Assembly: GCA_951813855.1 (NCBI GenBank)
Contig: OX638380.1
Span: forward strand, 3,798,876-3,862,875
DNA from: an uncultured Verrucomicrobiae bacterium
Lineage (GTDB): Bacteria; Verrucomicrobiota; Verrucomicrobiia; Limisphaerales; AAA164-E04
Direction of reading: 5' to 3'
Length of the DNA stretch: 64,000 nt
Below are positions 1 to 64,000 of the stretch, one piece after another. How positions within the stretch are numbered: position 1 is the stretch's first letter; each line of letters begins with the position of its first letter. The notes under the pieces were generated by a model. That model searched no databases, had not been told where the DNA came from, and saw only the letters and a program-made list of their open reading frames with translations. Both the position numbers and the translations under genes were made by a program.

Positions 1-283
1 TCATCAACTGGACTCGAGTGGGAGTGCAAATGGGCGTGGAATGAGCGTTGAGAAAGCGCACGCCTTCGCGGGCCAGAACGTCCAACTGGGGAGTATCGTA
101 AACTTGGCCGCCGTAACTGCTGAAGCATTCCATCCCGACGTCGTCGGCCATGATTAGAATGATGTTGGGCCGGTCGGTTTCGACGGCGAATCCGGAACCG
201 CAAAGGCAGCATCCGAGCAGCAAGGTTAAGATTGATTTCCCTCGGAACAGGTGGGCAATCGAAAGCTTAAACACGATCGGCAT
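1..283 (-). CDS. Sulfatase, N-terminal part (runs off window)
   Basis: Only the first 94 residues lie in the window. An ATG at 283 opens a signal-peptide-like segment (hydrophobic residues about 18-33), followed by the sulfatase start PNIILIMADDVG with the metal-binding Asp pair at 47-48. The motif CTPTR at 86-90 is the C-x-P-x-R site whose Cys is converted to formylglycine, so the enzyme class is clear: a secreted type I sulfatase that hydrolyses sulfate esters, usually on polysaccharides. PVC bacteria carry many of these. It starts 62 bp after the FAD oxidase gene on the same strand and could share its transcript. No good ribosome-binding site is seen before the ATG. The substrate cannot be read from this fragment. 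Confidence 0.93.
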   Translation of the reverse strand, partial: MPIVFKLSIAHLFRGKSILTLLLGCCLCGSGFAVETDRPNIILIMADDVGMECFSSYGGQVYDTPQLDVLAREGVRFLNAHSTPICTPTRVQLM

Positions 284-345
284 GAACCGTTTATGGGCGA
301 AAAACCGCCTTGATTCAATCTTGAATCGTCGCCTGAGGCCTTGGT

Positions 346-1596
346 TCAAAAGCGTTCGGGGCTATAGGGCTCGGCATCGATGTGCGGCGGCCGGTTCTGA
401 ATTAATTCGGTTATCAACCGTCCGGTAGCCGGTGCCATACTGAGCCCCAGCATGTTGTGGCCGGTCGCCACGAAGGCGTTTTTCAAGCGGGGGGAGGGGC
501 CGATGATCGGCAGACTGTCCCAAGTCATGGGGCGCCAGCCGTGCCAGGTCTGTTGTCCGTCCGCCGAGGGATTCTCTTTAAGATAGGGGCGAGCCGAGGC
601 ATGGAGTTGCCGGATGCGATCGGGGGAAATCGTTTCGTCGTAACCGGCGAATTCCATGATGGAACCCAACCGGCAATGATCGGCGAAGGGCGTTACGCCT
701 ACCCGGTGTTCCGGGAACAACATGGAATGGGTCGGACGGATCGTCGGTTGGGGCAGCGTCGTCGAATACCCTTTGCCGGGCTCGACGGGGAGCCGGCAAC
801 GCCACTCTTGTTCCCAACGGGCGCTCCAGGCGCCGGTCGCCAGCAGGTAGTAGTCGGTCGCAATTTCGCCGCCGGTCGTTTCGGCGGCGAACGCTCGGCC
901 GCGGCGTTGCCGTAATCGCTGGAAGCTGCAGTTTTCCCGGAACTCGACTTCGAGTTCGCGCAGGCGAGCGATCCAGTTGCGATTGAGGACGTCCGGGCGC
1001 ACTTGCGCATCGCTCTCGTAGTAGAAGGCTCCAGCCAGCCCCGGGCGCAAGGCCGGTTCGAATTCCTCTAAGTCCGCTCCTGAGATCTTCCGGGCCGGGA
1101 CGCCGAATTCCTGAGTCATGATCCGGTCGGTATGTTCGTATCGAGCCAGGCCTCGTTTGGTTTGCAGCACCATCATTAAGCCCTGGTCGCGCCATTCGCA
1201 TTCCAAGTTTTCCTCTGCCACGATTCGTCGGTATTCGGCCATGGAGGAGTCGAGAATCGCTTTGATCGGACCGGCGGCCCGGATCATCTGGGAGTAGCGG
1301 CAACGGCGGGCGAACTCCCACATCCAGCGCCAGAGCGCCGGACGACATTGGGGGCGTACGCGAAAGGGCGATCCGGGGCGGAACAGCGAGGCGACGGCCG
1401 TACCGATCGCCCCGGGTTCGGTCAGGGGCAATACGTGGCTGGGACAAACGAATCCGCAATTGGCGTGCGAACAGCCCTGAGCCAATTTTCCTTGATCGAT
1501 GACCGTGACTCGGTAACCGGCTTTTCGCAAATAATAGGCGCAAGCGATTCCGACGATGCCGGCCCCGACGATTAGAATCGACGAAGAGTGCGACAA
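346..1596 (-). CDS. FAD-dependent amino-acid oxidase (DadA-like; probable D-hydroxyproline dehydrogenase)
   Basis: About 416 residues of the DAO/DadA family. Residues 7-16 read ILIVGAGIVG, the dinucleotide-binding GxGxxG motif, followed by VTVIDQG at the end of the second strand. The C-terminal half keeps the family features GWRPMTWDSLPIIG and ATGHNMLGLSMAPATG. I chose the TTG at 1596 because AGAAGGA lies five bases upstream and the FAD motif starts at once. The longer upstream frame would overlap the epimerase coding region. The start overlaps the epimerase end by 25 bases. Next to a hydroxyproline epimerase and a DapA-like gene, the likely reaction is oxidation of cis-4-hydroxy-D-proline to a pyrroline. 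Other D-amino acids are possible substrates. Confidence 0.85.
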   Translation of the reverse strand: MSHSSSILIVGAGIVGIACAYYLRKAGYRVTVIDQGKLAQGCSHANCGFVCPSHVLPLTEPGAIGTAVASLFRPGSPFRVRPQCRPALWRWMWEFARRCRYSQMIRAAGPIKAILDSSMAEYRRIVAEENLECEWRDQGLMMVLQTKRGLARYEHTDRIMTQEFGVPARKISGADLEEFEPALRPGLAGAFYYESDAQVRPDVLNRNWIARLRELEVEFRENCSFQRLRQRRGRAFAAETTGGEIATDYYLLATGAWSARWEQEWRCRLPVEPGKGYSTTLPQPTIRPTHSMLFPEHRVGVTPFADHCRLGSIMEFAGYDETISPDRIRQLHASARPYLKENPSADGQQTWHGWRPMTWDSLPIIGPSPRLKNAFVATGHNMLGLSMAPATGRLITELIQNRPPHIDAEPYSPERF

Positions 1597-2528
1597 GATA
1601 TTCCTTCTCGAAAAGGATCTTCCGGATGTTGGAGTAAAACGATTTCGCCGGTCACGTAGGCTTGGCCGGTAATGCTCGGCACGATCTCGCCGGGGCGGTC
1701 GCCGATGCGGTAGCGTCCTTGGAAACGGCTGCCCAGGATGCCTTCCTGAATCCAGGCTTGGTCCTGCGGCCAGCGTTCGTCGGCCGCCAAGCAAGCTAAT
1801 TTGGCGCTGGTTCCGGTGCCGCACGGAGAACGGTCATAGGCATTGCCGGGACAGAGGACGAAGTTGCGGCTGTGGGCGTCGGCGGCTTCCGGGGGCGAGA
1901 AAAATTCCAAATGATCGATCAGGGCGCCTTCTTCGCCGGTAATGCCGGAGTTCCATAAGGCGTCGCGGACGCGGCGGGCGCGGTCGGTAAGACAATCGAC
2001 CCGATCGAGTTTCAAGGGGACGGGGGCGTCGTCTATCAGAAAGAACCAATTGCCGCCCCAAGCCACGTCGCCCTTGATCTCGCCGAAGCCTTCGACTTCG
2101 ACGGCCACGTCTTTGCGATACCGGTAGGAGGGGACGTTTTCGACGGTCACTTCTTGAGGAGTAACCAGTTCCACCGTGACGATGCCTACCGAAGTTTCCA
2201 GACGATGGACGCCGGGTTCGATTCGGCCCAAATGGGCCAGCGAAGCGGCGACGCCGATCATCCCGTGGCCGCACATGTTCAGGTAGCCGAAGTTATTGAA
2301 AAAGATGACGCCCGAAACGCAGGACGGGTCGTAGGACGGCAACAACAGGGCGCCGACCAACACGTCGGAACCTCGAGGTTCAAGGATCGTCGTCGTGCGC
2401 AACCAGTCGTGTTCCTGTTTCAGGCGCTGGAGCCGTTCGGCCACCGAACCGTCGCCCAAGTCGGGTCCGCCTTCCAGTACCATCCGGGTAGGTTCTCCGG
2501 CGGTATGAGAATCGATCGCTCGAATCAT
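1572..2528 (-). CDS. 4-hydroxyproline epimerase (proline racemase family)
   Basis: 318 residues, the usual length of the proline racemase/hydroxyproline epimerase family. It begins MIRAIDSHTAGEPTR, the family start. Both catalytic cysteines are present: Cys86 in MCGHG and Cys236 in SPCGTGTSAK. The second Cys separates true epimerases and racemases from the trans-3-hydroxyproline dehydratase branch, which has Thr there. The predicted reaction is trans-4-hydroxy-L-proline to cis-4-hydroxy-D-proline. The ATG at 2528 overlaps the stop of the DapA-like gene as ATGA, so the two are translationally coupled. A longer upstream frame exists but lies wholly inside that gene. Proline racemase activity cannot be excluded from sequence alone. 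Confidence 0.9.
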   Translation of the reverse strand: MIRAIDSHTAGEPTRMVLEGGPDLGDGSVAERLQRLKQEHDWLRTTTILEPRGSDVLVGALLLPSYDPSCVSGVIFFNNFGYLNMCGHGMIGVAASLAHLGRIEPGVHRLETSVGIVTVELVTPQEVTVENVPSYRYRKDVAVEVEGFGEIKGDVAWGGNWFFLIDDAPVPLKLDRVDCLTDRARRVRDALWNSGITGEEGALIDHLEFFSPPEAADAHSRNFVLCPGNAYDRSPCGTGTSAKLACLAADERWPQDQAWIQEGILGSRFQGRYRIGDRPGEIVPSITGQAYVTGEIVLLQHPEDPFREGISCRTLRRF

Positions 2529-3478
2529 AGTGATTTGCCCGGCCAGTTGTCCCACCAGAGACGGAAGGCGTTGAAGTGGTGGCGGGCGAAGTTTTTTTGA
2601 CTCTCGCTGAGGGTGTCGGCAGCTATGAAATGGCGTTCGTAGCCCGGTTGGCCGCTTTCGGCCATCAGGTATTTGTAATACAGCACCAGATCGGGGCCGG
2701 CGTCGAATTGCGCCAGCGGCGCCAAGGTTTGGTCCAGTTCTCCGGCCAGTCGCCGGGCTTCTCCGTCCCCATTTACAGCGCGTTGGCACAACGAAATCAG
2801 GTGCAACACTTCGCGAGGCAACACGTTGCCGATTCCCGTGATGGCTCCCCCGGCGCCGCACCGGAGGTAGCCGTGCCGCACTTGAGTGTCGACGCCCACG
2901 ACCAGCACCAGTTCCGGTTGTTCGTTGGTGATGTGTTCGGCGGCGTAATCCAACGCTTCCGCGCCGCCGAATTCCTTGAACCCTACCAGGTTCGGAAACT
3001 GGCTCCGCAAGTCGAAGAACAATTCGGCTCGGGTTTCGAAGCCGTAATACGGACTGTTGTAGATGATGGACGGCAGTCCTTCGCCGGCTTCGAGGATGGC
3101 GGCGAAATGAGCTTTTTGCGCCGCCGGAGAAGTGCCTCGGGAAAGTACGCGGGGAATCAGCATCAAGCCTTGGGCACCGGATTTTTTCGCGTGGGCGGCG
3201 TGGGCGGCGGCCGCTTGGGAGTTCACGGCTCCGGTGCCGGCGATGACGGGAATCCCCGCTTCGACCAAGCGTTCCACCCCGGTTTGCCGTTGGCGATCTT
3301 CGAGTAGCGGCCAGTCCCCCATCGAGCCGCAGTAGACCACCGCCCGCATGCCGCCACGGATCAAATCCTTGGCGGTCGAAACGAGGCGGTCGAAATCGGG
3401 ATCGCCGTCCGACCGGCAAGGCGTCATCAATGCCGGGGAACATCCCTGAAAAACGGCAGAATTAACTTCAATCGTCAC
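2525..3478 (-). CDS. DapA-family aldolase/deaminase (candidate pyrroline-4-hydroxy-2-carboxylate deaminase)
   Basis: 317 residues with the class I aldolase TIM-barrel pattern of the DapA family. Schiff-base Lys168 sits in VGFKEFGG, the paired Tyr140 in IIYNSPYY, and a glycine-rich GSMGDWPLL segment follows strand 2. DapA itself is possible, but this is the first gene of a tightly coupled set with a hydroxyproline epimerase and a DadA-like oxidase. In known hydroxyproline pathways that partner is the deaminase turning pyrroline-4-hydroxy-2-carboxylate into 2-oxoglutarate semialdehyde. The matching semialdehyde dehydrogenase is not in the window. Its upstream region is short and runs into an insertion-sequence remnant at 3531. 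Confidence 0.85.
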   Translation of the reverse strand: MTIEVNSAVFQGCSPALMTPCRSDGDPDFDRLVSTAKDLIRGGMRAVVYCGSMGDWPLLEDRQRQTGVERLVEAGIPVIAGTGAVNSQAAAAHAAHAKKSGAQGLMLIPRVLSRGTSPAAQKAHFAAILEAGEGLPSIIYNSPYYGFETRAELFFDLRSQFPNLVGFKEFGGAEALDYAAEHITNEQPELVLVVGVDTQVRHGYLRCGAGGAITGIGNVLPREVLHLISLCQRAVNGDGEARRLAGELDQTLAPLAQFDAGPDLVLYYKYLMAESGQPGYERHFIAADTLSESQKNFARHHFNAFRLWWDNWPGKSL

Positions 3479-3530
3479 TAGTTTTCATCCTGCCGCTTCG
3501 AACCGTGGAGGGCAAGCGGGAACTTAGGCG

Positions 3531-3637
3531 CAGGACTTTTTCATGCTAATAATTCTTGGTCGACGATCGTTTTTTTATGTGCCGAGCGGAGTATTCCGAT
3601 TCGTCGGAAAAACTGTTTTCCGAATTATTCTTCGAAA
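3531..3637 (+). repeat. Solo end of an ISAs1-type element (IS scar)
   Basis: About 107 bases here match 30630-30735, with a few substitutions and small indels. That second stretch is the transposase-distal end of the ISAs1/DUF4338 element described at 30630. The copy starts with the same outer end, CAGGACTTTTT followed by GCTAATAAT. No opposite end is found nearby, so the piece is a solo scar. Its inner side runs straight into the peptidase fragment at 3638. Confidence 0.75.
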
Positions 3638-3871
3638 GTGAACATGGGCGATGGCCGCTATGCGTGGTTCGATAACCAAATTGAGATGCAAGGATTAGGG
3701 AGAGGTGGTTTCAGCCGCGGAGGAGACACTGGATCTCTGGTGTGGACTTGGGACGATGAACGGCAACCTGTAGGACTGCTCTTTGCCGGCGGAGAAAATG
3801 CGACTTTTGCCAATCAAATCGGTACAGTACTCAACGCATTTGATATCAATATCATCAGAACAGTGAATTAG
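3638..3871 (+). pseudogene. C-terminal catalytic fragment of a trypsin-like serine peptidase
   Basis: 77 codons from a GTG at 3638. The segment FSRGGDTGSLVWTW, followed by PVGLLFAGG and a hydrophobic end, is the nucleophile-Ser region of a chymotrypsin-fold peptidase (the GDSGS motif, here GDTGS). The His and Asp parts of the triad and the usual 200 or more upstream residues are missing. The coding sequence is cut by the IS scar at 3531-3637. I therefore read it as the surviving tail of a disrupted gene, although it could still be transcribed with the 87-residue gene that begins three bases after its stop. Confidence 0.6.
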
Positions 3872-3873
3872 CC

Positions 3874-4137
3874 ATGCAACAGGTAAACCGCAACGAACTA
3901 GATGGCGAGAGCATCGCAGTGGATTTCAAAGCACCGGAGACGGAAAATCCTATTCCGAAAAAGATTTACGACAGACTGCTTGCCATCGACGGGGTGAGGG
4001 GGGTTGGTATCGGAAAAGCCCGAGAATTGTGGGTGTACGTAAGGGATGGCAACGTACGACTCAGGGTGCCTAAGCATATCGATAAATTCGATATTCAGGT
4101 TCGTGTTACGGGTGAGGTTCATGCCCAACAAGGCTGA
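3874..4137 (+). CDS. Small protein resembling the N-terminal domain of trypsin-like peptidases
   Basis: 87 residues. The pattern GVRGVGIG, LWVYVRD, VPKHIDKFDIQVRVTGEVHA resembles the prodomain-like module (IDG-V-GVGIG, L-VYV, LP-IDGV-V-V-VTG) found ahead of the catalytic domain in a family of bacterial trypsin-like peptidases. Here it stands alone and lies downstream of the catalytic tail fragment, which is the reverse of the normal domain order. It may be a free-standing inhibitor or chaperone-like domain, or a second remnant of the same broken locus. There is no signal peptide. Base composition is slightly more AT-rich than its neighbours. Confidence 0.5.
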   Translation: MQQVNRNELDGESIAVDFKAPETENPIPKKIYDRLLAIDGVRGVGIGKARELWVYVRDGNVRLRVPKHIDKFDIQVRVTGEVHAQQG

Positions 4138-4493
4138 GAGAGCGCAGTTGAATGATTTGCGACCCCGAGTCGGCTTTCGGAAATGAGAACCGTTGGAGCC
4201 ATAGATTCACCGATCATTTCGAATTCGGTGGGACGCTGATGGGGGTCGGTGCCCGAGGAGGAGGTTTGCGACTTGCGGTTTCTCCATCGCCCTCTGTCCG
4301 CCGATCCCTGCCGTCCTCACTTGACTCAAATCTAGCCCGAATTTACCGGGTGCTTTGCGAGTGATATGCGATAAGTTTGCGGAGCCGTTGGCCGGGCGGT
4401 TCCGCCGGGCCAGCCGTACGCGGGCCGGAAGTTGTCGCCTGTTCTGCCCGTGCCGCTTGGTTCCTTCCGCCCGCCGCGAACGATCGCTTCGGA
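4138..4493. other. Intergenic, about 350 bases, no recognised feature
   Basis: It lies between the 87-residue gene and the convergent end of the barrel-cytochrome gene. Short open frames exist but show no recognisable motif, and I see no clear terminator. Confidence 0.4.
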
Positions 4494-6887
4494 TTAAGGG
4501 AGGGTCTGACGAAACGACAGGGCCAGGGCGTGGGCGGTGTAGTCGTTGGCGTGATTCCTGCCCGGATCCGAATAGTAATAATGGCCGTATTGCAGCTGGA
4601 TCGCGGCTTTTTGGCCCCACTTTCGGGACAGGCCCGTGACCGTGCCGTGCAGCCGGTAATCCCGGCCGATCGGAAAGTTGAAACCGGTGTTGGCTTGACT
4701 GAAATCGGCTCGGGAAAAGCTGTAAGTCGTTTGCCATTCCCAATGGTTGTCGAGCTGGATTTGGGCGTTGCCCAAGAAGGAAAGAGCCTGACCGCGGTAC
4801 GGCCGCAAGATTTCGCCGTCGGTGACGGAACTTATCGTGCGAACGTCGTTCAGGCCGGCGGTCGCGGTCAGCCGTAGCCAGCGAATCGGTTGCCCCGACA
4901 ACGAAGCCAGATAATGGTTCGAATCGTAATGGCCGGAGTGCGACTTATCGGGACTGAAAAGTTGGCCATCGTAATGCACCGGGGCGACCCGCAGTTCGTA
5001 ATCGTCGGCAATCGTGCGCCAAGTCAGGGTGGCCCGCAGTTTGCGGGAAACCCGGATGTTGAATTTAACGTGGAAGTCGTCCGTGTCGAGGCGGCGTGAG
5101 CGGATGTAGGCCGGATATCCGTCGCCGGAAGGCGTAAAGTCACCGAGATGAACGTCCCGCGGATGCCGATACCGATTCCGCCGGTCCCGTTGGCGGTAAC
5201 GGGTCTGAACGGTCAGGCGTTGCCAAGGCGACCAATTCCATCCCCAACGGAATTCCCGGCCGTCGAGCTCGGCGTCGGTGTCTCTCATGAAGTCGTCCTC
5301 GAACGGAAAATCATCGTCGACGAACTGGTCTTCGCGTTGCCCGATCCGGGATTGCCGGAGGCGGGCGTCGACGTAGAGCACCGAGCGGCGCCAGCCGGTA
5401 TAGCGGATTCCGACATTTTCTTCGGTGACGGTTTGATCGATATTCGCGCCGATTTCGGTCGGGGTCGTGCCGAAGAGCCAGAGGTCGCCTTCGCCCGACT
5501 GCCGGGTCCGGTCGTGTTGCAGACCGGTGAACAGGCTCAATCCTTTCCGGGGGACGAAATGGGAATTGACGTTAAAGACATGGGAATGGCGGTTCAGGAT
5601 AATTTGCCGGCTGGTATCGCCGGGGAAAGGTTCCGCACCCGGGTTTTCGGTCAGGAAGGAGTCCAGGTTGAATCCGGCGTCGGCGTTTTGATCAAGGTAA
5701 AGGTACCCCCCGGACAGCAACCACCAGGAACGGATTTGTTTTTCCGCCCGGAAGGTGTTGACGCCGCTGAATTGCCGGTAATCCTCCCGTACTCGGGTGT
5801 AGCTCTCGGGTATGCCGGCACCTGCCGCGGCGGAATCGGCCATCCTGCGATCGGTGTCGTTGCGGGTGAATTCGCCCCGGAAGGATTCGTCCAGTCGCCA
5901 ACCCCGCCAGTCGTGGCGAACGTCCAGTCCCACGATATGAGTGGTTTCGTCGACGGCTCGAGACGAAGGAAACAGTCCCTTGTGGGTGATGCCCGAAGGT
6001 GTTGGGCCTTGGACCGGCCCCCAATGCAGCGCGGAGGTCTCGCCGGTTCGGGTCAATCGTTGATAACTGAGTTCGATCTCCGGGCGGTCGGGAAGCGTCA
6101 ATCCCACGACCGTGCGGAAATCGCCGAAGTCGTTATGCAAGTCCCGATGAAGCGAGGGAGGGGCGGTGCCGAAGGGCGGGTAGTAGCCTCCCCAGTCGGT
6201 GTCGTAGCGGCGGAATTGCTCGTATTCGAGCCGAATGAAGCCATAATCGGGTTTGCGAAGTTCCAAATTGAGACGATGGTCTTCGGCGCCTAATAAGGAA
6301 CGAGCCTGTAAATCGAGCCGGACCCCGTTTTCCCAACGGTTGTTCCAGCTCAACTCGGAAAGCCCCCCCGAGAACCCGGCGGGATGGCGCCAGTGTTCGC
6401 GAAAAGCGCGTTCGTCGCCGTCGATCCAGGTATGGCGGAGGGTCGGTTCGTAGTGGAAAGCGATTTCCTCCCCGACCGCTTCCCATACCGGTCCTTGATC
6501 GATCCAGGCCCGGAGCGTGGCGACTTCCCCTTCGGTCAATCGCTCTCCTTTGCCAATGGGAGGCATCTCCAAATCTTCTTCGAGATAGGCGACGTAGCGA
6601 ATGAGCGGACTCTCGGCGCTGTTGCCGGGAATTATCGCCTTTCCGTAATCTCCTCCCTTCAGGGCGGTATCTTCCCGAAGCAGATTTAAGCCGCTTTTGG
6701 GTTTGGTGTCGCCGTGGCACCGCTGGCAATGAGTTTCCAGCAGCGGTTGGACGTCGGTTCGAAAATTGATGGTGCGAGTGGCCGGAGCGGGCAGTTCGGA
6801 TTCGGCCAGCGACCGGTCGGGATCGTACCCGAATAGGCCCAGGGCCAGCCAACATAGCCGTGCGAGTTGTCCGCCGCGACGATCCAT
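4494..6887 (-). CDS. Outer-membrane beta-barrel (MtrB/PioB-like) fused to an N-terminal haem-c domain
   Basis: 797 residues from the ATG at 6887. Residues about 8-29 look like a signal peptide. Residues 42-130 form a planctomycete-type cytochrome c domain: haem motif CQRCH at 54-58, PGNSAESPLIRY, and a possible axial Met at MPPIGKGE (108). From about 165 to the end the sequence is a long series of amphipathic segments rich in Tyr, Trp, Arg and Asp, such as RLEYEQFRRYDTDWGGYY and LSGGYLYLDQNADAG, as in large outer-membrane barrels of the MtrB/DUF3374 type. The gene starts eight bases from the end of the multiheme cytochrome gene on the same strand. I infer that the pair carries electrons across the outer membrane. 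Barrel family assignment is by pattern, not alignment. Confidence 0.75.
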   Translation of the reverse strand: MDRRGGQLARLCWLALGLFGYDPDRSLAESELPAPATRTINFRTDVQPLLETHCQRCHGDTKPKSGLNLLREDTALKGGDYGKAIIPGNSAESPLIRYVAYLEEDLEMPPIGKGERLTEGEVATLRAWIDQGPVWEAVGEEIAFHYEPTLRHTWIDGDERAFREHWRHPAGFSGGLSELSWNNRWENGVRLDLQARSLLGAEDHRLNLELRKPDYGFIRLEYEQFRRYDTDWGGYYPPFGTAPPSLHRDLHNDFGDFRTVVGLTLPDRPEIELSYQRLTRTGETSALHWGPVQGPTPSGITHKGLFPSSRAVDETTHIVGLDVRHDWRGWRLDESFRGEFTRNDTDRRMADSAAAGAGIPESYTRVREDYRQFSGVNTFRAEKQIRSWWLLSGGYLYLDQNADAGFNLDSFLTENPGAEPFPGDTSRQIILNRHSHVFNVNSHFVPRKGLSLFTGLQHDRTRQSGEGDLWLFGTTPTEIGANIDQTVTEENVGIRYTGWRRSVLYVDARLRQSRIGQREDQFVDDDFPFEDDFMRDTDAELDGREFRWGWNWSPWQRLTVQTRYRQRDRRNRYRHPRDVHLGDFTPSGDGYPAYIRSRRLDTDDFHVKFNIRVSRKLRATLTWRTIADDYELRVAPVHYDGQLFSPDKSHSGHYDSNHYLASLSGQPIRWLRLTATAGLNDVRTISSVTDGEILRPYRGQALSFLGNAQIQLDNHWEWQTTYSFSRADFSQANTGFNFPIGRDYRLHGTVTGLSRKWGQKAAIQLQYGHYYYSDPGRNHANDYTAHALALSFRQTLP

Positions 6888-6892
6888 GCGCG

Positions 6893-7696
6893 TTAGTACA
6901 AGAGTTTGGAATTGATCATCGAACCGTGTACGGCGGTGTGGCAGCCGGCCGTCCAGCAGGTGCCCAGTTGCAGAAAACTTTGATGATCGATCTTGCCGAT
7001 CAGTAACGCCGAGGACTCGAATTGCATTTGCGCGTGGCATCGCAGGCAGAGGTGAGAGTCACGCTGGGTGAGGAGTTTTTCGTGGATCGAGCCGTGTGGT
7101 TGATGGCAGGTGGTGCAGCCGTCTTGTATCGCTTCGTGGGCGAAGACGAAATGACGCGATTGGTCGCGATGACAGGAGATGCATTGCTGATCCTGGCGGG
7201 CCAAGGCAAGTCCGTCGGCCTGCTTGAAAATCTCGCGGCCGTGGGGATCGTGGCAATCGACGCAGTTCATTTGCCCTTCCAACACGGGGTGATGTTGCGG
7301 CAAGCGGAAATCGCCGTGTTGGCGCGTATGGCAATCCAGGCAGGCCTGCGGGTCTTTGCCGGGATTGAGAATCAAGGGCGGTCGGGCTTCCGGCGCTTGA
7401 ACGTGGAGGCTTCCGGCGCCGTGACAGGATTCGCAGCCGCTCGCTTCCGTCCCCGTCGCATCCTCCGGGAAAAACCGGGAATGAACGCTATCCGGATAGT
7501 GCCGGACGATGTCCTGATGACAGTCGGCGCAGCGTTCGTTGCCGACGAATTGGGCGCCTTCGATCCGGGGCGGAAAGCGGCGGGTATCGGGCAGGGAGGA
7601 GCAGGAGGTAGCGGTCAACAGGCCCGCGGCCAGCAAGACGACGGCAGTGATCGTCAGCGAGAACCAATGCCGGAGAAAATGTTCGATGAGAGTCAA
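6893..7696 (-). CDS. Multiheme c-type cytochrome lipoprotein (MtrA/DmsE-like)
   Basis: 267 residues. I chose the TTG at 7696, six bases after GAGGGG; it opens a signal peptide ending at a lipobox-like ATSC with Cys32. Seven canonical CxxCH sites start at residues 56, 88, 119, 145, 172, 194 and 217. An eighth, CWTAGCH at 247-253, is of the rare CX4CH type. Many extra His residues could serve as axial ligands. Spacing and size resemble the periplasmic decaheme cytochromes that dock inside MtrB-type barrels, though with fewer haems. The downstream gene is such a barrel. The likely role is electron transfer at the outer membrane. Donor and terminal acceptor are unknown. Confidence 0.85.
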   Translation of the reverse strand: MTLIEHFLRHWFSLTITAVVLLAAGLLTATSCSSLPDTRRFPPRIEGAQFVGNERCADCHQDIVRHYPDSVHSRFFPEDATGTEASGCESCHGAGSLHVQAPEARPPLILNPGKDPQACLDCHTRQHGDFRLPQHHPVLEGQMNCVDCHDPHGREIFKQADGLALARQDQQCISCHRDQSRHFVFAHEAIQDGCTTCHQPHGSIHEKLLTQRDSHLCLRCHAQMQFESSALLIGKIDHQSFLQLGTCWTAGCHTAVHGSMINSKLLY

Positions 7697-7790
7697 CAAT
7701 CGCCCCTCATGATAAGATAGGCTCGAGCGGGAGATAAGGCTAAAAACGAGCGTCGTGAAAAAATAGATGTTTCCCACGAAGGTTTTTCGT

Positions 7791-7818
7791 TTGTCATTTT
7801 ATCAAAAAATGGTAATTT
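7791..7818 (+). promoter_or_regulatory. Possible sigma-70-like promoter
   Basis: TTGTCA, a 16-base spacer and TAATTT lie in the AT-rich gap between the divergent cytochrome gene and the 71-residue gene, about 30 bases before its ATG. Pattern reading only. Confidence 0.3.
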
Positions 7819-7849
7819 GTAGGCGTGTGAGGTGTTCCTTTAGTTCGTT

Positions 7850-8065
7850 ATGTCGAAGCAAGAGAAGCAATCCGGGCAAGAAGACTCGTTGAAAAACCTT
7901 TCTGTTTATCGGGAGTTTTTGGCCGAGCGCGAGGAGATCCTTCGGCACAAATGGCTGGAGTCCGAGAAGGTGGGTTATGATATCGGTTTGGAAAGCGCCC
8001 TGATCGATTGGATTATCAGGCATCGTTCCGGTTGGCGAAGGAACCGCCGGTCCGTCCGTAATTGA
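7850..8065 (+). CDS. Small conserved protein of unknown function
   Basis: 71 residues: YREFLAEREEILRHKW, then ESEKVGYDIGLESALIDWI and a basic tail. It is soluble and probably helical, with no Cys, signal or membrane segment. I recognise the EREEILRHKWLESEK pattern as a small conserved protein seen in PVC genomes, but I know of no function. It lies directly upstream of the hairpin at 8077 and of pyrR-pyrB on the same strand, so it may be co-transcribed with them. Confidence 0.7.
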   Translation: MSKQEKQSGQEDSLKNLSVYREFLAEREEILRHKWLESEKVGYDIGLESALIDWIIRHRSGWRRNRRSVRN

Positions 8066-8076
8066 AATCCCTTTTA

Positions 8077-8112
8077 CGCCGCGACCCGGAGGCTCGCCTC
8101 CGGGTCGCGGCG
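8077..8112 (+). repeat. Perfect 17-bp inverted repeat (hairpin) ahead of pyrR
   Basis: The arms CGCCGCGACCCGGAGGC and GCCTCCGGGTCGCGGCG pair perfectly around a two-base centre (TC). The repeat fills the gap between the 71-residue gene and pyrR, 28 bases before the pyrR start. There is no T-run after it on either strand, so it is not a classic intrinsic terminator. It could be an mRNA stability or attenuation element, or a repetitive extragenic palindrome. Confidence 0.8.
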
Positions 8113-8140
8113 CCTTCCGGTTCACTCCCGATTTGATATC

Positions 8141-8680
8141 GTGATAGTCGCTTCCAGCCGGGTCTTGGTGGATTCCCGAACGATTCGGGACGATCTCGCC
8201 CGTATGGCCCGGGAGATCGCCGGGGATTTGCCGGGGCCGGAGGACGTACTGGTGGTCGGCATCCATCATCAGGGAGTTCGAATCGGGGCCCAACTGCAAC
8301 GCGCGCTCGAAACCATCTGGGGAGCCGAGATCGCCGGCGGCACCTTGGATATCGGGCTCCATCGCGACGATCTGGACCAAAAACCCGTACCCCGCCTTCG
8401 GCCTACCATGCTTCCCTTGACGATCCGGGATCAAACGGTGATTCTGGTGGACGACGTGATTCACACCGGACGCACCATCCGCGCCGCCCTGGATTCGTTG
8501 CACGATTTCGGGCGTCCCCGCCGCGTGCTCTTGGCCGCTTTGTTCGACCGGGGCCAGCGCTGCCTGCCGATCGCCCCGGATTATGTCGGGAGGCAGATCG
8601 ATCTTAAGGGCGAAGAACGAATCCGGGTGGTGGCCCTCGAGAATCCGGGATGCTTCGAGGCCCGGATCGACGGAGCATGA
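8141..8680 (+). CDS. pyrR: PyrR bifunctional regulator / uracil phosphoribosyltransferase
   Basis: 179 residues. The PRPP-binding loop VILVDDVIHTGRT is at about 100-112. The IHHQGVRIGAQL and GTLDIGLHRDDL segments and the end RIRVVALENPG fit PyrR. In many bacteria PyrR binds pyr mRNA and UMP to attenuate pyrimidine genes and has weak uracil phosphoribosyltransferase activity. The start is GTG at 8141; ribosome-binding match is weak. The stop overlaps the pyrB start as ATGA. A structured element sits directly upstream (8077-8112), but I cannot identify a true PyrR-binding loop in it. Confidence 0.92.
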   Translation: MIVASSRVLVDSRTIRDDLARMAREIAGDLPGPEDVLVVGIHHQGVRIGAQLQRALETIWGAEIAGGTLDIGLHRDDLDQKPVPRLRPTMLPLTIRDQTVILVDDVIHTGRTIRAALDSLHDFGRPRRVLLAALFDRGQRCLPIAPDYVGRQIDLKGEERIRVVALENPGCFEARIDGA

Positions 8681-9609
8681 CCTGGAACCGGAAGCATCTG
8701 CTCGATATTCAGAGTCTTCAACCGGAGGATATTCAACTCGTTCTGGATACGGCCGAGGCTTTCAAGGAGTTCGGGGAACGGAAAATCCGGAAAGCGAACA
8801 TCCTGCTGGGGAAAACGGTCGTCAATCTTTTCATCGAACCTTCGACCCGGACCCGGATCAGTTTCGAACTCGCCGCTCAACGGCTGTCGGCCGACACGAT
8901 CAATTTCTCGACCGAAACCTCGTCGTTCCGCAAGGGGGAAACGCTCAAGGACACCGCTCGTAATCTCGAAGCCTTGCATGCGGATATTCTCATTGTCCGG
9001 CACCGGTCGGCGGGCGCGCCTCACTTTCTTTCCCGAGTCTTGAGTTCTTCGGTGATCAACGCCGGCGACGGCGCTCACGAGCATCCGACGCAGGCCCTGC
9101 TGGATCTCTTTACCATGAGGGAGAAACTGGGACGGATCCAGGGGCTGCAGGTCACTATCCTCGGCGACATTCTGTTCAGCCGGGTGGCTCGCTCTTTGAT
9201 TTGGGCTCTGAACAAGATGGGAGCTCGAGTGACCCTCTGCGGCCCGCCGACTTTGGTGCCTCGCCAGTTGGAGGCCCTCGGTTGCCGGGTGACGCACGAT
9301 TTACCCGAAGCCATTGCGCAAGCCGATGTCGTCAACCTGTTGCGGATCCAACATGAACGCCAGCAGCGCAAGATGTTCCCGAATCTCGGCGAGTATTCGA
9401 AACTCTTCGGACTGACTATCGATCGCCTGAATCAGATGAAACCCGCTGCCTTGATCATGCATCCTGGACCGATGAATCGGGGAGTGGAGATTGATACCGA
9501 GGCCGCCGAAAGCGAACGTTCGGTCATCCTCGATCAGGTAACCAACGGTTTGGCCGTGAGGATGGCCGTGCTCTATCTGGTGAGCGGCGGTGTCGTGCCG
9601 TTGCAGTAA
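8677..9609 (+). CDS. pyrB: Aspartate carbamoyltransferase catalytic subunit
   Basis: 310 residues, the normal length. The enzyme joins carbamoyl phosphate to aspartate in pyrimidine synthesis. The carbamoyl-phosphate motif STRTR is at 56-60, HPTQALLD at 136-143, and the aspartate-binding HPGPMNRGVEI near the C-terminus. The ATG at 8677 overlaps the pyrR stop by four bases. No pyrC lies next to it; carA is 8 kb away on the same strand. The gene is convergent with the gene ending at 9624. Confidence 0.97.
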   Translation: MTWNRKHLLDIQSLQPEDIQLVLDTAEAFKEFGERKIRKANILLGKTVVNLFIEPSTRTRISFELAAQRLSADTINFSTETSSFRKGETLKDTARNLEALHADILIVRHRSAGAPHFLSRVLSSSVINAGDGAHEHPTQALLDLFTMREKLGRIQGLQVTILGDILFSRVARSLIWALNKMGARVTLCGPPTLVPRQLEALGCRVTHDLPEAIAQADVVNLLRIQHERQQRKMFPNLGEYSKLFGLTIDRLNQMKPAALIMHPGPMNRGVEIDTEAAESERSVILDQVTNGLAVRMAVLYLVSGGVVPLQ

Positions 9610-9623
9610 CCCGTTGCCGGAGT

Positions 9624-10403
9624 TCAGGTTTTCCGCTCGGCCTGGGCTAGAATCCGCTCTCTAAGCAGCGCCAACCGGTGCGGGGCGGTGGGAGCCGAAA
9701 AATCGGCGACGCGCGAACTCTCCGGGAACGAGCGGGCCAGGGTTTCCAGAGCCGTCAGGATCGGGGAGATTTCCGGTTCCGGCAGTTGCAGGGCAACCGT
9801 CGGTTCTTGTCCGAGCCGGAACTCCCGCCGGGCGAGTTCCATGAGCAGCGAACAAGGTTCCAGGCAAACCATGACCGGCGCTTGCCGGGATTCCCGGTCG
9901 GGAGGCGGTTCGGATTCGGCGGCGGGCCATAACCGTTGTTTGAGGCAGCGTTTTTCGTCGCAGCAGGCTTGGGCGGTTCGCCGCGCTTGCGCCTCGCTGA
10001 GCTTGGCCAGGTTCCGGAACATGCCGGATTGCCGAGACGCGAACTGCCGATAGGAAAGGAGTTTTTCGCCTTGGCGGGCGGCATACCAGTCGCCGACGGC
10101 ACCCGGATAGACCGCATTGAGAACGCGCCAGAGTTCGGCCGGCGTATCGGCCCGGGCCCGCCAGCCGGAACGAAGCCCGGGAGCCGAGCGCAACGGGCGG
10201 TATCGACCGGCCCGGTCGGAGGCGGTTCGCAGCCGCAACTGCTCGGGGTCGATCAACTCCAAATCGTCCGGGGCCGTTTTCTCGTCTTGCCGGTGCCTTA
10301 CGTCGAAACCGGCGTCCGGCCGGTTGACGATCACTTCCCCGAAAGTTCGGCCGGGGGGCAACCGTTCGATAAAGGCGTCGATAGCCGGATTGGAGGCGTT
10401 CAT
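9624..10403 (-). CDS. Uncharacterised protein with a Cys cluster, DR2241-like
   Basis: 259 residues. The N-terminal half has RYRPLRSAPGLRSGW and a segment ELWRVLNAVYPGAVGDW. The C-terminal half has Cys residues in ACCDEKRC and VCLEPC, spaced as in a small iron-sulfur domain. This layout recalls DR2241-type proteins, which carry a C-terminal 4Fe-4S domain and often occur with cobalamin or sirohaem chelatase genes. None of those genes is nearby here. No signal or membrane segment. It follows smc on the same strand with a gap of 26 bases and may share its transcript. Confidence 0.6.
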   Translation of the reverse strand: MNASNPAIDAFIERLPPGRTFGEVIVNRPDAGFDVRHRQDEKTAPDDLELIDPEQLRLRTASDRAGRYRPLRSAPGLRSGWRARADTPAELWRVLNAVYPGAVGDWYAARQGEKLLSYRQFASRQSGMFRNLAKLSEAQARRTAQACCDEKRCLKQRLWPAAESEPPPDRESRQAPVMVCLEPCSLLMELARREFRLGQEPTVALQLPEPEISPILTALETLARSFPESSRVADFSAPTAPHRLALLRERILAQAERKT

Positions 10404-10429
10404 GACTCGAGTCGGCCGGGACCTCGGGA

Positions 10430-13400
10430 TTATCCGGCCTCGACCAGGACCGGCTTTTCGGCCTCGTCGCCGTCTCGTTCCTTGTGGAATTTGACGCTGA
10501 CCATTTGGCTGACGCCCCGTTCCTGCATGGTGACGCCGTAGAGCACGTCGGCGGTGCTGATTGTCCGGTTGTTGTGGGTGATGATGATGAACTGGGAAAA
10601 TTCCAGAAACCGTTGGAGCACCTTGAGAAAACGATTGATGTTCGATTCGTCCAGGGGAGCGTCCAATTCGTCCAGCACGCAGAATGGACTCGGTTTGACC
10701 TGATAGATCGAAAACAATAGCGAGACGGCCGTCATGGTTTGTTCGCCGCCGGAGAGCAAACTGAGGCTCTGGAGCCGTTTTCCCGGCGGGCGGGCGACGA
10801 TATCGATGCCGCTTTCCAGAACTTCGTCCTCGTCGGAAATGCGCAGGTCGGCGTTGCCGCCGCCGAACAGTTCCTGAAACATGTGCCGGAAGTTCTCGCG
10901 GATTTGAGCGAAGGTCTGCAGGAACATTTCCCGGGTTTCGGTATTGATCCGGTTCAGCACCTGGTGGAGTTCGTCCTTGGATTTGACCAGATCGTCGTTC
11001 TGTTCGGTGAGAAACTTGAAGCGTTGTTCGGTCTCTTCGTACTCTTCGATGGCGACCAGATTGACCGGCCCGATGGATTCCACTTTAGCCTGCAGTTCCT
11101 GGACTTGTTCGGCGATCGTTTCCCAGTCGGTTTCGGCTTCTGCCGGGGCCGCCGCTTCGGGGGGAGGGGTTTCGCCGTCGGCCCGGTCTTCGCCTTTCTC
11201 GTCCGGGGCGTCGTCTTCGCCGGCGACTTGTTTCAGATCGATTTGGTATTTTTCTTCGATGCGGCGGCAGAGATTTTCGGATTTGAGATTGTCTTCGGCG
11301 AGCAGCACTTCCAGTTCGTGTTTTTTCTGGCGGTAGTCTTCGACCTCCTGGCGCAAGCCGCTTAGCCCGGATTCCCGGTCGTCGATCTCCGCTTGGCGGT
11401 GCGACCGTTGCTGGAGGAGCCCGGCGGTGGTTCGGTTGTTGAGATCCTGTTCCTCGGAAAGCGATGCCAACTGTTCCTGAGCGTCAGCGATAACGGTTTC
11501 GCTATGGCGGGTTTTAGTTAACACGTCCTGGATGTCTTGTTGCCGTTCTTCCAGAAGTTGGGAGAGTTCTTCGGCTCGTTGTTCCAGGGGCGATTTTCGT
11601 TGCTCCAACGAAGCGCAGGATTGGCGGGCGGCCGCCATGGTCACTTTGCGGTCGGTCAGTTCGGCGACCGCCGATTCCCGTTCCTTTCGTTTCGCCTCGA
11701 GTTCTTGGGCGAGGGAGTGGTTCAAGTCTTTCGTTTCGGTCGCTTTCGACTGCAGGAGCTCGGCTTTGCGGGCGTGTTCCGTTCGCTGGCCGTCGTGTTC
11801 CTCCTGCTGTTCGGCCAAGGATTGGATCTCGTAACGCACCGTTTCGATTTTCTGGTGCAGCACCGCCAGGGAATTGCGCTTCAAGGCGTGTTCCCCTTCG
11901 TCGGTGGCGATCGCCAGTTCGACCGCTTTCAATTCGGTTTGCGCCGTTTGCAGGGAGGTTTGCAGGGAGATCTTTTCGGCGGACAGGGTTTCTTTTTTTT
12001 GCTGTTCCCGATCGATGGCCTCGGCGAGTTTCGCCGTGGCGCCGGTCAATTCGAGGATCTCGTTCTTGCGTTTCAGAATGGACGGCGATTCTTGATTTCC
12101 GTCGGTGGTGGCGCCGCTGGAGTAGACGCCTTGGCGCGAGAGCAGTTCGCCGTCGCGGGTGACGAAGTTGAATCGGCCTTGGGTCCGTTTCCATTGTTCG
12201 GTCGCCTGGCCCAAATCTTCGACCAGGAAGGTCCGCGCCAGAAGTTGCCGGACGATTGGTTCGGCTTCCGGCGAACAGGTGACGACTTCGCTGATCGCGG
12301 CCGTGTCGCTCGGGGCGGGGGAGGTTTCCTCGGATGCCGAGGCGAGCAGTTGCAACGAAACCAAATTGGCGCGGCCCTGAATCCTGGCTTGGAGGTCGGC
12401 GATAACGGCCTGGGCCGCTTCGTCGGTTTGCGTGATGACCAATTGCAGATGGTGGGCCAAGGCCGCTTCGACCGCCGTTAGATATTCGTCCGGCACGCGG
12501 ATGAAATCCGTCAGCGAACCCAGCGTGCGGTCTGACTGGGAAAGGGCGGTCACGGCGGCTTCGCTGAATCCTTCCCGGCTGGCGTCCAATTCCTGGAGCA
12601 CGTTCAATTTCGACTGAAGTTCCGCCTGTTCCCGGAGCAAACCGTCCAGTTCGGCCGTATGGGCGGCGGACTCTTCTTGAATCGAGGCGAGCCGGGATTG
12701 ACGTTCGGCTACCAGGGAATCGAGCCGGGCGGCTTCTTTCCGCCGTGCCTCGACGCCGGCGGTGAATTCTTCGAGTTGGCCTTCGAGTTTCGTCCGTTCT
12801 TCTTCGAGTTGAATCTTTTCAGCCGAGAGTTTTTCGAGGCGCGTTTGGTTGCCTTTTTTAAGCAGGTCGAATGCCGAGAGTTCGTTATGGCTCTTCGCCA
12901 GTTCCTGGGCGATCGCGAAGGCGTCGGACTGGGCTTGCCGTAATCGTTCCTGCAACTTAACGATAGCCGCGTCGATGCCGTCGACCTGGGTTTGGTTCGC
13001 TTCGATCAGGGTTTGATCCTCGGCGAGCGAACGGCTGGCCCGTTCCCATTCCGTTTTCAGTTCGTCCAATTCGCTCAGCGTGCTGTCGCGACGTTGTTTG
13101 GCCGTCTCGATTTCCGCGAGAGCCCGGGAATTCTGCGCCTTGAGTTCGTCGATTCGTTCCTGGTGGAACGTGATTTGATTGGTGTTGCTTTCGATGCGGT
13201 TGCCGAGCGAGAGCCCGGACTGTTGCGCCTGGCTGATTTCCTGTTCCAGTTCGGTGGAAGAACTGCGCAATCGGCGCACCTGCTCTTCGGTCTGGATCAG
13301 GATTTCGGACTGGGATTCCAGCCGTTGGGTCAGTTCTTCGTTTTGAGTTTGTTTTTCCCGGACGCCGGCCTGTAATTGGTCGAATTGGTGCCGGGCCAGT

Positions 13401-14101
13401 TTGGTTTCCAGCTCCTGGAGTTCGTTGCGGTATTTTTGATACCGCCTCGCCTTGCCGGCCTGCCGTTGCAGCGAACCGATCTGACGCTTCACTTCCTTGA
13501 TCAAATCTTGCACCCGCAGCAGGTTCTGTTCGGTATAATCGAGTTTTCGGAGCGCTTCCCGTTTTTGCGATTTGTATTTCGTGATGCCGGCGGCCTCTTC
13601 GAAGACGAGGCGGCGGTCTTCCGGTTTGCTGGAGAGGATTTGGGTGATGTTGCCTTGCGCCATGATGCTGTAACTGGTGCGCCCGACGCCCGTTCCCATG
13701 AAGAGTTGCTGAATGTCCTTGAGCCGGCTGGGAACCTTGTTGATGAAGTATTCGCTGCCCCCGTCACGAAACACCCGGCGGGTGAGCGTCACCTCAGTGT
13801 ATTCCATTTTGACGCCGGCGGTGCGCAGTTGCTCGGCGTCGATGTCGGAGATGGTCAGCGACACTTCGGCCATGCCGATGGCCTTGCGCTTGTCGGTGCC
13901 GTTAAAGATGACGTCGGCCATCTCGCCGCCCCGAAGCGCTTTGGCAGACTGTTCGCCCAGCACCCACCTGATGGCGTCGGCTACGTTGGACTTGCCGCAA
14001 CCGTTAGGGCCGACGATCGCGGTGATGCCTGGCTCGAAATCGAGAGAAGTACGGTCGGCGAATGATTTAAATCCGAGGACCGTAAGGTTCTTGAGATGCA
14101 T
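10430..14101 (-). CDS. smc: Chromosome segregation protein SMC
   Basis: 1223 residues. Walker A GPNGCGKSN starts at 31. A long coiled coil runs to a hinge at about 510-650 (segments HLQLVITQTDEAAQAV and GRANLVSLQLL), then a second coiled coil, then the signature LSGGEQTMTAVSLLFS and Walker B FCVLDELDAPLDE. It is the ATPase core of condensin that compacts and segregates the chromosome. An acidic, Pro/Ala-rich stretch (GETPPPEAAAPAEAET) interrupts the C-terminal arm, an unusual but plausible linker. scpA and scpB are not in the window. The TonB-like gene is divergent. Confidence 0.97.
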   Translation of the reverse strand: MHLKNLTVLGFKSFADRTSLDFEPGITAIVGPNGCGKSNVADAIRWVLGEQSAKALRGGEMADVIFNGTDKRKAIGMAEVSLTISDIDAEQLRTAGVKMEYTEVTLTRRVFRDGGSEYFINKVPSRLKDIQQLFMGTGVGRTSYSIMAQGNITQILSSKPEDRRLVFEEAAGITKYKSQKREALRKLDYTEQNLLRVQDLIKEVKRQIGSLQRQAGKARRYQKYRNELQELETKLARHQFDQLQAGVREKQTQNEELTQRLESQSEILIQTEEQVRRLRSSSTELEQEISQAQQSGLSLGNRIESNTNQITFHQERIDELKAQNSRALAEIETAKQRRDSTLSELDELKTEWERASRSLAEDQTLIEANQTQVDGIDAAIVKLQERLRQAQSDAFAIAQELAKSHNELSAFDLLKKGNQTRLEKLSAEKIQLEEERTKLEGQLEEFTAGVEARRKEAARLDSLVAERQSRLASIQEESAAHTAELDGLLREQAELQSKLNVLQELDASREGFSEAAVTALSQSDRTLGSLTDFIRVPDEYLTAVEAALAHHLQLVITQTDEAAQAVIADLQARIQGRANLVSLQLLASASEETSPAPSDTAAISEVVTCSPEAEPIVRQLLARTFLVEDLGQATEQWKRTQGRFNFVTRDGELLSRQGVYSSGATTDGNQESPSILKRKNEILELTGATAKLAEAIDREQQKKETLSAEKISLQTSLQTAQTELKAVELAIATDEGEHALKRNSLAVLHQKIETVRYEIQSLAEQQEEHDGQRTEHARKAELLQSKATETKDLNHSLAQELEAKRKERESAVAELTDRKVTMAAARQSCASLEQRKSPLEQRAEELSQLLEERQQDIQDVLTKTRHSETVIADAQEQLASLSEEQDLNNRTTAGLLQQRSHRQAEIDDRESGLSGLRQEVEDYRQKKHELEVLLAEDNLKSENLCRRIEEKYQIDLKQVAGEDDAPDEKGEDRADGETPPPEAAAPAEAETDWETIAEQVQELQAKVESIGPVNLVAIEEYEETEQRFKFLTEQNDDLVKSKDELHQVLNRINTETREMFLQTFAQIRENFRHMFQELFGGGNADLRISDEDEVLESGIDIVARPPGKRLQSLSLLSGGEQTMTAVSLLFSIYQVKPSPFCVLDELDAPLDESNINRFLKVLQRFLEFSQFIIITHNNRTISTADVLYGVTMQERGVSQMVSVKFHKERDGDEAEKPVLVEAG

Positions 14102-14182
14102 CCGCGGGCCATTTTGTCAGGAATCGGGACTCGGGTAAAGCGTAATACCTCGGCCGCAACCCGGGAAACCGGTGGATTAGAC

Positions 14183-14201
14183 GCCGGCTGCCGGCTTTTT
14201 T
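14183..14201 (+). terminator. Short GC hairpin with T-run
   Basis: GCCGGCTGCCGGC followed by six T. The position is odd: the region lies between the divergent smc and TonB-like genes, so on the + strand it would act as a leader attenuator rather than as a gene-end terminator. The stem is only four to five pairs. Confidence 0.35.
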
Positions 14202-14264
14202 ACTTGCTTCTGCGGGCGAAGAGAGCCAGCCTCCCCGGGTAATCATTCCGTCGAATAGTTTTCG

Positions 14265-15311
14265 ATGAATCGGATAAGGTCGAAAAGATCCTGGTATTTC
14301 GCATTCGGTATCTCGCTGACGTTCCACCTGTGTCTGATTCTTGCGTTGGAATTGGCGGTTCGCGCCGGATTGCTGGAATCTGACGAGCTGTCGGCTCCGA
14401 AAGATCGGGCCGAGACGGTGGCAATGGTGTTTCAGCTGGAACCGGAGTTGCAGCCTACGGAGTTCGTCGACGCCGATCCGGCTCAGGCGACCGAAGAAGC
14501 TCCGGAAGAAACCCCCTACTACGCACGGATCGACGCCGTCGCCTCAGACGACAGTCCGGAAGATTCTCAAGACCGGCCCCGATTGGACGGAGAGCAAGAA
14601 AAAGTCCTGAAAACCGCCGACACTCCCTTGCCCGTGCCGCCGGTCGAACCGGTGACCGAGACGATTCCGGAACCGGAGGAGGCGATTCTCGAACCGGAGG
14701 TGTCGGCTTCCGAACCCGAGCGGGAACTCAGCCGGATCGAAACGCCGGAAAATCTCCCGGAGCCGGAAGGCCAAGGCTGGTCGGCGACGGTGACGGAACC
14801 GGCGCCGCCGGAAGAGCGGCAAACCGAACCGAACCTGGACCCCAACCCGAATCCCAACCCGAATCCGGAGCCGGCCCCGGTCGAGGAACGCAAACGGCCC
14901 CGGAAATTGGCCGAGGTGCTACCGGATCAATCGGCCTTGGTCGGCCGGAAATTCAAGCAGGATGGTGGAGTTTCGCGCTACCGGGTGCAGGCCACGTTCG
15001 ATCTGCTCAAGACGCCCTTCGGCGATTACGATTCGATGGTCATCCGCACCATTCAGCAACGGTGGTTCGACATCCTGGCGGATAATCCGGCGGTCCGGCA
15101 CGCCCGGGGTAAAGTCGTTCTGAAGTTCCAGATGAATTCGGACGGGAGCATCCAAGACCTGCGAGTGGTGGAAGATACGGTCGGGATCATCCAGGCTCTG
15201 GTTTGCCAGCAGGCGGTCAGCGAACCGGCTCCCTTTCGGCCTTGGCCGGCTGCCATGTTGAATTTGATCGGTCATCGGCGCGAAGTCCAGTTCGGCTTTT
15301 TTTTCAATTGA
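14265..15311 (+). CDS. TonB/TolA-like energy transducer
   Basis: 348 residues. A short basic N-terminus and one transmembrane helix at about 10-32 are followed by a long Pro/Glu-rich periplasmic linker (residues about 70-210, including NPNPNPNPEP). A C-terminal domain follows, with DYDSMVIRTIQQRWFDILAD, GKVVLKFQMNSDGSIQDLRVVEDT and a final PFRPWPA. This is the TonB/TolA layout. Together with the ExbB- and ExbD-like genes that follow, it should couple the proton-motive force to an outer-membrane process, either TonB-type uptake or Tol-Pal function. No Tol-Pal partner genes (tolB, pal) are seen. Confidence 0.85.
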   Translation: MNRIRSKRSWYFAFGISLTFHLCLILALELAVRAGLLESDELSAPKDRAETVAMVFQLEPELQPTEFVDADPAQATEEAPEETPYYARIDAVASDDSPEDSQDRPRLDGEQEKVLKTADTPLPVPPVEPVTETIPEPEEAILEPEVSASEPERELSRIETPENLPEPEGQGWSATVTEPAPPEERQTEPNLDPNPNPNPNPEPAPVEERKRPRKLAEVLPDQSALVGRKFKQDGGVSRYRVQATFDLLKTPFGDYDSMVIRTIQQRWFDILADNPAVRHARGKVVLKFQMNSDGSIQDLRVVEDTVGIIQALVCQQAVSEPAPFRPWPAAMLNLIGHRREVQFGFFFN

Positions 15312-15356
15312 ACGCTTCTTCCGGGGCGTAGCGGGGTCTTAAACAACTACTGGCGG

Positions 15357-16004
15357 ATGCTTCAGTTTTTTTACGACGGCGGCTTGGTGATGTGGCTTCT
15401 CCTTGCCGCCTCGGTCCTTTCCTTGACGTTTATTTGCGAACGGAGTTGGGCGTTACGACGGCGGCGCGTCATTCCGGAAGCGCTCGAAGGCGGAGTCGAA
15501 TATTGCCGAACCGAACAAGACGTACGGCGGTTGCGGACGCGGTGCGAACAGAAAGCCTCCCCGGCCGGCCGGTTGCTTTTGACGATTATCGAGTGCCGCG
15601 GTTGGGAGAAGTCGGCGGCCACCGACACTCTGCAGACCAGAGCGCGCCAGGAAGTGATGAAGCTGGAGAAAGGTTTGGTCATGATCGAAGTCATCGTGGG
15701 GGTGGCGCCCTTGTTGGGCTTGGTCGGCACGCTGCACGGCTTGATCAAACTCTTCGGCAGTTTCGGCGGCCTGGTCACCGGCGACAATTCGGAATTGGCT
15801 GTCGGCATCTCGATCGCCTTGAACACGACGTTGACCGGGTTGTTGATCGCCATTCCTTCCCTGATCGCCTGGAGTTATTTTAGCCGCAAAGTGGAAGCGC
15901 TCGCGGTCGAACTGGAGGCGTTGTGCGACGATTTTCTGCAACGGTTCTACGTGAACGGAAATCAATTCGCCGATCCGGAAGCGACCGGAAGCGACCGGTC
16001 CTGA
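15357..16004 (+). CDS. MotA/TolQ/ExbB proton channel protein
   Basis: 215 residues with three predicted membrane helices (about 8-26, 112-135 and 150-175). The family core is KGLVMIEVIVGVAPLLGLVGTLHGLIKLF followed by SIALNTTLTGLLIAIPSLIAW. It forms the channel of ExbB/TolQ-type motors in the inner membrane. The ATG at 15357 follows a GGCGG stretch. The gene lies 45 bases after the TonB-like gene and 10 bases before the ExbD-like gene, a clear operon. Confidence 0.93.
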   Translation: MLQFFYDGGLVMWLLLAASVLSLTFICERSWALRRRRVIPEALEGGVEYCRTEQDVRRLRTRCEQKASPAGRLLLTIIECRGWEKSAATDTLQTRARQEVMKLEKGLVMIEVIVGVAPLLGLVGTLHGLIKLFGSFGGLVTGDNSELAVGISIALNTTLTGLLIAIPSLIAWSYFSRKVEALAVELEALCDDFLQRFYVNGNQFADPEATGSDRS

Positions 16005-16014
16005 GGAACCAGCG

Positions 16015-16440
16015 ATGAATTTCCGGCCCCATCAACGGCGCAAGCCTCCTTCGGTCATTATCATTTCCCTGATCGACATCCTGATCGTGTTGTTGATCTT
16101 TCTGATGGTGACGACCACGTTTCGCCAGGCGCCCGTGCTCAGTCTGGAGTTGCCCGCTTCCGCAACCGCCGGGGTCGAAGAGGAAAATACTCGAACCGTC
16201 GTTTTGACGATCGCCAAGGAGGAACCGCACTTCTATTTCGGCTTGGATCCGATTTCTCCGGAAGAACTGGAAACCAAACTGAAAGCGGCGATCGAAGAAC
16301 AGGATAAAGAGGCGCTGATCGTCAGAGCCGACGTCCAGGCGCCGCGAGCTCTCGCCCTGGTGGTCGAAGCCTATGACGCCGCCAAGTTGGCCGGATTCAA
16401 ACAGTTCAGTTTGCAGACCGACCGCAAAACGGACGAATGA
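16015..16440 (+). CDS. ExbD/TolR biopolymer transport protein
   Basis: 141 residues. One N-terminal helix carries SLIDILIVLLIFLMVTTTF with the conserved Asp of the proton path, followed by a periplasmic domain containing EALIVRADVQAPRALALVVEAYDAAKLAGF, typical of ExbD/TolR. It is the last gene of the trio and is convergent with the dehydrogenase gene ending at 16510. The 69-base gap holds no strong terminator that I can see. Confidence 0.93.
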   Translation: MNFRPHQRRKPPSVIIISLIDILIVLLIFLMVTTTFRQAPVLSLELPASATAGVEEENTRTVVLTIAKEEPHFYFGLDPISPEELETKLKAAIEEQDKEALIVRADVQAPRALALVVEAYDAAKLAGFKQFSLQTDRKTDE

Positions 16441-16509
16441 CTTCGGCGAGCTCGTTCGGGGCGTATTTTGCCGGGATCCTCCAGGCGTTCGGTAGCCGCA
16501 CTCGCGGCG

Positions 16510-17514
16510 TCAGCCGCGGGGTTTCAGGTAGGGATAGTTGACGACGTTGAGCGGTCGTTCGCCGCGGAGAATGCGAGCCATTTCGGCTCCCGATTTAGAG
16601 CGCAACTCGTCGATGGCCTCGACCGAGTACCAAGCCGTGTGGGGGGTGAGGATTAAATTGAGGGGAGGCTGCCGGTCCTCTTGCCATAACCGAACGAGTT
16701 TCGAATCTTCCGAGGCCGGTTCTTGATCCAGCACGTCGATTCCGGCACCGGCGATGCTCCGAGAGAGCAGGGCGGCGACGAGGGCGTCGGCATCGACTAC
16801 GGGGCCGCGAGAAGTATTGATCAAGATCGCCGTTTTTTTCATGTGGCCGAGAGCCTCGGCATCGATCAAGCGGCGGGTTTCGCCGGTCAGCGGGGTGTGT
16901 AAGGAAACGAAATCGCTTTGTTCTAACAGCCGGTTCAGGGGCAGGAGGGACACGCCCAACACTTTGTCTCGGCCAACCGGCGCGAAGGGATCGTGCGCGA
17001 CAACCCGTAGGCCTAATCCTTGGGCGCGCCGAGCGACCGCCGAACCGATATTGCCCAGACCGACGATGCCAAACGTCGCCCCGGAGAGCCGAAACACCGG
17101 TTCCACCGCCCGCATATCCCAAGGGGTGAGGGATCGACGAATGCCACGTTCTACCAGCATGAGCCCGCGATTGCAGGCGAGAGCCAAGCCGAGGGCATGA
17201 TCGGCGACCTCGTCGATCCCGTAATCGGGGATGTTGCAAACGACGATTCCTCGTTCTCCGGCGGTTTGGGTATCGACATTGTCGACGCCGGCGCCGCATC
17301 GAACGATCGCCCGGCAACGAGTCATTTCGGCGATCAGGGAGGCATCGATGGCGACCTCGTGATAGAGGATGACGCCGGCGGCGTCGGTCAAGCGTCCTCG
17401 AAGTTCGCCGCTCGATTTCGCGCCCAGGCGTTCGACCGTGGCGATCCCGGTCAGTTGGCCGGCTTCCAGTTCGGTGGAAGGAACCCAACCGTCGGCGATC
17501 ACGACTCGATGCAC
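16510..17514 (-). CDS. D-isomer-specific 2-hydroxyacid dehydrogenase (CtBP-like)
   Basis: 334 residues from the GTG at 17514. The NAD-binding motif GIVGLGNIGSAVARRAQGLGLRVVAHDP, the substrate-binding RCGAGVDNVD, the catalytic region LLINTSRGPVVD-like (AILINTSRGPVVD) and a C-terminal His in LTPHTAWYS place it in the SerA/CtBP-like branch. Reversible NAD-dependent oxidation of a 2-hydroxyacid is expected; the substrate is unknown. The start is uncertain. GGAGGA lies 17 bases before the GTG, which is far. An ATG at 17565 would add 17 residues but has no ribosome-binding site. The gene is divergent from carA. Confidence 0.88.
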   Translation of the reverse strand: MHRVVIADGWVPSTELEAGQLTGIATVERLGAKSSGELRGRLTDAAGVILYHEVAIDASLIAEMTRCRAIVRCGAGVDNVDTQTAGERGIVVCNIPDYGIDEVADHALGLALACNRGLMLVERGIRRSLTPWDMRAVEPVFRLSGATFGIVGLGNIGSAVARRAQGLGLRVVAHDPFAPVGRDKVLGVSLLPLNRLLEQSDFVSLHTPLTGETRRLIDAEALGHMKKTAILINTSRGPVVDADALVAALLSRSIAGAGIDVLDQEPASEDSKLVRLWQEDRQPPLNLILTPHTAWYSVEAIDELRSKSGAEMARILRGERPLNVVNYPYLKPRG

Positions 17515-17660
17515 GATACGAGCATGACAAATCCTCCGGGAGACGGCAATATCCGTTTCGGGCATCGACCGGTTTCGACGGCCGGAGGCTCGGCGGCTTG
17601 CTTCAACAAGATTGACGGCGACTCGCGGACGGGTAACGGTAGGCCGCGGCGATTCGAGCA

Positions 17661-18824
17661 ATGGAAGCTATTTTAGCGATTGAGGACGGCACGGTATTTC
17701 GCGGCAGCGGATTCGGTTCGCGGAGCGCGGTTTGCGGTGAAATCTGCTTCAACACTTCCATGACGGGGTATCAGGAAATTCTGACCGATCCATCTTACCG
17801 GGCGCAGATCGTGACGATGACCTATCCCCAGATCGGCAATTACGGCATCAATCCGGAGGACATGGAATCCTGGCGGGCGCATCTGGCCGGTTTCGTGGTT
17901 CGGGAACTGTCGCCGGTAGTCAGCAATTGGCGGTCTAATCAATCGCTGGAGCGTTATTTGGACGAACAAAACATCCCCGGAATCCAGGGGATTGACACTC
18001 GTGCCCTGACTCGGAAATTACGGGAAAAAGGGGCGATGAAAGGCTGTCTGGTTTGCGGAGAATCGCTCGACGAAGGGGAGGCGGTGGAACGAGCCCGATC
18101 CTGGAAGGGACTGAACGGAGTGGATTACGTGGGGGAAGTGATGCACGCCGAAACGCTCGACTGGGACCGGAACGGTACCGGCAGCGACGAGTTTCGTTTG
18201 GTCTCCGGTTCGGGAAACAGACCGGATACGGGGAGCGGTAAGCAGCAGCTTCCGCCGGCCGATATTCCTATCGTGGCTCTGGACCTCGGCATCAAGTACA
18301 ACATTCTCCGGCGTTTGCGGCAGCAAGGCTTCGCTTCCACGGTCGTGCCGGCCGGCGACACGCTGGATCAGATTCGGAAACGCCGGCCGGCCGGCGTTTT
18401 CCTCTCCAACGGTCCCGGCGACCCATCGGCTGTCGCGTATGCGATCGAAACGGTCAAGGAACTGATGACTTGGGGGATCCCGATGTTCGGCATTTGCTTG
18501 GGGCTTCAGGTCATGGGACTGGCTATGGGCGGGCGAACCTTCAAGCTGAAGTTCGGGCATCGCGGAGCCAATCACCCGGTTCAGGACCGGCAAACCGGCC
18601 GCGTCGAAATCACTTCCCAAAATCACGGTTACGCCTTGGTTCCCGAATCGCTGCCTGACGCGGTGGAAGTGGATCGAATCAATCTCAACGACGGCACTTT
18701 GGAAGGATTCCGGCATCGGAGCCGGCCGTTTTTCGGCGTCCAGTATCACCCTGAAGCTTCGCCCGGACCCCACGATTCGACGGGGCTGTTCCGGGAGTTC
18801 CGCTCCCTGATCGAATCTTCCTGA
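17661..18824 (+). CDS. carA: Carbamoyl-phosphate synthase small subunit
   Basis: 387 residues. The N-terminal domain starts AILAIEDGTVFRGSGFG with FNTSMTGYQEILTDPSY. The C-terminal class I glutaminase has nucleophile Cys279 in FGICLGLQ and His363/Glu365 in QYHPEA. It supplies ammonia to CarB for carbamoyl phosphate, used by pyrB (upstream in this window) and by arginine synthesis (argG lies nearby). carB is not in the window. The linker between the domains has a Gly/Ser-rich stretch at about 172-196, somewhat longer than usual. Confidence 0.97.
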   Translation: MEAILAIEDGTVFRGSGFGSRSAVCGEICFNTSMTGYQEILTDPSYRAQIVTMTYPQIGNYGINPEDMESWRAHLAGFVVRELSPVVSNWRSNQSLERYLDEQNIPGIQGIDTRALTRKLREKGAMKGCLVCGESLDEGEAVERARSWKGLNGVDYVGEVMHAETLDWDRNGTGSDEFRLVSGSGNRPDTGSGKQQLPPADIPIVALDLGIKYNILRRLRQQGFASTVVPAGDTLDQIRKRRPAGVFLSNGPGDPSAVAYAIETVKELMTWGIPMFGICLGLQVMGLAMGGRTFKLKFGHRGANHPVQDRQTGRVEITSQNHGYALVPESLPDAVEVDRINLNDGTLEGFRHRSRPFFGVQYHPEASPGPHDSTGLFREFRSLIESS

Positions 18825-18930
18825 AGGCGGCATGAAAACGCGTTAGGATCGGCTTCGAAGGCTCCGGCTCGAGTAAAACGAGATTGACTTGATCGGGACA
18901 TTGTGAACAATTGATTTTTTCCAATTGTGT

Positions 18931-19443
18931 ATGGCTAAACTTGTTGTACTGAGTAAAGGATTTTCCGGTCAGACTTGCGAACTCAAGGAAGACAAAGTCA
19001 CTATCGGCAGGACTCCTGACAATTCGTTTACCGTAGCGGAGGGTTCGGTCTCTTCACGTCATTGCGAGGTGGTCTCGCGGGCGGGCAAGGTGTACGTCAA
19101 GGATTTGGGTTCCACCAACGGTACCTTTATCGACGACAAAAAGCTCGGCTCGGAAACCGAATTATCCCCGGGAAAGATCATGCGGGTGGGGCAGGTGGAG
19201 ATCCGGTTGGAAACCGGAGCGGGCGACAGTGCGTCCAAGAGCATGGAGAAGACGATCGTCCTGAAGCAGGGCGGTGTCAAACCGGGGGATCTGGAGCAGC
19301 CGACTCATTCGGGAGCGGTGGGCAAAGATCGGCCGTTCGTCAAGAAGTCGAATCGGGTACATGCGATCTTTATCGGCTTGGGGATTTTGTTGGCGGTGGC
19401 GATCGTCGCTTTATTGATCTTCGCCTTGGTTCAATTGACTTAG
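18931..19443 (+). CDS. FHA-domain membrane protein
   Basis: 170 residues from the ATG at 18931; a TTG two codons upstream is possible. Residues 1-85 form a forkhead-associated domain with IGRTPDNSF, SSRHCEVV and STNGTFID, the phosphothreonine-binding core. A linker follows and then one C-terminal transmembrane helix (about 143-168), with almost nothing beyond it, so the FHA domain faces the cytoplasm. It probably recruits a partner phosphorylated by a Ser/Thr kinase. No kinase or phosphatase gene is adjacent. The linker contains EKTIVLKQGG, similar to threonine motifs phosphorylated in other FHA proteins. Confidence 0.85.
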   Translation: MAKLVVLSKGFSGQTCELKEDKVTIGRTPDNSFTVAEGSVSSRHCEVVSRAGKVYVKDLGSTNGTFIDDKKLGSETELSPGKIMRVGQVEIRLETGAGDSASKSMEKTIVLKQGGVKPGDLEQPTHSGAVGKDRPFVKKSNRVHAIFIGLGILLAVAIVALLIFALVQLT

Positions 19444-19469
19444 CTCTTTCCAGGCGGAACCTTCGGCGG

Positions 19470-20711
19470 TTAGCGGCGGGGGAGATCGTTCGCCGGTGAG
19501 GCTGGCCGGGCGGTGACTTTGAGCCTCAGGGCGTTGAGTCGGATGAATCCGGTGGCGTCGTTTTGATCGTAAGCTTGGGTCGGGTCCGCTTCCATGGTGG
19601 CGATCTCCGGGCGATAGAGGCTTACCGGCGATTTCCGGCCGGCGGCGATGATGTTCCCTTTGTAGAGTTTGAGCCGGACGGTGCCGGTCACGTTCGTTTG
19701 GCTTTCGGCGATCAGGGCTTGCAACGCGAGCCGCTCGGGAGCGAACCAGAATCCGTTATAGACCATCTCGGCGTATTTCGGCATCAAACCGTCGCGCAAG
19801 TGCATGACTTCACGATCCATGGTCAGGCTTTCGATTTGCCGGTGAGCGAAATGCAGGATGGCGCCGCCGGGAGTTTCGTAGACTCCCCGGGACTTCATTC
19901 CGACGAACCGGTTTTCTACCAGATCGACCCGGCCGACCCCGTGACGGCCTCCCAGGAGGTTGAGCCGCTTCATCACTTCCAGCGGAGTCATCGTTTGACC
20001 GTCGATAGCCCGGCAATCGCCGTGCTCGAAATCGAGAGTGATCGTTTGCGGTTGATCGGGCGCCGCTTCCGGAGCCACGCTCAATTTGTACATTTCTCGA
20101 TGTTCGGGAGCGGAGGCGTCCAGCCATGGATCTTCCAGAATCCCGGCTTCGTAGGAGATATGCAGCAGATTGCGGTCCATGGACCAGGGTTTACTGCTGC
20201 TGGCTTCGACCGGGATTTCTCTTTCCCGGCAGTAGGCGATCATTTCGGCCCGGCCGGGGAAGCGGGTGCGGAAATTGTCGTCTCGCCAGGGAGCGATCAC
20301 CTTGATCTCGGGAGCGAGCGCGGCCGCGGCCAATTCGAAACGGACTTGGTCGTTGCCTTTGCCGGTGGCTCCGTGGGCGATAGCTTCCGCTTGATATTGC
20401 TGCGCTAACTCCACCATGCGTTTGGCGATCAAGGGGCGGGCGATGCTGGTCCCCAGGAAGTATTGGCCTTCGTAGACGGCTCCCGCCTGCATCATCGGAT
20501 AGATAAAGTCCCGAGCGAATTCTTCCTGCAGATCGTCGATGCAGACCCGGGTCGCCCCGGTGTGTTTCGCTTTTTCCTCTAATCCCTCAAGTTCCTCTTC
20601 CTGACCGATATTGGCGCAAAAAGCGATGATATCGGCTTGGTAGGTTTCCTTGAGCCAGCAGAGGAGCACGGAAGTATCCAGTCCGCCGGAATATGCCAGA
20701 ACGATCGTCAT
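19470..20711 (-). CDS. argG: Argininosuccinate synthase
   Basis: 413 residues, full length. The ATP-pyrophosphatase loop AYSGGLDTS is at 6-14, with [13 protein letters not shown] and [11 protein letters not shown]. It condenses citrulline and aspartate in arginine synthesis. Convergent with the FHA gene, 26 bases apart. It is the last ordinary chromosomal gene before the mobile-element island that starts at about 21.1 kb. Confidence 0.97.
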
Positions 20712-21139
20712 GGGGATTCATTTACCGGGAATCGAGCGGTGCTTCCAAGGGGAAAATCGAAGTCGACCAAGTATCCGATCCCTCATTTTCCCCTCAGATG
20801 AAGCGAACTACGACGCTTCGCCTGACGAATGATGCCATGCGATTCTCGGCGCCGCGAAAACAATTCGTCGGTTCGGCGTTCACGACGCGCAATTACCGGG
20901 ATTGATCTCCGATTCTAAAATCCATCTCGACCCGGTGTTTGGCGGCCTTCTTCTTGAACCAGTTAGCGCTGAATCTCTTGAAAACTGTCGGATTTTCCGG
21001 CCTTTGACGACTATTGGAGTTTTCGATCTGGGCGGTTTACTGCTGAAGGGGCTTGAAACAGAGGCTAATTCAGTTTCCGAGGATCAGCGTCATGATCAGG
21101 GCAAGAGTTGGTTTCCTTTCGGCATCGAGGCTTTCGTGA
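20712..21139. other. Intergenic, argG upstream region and island edge
   Basis: 428 bases. This region must hold the argG promoter on the minus strand. I recognise no gene. The right part borders the left end of the IS256-type unit at 21140. Confidence 0.4.
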
Positions 21140-21156
21140 GCTTGTGTCCCATTTGG
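21140..21156 (+). repeat. Left terminal inverted repeat of copy A (shortened)
   Basis: GCTTGTGTCCCATTTGG. The following GTGGTGTA part of the repeat, seen in a third fragment at 30558 and nearly so in copy B, is deleted here. Confidence 0.6.
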
Positions 21157-21245
21157 GACCTCTAGGAATCGAAAGATTTCGAGTGATCGGTCTCCTCCAG
21201 GGACTTTCGGTAGATTGGGATCATCGCCCAACCAGGGAAGAAATA

Positions 21246-22448
21246 TTGGAGCTGAACGATCCGAACCAACCGAGACCAGATCCCCCCGAGTTAGAGGGCG
21301 ATCCGAATCTGCTCCGGGAAATGATCGGCCAACAGGCGTAACCGATCATGGAAGAGGAAGTCGCAGCTTTGACCGGGGCGGCGTCAGGTGAAAATAATCC
21401 TGAACGCGCCACATGGCGCAACGGCTATCGAGCTCGAGCTTGGAAGACGCGGGCCGGTGAAGTGGAATTGCCGATCACCCAATTGCGCCACGGCAGTTAC
21501 TTTCCCTCCTTTCTGACCCCGCGCCGGCTTTCGGAAGCCGCGTTGACTTCGGTCATTCAAGGTGCCGACGTGCCTGGGATCTCGATGCGCAACGTCGATC
21601 GCCTGGTGCCAGCCATGGGCTTGAGCGGTGTCAAGCGCAGCGAAGTTTCCCGCCAGTCCCAAGAACTCGATACTCGAGTGGGATCGTTCCTGGACCGACC
21701 GCTCGAAGGCCAATGGCCGTTTCTTGGGTTGGATTGCTACTTGCGTCAAGGTTCGGGAAAGCGGTCGCATCGTCTCGGTGGCCGCTATTCTGGCGCTGGG
21801 CGTCAACGACCAGGGCCGACGCGAGGTGCCGGGACTCGAAATCGGCTGCAGCGAAGCGGAAACGTTCGGTACCGATTTCCCTCGGAAACTGCTGCGTCGT
21901 GGACTTCGCGGCGCGCCATTGGTAATCTCCGATCACCATCAAGGATTGGAGGCTGCCATTCAGCGCACGCTGGCCATTTCGTGGCAACGTTGCCACGTGC
22001 ACTTCTTGCGTCATCTTCTGGTTCACGTCAGCCAAGGCGAGCGAGCGGCGATCGGAAGCCGGGTTCGCACGGTTTTGCCTTTCGGCAACGAGCCTCGGCT
22101 CAACCGCAATGGGGCAAGTTCGCCGAGGAATTGCGGAACCGATTTCCCCTGGTCGCCCAACTGAGGGACGAGGCTGAATCGGAAGTTCTCGCCTATCTTT
22201 CCTACCCCGAAAGCCGGCACGCCGAAATCTACAGCGCCAATCCGATCGAACGCTTGAACCAGGAAATCAAACGCCGTTCCCGAACCGTCGAAATCTTTCT
22301 CTGCGAGTCCGCCATCCTCCACTTGATCGGAGCCTTGTTGATGGAGCAGAACGATGAATGGGCCGTAGCTCGTAGCTGTCTGAACCTCGCGGATTTGGCT
22401 CGGGTTTTCGACACCGACAACACTGACTCGGAGCCGGATCACCAGTGA
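21246..22448 (+). pseudogene. IS256-family transposase, first of pair, copy A
   Basis: Likely start TTG at 21246, five bases after AGGGAAG. The frame begins ELNDPNQPRPDPPEL, hits an in-frame TAA at 21339, resumes as WRNGYRARAWKTRAGEVELPI and shifts near 21735. Catalytic parts can be read in pieces: LRRGLRGAPLVISDHHQGLEAA (second Asp) and NPIERLNQEIKRRSR (the Glu region). This is the mutator/IS256 type of DDE transposase. About 400 codons if intact. Copy B carries different lesions, so the copies decayed independently. Confidence 0.85.
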
Positions 22449-22563
22449 CCCGACCGTCGGCGAAACCGGTAATCGCTCTCAGATTAGACTTGCCGTCATC
22501 CCGGGGCGCGATCAGAGTCTCGGCGTTTCGTAGTAGAACCAAAATCTCCGAAACCACCCCGAG

Positions 22564-23787
22564 ACGACGACCGACACCCCCATCGGCTTGGCTAACCCAA
22601 GTCAAGCTGCCGACGGGCAATTTCCTTCGGAGACTGATGAGTTGCACGTTTAATTGGATCATGGAAGGGGAAGCGGCCACTCTCATCGGTGCCCGGCCTC
22701 AGCAGCGCCGTCCCCAACGATCCAATCAACGCAACGGCTATCGGAAACGGGGCTGGAAAACTTGCGTCGGCTGCCTCGAATTGCTGATTCCCGAGCTCCG
22801 GAAAGGCTGCTGCTTTCCCCAGTTCCTGAAACGGCGCCGTCTCGTCGAAGAGACCTTGCTCGGCGTCGTTCGGGAGGCTTGGGTGCAAGGCGTTTCCACT
22901 CGAAGCATGAAAGGCGACTCGCCGGAGCGCTGGGAACGACGAACCTCTCTTGCAGCCAAGGGTCCCGAATCTGCCGGGAACTCGATCAACGGGTTCAAGA
23001 ATTTCGCCAACGCCCGATCGAGGGCGACTGGAGGTTTCTCTGGCTCGACGCCACCGATTTGAATGTCTGCCTCGACGGACACGTCCGGTCATCGCCGTCT
23101 TGATCGCCTTGGGAGTCGATTTGGAAGGACGCCGCGAGGCGTTGGGGTTGAAGGTCGTTTCCCGTGAATCCCGGCAAAGCTGGTCCGGGTTCCTTCGATC
23201 CGTTGCCGAAACGCGGTTTGAAACCAGTCCGGCTGATCATCTCCGACGAACACGAAGGTCTCAAGGCCGCGATCACTGGGGTGATGCTTTTGCGACGACA
23301 ACGTTGCCGAGTGCCTTTCATGCGGAATTTGCTGGCGCATGTCCCCCGGAGCGATCAAGCCCGAGACGCCGAACTGATCTGATCCGCTTTTCGAACGGAC
23401 GAGCCCGAAACCGTTCGGGAATCGTCCGAAATCCTGGCGAATTCCGTCCCCTACGAGGCGAATCAACCGAGCGAATCCCCGTGCCGTCGGCAACAGGTTG
23501 ACGCTCAATATCCCCAAATCTCGGAATCGATGATCCAAGCCCAAAACGAGTTATTGGCGTCTCAGCAGTTTCCCCTCGCTTGGCAGAACCAACTTCACAG
23601 CACCAATCCGATCGAACGATTCAACCGGGAAATCAAATGGCGCACGGATGCCGTAGGCGTTTTTCCTGACGTCGACTCGATCCTTCGCCTCGTGGTCACC
23701 TTGCTCCGGCAGTAAAACCGTCTGTGGCAGAACGAGAAAAATTACTTGGATCCCGCAGCGATCCGACAAATCGTCGCCGGCACTTGA
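22564..23787 (+). pseudogene. IS256-family transposase, second of pair, copy A
   Basis: A second, clearly different mutator-type transposase in the same orientation. It contains SNQRNGYRKRGWKTC, LLIPELRKGCCFPQFL, VREAWVQGVSTRSM, later LIALGVDLEGRREALGLKVV, ISDEHEGLKAAI and NPIERFNREIKWRTDA. Several frameshifts, a TAA at about 23713 and a lost start (ACG at 22564 where copy B has ATG) make it a pseudogene. Confidence 0.82.
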
Positions 23788-24310
23788 CCGTTCGCCGCTA
23801 GCGGGGGATTGGCTCCCGTCAATCGGAAGGTCGCTGAGATGGTCCGTACTCTCAGGTTCCTTTCCTGGGAAGGCGTGTTTCCAGAAACTTTTTTTCCAAG
23901 TAGTTTTTTTCAAGTAACGTCAAGGGACGCGTGGCGGAATTGATCACCGCCATGCACCGAAGTGTCTCCTCTCGGGCATGATGCGATCCGGAATTGGTTT
24001 GTCCCGCCAGATCGCAGGCGAAGAGCCCCGGAATAGCTCTCCCGATCTCTTCCGAGTCCCTTGCTTGACTCATCCTAGGAAACGCGGGACCAAGGGCCGT
24101 TGGCGAGCCCCGAACGGAACGAGTGCTGCGACCGCAGGTCGTCACGCGTGACATCCGTAAAACGTATTTCGGTCTACCGAAAAAAAGTCTTGTCCCTAGT
24201 CCAGATTTCGACAGAATGCCCCGAAATCCCGACACGAGTCGGGGTGGTAATCGTGGTGATCCAGATTCTGCCGAAGAGCCCGAACCGAGCTGCTCTGCCG
24301 AAGGGTTAGT

Positions 24311-24334
24311 TACACCACTATTTGGGACTCAATC
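24311..24334 (+). repeat. Right terminal inverted repeat of copy A
   Basis: Ends TACACCACTATTTGGGACTC AATC. Read in reverse it matches about 19 of 24 positions of the left end as preserved at 30558. It lies 25 bases before the TTG start of the ABC gene. Confidence 0.6.
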
Positions 24335-24359
24335 TGCAGTTAAACAGGAAGGGGCTGAA

Positions 24360-25145
24360 TTGATAAACGAGTTCGCTGTCCGCACCGATAAATTGACAAG
24401 AACGTTCGACGATTACTTGGCCGTAGATGCAATTGATCTGCGGGTGTCGAAAGGCAGCAGCTTTGGTTTTCTCGGTCCCAATGGCGCCGGCAAATCGACC
24501 ACGATCAAGATGCTGACTGGCCTTCTTGCTCCCACCTCGGGGACGGTGGAGATTCTCGGACAACAGCTTGCAGGGACAACCGATGATTTGGAGGTCAGGC
24601 GAAGAATCGGCGTAGTTCCAGAGGGTCTAGCTCTGTTCGACTATCTCACAGGCATAGAATACCTCACCTTCATCGGGAGGATCTACGGTCTAGAAGCAAA
24701 GGAGACTGAGACTCGGATTGAATCACTTCTTTCGCTCATGAAGCTGGATGATCAAGAGTCGAAACTCACCATGGATTATTCTAGCGGAATGAAGAAGAAA
24801 CTCGCCATAGCGGCGGCTCTGATAGGGAATCCAGAACTTCTTTTCCTAGATGAGCCTTTTGAAGGCGTGGATGCCGTCAACACCTCCGTTCTTTGCGAGA
24901 TTTTCCAATCGTTTGTTCGCGGCGGCGGCACTATCTTCCTCACTTCTCATGTGCTTGAATTCGTTGAGCGTCTTTGTACGGATGTCGCAATCATTTCTAG
25001 AGGTAGCATTGTGCATGAGGCGTCAATGAAATCTCTCGACGGTTCGTTGGAGAAATGCTTTCTGGAGGTTGTGGGAAAACGCGAGAAAGTCGTCGATCTT
25101 GAATGGCTTGCCGGAAAAACTGGGAGGGACAGCTTCGAGAAATGA
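24360..25145 (+). CDS. ABC transporter ATP-binding protein (ABC-2 exporter type)
   Basis: 261 residues from the TTG at 24360, preceded by GGAAGGGG with proper spacing. Walker A GPNGAGKST, signature YSSGMKKKLAIAAAL, Walker B LLFLDEPFEGVD and the His switch LTSHV are all present. The frame extends upstream only into the IS right arm, so that part is not coding. The stop overlaps the permease start as ATGA. It should power the permease at 25142, which is now broken. The substrate is unknown. Composition is more AT-rich than the chromosomal genes, which suggests acquired DNA. Confidence 0.93.
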   Translation: MINEFAVRTDKLTRTFDDYLAVDAIDLRVSKGSSFGFLGPNGAGKSTTIKMLTGLLAPTSGTVEILGQQLAGTTDDLEVRRRIGVVPEGLALFDYLTGIEYLTFIGRIYGLEAKETETRIESLLSLMKLDDQESKLTMDYSSGMKKKLAIAAALIGNPELLFLDEPFEGVDAVNTSVLCEIFQSFVRGGGTIFLTSHVLEFVERLCTDVAIISRGSIVHEASMKSLDGSLEKCFLEVVGKREKVVDLEWLAGKTGRDSFEK

Positions 25146-26474
25146 ACGTGAAGCGGCTGCAAGCTATAATTTTGATGCGGCGACAGCTCAATCGCAACGC
25201 TACGCGTAATACGCCGCGATTCGTTGCTAATTTTTCCGCGGGTCTGAGAACTTTTACCGTTGCTATCGCCCTAGGTGTTTCGATCATTTTTTTCATGCTA
25301 GGATTGAGCCTGAAATTGCTCGAAGACAAACAGGATCCAAACGCCGAGATTTTTGTCCTTTTGATCGTTGGGATGTTGTCCATGTTCTTCCTTTTAATTT
25401 GGGCGACCGGATTGTTGACCGAGCTGCAACGTTCGGACTCGATAAGGTATCGGAATCTAGCGCATCTTCCCATTCCGTTGCGAGAGGTGTTCCTATTCAA
25501 TTACCTTGCTTCCCATGATTCGTGGTCATGCATCTTGATTTTTGTCTCTTCCACCAGCTTCATACTGGGATTGATGTTGCCTTACGGAGTGAGGATGGCT
25601 TTGGTAATCGTTCTCATTGTTCTGATGATAATGTCGATTACCTCGTGGACATTCGCGTTCAGAAGCTGGATCTCCTGTTTGATGGGGAACAAGAGGAAAA
25701 GAACACAGGCCTTGATGTGGGGCACTTTGGTTATAAGTCTCATTACCAGCGCGCCTTTTGTATTTACAATGTTGCATGAACCTATCGGCCAAAAACTATC
25801 TCATGCAGAGCTAAATAGTGTGGAAACTCAATTCATGCTAGAGGAAGATCAATTACTTTCTCGCGAAAGAGAAGAAACCAGCGCTTCGAACGAACAGCGT
25901 AGAATGGCCATTTTACGCTACCGAGCGGCACTAAAGGAGCAGGAGGCAGCGGAGGAAAAAGACGCTAAATTGGATCAGATATTGGTTATAAGTGAGATCC
26001 TTATTCCTTTTGCTTGGCCGGCTGCGACTTCGATGAGAATCGCGAGTGAATTCCGAGGAACGTATGTCCGTGCCTTGACTTACGCGATGTGTTTTATCGG
26101 AATTTGCGTTCTGGGCTTGAGGCGAGCCTATCGAATTATGCAATCCGAATATATGATGCCCCGCTCTGGTGGGATTGTTCACCGTTCGGCTAGGCCCACG
26201 GCTTCCCGGCCCATAGTTAAGATCCGCGGTAATTGGCTGAAACGAAAGATCCCGGGTCTTTCCGACGCAGCTTCGGCGGTTATTTGGGGAACTATGAGGC
26301 GCCTTAGCCGAATGCCTCAGATTAAGCTGGGATTTCTGGGTATGATTATCCTTCTGGGTTTTATCGGATTATCCAGTCGTAGATTGTGGAGCGACAGCGA
26401 AATTTGGGATTTTCTTTTTAATGAATATGTTTCCTTTATTCCCGTCATTGCGGTGATGGCCAGCAGTTTTACAT
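25142..26474 (+). pseudogene. ABC-2 type permease, N-terminal part (split by IS)
   Basis: 444 codons up to the insertion point, starting MNVKRLQAIILMRRQLNRN. Several membrane helices (about 40-62, 78-98, 135-155, 160-180, 198-218) and an extra-membrane loop rich in Glu/Gln at about 230-285 fit an ABC-2 type exporter permease. The IS10-like element at 26475 interrupts it after MASSFT. The rest follows at 28035 in the correct frame once the element and one copy of the 9-base duplication are removed. The rejoined gene would encode 634 residues without a stop, so the break is recent. As it stands the frame ends in the element at 26512. Confidence 0.88.
26466..26474 (+). repeat. Target site duplication, left copy (GTTTTACAT)
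   Basis: Nine bases identical to 28026-28034, flanking the IS10-like element. Nine bases is the normal duplication for the IS10/IS4 group. Confidence 0.95.
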
Positions 26475-28025
26475 CTGACGAATCCCCACGAATTTCTGCG
26501 CAAAACCCTTGATTTTCAAGGGTTTCAGGAAAAAAGTGACCCAGTGCTTCCCACTGACCAAGTGCCCTGGTTACACGTGTCAATGCGGGTATCAACCCCT
26601 ATTCGGGCAGTCATCATGCATGCATTGACATTGTTTCGTAACTGTTTCAGTGACGCAAGCCTGTGGTGCCCCAAAGCGTAAGTCGTTGATTACCAACGAC
26701 TTACGCAAAATTCTAAAAAGCTTGACTCTGATCAACAGTTCACATTCAATGTGCCGAACCGGACATTGTCCTTTGATCAGAGAAGATTATGCATGTATTG
26801 ACTGTGTTGACTATGTTGCGTTGCTGGATTGCCGATTACGCCATAATTGGCCACAAGGCTCGGGTCGAAGCTCTGCTAGCGGCAGTGATCGCGCTGCTCA
26901 AAGGCGACACCCTGACGCTGACAACGCTGGGGCGCAACCGAGACGGGTCGGCGCTATCCAAGCACAAAATCAAGGCGATTGACCGACTACTCGGCAATTA
27001 TCACCTGTACAAAGAACTGACGAGATTCTATACCGCCATGGCTGCGACATTGCTGATGAATATCAGAAAACCAGTGATTCTCGTCGACTGGGCAGATACA
27101 GGGGTCACGACCAACAAAAAGTTGATGATACTCAGAGCAGCGGTACCTGTCAAAGGACGGTCGATGGTCATCTACGAAGAAGTGCATCCTGAACGCAAAT
27201 ACAACAACGACAAAGTTCACAGAACGTTCATTCGGAGGCTTATGTCCTTGTTACCGAAAGGCTGCAAACCCATCGTGGTTACAGATGCAGGATACCGTGT
27301 GCCATGGTATCAAGACGTGTTGGATCATGGGGGACATTTCCTCGGACGTGTACGAGGCAAAGTCATGTATCAAGACCCGGAGACAAAGGACTGGAGCCTG
27401 ATTTCAACGCTCTACGCCAAGGCCACAGCCCGCATTCGACATATCGGATCGACATGCTTGACAGTCACCAAATGCTTCAGCTGCAAACTGTATCTGGTGA
27501 GGGGCCAACAACGAAAGACCGGGAAGAAAAGAACTGCCAGGAACAAATCCAGGGATGCAAAATACCTGCTCAGTTACAAAACCCCATGGCTTCTAGCCAC
27601 CTCATTGCCGCATGAACGAGGAACCGCAAAACTCATCAAGCGGATCTACTCACAGCGAATGCAGATCGAAGAAAATTTCCGGGATTTGAAGAGTCACCGC
27701 TTCGGTTTTGGGCTCCGCGATGCCTATACCAAGAGTCCTGAGCGTGGTGCCATCCTTCTCCTCATAGCTGCCGTTGCCACATTGGCGCTCTGGCTTCTGG
27801 GATTTGCTGGAACAACTCGTGGAATAGCAAGACATTTTCAAGCCAATACCATTCGAAATCGAGCAGTTCTTTCCATAGTGTATCTGGGAAAAGAGGTGTG
27901 GAAAAATCAGAAGTTTATATTCACACTGGAAGAACTGAACCAAGCAATGGAACATCTGAAAAAACTGTTGTTTGAGGAGTCTCAATATGTTTGAAACCGT
28001 CAAAAAATTCGAGGGGATCCTTTAG
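26475..28025 (+). mobile_element. IS4-family (IS10-group) insertion sequence, complete, 1551 bp
   Basis: Left end CTGACGAATCCCCACGAATT. The right end read in reverse is CTAAAGGATCCCCTCGAATT, an imperfect terminal repeat similar to the IS10 ends (CTGATGAATCCCC). It carries one transposase gene and sits between perfect 9-base duplications inside the ABC permease gene. The element appears complete and recently arrived. Confidence 0.95.
26789..27994 (+). CDS. IS4-family transposase (IS10-like)
   Basis: 401 residues, nearly the same length as IS10 transposase. LTLTTLGRNRDGSALSKHK, KAIDRLLGN, VDWADT (first Asp), VVTDAGYRVPWY (second Asp), RVRGKVMYQD, and the Y-x2-R-x3-E-x6-K signature in YSQRMQIEENFRDLK (catalytic Glu) follow in the expected order. 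The frame is intact and the enzyme is probably active. Confidence 0.97.
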   Translation: MHVLTVLTMLRCWIADYAIIGHKARVEALLAAVIALLKGDTLTLTTLGRNRDGSALSKHKIKAIDRLLGNYHLYKELTRFYTAMAATLLMNIRKPVILVDWADTGVTTNKKLMILRAAVPVKGRSMVIYEEVHPERKYNNDKVHRTFIRRLMSLLPKGCKPIVVTDAGYRVPWYQDVLDHGGHFLGRVRGKVMYQDPETKDWSLISTLYAKATARIRHIGSTCLTVTKCFSCKLYLVRGQQRKTGKKRTARNKSRDAKYLLSYKTPWLLATSLPHERGTAKLIKRIYSQRMQIEENFRDLKSHRFGFGLRDAYTKSPERGAILLLIAAVATLALWLLGFAGTTRGIARHFQANTIRNRAVLSIVYLGKEVWKNQKFIFTLEELNQAMEHLKKLLFEESQYV

Positions 28026-28034
28026 GTTTTACAT
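28026..28034 (+). repeat. Target site duplication, right copy (GTTTTACAT)
   Basis: Perfect copy of 26466-26474. Confidence 0.95.
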
Positions 28035-28606
28035 TCGGCAGTCTCCGCTATAATATTTTTGGTGTTGACGGCAAAGAATTTGGCTCTTTGGTGCTTTCTA
28101 ACATTTCGAGGCGTGATATTCTTCTGGGAAAAAATCTCGCGCTCTTACCATTGTTTTCCGTCACAATGGCAGGCATCCTAACGCCCTTATACTTTCTGTT
28201 GGAGATTCCGGTCATGTCCGTCATCAGCGCGATATTTCAATTTATCACCTACAATTTCGTTTTGTTTATGTTAGGTAATTATATTTCCATGAAGATGCCG
28301 TTTTGTACTAAATCTGATAATTTCCAATTACCGGTTAAGCAGATTCCGCTGTCAATGCGGCTATGTATTTTAATTATGGAATTACCGATTCCTTTACTGT
28401 TGATGTTCTTTCTTTCAATTCCCGCTTTCATCGAGATATTTAGCAGGCAAGCGGATTTTTTCTCGTTTCATTGGCACGCAATATTGTCCTTTCTGTTTGC
28501 GGTCGCAGCCTTGACGGCGTATAGCAAAGTTTTGACTCATCAAGGGGAATTGCTGTGGCGGCGGGAAAGAGCAATCCTGGACGTGGTCGCTGCAAAAGAA
28601 GATTGA
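28035..28606 (+). pseudogene. ABC-2 type permease, C-terminal part
   Basis: 190 codons continuing the gene split at 26474. The rejoined reading is SSFT-FGSLRYNIFGVDGKEF, then SNISRRDILLGKNLA and three to four membrane helices, ending VVAAKED. The phrase on interrupted membrane proteins of this type (FGSLRYNIFGVDG, then LVLSNISRRDILLGKN) is typical of exporter permeases with large ABC-2 folds. It has no own ribosome-binding site; a GTG at 28088 could start a shorter product. Confidence 0.88.
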
Positions 28607-28725
28607 GCAGTGTGGCTAGGCATGTTTTCCGGTGAAATGATCAGATTATAAAATTGGACAATTACCGATGCTTGTTCCGGACTGGTCTATTCCGCTGGAG
28701 AGTTTCCTGCGGCATGTGACATATA

Positions 28726-28750
28726 TCAATCATTGCAAAAGTAATGTCAT
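28726..28750 (+). repeat. Left terminal inverted repeat of the IS630 element
   Basis: Perfect inverse match to 29853-29877. Confidence 0.92.
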
Positions 28751-28799
28751 AATTGATCAGGAATTTATTAATCCGAAAAATGAAAAATATTTGTTTTTT

Positions 28800-29825
28800 T
28801 TGCAATGTTTTTGTATTGCTAATGTCTATAAAGACGTCAACGATAAACCAACTCAATCTTCTTGTAATCACTATACCTATGAACTAAGAACAACTGCGGT
28901 AGATGCAGTTAAAAATGGTTCTACCGTAGCTGAAGTTGTCAGTGTAATGGGTATGTCAGCACGCACAGTATTTTGCTGGCTCGTTTGATTTTCGACTGGG
29001 AGTTACGAAGGACTCAAAGACAATCCTAAATCAGGACGTCCCCGTAAGATTACAGAAGAAATGGCTCAATGGTTATACAAAGCGGTGACCCTGGGAAATC
29101 CCAAGCAATTTCAATTCGACTTTTGCCTGTGGAGTCTCAAAACCATGCAAGTGTTATTGAAACAACAATTCGGGGTGTCGTTTCACTTTTCCACCATCAG
29201 TCGATTGCTTCATTCTATGGGATTAACTCCCCAGCGCCCTATCCACAAATCTTACAAACAAAACCAGAAGAAAATCAGACGGTATTTCGAGATGTTTTCA
29301 GGCTTGAAACAACGAGCTGAGCAAAAGAATGCCCTAATTCTCTTTTTGGATGAAGCGTCAGTCCGAGCTGATTATCATCGAGGAACCACTTGGTCTCGAA
29401 TAGGTGTCACGCCGGTAGTTCGAGATGCCGGGGATCGTTATTCGATTAAACTGGTTTCAGCCATATCCGCTGACGGGCGGATGATATTTAACATTTTTAA
29501 AGGAAAAATAAATGCCCAGCGTTTTTGTGAGTTTTTATCGAAACTCTCTAAGGATGTGAAGCGGAAAATAATTATTGTTTGTGATAACGCCAGCTATCAT
29601 AAAGCAGAGTATACCCAAGAGTTCGTAGCCGAAAACGATAGTATTGAAATGAGATATCTTCCTCCATACAGCCCTGAATTAAATCCCGATGAGCAGGTTT
29701 GGAACCATTTAAAGCAAATATTAGCTAAAATAATGATACCCAACAAAAAGACGATGCAACAGAAAATTCAAAAACGTTATGCAATTTATCCAAAAGAAAA
29801 TGGGAATGGTCCAATCATATTTTAA
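28800..29825 (+). pseudogene. IS630-family transposase with one in-frame TGA
   Basis: The same reading frame runs from about 28800 to 29825, broken only by TGA at 28986-28988 (WLV-stop-FSTGSYEGLKDNPKSGRPRK). N-terminal helix-turn-helix: YTYELRTTAVDAVKNG and VSVMGMSARTVFCW. The DDE core has LILFLDEASVRADY, IIVCDNASYHKAE and PPYSPELNPDEQVWNHLK. The start is unclear; a TTG at 28800 is one option. The ends of the element are perfect, so it could still be moved in trans. Confidence 0.88.
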
Positions 29826-29852
29826 ATTGGATGATACTCGATATATAATTAC

Positions 29853-29877
29853 ATGACATTACTTTTGCAATGATTGA
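29853..29877 (+). repeat. Right terminal inverted repeat of the IS630 element
   Basis: Perfect inverse match to 28726-28750. Confidence 0.92.
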
Positions 29878-29879
29878 TA

Positions 29880-30619
29880 GCTCCCGGATTAATGTGAAAA
29901 AATTCGCCCGAAATAACGTGGCGAATAACAGACGGTTTGCCCTTGGAAGCGCACCGTTGGTGCGACCGGTTCAATGGTTGGGCGATGATCCCAATCTGTC
30001 GAAAGTCCGTGGAGGAGACCGATCACTCGAAATCTTTCGATTTTTCGTGTTGTTTCCCGGATTATTTTGGTCAAAAACGGTCGTTTTGTCCCACGCTTTC
30101 TTATATCGTTCTGGTGCGCTTCCGGTCTTTGAAGGCGCGAATCAAGGAGTTTTTTTCCAAGCAGTTTGTTTTCAAGTAGCGTTGATATCCTTGGTCTGAC
30201 GTTGTCATGTCGGCGATGCGCCGTAGAAGTCACCAGAGTCGAAATTACCGGCACCATGGTGCGATCCAACGGTAGCCTATTCCGAATGATGGCCGCCCGT
30301 TCCCGGAAAACTGTCGTTGGCATCCGGTTGCCCGTTTCCATCCTTGAAACCCTTGCCAATCCTCGCCGCTTCAACGCGGTTATCGACTGCCGTATTACTA
30401 ACCAAGTCTTCCTCCTGTTGCAGCCAAAAATAATCCGGGACATTTGGCTCAAATGAATTTGAAAAACAACATCCCGGAGGCCTTAAACTACGGTCGCTAC
30501 GTTCCCATTGTTTGGGGCCTCTGGGAATCCACTCCTACACCACCAAATGGGACACAAGCCCATGGACCGCTGGCGAGTCCTGAACGGATCATGCGCAGCA
30601 GCAGACCGTCATGCATGAA
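29880..30619. other. Mosaic of IS256-unit fragments, no intact gene
   Basis: The block 29974-30043 is an inverted copy of the left interior of the twin unit (21169-21238). The block 30143-30184 matches its right arm (about 23872-23922) in direct orientation. The block 30470-30558 is an inverted left end with the outer boundary at 30558. From about 30568 the sequence matches the right arm again (24103-24150). An inverted pair, CCCGGATTATTTTGG at 30056 and its complement near 30427-30443, brackets a further 390 bases. Short open frames here have no recognisable product. Confidence 0.6.
30470..30558 (-). repeat. Left end of a third IS256-type unit, inverted
   Basis: Read on the minus strand it begins GCTTGTGTCCCATTTGGTGG and continues TGTAGGAGTGGATTCCC and GGCCCCAAACAATGGGAACG, matching copy B at 36992-37075. 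It preserves the full inverted-repeat sequence that copy A has lost. Confidence 0.7.
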
Positions 30620-30629
30620 CCCCCCAAGG
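30568..30629 (+). repeat. Right-arm fragment of a further IS256-type unit, proximal piece
   Basis: Matches 24103-24158 and 40021-40078 of copies A and B. It continues at 32804 after the ISAs1 element; the two pieces are separated only by that insertion. Confidence 0.7.
30620..30629 (+). repeat. Target site duplication, left copy (CCCCCCAAGG)
   Basis: Ten bases identical to 32794-32803 on the far side of the ISAs1 element. Confidence 0.93.
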
Positions 30630-32793
30630 CAGGACTTTTTTATGCTAATAATTTTTGATCGACGATCGTTTTTTTCAGTGTCGAGCGGAGTATTTCGATT
30701 CGTCGGAAAAACTGTTTTTCCGAATTATGCTTCGAGTTAGGCGGCGATTGCCGATTGAGACGAGTTTCAGCCGGACAGGAGACTAAACCGGTGCGAGTAT
30801 CGGTCAAACGATCAATTCACCGACCGAATCAGCAAGGAGGAAGCGTCGATAATCAGGAAGGTCGGGTCAGTTTTTTTTCGGACGTTTAAACGGGGTGGTT
30901 TTCGTGACGGCTCGCAACCCTTGGTTCCGATTCGCCTGAAAATCGTCAGTAGCTTCGGCCATATTAGAGTGTTCCGACTGGAGAATGATCGCCAAGGCCA
31001 GGTTGTTGAAGAGGGCATTATTCGTCGGCCCATGGCGAGTTCGCATGAGACAATCATCTTCGCCGAAAATCCCGTCGCGACGGCGGTGATTGCCGTTTTC
31101 TACCGTCCAATGTCCCCGATTGAGTGACAACAATCGTTGAGCGTCGGCAGCCTCTGGAGGCAACGAAGTGACGCCGTAAGCATATTCCACGGTCTCGGGC
31201 CCACCGTTCAAATGATGGCGATGTCGAATGATCTGAAAGACTTGGAGGACATGCGGTAATTTGACGGCTCCGGGAAGGGGTTCATAGGTTTGAATGCTCC
31301 GTTGATCGATGCGGCCATGTCCTTTCTCCGGGTTTTCGGTGAACCGGTCCTGGGCCACTCGATCCCAATCCAGGCTGGTCAAAAATTGAGAGAGTTCGGG
31401 GTTGTTCTCCTTAACCGTGAAGAGAAAATGGGCTCCGTTAACCAACACGATGGCATCGGCCATGACTCGGTTAGTATGGAGCGCATCGATCGTAATGATG
31501 GCTCCCCGGATATCGACATCCTCCAAGAGAGCCGCCATCGCCGCCTGTTCGCCGCCTTGGTCTCGGCAAATGCGAACGGCGAGGGGCACCGCATCTTGAT
31601 GGCGCACGAGGATGACGGTCTCGAAATGGTCTTTGCTGTTGCGATTAGCTCCGTTGATCCGCTTCCCGTCAGCAGCCAAGGCTTCCAGGGGTTGTCGAGT
31701 CAATTGGGCCGTTACCCAGCGGTGAGTTACCGTTTGCAACGCTTCCGGATCCGTCTCGGTCATGACCCGGTGAATCGTCGCGAGAGACGGGGCCACGCAA
31801 CGGCCCTTGGGGTGGCGCCACGCCCCGAGAGTCTGCAATTGGTTTGGCGTCATTTTTTGGGCGTAACGCGAAGTCGCCAAGGGGCCGACCTTGCCGGCCA
31901 ATCGAGCTAAGATGCAGATAGCGAGGACCATTTCCAGTCGATGTTTGCGTCCTTGGGCCCGGCGAAAATCAGCCGTTTCCGCTAGCAGTTGCACCAATGA
32001 TTTCAACTGTTTCGGGGACGTTTCTACCCGATGCACCTGGGGGCCCCAAGACGGATCGTCCTGGCGGTTCCTTAATCGAGAACAGGCTTGGGGCCGCAAG
32101 GGATAAACGTACCTTTCCTTCCGTTTATTGTGCCGGGCGGTATAGCGTCCGTTGCTGCGAGCGTAGCCTTTCGATTGCCCTGCCGCCCGCCAATTCCCCG
32201 CGCGATAGATCGTGCCCGAGAAGTATCGAGGATCGACGAAAGTTTCGGCCAATTCCAGCGGATGACCCCAGGTCCGTTGCCAATCGGCACTCAGCCGGCG
32301 CAGCATTTTGGCCATGACGCAACTCCCCAGATTGCGCACTTCGCCCTTCTCGGTAAGCAGGAGGAATCGGGTATTGTTGGCAATCAAATGCCGCCGACGA
32401 AACTGCTCTCGAGTTTTCCACCCGAGCCACTTGTCTCGTGGGCGACACTTGAACACTCCGCTTTGCCAGCCGGCTAAAGCCAACCACCGGCCTTGGTACT
32501 CGGCAACATAACGCAGCCCGCGTCCGGCAAACCCTTTGAAACCCAAGCGATGGTTCTGATCCATCAGCGAATCCCAGCGTCTTCGCTCGCTGCTCTTCAC
32601 CAATCGAACGGTCACCAGCTTGAGGTTGATTTTGGCGTCCCTGAGGAACCAATAACGACCAGAGAGTGAAAAAGTCAGCTTTATTTTCCCATTTCGAAGA
32701 CGCTGAAGTTTCGGCTCTCTGGTGAAGGGAAAAAGCGAATATGGCTCGAAATCGGTGACACGGACCACAAGCGATTAGCGTGAAAAAACCCTG
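30630..32793 (-). mobile_element. ISAs1-type element with DUF4338-transposase fusion, 2164 bp
   Basis: Ends: CAGGACTTTTTTATGCTAAT on the left and, in reverse, CAGGGTTTTTTCACGCTAAT on the right, matching 16 of 20. The CAGGG start is typical of the ISAs1 family. Perfect 10-base duplications flank it. It is inserted into the right arm of an IS256-type unit. One intact gene fills it. A 107-base solo copy of its left end is found at 3531. Confidence 0.93.
30867..32768 (-). CDS. Transposase: N-terminal DruA-like (DUF4338) domain fused to ISAs1 DDE domain
   Basis: 633 residues. Residues about 75-210 match the DUF4338/DruA pattern: YQGRWLALAGWQSGVFKCRPRD, LIANNTRFLLL, NLGSCVMAKMLRRL, LAETFVDPRYFSGTIYRAGNW, GQSKGYARSNGRY. 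From about 265 the ISAs1 transposase follows: HRLEMVLAICILARLAG, AADGKRINGAN (first Asp), ITIDALHTN (second Asp), RGHWTVENGNHRRRDGIFGEDD (Glu region). The gene starts with a GTG 25 bases inside the right end. DruA is named for the Druantia anti-phage system, but here the domain sits in a transposase with matching IS ends, so a role in transposition, perhaps end binding or regulation, is the simplest reading. Confidence 0.9.
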   Translation of the reverse strand: MVRVTDFEPYSLFPFTREPKLQRLRNGKIKLTFSLSGRYWFLRDAKINLKLVTVRLVKSSERRRWDSLMDQNHRLGFKGFAGRGLRYVAEYQGRWLALAGWQSGVFKCRPRDKWLGWKTREQFRRRHLIANNTRFLLLTEKGEVRNLGSCVMAKMLRRLSADWQRTWGHPLELAETFVDPRYFSGTIYRAGNWRAAGQSKGYARSNGRYTARHNKRKERYVYPLRPQACSRLRNRQDDPSWGPQVHRVETSPKQLKSLVQLLAETADFRRAQGRKHRLEMVLAICILARLAGKVGPLATSRYAQKMTPNQLQTLGAWRHPKGRCVAPSLATIHRVMTETDPEALQTVTHRWVTAQLTRQPLEALAADGKRINGANRNSKDHFETVILVRHQDAVPLAVRICRDQGGEQAAMAALLEDVDIRGAIITIDALHTNRVMADAIVLVNGAHFLFTVKENNPELSQFLTSLDWDRVAQDRFTENPEKGHGRIDQRSIQTYEPLPGAVKLPHVLQVFQIIRHRHHLNGGPETVEYAYGVTSLPPEAADAQRLLSLNRGHWTVENGNHRRRDGIFGEDDCLMRTRHGPTNNALFNNLALAIILQSEHSNMAEATDDFQANRNQGLRAVTKTTPFKRPKKN

Positions 32794-32803
32794 CCCCCCA
32801 AGG
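32794..32803 (+). repeat. Target site duplication, right copy (CCCCCCAAGG)
   Basis: Perfect copy of 30620-30629. Confidence 0.93.
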
Positions 32804-32974
32804 CGTATTTCGGCCCACCAAAAAAGCCTTGTCAAAGATTCAGATTTCATCATGATGTCCCGAAATCCCGACGCGAGTCGGGGTGATGAAAAAAAACGAT
32901 ACGAAATTCGCCGAGGAGCCAGATTTTAATTGATTCGTCGAAAGGATGGTTACACCGCTATCAGGGACGCTAAC
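32804..32974 (+). repeat. Right end of an IS256-type unit, distal piece (copy D)
   Basis: It continues the fragment cut at 30629: TATTTCGGCCCACCAAAAAA, then the hairpin CCCGACGCGAGTCGGG, then a diverged terminal repeat TACACCGCTATCAGGGAC. It is more diverged from copies A and B than they are from each other. It ends 13 bases before the RCC1-repeat gene. Confidence 0.7.
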
Positions 32975-32987
32975 GAGAAAGAACCAC

Positions 32988-34739
32988 ATGAGGACGAAAT
33001 CGCGGCACATCACGGCTGTTTTAGGAACGGCCGCCATCATAGTCGCTACGCTTGCTCTGGAATTTGATATTGAGGCGTTGGATGCCGATAAAAACGAAGG
33101 CACCTCAGAAGCTACCCATGCTGAGTTCACTGCCTTTGCGGCGGGAAGCGAGCACACCGTGGCCTTGAGAACGGACGGTTCCGTGGTCGCTTGGGGGAGG
33201 AACAATTTCGGTCAAACGGAGGTGCCGGATGGACTGAAGGACGTGACGGCCATTGCGGCGGGATATCGTCACACAGTAGCCTTGAGAACGGACGGTTTCG
33301 TGGTTGCTTGGGGGGGGAACGAACACGGTGAAACGGAGGTGCCGAATGGCCTGAAGGACGTGACGGCTATTGCGGCGGGATTTGGTCACACCGTGGCCTT
33401 GAGAACGGACGGTTCCGTGGTCGCTTGGGGGCGGAACGTAGACGGTCAAACGGAGGTGCCGATTGGCCTGAAGGACGTGACGGCCGTTGCGGCGGGATTT
33501 GGTCACACCGTGGCCTTGAGAACGGACGGTTCCGTGGTCGCTTGGGGGAGAAACGATCAGGGTCAAACGGAAGTGCCGAATGGACTGAAAAACGTGACGG
33601 CCATTGCGGCGGGAGGCTATCGCACAGTGGCCTTGAAATCTGACGGATCCGTGGCCGCTTGGGGGTGGAACGAACACGGTGAAACGGAGGTGCTGAATGG
33701 CCTGAAGGACGTGACGGCTATTGCGGCGGGATTTGGTCACACCGTGGCCTTGAGAACGGACGGTTCCGTGGTCGCTTGGGGGTGGAACCTATCCGGTGAA
33801 ACGGAGGTGCCGAATGGACTAAAGGACGTGACGGCCATTGCGGCGGGAGGCTATCGCACAGTGGCCTTGAAATCGGACGGATCCGTGGTCGCTTGGGGGA
33901 ACAACACTTACGGTCTAACGGCTGTTTTGAATGGCCTGAAGGACGTGACGGCCATTGCGGCGGGATGGGAACACACCGTGGCCTTGAAATCTGACAGTTC
34001 CGTGGTCGCTTGGGGGAAAAACTCTGGCGGTCAAACGGAGGTGCCGAATGGACTGAAAAACGTGACGGCCATTGCGGCGGGAGACTTTCACACAGTGGCC
34101 TTGAAATCTGACGGTTCCGTGGTCGCTTGGGGGAAAAACTCTGGCGGTCAAACGGAGGTGCCGAATGGACTGAAGGACGTGACGGCCATTGCGGCGGGAA
34201 CGGAACACACCGTGGCCTTGAAATCTGACGGATCCGTGGTCGCTTGGGGGAACAACTCTTACGGTCTAACGGCTGTTTTGAATGGCCTGAAGAACGTGAC
34301 GGCCATTGCGGTGGGAGCCCATCACACCGTGGCCTTGAAATCTGACGGTTCCGTGGTCGCTTGGGGGAAAAACTCTTACGGTCAAACGGAGGTGCCGAAT
34401 GGACTGAAAAACGTGACGGCCATTGCGGCGGGAGGCTTTCACACCGTGGCCTTGAAATCTGACGGATCCGTGGTCGCTTGGGGGTGGAACGAATACGGTC
34501 AAACGGAGGTGCCGAATGGCCTGAAGGACGTGACGGCCATTGCGGCGGGAAGCGAGCACACCGTGGCCTTGAGAACGGACGGATCCGTGGTCGCTTGGGG
34601 GTGGAACGAATACGGTCAAACGGAGGTGCCGAATGGCCTGAAGGACGTGACGGCCATTGCGGCGGGATTTGGTCACACCGTGGCCTTGAGAACGGACAGT
34701 TCCGTGCTCGCTTGGGGGGGGGGAATTGATTTTGATTAG
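32988..34739 (+). CDS. Secreted RCC1-repeat protein (14 repeats, two predicted 7-bladed propellers)
   Basis: 583 residues from the ATG at 32988. An earlier in-frame start lies in the IS end. Residues about 5-30 are a signal peptide (HITAVLGTAAIIVATLALE). The rest is 14 units of 39 residues with the core VTAIAAG-xxH-TVAL-DGSVVAWG-N-GQTEVPNGLKD, which is the RCC1/BNR-like beta-propeller repeat. Fourteen units would make two seven-bladed propellers. Units differ mainly at two or three residues after AAG and three after WG, on an otherwise nearly constant frame. Two subtypes (ALRTDGS and ALKSDGS) alternate in blocks. The function is unknown; binding to a partner at the cell surface is the simplest guess. 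No neighbour explains it. Confidence 0.88.
   Translation: MRTKSRHITAVLGTAAIIVATLALEFDIEALDADKNEGTSEATHAEFTAFAAGSEHTVALRTDGSVVAWGRNNFGQTEVPDGLKDVTAIAAGYRHTVALRTDGFVVAWGGNEHGETEVPNGLKDVTAIAAGFGHTVALRTDGSVVAWGRNVDGQTEVPIGLKDVTAVAAGFGHTVALRTDGSVVAWGRNDQGQTEVPNGLKNVTAIAAGGYRTVALKSDGSVAAWGWNEHGETEVLNGLKDVTAIAAGFGHTVALRTDGSVVAWGWNLSGETEVPNGLKDVTAIAAGGYRTVALKSDGSVVAWGNNTYGLTAVLNGLKDVTAIAAGWEHTVALKSDSSVVAWGKNSGGQTEVPNGLKNVTAIAAGDFHTVALKSDGSVVAWGKNSGGQTEVPNGLKDVTAIAAGTEHTVALKSDGSVVAWGNNSYGLTAVLNGLKNVTAIAVGAHHTVALKSDGSVVAWGKNSYGQTEVPNGLKNVTAIAAGGFHTVALKSDGSVVAWGWNEYGQTEVPNGLKDVTAIAAGSEHTVALRTDGSVVAWGWNEYGQTEVPNGLKDVTAIAAGFGHTVALRTDSSVLAWGGGIDFD
33123..34736 (+). repeat. Tandem array of 117-bp coding repeats (13 full plus one partial)
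   Basis: The DNA repeats are very similar, including synonymous sites (for example GGTTCCGTGGTCGCTTGGGG recurs). This points to recent unequal exchange or gene conversion. It causes long spurious reading frames on the other strand. Confidence 0.92.
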
Positions 34740-35165
34740 CGGGTTTGAATGCCATTTTGAACTGAACAATCTGACGAAAAGGGCGCATTCCCATTATCAA
34801 TGATTTCATGTTTCGTTTCTGTCAGATGATGAGTGATCTCTTTCCATACGACGTCCCTGGTTGATTGTAAGGCGGCTTCAGATCAAATATCCTCGACCAT
34901 CAACGTTTGCTTTCGAGTGGCATTCAATTGCCGTTCCAGCAAAATTACGGGAATAATCCCAAACCCCGTGATTTCGGAAACCAGTGCTGAAAGCACGAGA
35001 AGACTTTAGCTCAAGTTTGACACTTGGTGACCTCTGCCCCCCAGTATTCCCTCAGATACTCGCCACAATTGGTCAATATTCTAGACTGACGAACTGAATC
35101 AAATGACAAAAACCCAGTAAAGATTAGCTTTTTCGATTATTCAATAGTGCCAGAAAAAATCAATA
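34740..35165. other. Intergenic, about 425 bases, no recognised gene
   Basis: Nothing coding is recognised. A TTGACA at about 35019 followed by an AT-containing stretch 17 bases on could be a promoter, but support is weak. The right end of this gap probably contains the left border of the IS1634 element, which I could not define. Confidence 0.35.
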
Positions 35166-36880
35166 ATGATAGCCGCAAGGTTATTTATCCCCTACAGTGG
35201 GTTCGTTTTTATTCGCAAGACTCAAACGAAGGCCGGCAACAAGGATCCCTATTTTACTTATCGCTTGGCCCAAAATGTCAGGGACGGCCAACGCATTCGA
35301 CAGCAAACGCTACTCAATTTGGGAACTCACTTTGAGATCGAGGAATCCGATTGGACTCTGCTTGGCTCACGGATTCTCCTACTGCTGAAGAAACACTAGA
35401 CTCTTTTCGCTCTTCAATGCTCGGAGACCGTGGAAGCCAGGGCGAAAAATCTCGTCGAGAAGTTGACGGACCGGGAAGCTCAATTGGTCGCCAAGGGCTT
35501 CGGAATCATCCTCCCGAAAGGCGATTTCGAACCGGTCGACGTGGATCAGTCGGAGACCGTCCGTGGTAGTTCGGTAGGCGTAGAAACGGTCGCGTTGTGG
35601 GCGATGCAAACTTTGGGACTAGGCGACAGCCTCGAACGGCACGGCCTCAATCGAGTCCAACGCCAAGCCATCATCGGATCGATCGTGGGATGGATGGCCA
35701 ACCCCGGTTCCGAACGCCGCACCCGGACTTGGCTTCAAAAACGAAGCGCTCTGGGCGAACTAATCGATTTCGATTACCAGCAGATGGGCGGCAATCAACT
35801 CTATCGCGCCTCGGATGCCTTGGTAGCTCAGCAGGAAAAAAACGAAGCGGATCTCTCCCAGAAAGCCCTCACCCTCTTTCAGTTCAAACCCATCGTGACG
35901 CTTGATGACTTGACCAACACTTACTTCGAAGGCGAAGCCAAAGGGATTCCAGAGGCTCGCCGAGGCCATTCGAAAGAACAGCGTAACGATCGTCCTTTGT
36001 TGACTTTAGCTCTAGTCTTGGACGGGAGCGGTTGGGTTTGGCGTTCCCAAGTGTCTGCCGGCAACGTAGCCGGTGCAAGCCCCTGTCTCAAATGCTCGAG
36101 GATCTCCGGGTTCCGGTAGAGGCTCCGGTGGTCCTGGACCGGGGAGTGGCTACCGAGGAGAACCTTCAATGGCTCCGGCAGCAAGGAAGAACCTATTTGG
36201 TCGTTTCCCGTCAACGGGAACGCTCGTTTCCGGCCGACGGTGCCTTTACCAAAGTCGCTACCGCAAGCGGCCCTGAAGTTCAACTTCTCAAAGAGGAAAG
36301 GCAGGATGGCGAAGTCGTCCTTTATTGTCGTTCCGAGCAACGGGAAGAGAAAGAACGAGCGATGCACCAATTATCGGCCGAGCGTTTGATCAAGGAACTT
36401 CAGAAATGGCACGACGGCCTCGGTTCCCCCGGAAAGACCAAGACTCTGGAGGGAGTGCATCAACGAATCGTCCGTCTCAAGCAACGATACTCCCGTGCCG
36501 CCCAACATTACCGAATCCAGGTTCTTCCCGACGATCAGAAACCGCATAACGCCAAAGCGGTCACTTGGGAATATCAGTCCCAACCGGGTTCCAAGACCAC
36601 CCATCCAGGAGTCTGTTGCCTCCGTTCCAACCTCGCTCACTGGGACGAACAGCAAAGGTGGCAAACCTGCGTGACTCTGACCGAACTGGAAGCCGTCTTC
36701 CGGTCACTCAAATCCGAATTGGGGTTGCGCCCCATCTACCACCAAATCACAAAACGAGCCAAAGGACATCTGTTCCTCACCGTATTAGCTTATCGGTTGG
36801 TGTCTACCATTCGCACGCGGCTTTGCGAAGCGAAAATCAATATCTTGAATCTTTCGCTCTATATGTATGTGTGTGGCTGA
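35166..36880 (+). pseudogene. IS1634-family transposase, broken by one stop and one frameshift
   Basis: The N-terminal piece FIRKTQTKAGNKDPYFTYRL, then VRDGQRIRQQTLLNLG, is the family start. An in-frame TAG at 35397 follows; the same frame resumes (EARAKNLVEKL, ERHGLNRVQRQAIIGSIVGWMA, YRASDALV, NTYFEGEAKG, RRGHSKEQRNDRPLLTLALVLD), then shifts near 36060-36090 to the frame with PVVLDRGVATEENLQWLRQQG, ELEAVFRSLKSELGLRPIYHQ and a C-terminal helix. About 570 codons if repaired. The terminal repeats could not be located with confidence. Confidence 0.88.
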
Positions 36881-36991
36881 TGATCAAACGATGGTCGCCT
36901 TCGAGATACCCGAATCGAGATCAAAGAATTTAAGTTCAGACTTTCGGATATGACAGTACTTTCCACTGTAGCTGCAATTCCCGCTCTGGGC

Positions 36992-37015
36992 GTTTGTGTC
37001 CCATTTGGTGGGGTA
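36992..37015 (+). repeat. Left terminal inverted repeat of copy B
   Basis: GTTTGTGTCCCATTTGG followed by TGGGGTA. Imperfect inverse of 40227-40250. Confidence 0.6.
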
Positions 37016-37157
37016 GGAGTGAATTCCCGGGGGCACCAAACGAAGGGAGCGTAGCGATCGTAGTTTGGGGCCTCCGGGACTCGAAAGATTTCGAGTAATC
37101 GGTCTCCTCCATGGACTTTTGGCAGATTGGGATTATCGCCCAATCAAGGAAGAAATA

Positions 37158-38356
37158 TTGGAGTTTAACGATCCGAACCAACCGAGACCAGATCCCCCCG
37201 AGTTAGATGGAGATCCGAATCTGTTCCGGGAAATGATACGCCAACAGGCGCAACAGATCATGGAAGAGTAAGTCGCCGCCTTGATCGGGGCGGAGTCAGG
37301 CGAAAAAAATCCCGAACGCACCACGTGGCGCAACGGCTATCGAGCTCGAGCTGGGAAGACGCGGGCCGGCGAAGTGGAGTTGCCGATCCCCAAATTGCGC
37401 CACGGCAGTTACTTTCCCTCCTTTCTGCCCCCGCGCCGGCTCTCGGAAGCCGCGTTGACTTCGGTCATTCAAGAAGCCTGCGTGCCAGAGATCTCGACGC
37501 GCAACGTCGATCGCCTGTGCCAGACATGGGCTTGAGCGGTGTCAAGCGCAGCGAAGTTTCCCGCCAGTGCCAGGAACTCGATACTCGCGTGGGATCGTTC
37601 CTGGATCGACCGCTCGAAGGCCAGTGGCCGTTTCTTTGGTTGGATGCCACTTGCGTCAAGGTTCGGGAAAGCGGTCGCATCGTCTCGGTAGCCGCTACTC
37701 TGGCACTGGGCGACAACGACCAGGGCCGTCGCGAGGTGCCGGGACTCAAAATCGGCTGCAGCGAAGCGGACACGTTCTGGACCGATTTCCTCCGGAAACT
37801 GCTGCGCCGTGGACTTCGCGGCGTGCCATTGGTAATCTCCGATCACCATCAAGGATTGGAAGCTGCCATTCAGCGCACGCTGGCCACTTCGTGGCAACGT
37901 TGCAAAGTGCATTTCTTGCGTCATCTCCTGGCTCATGTCCGCCAAGGCGAGCGAGCGGCGATCAGAAGCCAGGTTCGCACTGTTTTCGCCTTTCGGCAAC
38001 TAGTCTCGGCTCAACAACAATGGGGCAAGATCGAGGAATTGAGGAGCCGATTTCCTATGGTAACCCAACTGAGGGACGAGGCCGAATCGGAAGTTCTCGC
38101 CTATCTTTCCTACCCCGAAAGCCGGCACGCCAAAATCTGCAGCGCCATTCCGATCAAACGCTTGAACCAGAAAATCAAACGCCGCTCCCGAACCGTCGAA
38201 ATCTTTCCCTGCGAGTCCGCCATCCTCCGCTTGGTCGGGGCCTTGTTGATCGAGCTGAATGACGCATGGGCCGTGGCGCGAAGTTATCTGAACCTCGCGG
38301 ATTTGGCTCGGGGTTGCGACACCGACAAGACTGACTCGGAGCCGGATCACCAGTGA
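37158..38356 (+). pseudogene. IS256-family transposase, first of pair, copy B
   Basis: TTG start at 37158 after AAGGAAG. A TAA at 37269 (within IMEE-stop-VAAL) and a frameshift near 37530 break it. The central and C-terminal parts are long and readable: WPFLWLDATCVKVRESG (first Asp), VISDHHQGLEAAI (second Asp). The Glu region reads IPIKRLNQKIKRR, where copy A has NPIERLNQEIKRR, so the expected catalytic Glu is lost here. Confidence 0.85.
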
Positions 38357-38471
38357 CCCGATTGTCGGCGAAACCGGAAATCGCTCTCAGATTCGACTTA
38401 CCGTCATCCCGGGTTGCCATCAGAGTCTCGGCATTTCGTCGTAGAACCAAAATCTCCGAAACCATCCCGAG

Positions 38472-39701
38472 ATGACGACCGACACCCAAACAGCTTGGCT
38501 AACGCAAGTCAAGCTGCCTGCGGGCAATTTCCTTCGGGAACTGATGAGTTGCACTTTGAATTGGATCATGGAAAAGGAAGTGGCCACTCTCATCGGCGCC
38601 CGGCCTCAGCAGTGCCGTTCCCAACGATCCAACCAACGCAATGGCTATCGGAAACGAGGCTGGAAAACTTGTGTCGGCTACCTCGAATTGCTGATTCCCG
38701 AGCTCTGGAAAGGCAGCTGCTTTCCCCAGTTCCTGACCCGGCGCTGTCTCGTCGAAGAGACCTTGCTCGGCGTCGTTCGGGAGGCTTGGGTGCCGGGCGT
38801 TTCCACTCGAAGCATGAAGCGACTCGCCGGAGAGTGGGGAACAATGAACTTCTCTCGCAGCCAAGGGTCCCGAATCTGCCGGGAACTCGATCAACGGGTT
38901 CAAGAGTTTCGCCAACGCCCGATCAAGAGCGACTGGATGTTTCTCTGGCTCGACGCCGCCTATTGGAAAGTCCGCCGCGACGGACACGTCCGGTCATCGC
39001 CGTCTTGATCGCCTTGGGAGTCGATTCGGAAGGATGCCGCGAGGTGTTGGGGTTGGATGTCGTCTCCAGCGAATTCCGGCAAAGCTGGTCCAAGTTCCTC
39101 CGATCGTTGCCGAACCGCAGTTTGAAACCGTCCGGCTGACCATCTCCGACGAACACGAAGGCCTCAAGGCCGCGATCGCAGCGGTGATGCCTTCGCGGTG
39201 ACAACGTTGCCGAGTGCCTTTCATGCTGAATTTTCTGACGCATGTCCCCCGGAGCGATCAAGCCCGAGTCGCCGAACTGGTCCGATCCGCTTTTCGAACG
39301 GACGAGCCCGAAATGCTCGGGAACCGTCCGAATCCCTGGCGAATCCCGCCCCCTCCGAGGCGAATCGGCCGAGCGAATCCCCGTACCGTCGGCAACAGGT
39401 GGCCGATCAATTGGCAGCTCAATAAACCCAGGTCTCGGAAACGATGATCCATACCCAAAACGATGTCTTGGCGTCTCAGCAGTTTCCCCTCGCTTGGCAG
39501 AACCAATTTCACAGCACCAATCCAATCGAACGACTCAACCGGGTAATCAAACGGCGCACGGATGCCGCAGGCGTCTTTCCTAACGTCGACTCGGTCTTTC
39601 GCCTCGTGGGCACCTTGCTCCGGCAGCAAAACCGCCAGTGGCAGAACGAGAAATACTACTTGGATCCCGGGTTGATCCAACAAATCGTCGCCGGCGCTTG
39701 A
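38472..39701 (+). pseudogene. IS256-family transposase, second of pair, copy B
   Basis: ATG at 38472 (MTTDTQTAWLTQVKLP). Open until about 39008, with LIGARPQQCRSQRSNQRNGYRKRGW, VREAWVPGVSTRSMKRLAGEWG and MFLWLDAAYWKVRRDGH, then frameshifts. Later parts include LTISDEHEGLKAAI, VPFMLNFLTHV and NPIERLNRVIKRRTDA. The C-terminal end is open to 39701. Confidence 0.83.
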
Positions 39702-40226
39702 CCGTTCGCCGCTAGCGGGGGGTTGGCCCCCGTCAATCGGATGGGCGCTGAGATGGCCCGCACTCTCAGGTTCCATTCCTGGGAAGACGTGTTTCCAGGA
39801 ACTTTTTTTCCCAAGTAGTTTTTTCAAGTAGCGTCAAGGGACGCGTGGCGGAATTGACCACCGCCACGCACCGAAGTGACATCCTGCCGGGTGTCACGCG
39901 ATCCGGAGTTGGATGGACCCTCCAGATTGCGGGCGAAAACCCTCCGAAGTAGCTCTCCTGACCTCTGCCGAGTCGCTATCTTGACCCATCCCAGGAGACG
40001 CGGTGCCAAGGGCCGTAAACGAGCTCTGAACCGAACGAGTGCCGCGGCCGCAGGTCGTTACGCATGAAACCCGCAAGGGGAATTTCGGCCCACTGAAAAA
40101 AAGTCTAGTCCCTTACCTTGATCTCGGCATGCTGCCCCGAAATCCCGACTTGGATCGGGATGGCAATCGTGGTGATCCAGACTCTGCCGAGGAGCCCGAA
40201 CTGAGCTGCTCTGCCGAAGAGTTAGT

Positions 40227-40250
40227 TACACCACTACTTGGGACTCAATC
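40227..40250 (+). repeat. Right terminal inverted repeat of copy B
   Basis: Ends TACACCACTACTTGGGACTC AATC. It lies 77 bases before the small membrane-protein gene. Confidence 0.6.
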
Positions 40251-40327
40251 GAGGTTCGTAACGGGTTTTTCGTCGGCCGAGCAAATTGGGTCTTGCCGCA
40301 AGCGGCGTAGTCGTTAGAATGAGGGCC

Positions 40328-40510
40328 ATGTTAGGCAAGCTCTTGGCTGCTACCGCCCTTTACGTTTTTTTCGGCCTGGTGTTCGGGGGAGCCATTCTTT
40401 GGTTGATGTACTCCGACGGCGGGGTTCTTTCCCGCGTGTGGCCATTGGGTGTCGTCTCGGTGGCTTATACCGTCTTTTTCATGCGGGTCGGATGTTGGAA
40501 CGAGCATTGA
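40328..40510 (+). CDS. Small membrane protein, two predicted helices
   Basis: 60 residues from the ATG at 40328, with GAGGG just upstream (very short spacing). Two hydrophobic stretches (about 3-26 and 36-52) flank a short polar loop. I do not recognise the family. It starts 77 bases after the right end of copy B and has no clear partner gene. Confidence 0.5.
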   Translation: MLGKLLAATALYVFFGLVFGGAILWLMYSDGGVLSRVWPLGVVSVAYTVFFMRVGCWNEH

Positions 40511-41014
40511 CGTTCCGGGGGAGCGGCGAATCAGCGATAATCCATCCTGCTTTGACCCGATTTCGATCGGGATGGTCCCATCTTCACGTAGGCCGGACGC
40601 CAGCTGGTCTCTAAGTTTGACCGTCGCCGAAAAGCTTAGGAGCGTTTGCGGTCCGAGAGCGCGGCGATCGTTTCGGTTTTTTAGGCGGATCCCGTTTCAA
40701 CGCCGTCTCTGGCCCTTGATTCGATTGTTGCGAATGACGGCATCCGCCCGGAATTGATCCTCGCTTGCCGGATTGTTGTCCCCCGGTTTTACCGGTAGCG
40801 CTGTTCTTCCGGGTTAGTTGCGATCCATTGGTTCGGAGAACGATCGGACGGAATTCCACGCCTCGATTCAGCTCCGACAAACGGGCCAGTCAACAGGCGG
40901 TGAGCTGCGATAATCCCGAATTCCGTCGTAGCCCTTCGCCCTGAATGATTGCTTTTTATCAATCGGTGATGGTGACGCGATTCGCTGTTGCGGTCCGGCA
41001 CCCAAGATCACTGG
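40511..41014. other. Intergenic, about 500 bases, no recognised gene
   Basis: Several short open frames, none with recognisable motifs. It probably holds decayed chromosomal DNA at the island's right edge. Confidence 0.4.
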
Positions 41015-41330
41015 CATCCCGTCTTTGGCCTAGGCTCGATAGGGGCGGACGTTGCGGTCTCGAAGTCGGCCCGGATTCAGGTGAGGACCGGAGGAATGAT
41101 TATGCCGACGACGTTGGTGTCGCCGAGTACCGTTCCGCTTTGAATTCCACCGCTTGCCATCCAGATGTAGCAGCGGCACGTTTGACGGCTTCGTTCGAAA
41201 CTGGTGTTGGTGATGCCCCTTCGGCTGGAGGAGGTGAGTTCATATTTCCCGCCCCGGATCACGAGCGTTTCGTCCCGCAACCCTCGCGGTTTGAGGTTGG
41301 AGATCAGAGCGGCCGAGGCCTACTCGGTGC
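41015..41330 (-). pseudogene. Remnant of a DUF1501 gene 3' end
   Basis: The block matches the end of the intact DUF1501 gene and its downstream flank (47695-48130), with substitutions and an internal deletion of roughly 140 bases. Readable pieces on the minus strand: DETLVIRGGKYELT, GITNTSF, CYIWMASGGIQSGTV and the final PPVLT (intact gene: DETLVIWGGEFGRT, NITKTSF, CYSVWMAGGGIQGGTV, HPVLT). No 5' part remains. Confidence 0.8.
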
Positions 41331-41490
41331 CGAGGTGCCTTCCCGGTCCGAAACGAACCGTAAGCTTAATCGACGCGGTAATCGGCCGGTGGAAAGTTTG
41401 CCGAACCGGTGCCCGATCGTTCGGGTTTTCTTTGGAAACGGCCCATACTTCACCTGTCAACCAAGCGAAGACGGTAAAATAGCCGGAAAA

Positions 41491-43233
41491 TCAAATTTCC
41501 TCTGCGACCTGTAATTCCTCCGCAATCCGTTGCTGCCAAGGCGTCAAATGCCCCCTGGTCAAACCCTCGAGAATCGATTTGAAATACGAATCGTACAACG
41601 TCGCTTCCCTCAGATATGGATTTATCGAGAATAGTCTATTGATAGCCCATGCCGCAGGAGAATCCTTCAATACGCGTTCCCGTAGTTCCTGTTCTCCGGC
41701 ATCAGAGATCAAGACCAGGGCCAGAGCCCGCTCTCGTTGCCGGGGCGATAATCGCAGCTGCAGATCCATATTAGCGACGGCAAATTCGCCTAAGGCTTTC
41801 ATTCCGGACGTTCGACGTTCCCGGCAATCGCGAAGCCATCCGGCATAGGTCTCGAACGAAACGATTTTCCTGATCGTTTTCTGATAGATGGAATTGCCGA
41901 GCAAGCGATCGAGATCGATGTCCCAGATGCCGTAAGTTGCGAAGTAATAAATCTGATCCTCAGTCCGTCCAGGGTCGCGAGGGTAAGAGTCGTTGAACTC
42001 TTGAGTCCAAAACTTTACGGCACCTTGAGCTCCCGCATAGTATGTTTTTACCGCTTCATCCCGTTGCACCCCCAAATCAGCTGCTTGAAGATTCAGCAGC
42101 AGCATAGCGGCACGTTCCATAATCTTTTTCTCATACGTGCCGTAATTTCTATCGTCTCCCGCCAAAAACCCAACTGATCCCCGATTGTTCATGGTGATTT
42201 GAATTTGACTTAACTGGCGAAACTTCATCGCCAGGTCTTCGATTCTTTCGACTTCGAACATCTCCTGGCTTATCCGTTCCCATTCTTGTTTCAACTGAGC
42301 GTCTTTCATCTGGGCGAACCTCTCCGCCATAGGCCCCGCTAATCCCCGATTGTTCATCACGCGTTGAATGCGAACTAACCGAAAAAAAGCTCTCTTCAGA
42401 TCGAAGTCTTCTTCGGGCATGAATAAGTTTTTCAGGGCCTTGATCATTTTCTGCGTTATCCGATGCCGTTCCTGTTCCAACTGATTGTCGTCCATCCGTT
42501 CCAACCGAACGAAGGCTTCATTCTCGTCTTCGAAATCTCCGGTAATAATTAACTGCAGAAGTTTAGCTTGGTCCTCGGGCAAGCTTAGCGACGGATCCAG
42601 GGGAGGAAGCGAGAGGGTGTGGAGCAGAGAAAGAAAGATGATTCGTCCCTTTTTCAACGCCGCAGTAAATCCTTCTACGTTTTTCCACTCTCTCATCCTT
42701 CGGATCCAAGCCGAACGGTCGGCTTCGGGAAAAAGCGCTAGCTCGTCAATCCAGGTGAACGCCAAATTGCCGATGGCGTCTCCGAACCGCTCTTGGCGTC
42801 TTCTTTCCAGATTTTCGATTGCGTTCAGCCATTGAAGAACTTGATTGCGGGCGATGTCCGGCTCGTGTTCAGATCCGGACGACAAGGCCTCACGCAGCCG
42901 TTCCGGATCCAAGACGATCTTGTCGCCCTGAACTCTTGCCAGAGAACGGATCCGTTCCTGTAAAATCGAAGCCTCTCCGGCTTCCAGCACCTTTTCCTGT
43001 ACCCCGAGCCAAATGCGGTGTTCCCATTCGGTCATGGATTCCGCAGCGGAATCCATGGTTTCTGCCGCCTTTCCGAATTCCCACGAAGCGGCAAGAATCA
43101 GCAGGGCGACGATCGCGAAAAATCCGTTCGGGTAACGGTTCGCCGGCAGCTTGACGTTCCGAGAACTCTGTTCCGGGCCGAAAACCGCCGTTTCGAATCC
43201 GGCGATCGGACGTTCTTGGTTGCCGGCACTCAT
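41491..43233 (-). CDS. Membrane-anchored helical protein of unknown function, paralogue of 46007-47401
   Basis: 580 residues. One transmembrane helix at about 37-55 (GFFAIVALLILAASW) follows a cytoplasmic or cleaved N-terminus; the rest is polar and mostly helical. Two blocks are shared with the gene at 46007: FTWIDELALFPEADRSAWIRRM (against LSWIDELLFIAAEDRQAWLQVM) and the C-terminal LSPRQRERALALVL plus GHLTPWQQRIAEEL. It contains two internal half-repeats (NNRGLAGPMAERFAQMKDAQLKQE and NNRGSVGFLAG). No known fold is recognised. The ATG at 43233 overlaps the previous stop as ATGA; it is the last gene of the operon. Confidence 0.75.
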   Translation of the reverse strand: MSAGNQERPIAGFETAVFGPEQSSRNVKLPANRYPNGFFAIVALLILAASWEFGKAAETMDSAAESMTEWEHRIWLGVQEKVLEAGEASILQERIRSLARVQGDKIVLDPERLREALSSGSEHEPDIARNQVLQWLNAIENLERRRQERFGDAIGNLAFTWIDELALFPEADRSAWIRRMREWKNVEGFTAALKKGRIIFLSLLHTLSLPPLDPSLSLPEDQAKLLQLIITGDFEDENEAFVRLERMDDNQLEQERHRITQKMIKALKNLFMPEEDFDLKRAFFRLVRIQRVMNNRGLAGPMAERFAQMKDAQLKQEWERISQEMFEVERIEDLAMKFRQLSQIQITMNNRGSVGFLAGDDRNYGTYEKKIMERAAMLLLNLQAADLGVQRDEAVKTYYAGAQGAVKFWTQEFNDSYPRDPGRTEDQIYYFATYGIWDIDLDRLLGNSIYQKTIRKIVSFETYAGWLRDCRERRTSGMKALGEFAVANMDLQLRLSPRQRERALALVLISDAGEQELRERVLKDSPAAWAINRLFSINPYLREATLYDSYFKSILEGLTRGHLTPWQQRIAEELQVAEEI

Positions 43234-44762
43234 GGAATTGGATTCTCCTCGGGTGACGGTCCGGGATCAGGGTGCCGGTTCGAATCGTTCGGCAGGGCGG
43301 CATTCGATTTGATTACCCAAGTATCGAATCCTCCTAAGTTGTACTCGGCAAGAAAATCTCCTAAGGTGAGAGTATGAAGTTCACCGAACGGAATCAAGCA
43401 ACGGCCGAAAACGGGAGATTCTAGCGCTAGCTGATCTTCCTCGACGCTGAGTCCTTCGAACTGCAGATCCAGATCTAGAAAAGACTTGGTCATGACACGG
43501 ATAAGGTTTCGCTCCGCGACCCTTTCGGGCGGGACCATCCTGACGATCAAACGAATGCGGTTTCGTTCAAAAGTCAATTCCCGCCGCTTGAGTCGCAACC
43601 GCACCGAATCTTCGTCGATCCCGAGCAGTTCACCCCTCAGGACGTCTCCGTTATTAGCCACTATCAAATATGAGGCCGGTTGCGCCGGCGACGAATGAGG
43701 AAGACGCAAGGCGTTTTCAATCCTTTCGACAAGTTTATCGCTTTCGTCAGCCTTTGAATTTGGAGAATTGGGGTTCCTGCCGGCTAGTTCGGCAGATTCC
43801 GGCCGTTCGGGATTCACTCTGATCAAAGTGGCAATCCAGTCGATTCGACTATCGTCCTGGTGAGGATACAGAGCGAATTCGACGGCCCGGAGATGACGAA
43901 CGTCAATCGTGCTTCGTCCCAAGTCCGGGGTTTGGATCACCAGTTGATCCTCGCGAAACGACACTACGCGGCAGGGTATGGCCGCACCCCCGAGCAACCA
44001 GATTTGATTCGGATAAGTGATGGCCGAAAAAGTTGCCCGAGTCGAAAGATCGAATTGGAACTGGCCGACGAACCGGGATTCGACGGCCTGAGGTTCGATC
44101 GCTCCCAAGGGCAACCACCAGAGCGGTTCGGCTCCTTCACGGAACTGCAACTTTCCATAGAAAAATTCATGAGGCGTCCTGAGCGACGCCCGATCTAGCG
44201 AAACCGCTTCGTAGCGACCCGAAGGCGCGGCCAACAAATCGATGTTTTCCAAGTCGAATTCCGAGCGGTAACTCAAACCTTCGGAGTCGAGAAACGAAAC
44301 GCGCTCTAATCCTTTTCGAGCACAGATCAAGGGAGTCTCGGTCAGGCCGGTGGCTAAAACCATCGATTCCCGGTCGATATTCAGCAAGCGTCCGCCGAGC
44401 ACGGTATTCTGGCCGTAATTCAGCTTTACCTCGGCGACTTCAGGCGTCGTCTTTACGGGAGCGTGCATTACCCGGTCCACTTGTTCCAACGTTACTACTC
44501 GACGCTCGGTCCCGGAGATGATCGTCCAGGTATCGGTAGTCGCCTCATGGTGGAGACGCCCCGGCAATATCTTTCCCCCGATCAGACGCACCCGATCCTG
44601 ATCGTCCAGGGTTTGCCGGGAAAAATTTCCGCCTTCCAGGGAAATTCGCTCCACGGTCAAATTATGTCCCTCGTTCACCAGACAGACGCCCAGGGAACCG
44701 GAATCGATCCGAGCGCCATGCCAACGAACCAATAATCGATCGTCTGGAGAAAAGACCGACAA
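43230..44762 (-). CDS. Secreted beta-rich protein, C-terminal part of a probably split gene
   Basis: 510 residues from a TTG at 44762, with GGAAG about ten bases upstream. No signal peptide. Repeated short beta modules appear, such as GDVLRGELLGIDEDSVRLRLKRRELTFERNRIRLIV and NTVLGGRLLNIDRESMVLATG. The first 60 residues (RLLVRWHG, LGVCLVNEGHNLTVERISL) look like the second half of a LamG-like sandwich whose first half is the end of the preceding gene. The two frames are the same, separated only by TAA at 44781-44783. It may thus be the tail of one 925-residue protein, expressed by reinitiation or readthrough, or not at all. Confidence 0.7.
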   Translation of the reverse strand: MSVFSPDDRLLVRWHGARIDSGSLGVCLVNEGHNLTVERISLEGGNFSRQTLDDQDRVRLIGGKILPGRLHHEATTDTWTIISGTERRVVTLEQVDRVMHAPVKTTPEVAEVKLNYGQNTVLGGRLLNIDRESMVLATGLTETPLICARKGLERVSFLDSEGLSYRSEFDLENIDLLAAPSGRYEAVSLDRASLRTPHEFFYGKLQFREGAEPLWWLPLGAIEPQAVESRFVGQFQFDLSTRATFSAITYPNQIWLLGGAAIPCRVVSFREDQLVIQTPDLGRSTIDVRHLRAVEFALYPHQDDSRIDWIATLIRVNPERPESAELAGRNPNSPNSKADESDKLVERIENALRLPHSSPAQPASYLIVANNGDVLRGELLGIDEDSVRLRLKRRELTFERNRIRLIVRMVPPERVAERNLIRVMTKSFLDLDLQFEGLSVEEDQLALESPVFGRCLIPFGELHTLTLGDFLAEYNLGGFDTWVIKSNAALPNDSNRHPDPGPSPEENPIP

Positions 44763-44780
44763 CTTTCTGTTGCTTCCATC

Positions 44781-46010
44781 TTAGCGCAAACGCAAGCGTA
44801 TTTCCCGATCGCTCTCCTTCAAGAACCGGACAACCTTGAAGGTATCGCCCCGCGTGACTACCAGAGTGTCGTCCCAGGTCTCCAAGCGGAAGGAATTGAT
44901 CGATTTCGCCTCGCTCAATTTACGTCCCAAGCCGAAGAAAAACCGGGGACGGTGCGTGGAAGATAGCTCTAGTTTCATTTCGAAGCGTTCCGGAATTGTC
45001 GCCATCCGCATTACGGCGGCCCGTTTTTTTTCGGTAGTCAATTTTCCGTCGGCAGATTCTCTCCAATCCGGCAACGGATCAGAATCGTATTTCATCAAGG
45101 AGTGAGGATAAGCCGTATAACTGCGACGCATATTTCCAACCAGGCCAGAGCTTCCTCGGGGACTCAAATACGGATAGATCCGTTTAGCTGATTCTTTACC
45201 GAGATATTCGAACCGAAAGCTACACTTTCCACTCTGATCCGAAAGGGCAGCCACCTCCCTCATTCTCCAATTTCGTTTATCGGTTCTGAGATCCAAATCC
45301 AGAACTTGATCTCCTATCGTCAGTCTGCCCCACTGTGGGGTGTTCTCGATCATTTCCTGGGAGTTTAGGGTCATGTGGTATTCGTTATCCTGCAATTCAA
45401 CTTCTCCTTCGAACAACACTCCCCGGGGGCGGTCGGAACGAATCACCCCGAAATCGATTCTTCCTGAAGGCAGTCGCCCCTTTGCAATTAACTTCAAATC
45501 GGAAAACTTCGGAACTGCTTGCTGTCGGTTCCAATCCTCGTCCAATTCGTACACCCGATAGCGAAGGTTTCGGATCGGCCCCGGACCTCGATTTGCCCAT
45601 TCTCGATAAGTGCTGGCCTGAAAGATTCGATCCGGACTGTCCATCCGTTCCAAGAGTTGAATCGATTTCTGTGGGATCCGCTTTTTACCCCAGATCGCAT
45701 GACTAATCAGATAACCGGATTCGTCGACGCTTTCTAATTCCCCCTGCAACGAATGGCCGTTTTGGGTCAGGATTCGCCAAGATCCCTGAGGACGTTCTTC
45801 CATCCGCTCGGAAAAAACGATCGTCCCCAGAGAAGCGGACTCAAATACCCACGGCTCGTTCCAGTGAGGATTCGACCACCGGATCCGGCCCGGTTCGCCG
45901 TCAAGCAATTCGCCCGGCATGATACTCGGAAGTTTTCCATGGAGCTGGTCGGCGGATAACTCTACGACCAAGGCGATCGCCGCTATGCCAAGAAAACCGA
46001 AGGGCCTCAT
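44781..46010 (-). CDS. Secreted beta-rich protein, N-terminal part of the probably split gene
   Basis: 409 residues from the ATG at 46010, which overlaps the previous stop as ATGA. Signal peptide at 1-20 (FLGIAAIALVVELSA). It contains the same kind of module as its neighbour: GHSLQGELESVDESGYLISHAIWGKKRIPQKSIQLLERM. The last 60 residues (INSFRLETWDDTLVV, FKVVRFLKESDREIRLRLR) look like the first half of a LamG-like domain cut off by TAA. The function is unknown; the signal peptide says periplasm or outside. Confidence 0.72.
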   Translation of the reverse strand: MRPFGFLGIAAIALVVELSADQLHGKLPSIMPGELLDGEPGRIRWSNPHWNEPWVFESASLGTIVFSERMEERPQGSWRILTQNGHSLQGELESVDESGYLISHAIWGKKRIPQKSIQLLERMDSPDRIFQASTYREWANRGPGPIRNLRYRVYELDEDWNRQQAVPKFSDLKLIAKGRLPSGRIDFGVIRSDRPRGVLFEGEVELQDNEYHMTLNSQEMIENTPQWGRLTIGDQVLDLDLRTDKRNWRMREVAALSDQSGKCSFRFEYLGKESAKRIYPYLSPRGSSGLVGNMRRSYTAYPHSLMKYDSDPLPDWRESADGKLTTEKKRAAVMRMATIPERFEMKLELSSTHRPRFFFGLGRKLSEAKSINSFRLETWDDTLVVTRGDTFKVVRFLKESDREIRLRLR

Positions 46011-47401
46011 CGTTCTTTGCCCTGGCGTATCTCCGCTGCTTTCCGTCGCTGCCAAGGAGTCATGTACCCAGAGTCGAGATCTCGAACGATTTGCTGACCG
46101 ATCGAAGCGATCAAACCTTGTTCTCCGGGATTTTGTTCGGGATTGAAAAGATGATGGAGTCTTCTTCGCCCTTCCTCCTGCAATTTTTCGCGGTACCGCG
46201 TTTCTTCTGTATCGTAGGCCAACGCTACGGCTTTGGCTTGCTCTCGCTGAGCGGAAGAAAGTTTCAGGCGCATGTCCACCCAAGCCACTGCGAATTCTTT
46301 GAGAGCCATGGTTTGGGCGTCACGCCGACGTTGACGATCCTGACGCCAACGCTTCCAATCATCGAAAGAAATTAGCTCCCAAAGCGCCTCCTGAAACAGC
46401 GGATGAGCGATCAAAAATTCCGGTTCGATCGACCAAACGCCGCCCTTCGGCGGTTGGTTCGCAAGACTAATACGCCGTCCCTCCCAGTCTTCAACTTTCC
46501 ACTCGAAGATCTTCACCTGTTCCCCAACCGTTTCCCTGACGGCCGCCAAATAACGCTGTCGATTGTCCTCGAGGGACAATCCCAGCACTTCCGTTTGTCT
46601 TGCGAAATATGTCATGGCCAGCCGATGCACTATCCGCGCATCTTGGCTTAATTCCTCTTGCCGGATTCGTCCCTTGCGTCGGTCCGGTAACAACTGAGAT
46701 TCGGCCTGATTCAGTTTTGGCGGTTCCAGGCGGGCGAACGGATTATCGGAGGTTTCCTCTGCCGCCTGAGACTTTCCGGTGGATAGCCAACTCCAGAGCG
46801 TGCCCTGAATTTCAGAACGTATTAATGACGCATCTACTTCAGGAAGTTCTAACTGGGGCAGCTGACGGATAAACTTCTTCCTGCCCCATCGGAGCGCTTG
46901 GGTAAATCCTTCCAGGTTAGCCCAGTCGGTCATCACTTGTAACCACGCCTGCCGATCTTCAGCCGCAATGAAAAGCAGTTCATCGATCCATGATAAGGCC
47001 AAGTTGCCGGAAGTGAGAACGAGCCGCTCTTTTCTGATCCTTTCCTGACGCTCGGCGAATATCAGCAGACGATTGATCGACACGGATTCGATATCGCTTC
47101 CGTCCCACTCTCCTTCGTTAACGGCCAGCCAGTTCCAATGCCGCAGCAACGTCACAAACTCCGAATCGGCAACCATACCGTTCGTCCGCCTCAGCGGCGC
47201 ACCCGGAATCGGTGGAAACTCAGCTAACGTCAGTCCCGGGACTGGAAATCCTTCGGTATTTCCGATCCCGGCGCGATGCGGCGGGGCCGCAGGGGGCGAT
47301 TCGAGCTGGCTTTGCTGTCCTGGCGATTCCCAAGTCGCCCCTCCGCAGCAAAAACCGAGGCCGACAAGAGTCGGAATCATGGTGGCCGAAAACCGAGTCA
47401 C
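46007..47401 (-). CDS. Secreted helical protein of unknown function, paralogue of 41491-43233
   Basis: 464 residues from a GTG at 47401. The N-terminus has a hydrophobic signal-like stretch (TMIPTLVGLGFCCGG), possibly a lipoprotein, and then a Pro-rich linker. Shared blocks with the gene at 41491: SWIDELLFIAAEDRQAW, ANLEGFTQALRWGRKKF, LKLSSAQREQAKAVALAYD and SGYMTPWQRRKAAEI. It is the first gene of a four-frame operon in which every junction but one is an ATGA overlap. The arrangement (helical, beta, beta, helical) suggests partners that work together at the envelope. Confidence 0.72.
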   Translation of the reverse strand: MTRFSATMIPTLVGLGFCCGGATWESPGQQSQLESPPAAPPHRAGIGNTEGFPVPGLTLAEFPPIPGAPLRRTNGMVADSEFVTLLRHWNWLAVNEGEWDGSDIESVSINRLLIFAERQERIRKERLVLTSGNLALSWIDELLFIAAEDRQAWLQVMTDWANLEGFTQALRWGRKKFIRQLPQLELPEVDASLIRSEIQGTLWSWLSTGKSQAAEETSDNPFARLEPPKLNQAESQLLPDRRKGRIRQEELSQDARIVHRLAMTYFARQTEVLGLSLEDNRQRYLAAVRETVGEQVKIFEWKVEDWEGRRISLANQPPKGGVWSIEPEFLIAHPLFQEALWELISFDDWKRWRQDRQRRRDAQTMALKEFAVAWVDMRLKLSSAQREQAKAVALAYDTEETRYREKLQEEGRRRLHHLFNPEQNPGEQGLIASIGQQIVRDLDSGYMTPWQRRKAAEIRQGKER

Positions 47402-47758
47402 AATACCTCAAGCATTGAACTTCTTGTAGCCCAGCAATCGGGAATATTCAAGAGCCGGAACGCCATCCCAGAACCGTACAACTAAGTTTCAGCAGCCGCT
47501 AACCGAGGTGTGACTCCCGTTTAAGCCATGGTCCGGCTTTGGGGGGATTACTACGAAAGACGGCAGTCACCTGGAACCGGAGCTGCTCTGGGGGATTTAT
47601 TGTCTCCTGGGGTTGTCGGCCGCAGTTTTCTTCCGGGTAAGACGGGATCGATCGGCGATTGCGGCGCGGTGCCTTCCGGCATCCAAGATCCGCCCGTTTC
47701 CCGTCTTCGGCCTGGATTCAGCAGGGACGGGCGTTACGATTGCGGCCTCGGACCGGAT
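47402..47758. other. Intergenic, promoter region of the four-frame operon
   Basis: About 357 bases between that operon's start and the end of the DUF1501 gene. No gene is recognised. Part of it (47695-47758) is duplicated at 41015-41080 together with the DUF1501 end. Confidence 0.45.
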
Positions 47759-49219
47759 TCAGGTCAGGACTGGATGAACGACCTTGCCGGCGACGTCGGT
47801 CAAACGGAAATCCCGGCCTTGAAACCGATAGGTGAGCCGTTCGTGGTCGATTCCCAGGCAATGGAGGATCGTGGCGTGCAAATCGTTGATGTGCACGCCG
47901 TCGCGAACGATGTTGTAAGCGAAATCGTCAGTCTCGCCGTGTACCGTTCCGCCTTGGATTCCGCCGCCCGCCATCCAGACGCTGTAACAGCGCGGGTGAT
48001 GGTCTCTGCCGAAACTGGTTTTGGTAATGTTGCCTTGGCTGTAGGCGGTGCGTCCGAATTCTCCGCCCCAGATCACGAGCGTTTCGTCCAGCAGCCCCCG
48101 CTGCCTGAGGTCGGCGATCAGGGCGGCCGAGGCTTGATCAGTATTCTTCGCCTGTTTGCGAACGCCGTCGGGAAGGCCGCCGTGGTGATCCCAATCCCGG
48201 TGGATTAGTTTAATGAACCGGACGCCTTTCTCCACTAGCCGGCGAGCCAGCAAGCAGTTGTTGGCGAAGGAAGCCTTGCCGGGGTCGGCGCCGTATTGTT
48301 CGAGGACGGCCGGCGATTCGGTGCTCAAGTCGGTGAGTTCGGGAACGCTGGTTTGCATCCGCCAGGCCAATTCGTATTGCTTGATGCGAGTCAAGATTTC
48401 CGGGTCTTTGACGATATCGTATTGCCTGCGATTGAGAGTTTGCAACCGGTCGAGCATGCGGCGGCGGGTCGAGGATCCCAATCCCGGGGGATTGGAAGCG
48501 AAGAGCACGGGATCGCCTTGGGCCCGGAACTGGACGCCTTGATGGCTGCTGGGTAAAAAACCGTTGCCCCAGTAACGGGATTGTAGCGATTGGCCGCCGC
48601 TGCCGCTGAGCATCACGACGAAGGAAGGCAAATCGCGGTTTTCCGAACCGAGTCCGTAGGACAGCCAGGCTCCAAGAGTCGGTCTGCCGGGTTGTTGATG
48701 TCCGGTGTAGAGATAGGTGACGGCCGGATCGTGGTTGATGGGTTCGGTGTGAATGGTGCGGATCAGGCAGATGTCGTCGGCGATCTTGGCGAGGTGGGGC
48801 AGGGCGGCGGAAAGCTCCATGCCGGAGGCGCCGTGGGGTTGAAACTCGAAAGCGCTGCCGACGCAAAGATGGTGTTTTTGTCCGCTGGTCATGCCGGTGA
48901 TGCGTTGCCCCCGGCGCACCGAATCCGGCAGCTGCTTGCCGGTCATCTCCTTGAGGACCGGTTTGGGGTCGAATAGATCGATGTGCGAAGGCGCCCCGGA
49001 CTGGAACAGGTAGATGACCTGTTTGGCTCGAGGTGCGAAATGCAGTGGATAGACGGCTCCTGGCGTCGCCGATTTCGCCGGATCGGCCGAAAGGACGCCG
49101 GCCGGGTTATCGTCTTCCGCGAGCAAGGTGGAGAGCGCAATGGTTCCCAAGCTGGCTCCCGTGCGCTTGAGGAAGGCCCGGCGAGCGATCGAAGCGTGGA
49201 TCAAAGGGTCCGGGTTCAT
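47759..49219 (-). CDS. DUF1501 secreted protein
   Basis: 486 residues. A Tat-like start (RRAFLKRTGASLG) suggests twin-arginine export. Family blocks: KQVIYLFQSGAPSHIDLFDPKP, TYLYTGHQQPGRPTLGAWLSYGLG, FIKLIHRDWDHHGG, LLDETLVIWGGEFGRT and GRDHHPRCYSVWMAGGGIQGG. These resemble the alkaline-phosphatase superfamily, and the His/Asp-rich motifs could bind metal. Function is unproven. DUF1501 genes in PVC bacteria almost always follow a PSD1-type gene, as here with a gap of six bases. Confidence 0.93.
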   Translation of the reverse strand: MNPDPLIHASIARRAFLKRTGASLGTIALSTLLAEDDNPAGVLSADPAKSATPGAVYPLHFAPRAKQVIYLFQSGAPSHIDLFDPKPVLKEMTGKQLPDSVRRGQRITGMTSGQKHHLCVGSAFEFQPHGASGMELSAALPHLAKIADDICLIRTIHTEPINHDPAVTYLYTGHQQPGRPTLGAWLSYGLGSENRDLPSFVVMLSGSGGQSLQSRYWGNGFLPSSHQGVQFRAQGDPVLFASNPPGLGSSTRRRMLDRLQTLNRRQYDIVKDPEILTRIKQYELAWRMQTSVPELTDLSTESPAVLEQYGADPGKASFANNCLLARRLVEKGVRFIKLIHRDWDHHGGLPDGVRKQAKNTDQASAALIADLRQRGLLDETLVIWGGEFGRTAYSQGNITKTSFGRDHHPRCYSVWMAGGGIQGGTVHGETDDFAYNIVRDGVHINDLHATILHCLGIDHERLTYRFQGRDFRLTDVAGKVVHPVLT

Positions 49220-49225
49220 AATCGA

Positions 49226-52200
49226 TTAGCCTTTGGTTATCGTTTCGTCGAGATTCAGCAAAATATTGCCCACGACAGTCCAAGCGGCCAGTTCGCAAAT
49301 GTCCAACGCCACCGGCGGTTCGGAAGCGCCGATGTGGATTAATTGGTTAGCTTCCTTTCGGTTCTCGGAATAGTAAGCCAGTTCTTCCTGATAAGCGCGC
49401 CGCAACTGTTCGACTTCCTTCGCTTCGGGAGATCGTCCCAAAACCAGTTTCCAAGCGTGGTGGATTTGCTGTTCCAGATCGGCCGGTTTTTCGGTCATGA
49501 TCCGGGCGGCCAAGGCTCGAGCCGCTTCCACATACACCGGATCGTTCATGAGCGCGAGCGCTTGGAGCGGAGTATTGGTTCGTGCCCGTTTTACCGTGCA
49601 GGTTTCGCGGCTGGGGGCGTCGAAAATAACGAAGGAAGCGTAGGGTACCGACCGGCGCCAATAGACGTAGAGGCCTCGGCGATAATTCAGTTTGCCTGAG
49701 CTTTGCTCCCATTTCCGGGTGCCCTGGAACGCTACTTGTTCCCAGAGGCCGGGAGGTTGCCAAGGATAGACGCTTTCCCCACCGATCGTCTGGTCCAGCA
49801 AACCGCTGGCGGCCATAGCGATATCCCTGATGCCTTCGGCTTCCAGCCGCGTCCGGGGAAACCGGGCAAGGTACCGATTGCTCGGATCTACTTGGGGTTG
49901 ATCCTTCCGCAGCAGCGAGTCTTGACGATAGGTGGCGGAGGTGAGGATGAGACGGTGAAGGCGCTTCACATTCCAGCCGCTGTCGACGAATTCTCGCGCC
50001 AGCCAGTCCAGCAGGTCGGGATGGCTGGGCCATTCGCCCTGAGTCCCGAAGTCTTCGGAAGTCTTGACGATGCCCATGCCGAAAAATTGTTGCCAGTAAT
50101 GGTTGACGATGACGCGGGCGGTCAGCGGATGGTCGGGATCCACTAGCCAGCGGGCCAAGGCCAATCGGTCGTTACCCTCGGCTTCATAATCGGAAAACAA
50201 TGCCGAGGGCAGTCCGGGTTCGACCTTTTTTCCGGGATTGTTGTATTCGCCTCGGACCAGAACGAAGGTGTCTTTGCGCTGCTCGCGCTCGTCCATCACC
50301 ATGGCTACCGGGATGGATTTGTCCAAGTCGGCGCGTTCTTTTCTTTTGGCATCCAGCAGCTGCCGGAGTTGCTTCACTTCTTCGATCTGGTTTTCGCGAA
50401 AATGTTTCTGAACCGTGGCCGAAAAGGTCGCCAGTTCGTCTCGGTCGAAGCGGATGATCTCGGAGCGGACGTCCGCGGGCAGAGCTGTCCAGGCCGGAAG
50501 GTCCGAGGAGCGTTTGACCGCTAATCGAAATCGTTGCAGCGTCGCTGGAGACACCGGCGAGGCGAAGGTGAGTTTGACGCGGATTTGAGTGCCCGGTTCG
50601 TTGGCGATCGGTTTTTCCGTTTGGAACCAAGCGTATTCCGGAGCTGCCGCCGGTTCGTTCTGGGTCTCGATCGACCAACCGGAGTCGGATTTGCCGTTCA
50701 AAGTCTCGGCGACGCCATGACCGGAGGTTTCCCGGCTGGCTATGGCTTTGTTGATCTTGACCGGTTTGAACGGGGGGAAATATTCGTGGCATTCGAAGGC
50801 GACGGCGGGTTCGGATTCGGTGACGGCCAGTTTTACGAGGAGCCGGTTGTCGCCTTTCGTCAGTTCGATTCGAAACTCCCCGTTTTCGGGGGGTGGCAGT
50901 TTTTCGTGATTGAGCCAGAGGGCGTAGGCCAGCGAGGTGTTCACTTTTAATACCGAAGTCATCGCCTGTTCGGTAGCGATCTTGGCCGTTAAATAAATGG
51001 CGCCGCCAGCGGCGGTAAGCTCTTCCAGAATTTGGCCGGAACTGGCTAGGGGAGCGGTCCATTGGAGTCTCGACTCGCCGTAAGTCGAATCGAAATCCAG
51101 CTTTCCTTCCGGAGCGAATACGGTCTCCAACAGGTGGGCGGAATCGAGATTAGCTCCGAAGGGCCCGATGGCGCGCCACTCGACCAGTTTTAGTTCGGCG
51201 GGAGGCCGCCCGGCGTCTTGACGGGGGCTCGGCCGGGCGAGCGCTTCGAATCCGGTCAGCAGAAAACTCGCTTGGTTCTCGGCGGCCGACAGTTCGGCTT
51301 GCTCGTTCTCGGCGGGAACGACTTCCAGCCGAATACCGGTCACCTCATTCTGACTGGTGTGAAAATCAAAAGTGTAAGTGGCAGCCTCGTTCTTCGGTTG
51401 GGCTAGGCCGGCCAACGGTTCCCAGTCGTCGAAAGCCGCTGTTCCCAGTTCCTTGGCCCAGTCGTTCTGCCGTCGGTCGTAGTCTTGGTTGGGGGCTTCG
51501 ACGAGATTCCGGTGGCCGGTTTCCAACGCCGTGATTTCCCGAGCCAAGGATGCCATCTGGTTGCTTTGCGCTTCGGATGGGAGGGGCAATCGGGGGCGCG
51601 GATTGACGCCGCGATCCAAGCCGTCTTCCGGCACGTTATTGAAGTAGGCGAAGAATCGATAGTATTCCTCCTGGGAGATGGGGTCGTACTTGTGGTCGTG
51701 ACACTCGGCGCAGGCAAGCGAAGTGCCCAACCAGACGCGGGCGGTGGTATCCACCCGGCCCACCACGTATTTGACGGAATACTCTTCGGGCAGCGCTCCG
51801 CCTTCGGAGGTCGTCATTTCGTTGCGATGAAAGCCGGTGGCGACTAACTGCTCCCTCGTCGGATTGGGCAACAGATCGCCGGCGAGTTGCTCTACCGTGA
51901 ATTCGTCGAACGGTTTGTTCTCGTTGTAGGCGTTAATCACCCAGTCGCGCCAGCGCCACATGTCGCGGTGCCGGTCGTGGTGAAATCCCTGGGTTTCGCC
52001 GTAGCGGGCGAGATCCAGCCAAAACATGGCCTGGCGTTCCCCGTAGTGTTTGGATTCGAGTAACCGGTCCACCAGCTTTTCGTAGGCCTGATCGGAATCG
52101 TCCTCCAGAAAGGCTTCGATTTCCGCTACCGTGGGCGGCAGGCCCGTGAGGTCTAAGGAAGCCCGTCGAATCAGTTTGGTCCGGGGCGCTTCGGGAGAGG

Positions 52201-52717
52201 GTTCCAGTCCCCGTTTTTCTTGCTGAGCCAAGACGAATTGATCGAGGTCGTTGCGATCCCAATTTTGAGTTTTGACTTGCGGAGGATCAGGACGTTCCGG
52301 ACGGATATAAGCCCAGTGCCGTTCCCATTTGGCGCCTTCTTCGACCCAACGCCGCAAGGTTTGAATCTGTTCCGGCGAAAGTGGTTTTTCGTGAGCGGGA
52401 GGGGGCATGACGTCCTCTGGATCGTCGGCGGTGATGCGGGAGATCAGGGCGCTGGATTCCAGATCGCCGGGAACTACGGCGGTGACGCCGGAAGGGAGCG
52501 GCTGCTTGGCCCGGTCCTCGAGATCCAAGCGCAACCCGGCCTTTTCCTGTTGTTTGTCCGGGCCGTGGCAGGCATAACAATGGCTGGCGAGAATCGGTCG
52601 AATCTCACGATTGAACGATACCGGATCAGGCTCTTCGTCAGGCCAAACCATAAGGGGTACGGCAAAGCCGAACGCCAGCATCGGCCCTAAGGTCCAGGAT
52701 CGCCGGTTCACTTTCAT
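49226..52717 (-). CDS. PSD1 protein: haem-c domain, DUF1549, LamG-like insert, DUF1553
   Basis: 1163 residues. Signal peptide about 1-25. A planctomycete-type cytochrome c domain carries CYACH at 47-51 and VMPPPAHEKPLSPEQIQTLRRW. DUF1549 follows (RNDLDQFVLAQQEKRGLEPSPEA, RRASLDLTGLPPTVAEIEAFLEDD, YGETQGFHHDRHRDMWRWRDW, LACAECHDHKYDPISQEEYY with a second CxxCH). A central beta-rich region of about 350 residues comes next, then DUF1553 (LALARWLVDPDHPLTARVIVNHYWQQFFG to PLQALALMNDPVYVEAARALA). The combination is typical of Planctomycetota and Verrucomicrobiota, and is suspected to act on complex glycans. It shares an operon with DUF1501. Confidence 0.93.
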   Translation of the reverse strand: MKVNRRSWTLGPMLAFGFAVPLMVWPDEEPDPVSFNREIRPILASHCYACHGPDKQQEKAGLRLDLEDRAKQPLPSGVTAVVPGDLESSALISRITADDPEDVMPPPAHEKPLSPEQIQTLRRWVEEGAKWERHWAYIRPERPDPPQVKTQNWDRNDLDQFVLAQQEKRGLEPSPEAPRTKLIRRASLDLTGLPPTVAEIEAFLEDDSDQAYEKLVDRLLESKHYGERQAMFWLDLARYGETQGFHHDRHRDMWRWRDWVINAYNENKPFDEFTVEQLAGDLLPNPTREQLVATGFHRNEMTTSEGGALPEEYSVKYVVGRVDTTARVWLGTSLACAECHDHKYDPISQEEYYRFFAYFNNVPEDGLDRGVNPRPRLPLPSEAQSNQMASLAREITALETGHRNLVEAPNQDYDRRQNDWAKELGTAAFDDWEPLAGLAQPKNEAATYTFDFHTSQNEVTGIRLEVVPAENEQAELSAAENQASFLLTGFEALARPSPRQDAGRPPAELKLVEWRAIGPFGANLDSAHLLETVFAPEGKLDFDSTYGESRLQWTAPLASSGQILEELTAAGGAIYLTAKIATEQAMTSVLKVNTSLAYALWLNHEKLPPPENGEFRIELTKGDNRLLVKLAVTESEPAVAFECHEYFPPFKPVKINKAIASRETSGHGVAETLNGKSDSGWSIETQNEPAAAPEYAWFQTEKPIANEPGTQIRVKLTFASPVSPATLQRFRLAVKRSSDLPAWTALPADVRSEIIRFDRDELATFSATVQKHFRENQIEEVKQLRQLLDAKRKERADLDKSIPVAMVMDEREQRKDTFVLVRGEYNNPGKKVEPGLPSALFSDYEAEGNDRLALARWLVDPDHPLTARVIVNHYWQQFFGMGIVKTSEDFGTQGEWPSHPDLLDWLAREFVDSGWNVKRLHRLILTSATYRQDSLLRKDQPQVDPSNRYLARFPRTRLEAEGIRDIAMAASGLLDQTIGGESVYPWQPPGLWEQVAFQGTRKWEQSSGKLNYRRGLYVYWRRSVPYASFVIFDAPSRETCTVKRARTNTPLQALALMNDPVYVEAARALAARIMTEKPADLEQQIHHAWKLVLGRSPEAKEVEQLRRAYQEELAYYSENRKEANQLIHIGASEPPVALDICELAAWTVVGNILLNLDETITKG

Positions 52718-52740
52718 AGTAGTCGGGGGAATCGTTCTTC

Positions 52741-53364
52741 ATGATCGAGGAAATGTCAAGTCAGCAATCGTTGTCGCCGGCTGACGATGAAGTTCGAATC
52801 GTCGTGCTCGCCGGAGGCGAGAGCAGGCGAATGGGGCAGGATAAATCCGTTGTGCCCTTGCTGGGCCGCCCGCTCTGTGAATGGGTAACGCAAGCGGCCC
52901 GGAGCGCGGGGCGGCCCGTGAGCGTGTTGCGGGAAGATGCCGTTCCGGGATTGGGTCCGTTGGGGGGAATGAAAACGGCTTTCGACCGGTATCCGGAAGA
53001 GTGGCTGGTTTTTCTGTCCTGCGACGCTCCTTTCGTCACCGGCGAGGCGGTGACGAGTTTGATTCGCGAGGGTATTTCCCACCTGACTGCCGCCGGTTAC
53101 GTTGTGGACGACCGTCCGGGGTTTCCGTTGATTTTGGCTCGGCAGCATCTTCCCGTTCTGGAACGGCAACTAGCTTCGGGATTATTGAGCGTCCGGCGAT
53201 TGTTGGCCTGCTTGCCGTGCCGGGAAATCAAGGTCCCTCCCGACGAGCGAAACCGGTTTTTCAACGTCAATACCCCGGGGGATTTGATGCTGGCCCAACG
53301 ACTGGCAGGACTGTATTTGCAGGAGCCAAAGTTCCGACCTTCGCCATCGATCAACGATGGATAG
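52741..53364 (+). CDS. MobA-like NTP transferase (molybdenum cofactor guanylyltransferase family)
   Basis: 207 residues. Nucleotide-binding start VVLAGGESRRMGQDKSVV, then LGPLGGMKTAF, LVFLSCDAPFVTGEAV and FFNVNTPGDLMLA, the pattern of MobA-like transferases. It would attach GMP (or CMP) to molybdopterin. The ATG at 52741 has GGGGGA about nine bases upstream. It is divergent from the PSD1 gene with only 23 bases between starts. No other molybdenum-cofactor gene is near, so the exact nucleotide substrate is open. Confidence 0.88.
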   Translation: MIEEMSSQQSLSPADDEVRIVVLAGGESRRMGQDKSVVPLLGRPLCEWVTQAARSAGRPVSVLREDAVPGLGPLGGMKTAFDRYPEEWLVFLSCDAPFVTGEAVTSLIREGISHLTAAGYVVDDRPGFPLILARQHLPVLERQLASGLLSVRRLLACLPCREIKVPPDERNRFFNVNTPGDLMLAQRLAGLYLQEPKFRPSPSINDG

Positions 53365-53515
53365 CTGGGAGTTCACGATCGCAGGAACGGACGACGAACC
53401 TCGGTTCTGCCGGATGCTCAGGGGCTCGAATCCGTTGAACTCGAGATGTTCCGGGTGGAATGAAAGCGTCTGGATTCCAGATTTATCGGAGGTTGACGCA
53501 GACGGCGAAAGGTAG
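53357..53515 (+). CDS. Short frame overlapping the end of the MobA-like gene, possible gene remnant
   Basis: 52 residues from an ATG that overlaps the MobA-like stop by eight bases. The start FTIAGTDDEPRFCRMLRGSNP resembles the opening strand and helix of a GNAT-type acetyltransferase, but it ends after 52 codons. Likely a decayed or truncated gene. Confidence 0.3.
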   Translation: MDSWEFTIAGTDDEPRFCRMLRGSNPLNSRCSGWNESVWIPDLSEVDADGER

Positions 53516-53774
53516 CCGCTGTTGCTCTTAATATGAGACCGGCGAGTTCGAACTGGCAGCCCAGTGAAGTCGTAACGGTATGCCGAACCTCTGGCAGGAC
53601 ACGCCCAGACCAAACTTGCTCCGTCGTGGCGGAATCGCCGCCGGTTTCGATGGGGCGCCGATACTCGTCGAAAGCGGGTTCCGCAGCGTTCAGTTATCGG
53701 GAAGGGGCATCGCTCCGTTCGGCTTGAGATTGACAGGGCCCGAGAATCATTCCAGATTGGCTCAAGTGAGTTTG

Positions 53775-54734
53775 GTGAAAGACCTGAAACTTCTCGGATT
53801 GTCGGTTTTCGTTCTCTTGCTGGGGCCGGACGCCGGCGCGGCTACTCTGCGGCTCGAGGGCGGAGCTGCTATACAGGGCGAGATCGTGGCTCAGAACGAA
53901 CTGCAATTGGTGGTCGACGTGGGCTACACCTTTTTGTTGGTTCCCCGCTCGGCCGTCGTGGCGCAGGAAGAGGACGATCGTTCTGAACCGTCCGTTCCGG
54001 ATTCGTCGTCGCCGACGGTCCGAACCAACGATTTCTTCCACGAAGTCGACCGTTCGGGCGGCAAAGGTTCGATCGCCGAACTCGCCGAACGCCTGAAGGA
54101 AGCGGTAGTCCAAGTGCGCAATCCCGGCGGAACCGGTTCGGGCTTTTTCATTAACGCCCAAGGATATTTGGCGACCAATTTTCATGTCATTGAAGGCGAA
54201 ACCGATCTTTCGGTAGACGTCTATCATCGGGTTTCCGGCCAGTTGGAGAAAAAAACTTATCGTCAAGTGCGCATCGTGGCGCTCAACCGTTTCGCCGACC
54301 TGGCTCTCCTCAAAATCGAGGACGCCGAGGCACCGGAATTTCCGTGGGTCTGGTTGGGCAGCCTCGCCGAGGTCGGCGTGGGCGAGGAGGTGTTCGTCAT
54401 CGGCAGTCCGTTGGGGATGGAAAAGACGGTGACCAAGGGAATCTTGAGTTCCAAGACCCGCGAGTTTCAGGGCTGGTTGTTTTTGCAGACTTCGGCGCAG
54501 ATCAATCCGGGCAACAGCGGCGGCCCTATATTCAACGACCGGGGAGAAGTGATCGGAGTGATCAATATGAAATCCCTGTTGGGCGAGGGCTTGGGATTCG
54601 CGATCCCGGTCGATTATTTGAAACATTTCTTGCAGTTCCGGGAAGCCTTCGCCTACGACAACGATAATCCGAATAATCCGAACCGTTATTTGCCGCCGCC
54701 CCGGTCGGCTCCCGAATCGACCGTCCAACGGTAA
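53775..54734 (+). CDS. HtrA-like serine protease, no PDZ domain
   Basis: 319 residues from a GTG at 53775; a GTG at 53766 is equally possible. Signal peptide (LKLLGLSVFVLLLGPDAGA). A small beta module at 24-60 (LEGGAAIQGEIVAQNELQLVV) precedes the trypsin-like domain with the full triad: His137 in NFHVIEG, Asp175 in DLALLKI, Ser248 in NPGNSGGPI. It ends soon after the protease domain, so no PDZ domain is present, unlike DegP/DegS. Envelope protein quality control is the likely role. It is the intact copy of a locally duplicated pair. Confidence 0.9.
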   Translation: MKDLKLLGLSVFVLLLGPDAGAATLRLEGGAAIQGEIVAQNELQLVVDVGYTFLLVPRSAVVAQEEDDRSEPSVPDSSSPTVRTNDFFHEVDRSGGKGSIAELAERLKEAVVQVRNPGGTGSGFFINAQGYLATNFHVIEGETDLSVDVYHRVSGQLEKKTYRQVRIVALNRFADLALLKIEDAEAPEFPWVWLGSLAEVGVGEEVFVIGSPLGMEKTVTKGILSSKTREFQGWLFLQTSAQINPGNSGGPIFNDRGEVIGVINMKSLLGEGLGFAIPVDYLKHFLQFREAFAYDNDNPNNPNRYLPPPRSAPESTVQR

Positions 54735-54797
54735 CGGCTTACGTTTTTGAATCTCAGACGGCAGGGCGGCAGCCCGGTTTCATTTACCGTTTTTTTC

Positions 54798-54962
54798 ATG
54801 CGAACCAAACTGATTGCCAAGCGCTGGGCGGTGATTGCGGCCGGCGTCTTGTTGAGTTTCTCGGCTCCGGCCGGATTCGAGTTGCAACCGGATGCTTTAA
54901 TCGCCGAGGACGCTTTGCCGGCGCCGGCCCTTGGGGATTTTTCCGAAATCAAGGACGATTTC
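54798..54962 (+). pseudogene. Duplicated N-terminus of the DUF3352-like gene
   Basis: ATG at 54798: TKLIAKRWAVIAAGVLLSFS, then ELQPDALIAEDALPAP and FSEIKDD, matching the first 54 codons of the intact gene at 55914 (HLLIKCWAVVAAGVLLSFS, EVQPEALIAEDALLVM, ISEIKGD). It then runs directly into protease-derived sequence at about 54965. It is a by-product of the tandem duplication. Confidence 0.85.
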
Positions 54963-54969
54963 CGTGGGG

Positions 54970-55850
54970 TGGCCGGACGCCAACGCGGCTACTCCGAGGT
55001 TCAAGTGTGGAGCTGCCTTTCGGGGCAAGGTTGCGGTTTGCAGTCGGCACTTGGGGGACTGGACTCTTTGATTGGGCTCCCGCCCTGTTGTGCCGCAGCC
55101 AGAGAACGGGCGTCGCGAGCCGTACGCTCGGGAAACATCGTCGCTGACGGTCCGAAGGTACGAACGATTCCACGAAGCCAACTGTTCCGGCGACGAAGGT
55201 CAGATCGCCTAACTTGTCGAACTCCTGAAGGAAACGGAAATCTGGGGCTGCAACCCCGGCGGAACCGGATCGGACTTTTTCGGCACTGCCCCAGGATGTT
55301 TGGCGACCGTTTTTCATGTCATCGAGGGCGGAATCGATCTTGCGGTAGCCCGTTATCGTCGGGTTCCCGGCCAGTCGGAGAAAAACACTTGTCGTCCCGA
55401 GCGCGTCGTGGCGCTCCACCGTTTCGTCAAATTGGCTCTGCTCGAAATCGAGGATTCCGAGGAACCGGAATTTCCGTGGGGCTGGCCGGATAGCCTCGCC
55501 GGTGTCGCCGTATCGGGGGAGGGGTTCGACATCGCTGGTCCCTCGGGAATGGAGGAGACGGTGACCGAGGGGATCGTGAGTTCGAGCCCCGCGAATTTCA
55601 GAGCTGGTTGTTTCTGCAGACCAAGGCGCCGATCGATCCGGGGGGCAGCGGCGACCGGGGAGAAGCGGTCTGAGTGATTGGCGTGAAATCTCTGTCGGGC
55701 GAGGGCAGGGGATTCGCGGTCCTGGCCGATGATTTGAAATGTTTGCGGCAGTTTCGTAAGGCCTTCGCGCCCGATAACGGCGGTTCGAATCATCCGAACC
55801 GGGACTTGCCGCCGCCCCGGCCGGTTTCCGAATCGGCCGCCCGAATGTAA
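54970..55850 (+). pseudogene. Decayed second copy of the HtrA-like protease
   Basis: Aligns along its length with 53822-54734 (GGCCGGACGCCAACGCGGCT here, GGCCGGACGCCGGCGCGGCT there). Readable pieces: TVFHVIEGGID (His kept), KLALLEIEDSEEPEFPWGWPDSLAG, and PGGSGDRGE where the intact copy has PGNSGGPIFNDRGE. Several frameshifts and stops. It ends at TAA 55848-55850. Confidence 0.87.
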
Positions 55851-55913
55851 CGTTTTTCGTTGTTGAACCGTATTTGTTAGAGTAGTAGTTTGTTTCCGAT
55901 TACCAATATTTTC

Positions 55914-57710
55914 ATGCGAACCCATTTGTTGATCAAGTGCTGGGCGGTCGTTGCGGCCGGCGTCTTGTTGAGTTTTTCGGCTCCGACCGGAGCCGAAGTG
56001 CAACCGGAGGCCCTAATCGCCGAAGACGCCTTGCTGGTGATGACCCTCAGGGATATTTCCGAAATCAAAGGCGATCTCCTCAAGCAAAGCTGGCTGGGAG
56101 TGTTCCAAGCTCCTTCGATGCGGGAATTCACCGGGCAATTCGTGAAGCGTTGGGAAGAGGAAAAGGAAGGGATCGTGCAGAGGTTTCGAGAGGAGGTCGG
56201 AATTTCGCCGCTGAAATTGCTGTCTTTGTTCGACGGGCAAGTGACTTTCGCGATTTATCGGAAAAGCCGCATTGGATTCGATAAGCCGTTCGATTTCGAT
56301 CTCGTCGCGATTATCGATTGCGGCAAAAACGCCGAATTGTTGACCGAGACTTTCGAGGATTTTCGACGCCATCTCAGCGAACGCGGCGATAACCTTCAGA
56401 CGGAAACCATCCGCGGCAAGACGTTCCTGCGCGTGCCCGACGAAGACTTTTATTTCGGTCAATCCGACAGTCTGTTGTTGGCGTCCACCTCGATGGCGAG
56501 GCTCGAAGAGGTGATGGCCGGAGCGGCGGGAAACACCAATCGCAAACTGTTGTCCCATCTCACTTTTCGCAGGATGTACGTCAATCGGTTCAAGGATTCC
56601 TGGGCTTATTTGTGGCTGGATTTCGAGCCGATTTACGGTTACCTCCGGCAGGCCGCAACAGAATGGGACCGGCAGTCGCAAGATGATCCGTTTAGTCCCA
56701 AACCTTCGGCCATTTTGGGAACCTTGGGATTGAGCGGATTGCAGGGAGTGGGTATCAACGCTCGCACGACGCCGGGCGGGCAACTGACGGAATTTGCGCT
56801 GGCGATTTCCGAGGGGCAACGCCGGGGAGTGTTCGAGTGGTTTGCCTTGGAAAAGAAGGACAGCCTGCCGCCGCGGTGGGTGAATCAGGACGTGCAGGAA
56901 TTCACTCGCGTCCGTCTGGACTTGAACAAGGTGTGGAATCGCCTCGAAAAAGCGATTAGCGAAGCGATTCCCCCCTTCGGCGTCATGTTGAACGCGACGA
57001 TATCGCAAGCCCCCGGTTTCCGGGAACAGTTCCTCAACAATTTGGGCGACGATACGATGATAATCGGCTTGCCCCCCCGCTCGACGAACGTGGATGACGT
57101 TTTTGCCCCGCCTTACCTGATGTTGTTGAAAAGCCGGAATCCGGAAAATTTGGTGAATTTCGTTGTCGGCACGATTTCGCCGATCATGGCGGCCGGCGGC
57201 CTGCGTCTGGAAAAAAGAGAATTCGAGGGGAGAACGATTTACGGCGTCGACATTCCGGAAGCGGGGAGTGTCAGTTGGGCGGCCGATAAGGAATATGTGG
57301 TCTTTTCCAGCGAATCGCAGGCCATGGAAGAGTATTTGCGGGGTTTTTCGGAATCCAAGCCGTCGTTGCGCAGCAAGGCGGGATTATCCCAATCGGTTAA
57401 GATGTTGGGTTCGGAACCGTTGACTTCGTTCTACTATTTCAACGATGCTCAAATGATCCGGAAGTTTTGGGAATTCGTGCGAACCGATCCGGATTGGATC
57501 GAGGAGTTGGCGGCTCAGAGCGGACTTCCTTCGGAAGAGATTCCGGTCGACTTCATTAACGAGATGGTCAAGGGGTTCGTCGACTTTTCCTTGCTGCCGC
57601 CGTTCGAGCGAGTATCACAGCATTTCAACTACACCGTGGGCGGCAGCAGCAGCGACGCGCGGTACCTCAATTACCGGTTTTACATGCCGGTATCGCCTCA
57701 ACTCAGGTAG
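55914..57710 (+). CDS. Secreted DUF3352-like protein
   Basis: 598 residues from the ATG at 55914. Signal peptide about 1-25. The body is globular, with segments EALIAEDALLVMTLRDISEIKGDL, LLSLFDGQVTFAIYRKS, VAIIDCGKNAELLTETFEDFRR, GVGINARTTPGGQLTEFALAISEG and YVVFSSESQAMEEYLRGFSESKPSL. This matches the DUF3352-type layout of large secreted PVC proteins that measure or bind unknown ligands. The function is unknown. It followed the protease in the ancestral order and may be its partner or substrate. Confidence 0.8.
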   Translation: MRTHLLIKCWAVVAAGVLLSFSAPTGAEVQPEALIAEDALLVMTLRDISEIKGDLLKQSWLGVFQAPSMREFTGQFVKRWEEEKEGIVQRFREEVGISPLKLLSLFDGQVTFAIYRKSRIGFDKPFDFDLVAIIDCGKNAELLTETFEDFRRHLSERGDNLQTETIRGKTFLRVPDEDFYFGQSDSLLLASTSMARLEEVMAGAAGNTNRKLLSHLTFRRMYVNRFKDSWAYLWLDFEPIYGYLRQAATEWDRQSQDDPFSPKPSAILGTLGLSGLQGVGINARTTPGGQLTEFALAISEGQRRGVFEWFALEKKDSLPPRWVNQDVQEFTRVRLDLNKVWNRLEKAISEAIPPFGVMLNATISQAPGFREQFLNNLGDDTMIIGLPPRSTNVDDVFAPPYLMLLKSRNPENLVNFVVGTISPIMAAGGLRLEKREFEGRTIYGVDIPEAGSVSWAADKEYVVFSSESQAMEEYLRGFSESKPSLRSKAGLSQSVKMLGSEPLTSFYYFNDAQMIRKFWEFVRTDPDWIEELAAQSGLPSEEIPVDFINEMVKGFVDFSLLPPFERVSQHFNYTVGGSSSDARYLNYRFYMPVSPQLR

Positions 57711-57736
57711 GTCTTTCGCCGACTGTTTGGTATCGC

Positions 57737-58801
57737 TCACCGAGGCTCCTGTTGGGTGAGACAGTGAAACGAGCCGGCTCCCCAGATGACGTCGCGAGAA
57801 TCCAGACCGACCACCTTTCGTTCCGGCAGGAGTTCCTGAAGGATACGGAGGGCGGTTCGGTCGTTGGCGTCGCCGAAGGTGGGGACGACGGCCACTCCGT
57901 TGGCCAAGTAGAAGTTCACGTAACTGGCCGGCAACCGGACGTTTTCCTGAACGATTGGCCGCGGCAGGGGCAGGCCGACGATACGAAACGGGCGCTGCCG
58001 ATTTCGGTTGAGCGCTTGAAGCCGTTCGAAGTTCGCCCGTAGCGAGGGGTAATTGCTGTCGGCGGGATCGAGTTCTTCGCTGATCACGATCGTGTCCTCG
58101 GCGACGAACCGGGCGAGATTGTCGATATGCCCGTCGGTATCGTCACCGGCTAGGCCAGGACCTTCCAACCAGAGAATTTCCTGGACCCCGAGGTAGGCGG
58201 ACAAACGGTTTTCAATTTCCTGGTGGGAAAGGTTGGGGTTGCGGTTGGGGTTGAGCAAACAGCTTTCGGTAGTCAGCAACAAACTCCGGCCATTGCCGTC
58301 GATCGATCCTCCTTCCAGAACTATGCCGGGCTTGAATTGTTTCAGGCCGCGCACCCGGGCGATGCGTTCCGGAATGGCGTTGTCGCGATCGAAGGGCGGG
58401 TATTTCCCGCCCCAAGCGTTATAGTCCCAATTGACGATCGCCAGTTCGCCCGTTTGTCGATGGCGGACGAAAGTCGGGCCGTGATCACGGCACCAAGCCT
58501 CGTCGGCCGGATGACGATAGAAGACAACCGGGTGAGGTCGGCGACGCTCCGGTTCCACCCAGTGACGGGCGTCGTCTTCCATGGCCTCGTCGTTGACGTT
58601 CACGAATACCGGTTCGTGGTCGGTCAGACAATCGATCAATCGGCGATAGGCTTGGTAGATTTGGGGGAAACGTCCGGGAAAACTGATGCCGTCTTCCCGA
58701 GGCCAAGTGAGCCAGGTGCCTCGATGCGGTTCCCATTCGGCCGGCAGGTAATACGGCGGCGGCCATTCTTGGGACGATGGATTCAAGGGACTGTCAGGCA
58801 T
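57737..58801 (-). CDS. Agmatine deiminase / peptidylarginine deiminase family enzyme
   Basis: 354 residues from the ATG at 58801. The family core is complete: WCRDHGPTFV at 103-112, GGKYPPFDRDN, LEGGSIDGNG, GDDTDGHIDNLARF with catalytic His225, and the C-terminal Cys347 in GAGSFHCLTQQ. It hydrolyses a guanidinium group (agmatine to N-carbamoylputrescine and ammonia), feeding putrescine synthesis. No partner N-carbamoylputrescine amidase gene is adjacent. A longer upstream frame has no domain and is not included. No good ribosome-binding site is seen. Confidence 0.92.
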   Translation of the reverse strand: MPDSPLNPSSQEWPPPYYLPAEWEPHRGTWLTWPREDGISFPGRFPQIYQAYRRLIDCLTDHEPVFVNVNDEAMEDDARHWVEPERRRPHPVVFYRHPADEAWCRDHGPTFVRHRQTGELAIVNWDYNAWGGKYPPFDRDNAIPERIARVRGLKQFKPGIVLEGGSIDGNGRSLLLTTESCLLNPNRNPNLSHQEIENRLSAYLGVQEILWLEGPGLAGDDTDGHIDNLARFVAEDTIVISEELDPADSNYPSLRANFERLQALNRNRQRPFRIVGLPLPRPIVQENVRLPASYVNFYLANGVAVVPTFGDANDRTALRILQELLPERKVVGLDSRDVIWGAGSFHCLTQQEPR

Positions 58802-59313
58802 GGGGTCGCGAACGAAACGCTTCGGAAGCGGAGGGGACGGACCGGAAGGCGTAGTTGCCGGAGTTACGAATCGGATTCGTCTTTTTTGACTAACTGGGCC
58901 GGACGTGGGGACGACGGCCCGACTGGGCCGGACCGGTTGACGATAGCGTTGTCGTTCGGCATACTCCCGGAAATCTAACAGATGCAGGCGGGGGCAGCAA
59001 TTGAGGTGTGGCCGATGATCGATTTTGCCGGGCCGTGTTTCATCCTCGCCGAACTTCCGTTTGACCGGAGTCCGTTTGGGGGCAGGGAATGGCGCTTGGT
59101 CTCGCTCGAACCGTGACGCGGCAGCGCCGGATCCCGGTTGGCCCGTTGCCCGGTTCGAAGGGCGGCTTCCGGGGCAACTCGATAGATTTGGAGTCGTGAA
59201 TTTATGAACGACGAACGAACAAAGTTTACGATGTTCCCTGGCGGGCCGGCAGGAGACCGGCCGGTTTTCTCCGGGCGCTTCCCTTGGTTCGTCGAGCGAT
59301 CGGTTGCCGGAAA
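58802..59313. other. Intergenic, divergent promoters of deiminase and efflux operon
   Basis: About 510 bases. No gene is recognised in it and no metal-responsive operator was identified, though one would be expected before the efflux operon. Confidence 0.4.
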
Positions 59314-60603
59314 ATGATCGGTTGGGGAAAGACGCTTCTGTTCGCGACGGCCTTTTGCCCCGAGTTCTTCTTATCGGCACTTCCGGCCGAGGTTGCTACG
59401 GAGTCTTCGGCAACGGATGGTCCTGCGGCGTTTTCCCTGAGTTTGGAGGAAGTGCCTTCGCGCGTTGCAGCCAGGAATATCCAGTTGCGAGCCATGGAAT
59501 TTCGGATTCGGGAATCTCGAGCCCGCCGGGATAACGCCGGCCGCTGGAGCAACCCGATCGCAACGAGTTTTTTTCAAAGCGAAGGAGGAGGTTCCGGATA
59601 CCAGGCGCAATTCGGTTTTGATCAACCTATCCCGCTGGCCGGCCGGTTGCGTCAGGAAAAGGCGGTTTCGGAACGGCAATTGGCCGTGACCGAAAGGGAG
59701 GTCGCCGATTATCGCCGGTTATTAATCGCCAAGGCCAGGATCGTGGCCACCAAGATCGTCGCGTTGCAGGAGGAGATCACAATCCGCGATCGTCAGTTGA
59801 AAGTTGCCCAGGAATTGACGGAGTTCGTGAAGCAGGCCGGCAATCAAGGCGAGATCTCGCCCTTGGACGTCGACCATGCTCAGATGGAAGAAGTCCAGTT
59901 GGAATTGGAAATTCATCACTTGAAACACGACGCTTTGGCTCACCGGGGAGAATTGAAAGCCTTCTTGTCGCTCGATCCGGAGGTGCCGCTCGAATTGTCG
60001 GGTTCTTTGCCGATGCCTGAGACGACCGTGTCGTCCGGCGAAGAGTGGCATTCCCGGCCGGATTATCAGGCGGCGTTGGCCCGGATCAAGACGGCGGAAT
60101 CGGAAGTTCGATTGGCTCGAGCTCGCCGTTGGCGGGACATTCAACTCGGGGTGTTGCTCACCCCTTCGAAAGAAGAAGACTTTCCCTCAGGTTACCGGCA
60201 AGAGTTCTGGTCGGGGCTGCGGTTGACAGTGCCGCTGCCGCTTTGGAACGATAATCGATGGGTCGTCGAAGAAAAGCTCGCCCAAGTCGCCCAGTTCGAA
60301 TTGTCGGCTCAGGCGTTGGCGAACGAAATCCGCAATCAGGCCGCCGCCGAAAGGGAAACCATGATGATTTTGGGGATTCACGCGCACGAAATTCGCGACG
60401 AACTGTTGCCGCAAATAATTGAGCACATGGAGCACGCCGACGTCGCCTTTCGCGCCGGTCAAGTCGACTTGCCCCGGTTGTTGCGGACCCGAAATCGACG
60501 TGTCGAAATCGAAGTTCGCTTGCTGGAATCGATCAGCAATTACCATTTAGCCAAAGTGAGATACGAAACTACTCTCGGGACGCAGCTGGAAGACGCTCCA
60601 TGA
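59314..60603 (+). CDS. Outer-membrane efflux protein (TolC/CusC-like)
   Basis: 429 residues from the ATG at 59314. Signal peptide about 1-22. Two repeats with long helices (RIRESRARRDNAGRWSNPIA, then KTAESEVRLARARRWRDIQLGVLLTP), each followed by barrel strands (FGFDQPIPLAGR, LRLTVPLPLWNDN), are typical of outer-membrane factors of RND systems. The pump reaches the outside through this channel. The stop overlaps the adaptor start as ATGA. Confidence 0.92.
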   Translation: MIGWGKTLLFATAFCPEFFLSALPAEVATESSATDGPAAFSLSLEEVPSRVAARNIQLRAMEFRIRESRARRDNAGRWSNPIATSFFQSEGGGSGYQAQFGFDQPIPLAGRLRQEKAVSERQLAVTEREVADYRRLLIAKARIVATKIVALQEEITIRDRQLKVAQELTEFVKQAGNQGEISPLDVDHAQMEEVQLELEIHHLKHDALAHRGELKAFLSLDPEVPLELSGSLPMPETTVSSGEEWHSRPDYQAALARIKTAESEVRLARARRWRDIQLGVLLTPSKEEDFPSGYRQEFWSGLRLTVPLPLWNDNRWVVEEKLAQVAQFELSAQALANEIRNQAAAERETMMILGIHAHEIRDELLPQIIEHMEHADVAFRAGQVDLPRLLRTRNRRVEIEVRLLESISNYHLAKVRYETTLGTQLEDAP

Positions 60604-61727
60604 AGGCGGTCGGTTGGTTCACGCTGATAACTTTCCTTACGATCCGCTGGGGCTACGCGGCGACGCCGGACGTTGACCGGGTCATTCTCGATCCGGTCAG
60701 CGTCGAGAACCTCGGGATCGAAACCGCGCCCGTCTTTCGTTCGGATTTCGAGGAAATTATTTTCGCGTTGGGGCGCATGCGATGCATTCCGGCCCAGCGG
60801 GCGATCGTCAGCAGCCGAATCTCCGGGCGAATCGTCGAGATTAATTTTGTCGAGGGAGAACGGATCGGCAAGGGGGATATCGCCGTGTCGATCGAAAGCC
60901 GGCAGCCCGGGCTTGCTCCGCCTTTAGTTTCGCTGCCGGCGCCGTTGGGCGGTTTGGTGGCCCGGTCCGATATCGCGGTCGGGATGCCGGTAGAACCGAC
61001 AGAAGAAATCATGGAAATTTGGAACCTGGCCGAAATGTACGCGGTGGCGCAAGTTCCGGAAGATTTGGTAGGAAAACTGCCGGAGGACGCCAAGGCGCGC
61101 ATCCGCCTGCCGGCGTTTCCGGAAGTCGTGTTCGAGGGACGGTTCTTGCGCTGGGGCACTCAGGCTAATTCGAACAACGGGACTCTGGAAGCCGTGTTCC
61201 TCCTCGCCAATTCCGACGGCAAGATTCGACCGGAAATGAGAGCCGAATTTTCGATCGTCACGGGCGGACAAAAGCAGGCGCCCTCCGTTCCGCATGCGGC
61301 ATTGCTTCGTAATTCGCTCGGAGAGGAATATTTGTTCGTCAAGGACTTCGAATTGGCACACGCCTACATTCGGGCGACGGTGAGAGTGGGGCGGCGCAAC
61401 GATACTCATACCGAAATTCTCAAGGGGATATTTTTGGGCGACGAGATCGTCGTGCGCGGAGCCTATCCCTTGGCCTTCGCCGGCGAAGGTACGGTTTCGC
61501 TCAAAGATGCGTTGGATGCCGCTCACGGTCACGAGCATAACGAGGACGGTTCGGAAGTGACCGCCGAGCAGCGCGTCCTCAGGGAAGCCGCCGCCGCGTC
61601 AGGCGCCGCCGCTTCGCCATGGACGATGTTTCTGGCCGTCTTAAGTGGCGTGCTGTTGCTGTTACTCGTATTGAGTCGCTGGATCGGGCCATCGGCGTCG
61701 ACGGGAAAAGCGGCGAGCGATGCTTAG
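60600..61727 (+). CDS. RND periplasmic adaptor (CusB/CzcB-like) with C-terminal membrane helix
   Basis: 375 residues. Signal peptide 1-20. Biotinyl-lipoyl-like segments IVSSRISGRIVEINFVEGERIGKGD and LPAPLGGLVARSDIAVGMPVEP, beta-barrel parts RIRLPAFPEVVFEGRFLRWG and RPEMRAEFSIVTGG, then the membrane-proximal domain. After it comes a His-rich HGHEHNEDG motif (possible metal site) and a transmembrane helix at about 340-358. That C-terminal anchor is unusual for the family. The stop overlaps the pump gene by eight bases. Confidence 0.9.
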   Translation: MKAVGWFTLITFLTIRWGYAATPDVDRVILDPVSVENLGIETAPVFRSDFEEIIFALGRMRCIPAQRAIVSSRISGRIVEINFVEGERIGKGDIAVSIESRQPGLAPPLVSLPAPLGGLVARSDIAVGMPVEPTEEIMEIWNLAEMYAVAQVPEDLVGKLPEDAKARIRLPAFPEVVFEGRFLRWGTQANSNNGTLEAVFLLANSDGKIRPEMRAEFSIVTGGQKQAPSVPHAALLRNSLGEEYLFVKDFELAHAYIRATVRVGRRNDTHTEILKGIFLGDEIVVRGAYPLAFAGEGTVSLKDALDAAHGHEHNEDGSEVTAEQRVLREAAAASGAAASPWTMFLAVLSGVLLLLLVLSRWIGPSASTGKAASDA

Positions 61728-64000
61728 ATGGATCATCCATAATTCCCTGCGCCATCGGGGAATAGTCATCGGCGCTGCCTTGCTTACGATTTGGGGAGGC
61801 TGGTGGGTCGGAAGAGATCTCAGGATCGATGTTCTTCCGGATTTAACCAAGCCGACCGTTACCTTGTTGATCGAGGCGCCAGGCTTAGCTCCCGAAGAGG
61901 TCGAATCCTGGATTACACTTCCGCTCGAGGGCACCCTGATGGGCACTTCGGGATTGACTCGGTTGCGCACGGTTTCCGACGTGTCGCTTTCCCTGGTGTT
62001 CGTGGAATTCGAATGGGGCACCGATATCTATCGAGCCCGGCAATTGGTGCAGGAACGGTTGGAAATGGTTTCGGGCGATTTGCCGCCCGGTATTCGTACC
62101 TACCTGACCCCGATCGCTTCGTTGATGGGGGAGATCGTTCTGATCGGCATGCACAGCGCTTCCGGCGAGATTTCGGCGAGGGATTTACGCACCGTCGCCG
62201 ATTGGACCGTCCGAAGACGGCTACAGGGCATTCCGGGCGTGGCGGAAGTGTTGGCGATGGGCGGGGGAGTCAAGCAGGTCCAGATTCAACCGGATCCTCA
62301 GCGCATGCGCGCCTTGGGAGTGAGTTTCTCCGAATTGCGGCATGCCGCCGAAGAGGTGGCCAGCAGTACTACGGGAGGTTTTTTTACGGCTTCTCCGCAG
62401 GAAATCATGGTTCGCAATTTGGCGATGACCGTTGAGTTGGACGAAATCGGCGCCACGGTAGTCAAACAGGAATCTGACCGGTCAATCACTGTCGGTGACG
62501 TGGCCGACGTAGTTTGGGAAATCGAACCGATGAGAGGCGACGCCGCCGTCAACGGCATACCCGGTGTGATCCTCAGCGTGACCAAGGCGCCGGGATTCGA
62601 CACGATCCGACTGACCGATTTGGTCGAACGGAAACTTGCCGAGTTGCAAACCGTCCTGCCGGAAGACGTCGAATTGACCATGTTGTTTCAGCAGGCCGAT
62701 TTCATCCGGCTCGCGATCGACAATCTCAAGGAAGTGATTCGAGACGGGGGCCTGATGGTGGTGGTCATTCTGATTCTGTTTCTCATGAGTTTGCGCTCGG
62801 CCGGCATCACGCTGTTGGCCATACCGCTTTCGTTCGCGATTACGTTTTTGGTCTTTTCCGTGATGGGCATCGGCGTCAACGCCATGACTCTCGGCGGTTT
62901 GGCGGTAACCATCGGGATGGTGGTCGACGATGCGATCGTGGATGTCGAAAACGTCAATCGGCGATTGCGCGAAAGCTTGGTTCGGGAAGCTCGCCGGTCA
63001 GGCGAGTACTTGCATGAATTATCGCTCGGGAAGCGTTATTCCTGGGATTATCCCAGCCTTTTCACGCGCCGGGAAACTATCGCCAACGCCTCTATCGAAG
63101 TCAGGAATTCGATTTTTTACGCTACGTTGTTCATCATCATGGCTTTTCTGCCGTTGTTGGGATTGCAGGGAGTGGCCGGTCGGTTGTTCACCCCGATCGC
63201 CATCGCCACGATCGTCAGCATGGGCGCCTCCTTTCTGATTTCGCTGACAGTCATTCCGGTGCTATGCTCGCTGATTCTGCATCCGAAAGTCCGTTCCAGT
63301 ATTCATGACGGATGGCTGATCAGGCTAGTTAAAGGGATCGTGAAACGCACTTGGTTGCGGTTGGCCCTGGACGCTCCTTTGGCGTTGCTTTGCGGAGTCG
63401 GCGCTTTGCTGGCCTTCGCGGTTTCCCTCTGGCCGGTTATGGGCAAGGATTTCTTACCGAAGTTTCGGGAGGAAACCGTGTTGGTAGCCATGACCGCCGC
63501 TCCCGGCACGTCGTTGCGGCAGACCGGCGAGTTGGCCGATATCGTCGATCGTTTGCTGTTGACGATTCCGGAAGTTAAATTGACGGGACGCCGCCTCGGA
63601 AGAGCCGAACGGGGGGATCATGTCGTACCGGTGTCCACGGTCGAATTCGATGTTCAATTGCATGAAAACGGTCGCCCACGTCAGGAAATTCTGGATGAGA
63701 TGCGTTCCAAATTGCGGACGATCCCCGGCACGTTTTCGGCCTTGAGCGGGCCGTTGGCGGATCGGATCGGCCATACGATCAGCGGCGTGTCGGCTCAGAT
63801 TGCGATCAAGATCTTCGGCCCGGAATTGGACGAATTGCAACGGTTGGGACAAAAAATCCAAAGTGTCGCCCGCGAAATTCCGGGATTGGAACAGGCGCGA
63901 ATCGAGCAACAGGCTCCGATATCGCAACTTCGAATCGAGATGGACCGTCAGCGGGCTCAGGCTTACGGCGTGACGGCGGGTTCGCTCAACCGGCAATTGT
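61720..64000 (+). CDS. Heavy-metal RND efflux pump (CusA/CzcA-like), N-terminal part
   Basis: 760 residues in the window, running off its end. ATG at 61720, overlapping the adaptor by eight bases. First helix LRHRGIVIGAALLTIWGGWW, then DVLPDLTKPTVTLLIEAPGLAPEEVE, LEGTLMGTSGLTRLRTVSD, the membrane segment GGLMVVVILILFLMSLRSAGI, the proton-relay helix MVVDDAIVDVENVN, PLLGLQGVAGRLFTPIAIA and the second periplasmic half with VAMTAAPGTSLRQT. The HME branch of RND pumps exports metal ions such as Cu, Ag, Zn or Co. Which ion cannot be read from the fragment. Confidence 0.95.
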   Translation, partial: MLRWIIHNSLRHRGIVIGAALLTIWGGWWVGRDLRIDVLPDLTKPTVTLLIEAPGLAPEEVESWITLPLEGTLMGTSGLTRLRTVSDVSLSLVFVEFEWGTDIYRARQLVQERLEMVSGDLPPGIRTYLTPIASLMGEIVLIGMHSASGEISARDLRTVADWTVRRRLQGIPGVAEVLAMGGGVKQVQIQPDPQRMRALGVSFSELRHAAEEVASSTTGGFFTASPQEIMVRNLAMTVELDEIGATVVKQESDRSITVGDVADVVWEIEPMRGDAAVNGIPGVILSVTKAPGFDTIRLTDLVERKLAELQTVLPEDVELTMLFQQADFIRLAIDNLKEVIRDGGLMVVVILILFLMSLRSAGITLLAIPLSFAITFLVFSVMGIGVNAMTLGGLAVTIGMVVDDAIVDVENVNRRLRESLVREARRSGEYLHELSLGKRYSWDYPSLFTRRETIANASIEVRNSIFYATLFIIMAFLPLLGLQGVAGRLFTPIAIATIVSMGASFLISLTVIPVLCSLILHPKVRSSIHDGWLIRLVKGIVKRTWLRLALDAPLALLCGVGALLAFAVSLWPVMGKDFLPKFREETVLVAMTAAPGTSLRQTGELADIVDRLLLTIPEVKLTGRRLGRAERGDHVVPVSTVEFDVQLHENGRPRQEILDEMRSKLRTIPGTFSALSGPLADRIGHTISGVSAQIAIKIFGPELDELQRLGQKIQSVAREIPGLEQARIEQQAPISQLRIEMDRQRAQAYGVTAGSLNRQL

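What the first reader, a model, noticed from the sequence alone, without database searches (positions are those of the whole stretch)
4494..7696. Candidate porin-cytochrome conduit with a haem domain fused to the barrel
A multiheme lipoprotein (seven CxxCH plus one CX4CH) is encoded eight bases upstream of a 797-residue protein that joins a planctomycete-type haem-c domain to a predicted large outer-membrane barrel. MtrAB/PioAB/Omb-type conduits use a periplasmic multiheme cytochrome plugged into a barrel; the barrel itself normally carries no PSCyt1-type haem domain. A fused haem could act as entry point or as a tether. In a PVC bacterium with PSD1-type cytochromes this may be a separate lineage of outer-membrane electron transfer.
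Basis: partly seen in the sequence, partly recalled or inferred. Interest (0 to 1): 0.78.

Follow-up and report, generated by a model that had tools for sequence, protein, structure and literature searches.

The report
Outer-membrane electron wire with built-in haem
Two adjacent genes in a Verrucomicrobiota bacterium encode what looks like an electron wire through the outer membrane (the MtrA/MtrB type known from Shewanella), except that the barrel protein carries an extra haem domain at its periplasmic mouth, a variant found across the whole order that may let aerobic soil and water bacteria exchange electrons with the outside.

Summary
Gene 1 (7696-6893, minus strand) encodes an MtrA-type cytochrome lipoprotein: its eight haem motifs (seven CxxCH, one CX4CH) align colinearly with MtrA haems 1, 2 and 5-10; haems 3 and 4 are missing. 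Gene 2 (6887-4494) encodes a signal peptide, a PSCyt1 haem domain (residues 54-110) and a barrel. AlphaFold2 (pLDDT 86.9) gives 26 strands. The best PDB match by far is MtrB (6r2q_B, Z 22.2, 569 residues; next 14.0), although the window barrel shows no sequence match to MtrB. Loop lengths put both termini, and so the PSCyt1 haem, in the periplasm. Among 138 unique full-length barrels, 90 of 91 in this clade carry the haem domain; 0 of 47 in the sister clade do. The sister clade sits with MtrC-like and other multihaem genes; the fused clade has no other multihaem neighbour (0 of 56 versus 35 of 39). Most likely it is an MtrAB conduit with a tethered one-haem periplasmic relay. Direction and partners are unknown. 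Verrucomicrobial porin-multihaem clusters were described in 2017 (PMC5615132); the fused form was not found in the papers searched. New variant of a known kind.

The parts
6893..7696 (-). Octahaem cytochrome lipoprotein gene (MtrA type, 267 codons, TTG start; 7699 is an alternative TTG start)
7601..7603 (-). Codon of the invariant lipobox-like Cys32 of the cytochrome
   Evidence: Invariant in 46 aligned relatives, preceded by Ser or Ala
6938..6958 (-). CX4CH motif, aligned with haem 10 of MtrA
4494..6887 (-). PSCyt1-barrel gene, 797 aa
6558..6728 (-). PSCyt1 haem domain (residues 54-110): CxxCH at residues 54-58, invariant Met108 as probable axial ligand
   Evidence: PF07635 55.3 bits; invariant columns; 53 of 53 relatives
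4500..6473 (-). 26-strand barrel of the MtrB fold (residues 139-796)

Best explanation
The two genes encode an MtrAB-type electron conduit across the outer membrane. Shown by homology or computation: the octahaem protein is a shortened MtrA (haems 3 and 4 absent) and the barrel has the 26-strand MtrB fold. Inferred: the octahaem lipoprotein threads the barrel with its C-terminal CX4CH haem at the cell surface and its N-terminal haems towards the periplasm, as MtrA does; the PSCyt1 haem, on the periplasmic end of strand 1, is a tethered one-haem relay between the wire and periplasmic electron carriers. It would do covalently what separate periplasmic cytochromes (PmcA for MtoA, STC for MtrA) do elsewhere. 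No surface MtrC-like gene is linked to it and, in the window's family, no NapC/NirT-type quinol dehydrogenase is found, so the surface haem of the octahaem protein probably exchanges electrons directly, as proposed for PioAB/MtoAB. Direction is undetermined; electron uptake into an aerobic chain is slightly favoured.
For: MtrB fold far ahead of all other barrels. Colinear MtrA alignment and strong MtrA-family scores. Conserved gene pair. The barrel is homologous (hhalign 100%, E 8e-117) to unfused barrels that sit with a nine-haem cytochrome (MtrC/MtrF domains, PF22113 E 4e-14, in L060), a NapC/NirT-like hexahaem and an 11-haem protein with a weak cytochrome b561 match. Loop parity places both termini in the periplasm: odd loops average 11.9 residues, even 3.2. 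The model has short first strands and a helix after strand 1, as reported for MtrB. CxxCH and Met108 of the PSCyt1 domain are invariant. No NapC/NirT match in 11 of 11 genomes of the window's family; two COX1 matches in the own genome.
Against: The window barrel has no sequence match to MtrB profiles and hhalign against two MtrB sequences finds nothing. The cytochrome was not modelled well (pLDDT 53.6; haems are not modelled), and no complex of the two proteins could be predicted. No physiology is known. PSCyt1 placement follows from topology, not from a solved structure.
Confidence: 0.82

Rival explanations
1. Conduit as above, but it carries electrons outwards: periplasmic dehydrogenases or other PSCyt proteins hand electrons to the PSCyt1 domain, which passes them to the octahaem wire for disposal to humics, minerals or flavins outside.
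For: The unfused sister clade sits in what look like outward chains, with MtrC-like and NapC/NirT-like partners; 29 PSCyt1 matches in the own genome are possible donors; He et al. 2017 proposed this direction for verrucomicrobial clusters (PMC5615132).
Against: The fused clade lacks those partners, the window's family has no NapC/NirT match, and nearly all fused-type genomes have haem-copper oxidases.
Confidence: 0.4
2. The PSCyt1 domain is not part of the electron path but a structural element: it caps the periplasmic mouth of the barrel or holds the octahaem lipoprotein in place during assembly.
For: The sister clade has the same octahaem protein and barrel without it; one member of the fused clade (L135) has lost it.
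Against: CxxCH and the Met ligand are invariant in 53 relatives, which a mere cap would not need; three members have two haem domains.
Confidence: 0.15
3. A Cyc2-like fused cytochrome-porin that oxidises soluble iron by its single haem, with the octahaem protein only a periplasmic partner.
For: Same order of parts: N-terminal one-haem domain, then barrel (PMC8406198).
Against: 26 strands of the MtrB fold instead of 16; no Cyc2 motif before CxxCH; the octahaem protein is an MtrA homologue, which in MtrAB sits inside the barrel.
Confidence: 0.04

Closest known systems
MtrAB of Shewanella (PDB 6r2q) and MtoAB/PioAB
   Same: Multihaem cytochrome of the MtrA family encoded next to a 26-strand MtrB-fold barrel; like MtoAB/PioAB there is no extracellular MtrC partner at the locus
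   Different: Eight haems instead of ten (haems 3 and 4 missing), last motif CX4CH, lipoprotein-like N-terminus, barrel diverged beyond sequence recognition, PSCyt1 haem domain fused to the barrel
Verrucomicrobial porin-multihaem cytochrome clusters (He et al. 2017, PMC5615132)
   Same: Periplasmic cytochrome with eight haem sites next to a large porin in Verrucomicrobiota; some with an extracellular multihaem cytochrome, as in the unfused sister clade here
   Different: The text read does not describe a PSCyt1 domain on the porin and reports no homology to MtrAB; here the cytochrome is clearly an MtrA relative and the barrel has the MtrB fold. Sequences were not compared directly
Cyc2 cytochrome-porin
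   Same: One-haem domain fused to the N-terminus of an outer-membrane barrel, probably on the periplasmic side
   Different: Cyc2 has 16 strands, no multihaem plug and its own motif before CxxCH; here 26 strands plus a separate octahaem wire
PmcA, MtoD and STC periplasmic cytochromes
   Same: Small periplasmic cytochromes; PmcA interacts with MtoA and STC donates to MtrA; the PSCyt1 domain may do this job covalently
   Different: They are separate soluble proteins of other cytochrome families

Membership tests
MtrB/PioB outer-membrane porin (PF11854, TIGR03509) | Sequence profile match over the curated cut-off | tested here: not met
   No match for the window protein even at E 10. Some relatives reach it: L096 28.2 bits against 23 and G052 23.6; 1 of 53 at E<0.01
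MtrB/PioB outer-membrane porin (PF11854, TIGR03509) | 26-strand barrel of the MtrB fold | tested here: met
   26 strands, 6r2q_B Z 22.2 over 569 residues, next match 14.0
MtrB/PioB outer-membrane porin (PF11854, TIGR03509) | Encoded next to an MtrA-family cytochrome | tested here: met
MtrA/DmsE decahaem cytochrome (TIGR03508, NF041028) | Sequence homology to MtrA | tested here: met
   6r2q_A E 3.5e-24; TIGR03508 E 2e-40 and NF041028 E 1e-48
MtrA/DmsE decahaem cytochrome (TIGR03508, NF041028) | Score over the curated cut-off | tested here: not met
   139 bits against 192.2 and 166 against 325
MtrA/DmsE decahaem cytochrome (TIGR03508, NF041028) | Ten CxxCH haem motifs | tested here: not met
   Seven CxxCH plus one CX4CH; motifs 3 and 4 absent
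PSCyt1 planctomycete-type cytochrome c domain (PF07635) | Profile match over cut-off with CxxCH | tested here: met
   55.3 bits against 22; 53 of 53 relatives match
Cyc2 fused cytochrome-porin | 16-strand porin and AXPXFAR[QK][TY] motif before CxxCH | tested here: not met
   26 strands; motif absent from the sequence; definition from PMC8406198
Verrucomicrobial porin-MHC of He et al. 2017 | Porin with at least 20 strands next to a cytochrome with eight haem sites, in Verrucomicrobiota | tested here: met
   definition from PMC5615132
Verrucomicrobial porin-MHC of He et al. 2017 | Sequence homology to the published gene clusters | not tested
   Their sequences were not fetched
Trans-outer-membrane electron conduit (function) | Electron transfer across a membrane by the purified pair | not testable with these tools
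   Needs biochemistry

The most novel reading that the evidence does not exclude
The fused clade is a self-sufficient two-protein conduit in which a covalently attached, PVC-type one-haem relay on the sheath protein replaces the periplasmic and surface multihaem network, letting aerobic Verrucomicrobiota in ocean, lake and soil plug their periplasmic cytochrome pool straight into extracellular electron exchange.
Probability: 0.4. Interest if true: 0.78.

Novelty: new variant of a known kind. Interest (0 to 1): 0.62.

Why it matters
Extracellular electron transfer through MtrAB-type conduits is usually linked to metal-respiring or iron-oxidising specialists. Here a conduit of that fold, invisible to the standard MtrB profiles in most members, is present in about half of the sampled genomes of a Verrucomicrobiota order, with a one-haem domain built into the sheath. 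This gives a ready experiment on how electrons enter or leave the periplasmic end of the wire, since the relay is fixed in place, and it suggests that extracellular electron exchange in ordinary aerobic soil and water bacteria is under-counted.

Tried and rejected
Sequence comparison of the barrel with MtrB: phmmer and profile search of PDB, Pfam and NCBIfam, hhalign against Photobacterium MtrB alone and together with one verrucomicrobial MtrB gave no usable signal; only the fold shows it. AF2 of the cytochrome: pLDDT 53.6, not used. Genome scan with the barrel alignment: too little conservation, so the cytochrome alignment was used. Soluble non-barrel fold for residues 141-797: rejected. TonB-dependent transporter: among the next-best matches, but far weaker (Z about 13-14 against 22.2), and no TonB plug domain was found by sequence. 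A pattern search for paired CxxCH in the own genome was too strict to be a census. More MtrB sequences from plasmids: only the Photobacterium one.

Full report
What is in the window. On the minus strand, 7696-6893 encodes a 267-residue protein with seven CxxCH motifs, one CX4CH and a hydrophobic N-terminus ending in a lipobox-like Cys32; five bases after its stop codon a 797-residue protein starts at 6887 and ends at 4494. The second protein has a signal-peptide-like start, a PSCyt1 haem domain at residues 54-110 (55.3 bits, cut-off 22) and about 650 residues without any significant Pfam, NCBIfam or PDB match by sequence. The genome is a single 4.9-Mb contig. The best named matches to the cytochrome are Verrucomicrobiota, with titles such as Limisphaerales and Pedosphaera.

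The cytochrome is a shortened MtrA. It scores E 1e-48 to the GSU2203 and 2e-40 to the DmsE decahaem families, below their curated cut-offs, and 3.5e-24 to chain A of PDB 6r2q, the Mtr complex (the molecule name listed there, cystathionine beta-synthase, is evidently an annotation error). Aligned with two decahaem MtrA proteins, its eight motifs match haems 1, 2 and 5-10; haems 3 and 4 are missing and the tenth motif has become CX4CH. In 46 aligned relatives Cys32 is invariant and preceded by Ser or Ala. AlphaFold2 did not model this protein usefully.

The barrel has the MtrB fold. With 53 aligned sequences AlphaFold2 gives mean pLDDT 86.9 and 26 strands from residue 141 to the C-terminus. Foldseek ranks MtrB (6r2q_B) first; VIA-align gives Z 22.2, rmsd 3.6 over 569 residues (model 139-796), while the next entry has Z 14.0. 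The loops after odd strands average 11.9 residues and those after even strands 3.2, the usual outer-membrane pattern with both termini in the periplasm, so the PSCyt1 domain should lie at the periplasmic mouth. As in MtrB (PMC7198977) the first strands are short, and a helix follows strand 1. Sequence similarity to MtrB is almost gone: hhalign finds nothing, but a few relatives reach the MtrB_PioB cut-off (L096 28.2 bits against 23; G052 23.6).

Distribution. A barrel relative occurs in 83 of 116 genomes searched, nearly all from the window's order. Two clades exist, homologous by hhalign (100%, E 8e-117) and separated at 99% SH-aLRT in a quick tree. After removing duplicates there are 91 full-length barrels in the window's clade and 47 in the sister clade: 90 and 0 respectively carry an N-terminal CxxCH haem domain. 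The exception (L135, the same locus as L038) lies inside the clade, which fits one gain and one loss; the tree is unrooted and quick, so this is a reading, not a proof. Three members carry two PSCyt1 domains. In the aligned set PSCyt1 matches 53 of 53, with the CxxCH and the Met-Pro-Pro invariant.

Context. Loci of the sister (unfused) clade usually hold further multihaem genes: a nine-haem protein, in L060 with MtrC/MtrF domains (PF22113, 4e-14), and in L055 a NapC/NirT-like hexahaem and an 11-haem protein with a weak cytochrome b561 match. Loci of the fused clade have none: 0 of 56 against 35 of 39 with adequate flanks, Fisher p 7e-22, not corrected for relatedness. At genome level, 7 of 40 genomes with only the fused type have a NapC/NirT match, against 32 of 42 with the unfused type (the lists were transcribed by hand and include fragments; part of the contrast is built in, because some matches are the operon-linked hexahaem). 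The window's family has no NapC/NirT match in 11 of 11 genomes, and the window's genome has two COX1 matches. Three other multihaem ORFs found in its genome (79.2, 667.3 and 3110.5 kb) do not look like MtrC, but this was not a full census.

Mechanism. Shown: MtrA homology, MtrB fold, conserved pairing, periplasmic topology by loop pattern. Inferred: the octahaem protein sits in the barrel with its CX4CH end outward, because the MtrA C-terminus faces out, haem A10 lies at the interface with MtrC, and the N-terminus projects into the periplasm (PMC7198977); the PSCyt1 haem relays electrons between the wire and periplasmic carriers, comparable to PmcA, reported to interact with MtoA (PMC13390432), and STC, a donor to MtrA. 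Electron direction is open. Lack of MtrC and NapC-type partners resembles PioAB/MtoAB and, with aerobic oxidases, tilts slightly towards uptake, but oxidases are near-universal in the order (105 of 116), so this is weak.

Known or new. He et al. 2017 (PMC5615132) reported verrucomicrobial porin plus octahaem clusters, some with an extracellular multihaem cytochrome, and separately discussed PSCyt domains; the text read here does not join the two. Baker et al. 2022 (PMC8805035) surveyed mtrCAB and its main text contains neither Verrucomicrobia nor fusion/fused as words. Cyc2 (PMC8406198) is the precedent for a haem domain fused to an outer-membrane barrel. The library holds only open-licence papers, so absence from it is weak evidence. 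I rate this a new variant of a known kind.

Noticed in passing
L144 (G276), 992-5298: A canonical MtrB_PioB gene (PF11854 E 8e-105) with a decahaem MtrA upstream and a plastocyanin/azurin-family protein downstream in a Verrucomicrobiota genome; the only strong MtrB match among 289 genomes of the phylum.
   Followed up: partly
L085:972-4064, L096:9738-12482, L125:1099-3891: Barrel proteins with two tandem CxxCH/PSCyt1 domains, two of them in one Roseibacillus-labelled genome, branching together at the edge of the fused clade.
   Followed up: partly
L055:3968-13020: Unfused-type cluster of nine-haem cytochrome, octahaem MtrA, barrel, NapC/NirT-like hexahaem and an 11-haem protein with a weak cytochrome b561 match: possibly a complete quinol-to-surface chain.
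   Followed up: partly
L119, L087, L090, L109, L115: Environmental assemblies titled Klebsiella pneumoniae or Akkermansia muciniphila carry this verrucomicrobial conduit; the record names look wrong.
   Followed up: no
L049:6387-11590: A Photobacterium sp. DA100 2.1-Mb plasmid carries an mtrCAB-like set.
   Followed up: no
L093:1179-3741: A fused-type barrel broken into several frames, by frameshift or assembly error.
   Followed up: no
G000, whole genome: 29 PSCyt1 matches in the window's genome; possible partners of the barrel's PSCyt1 domain.
   Followed up: no
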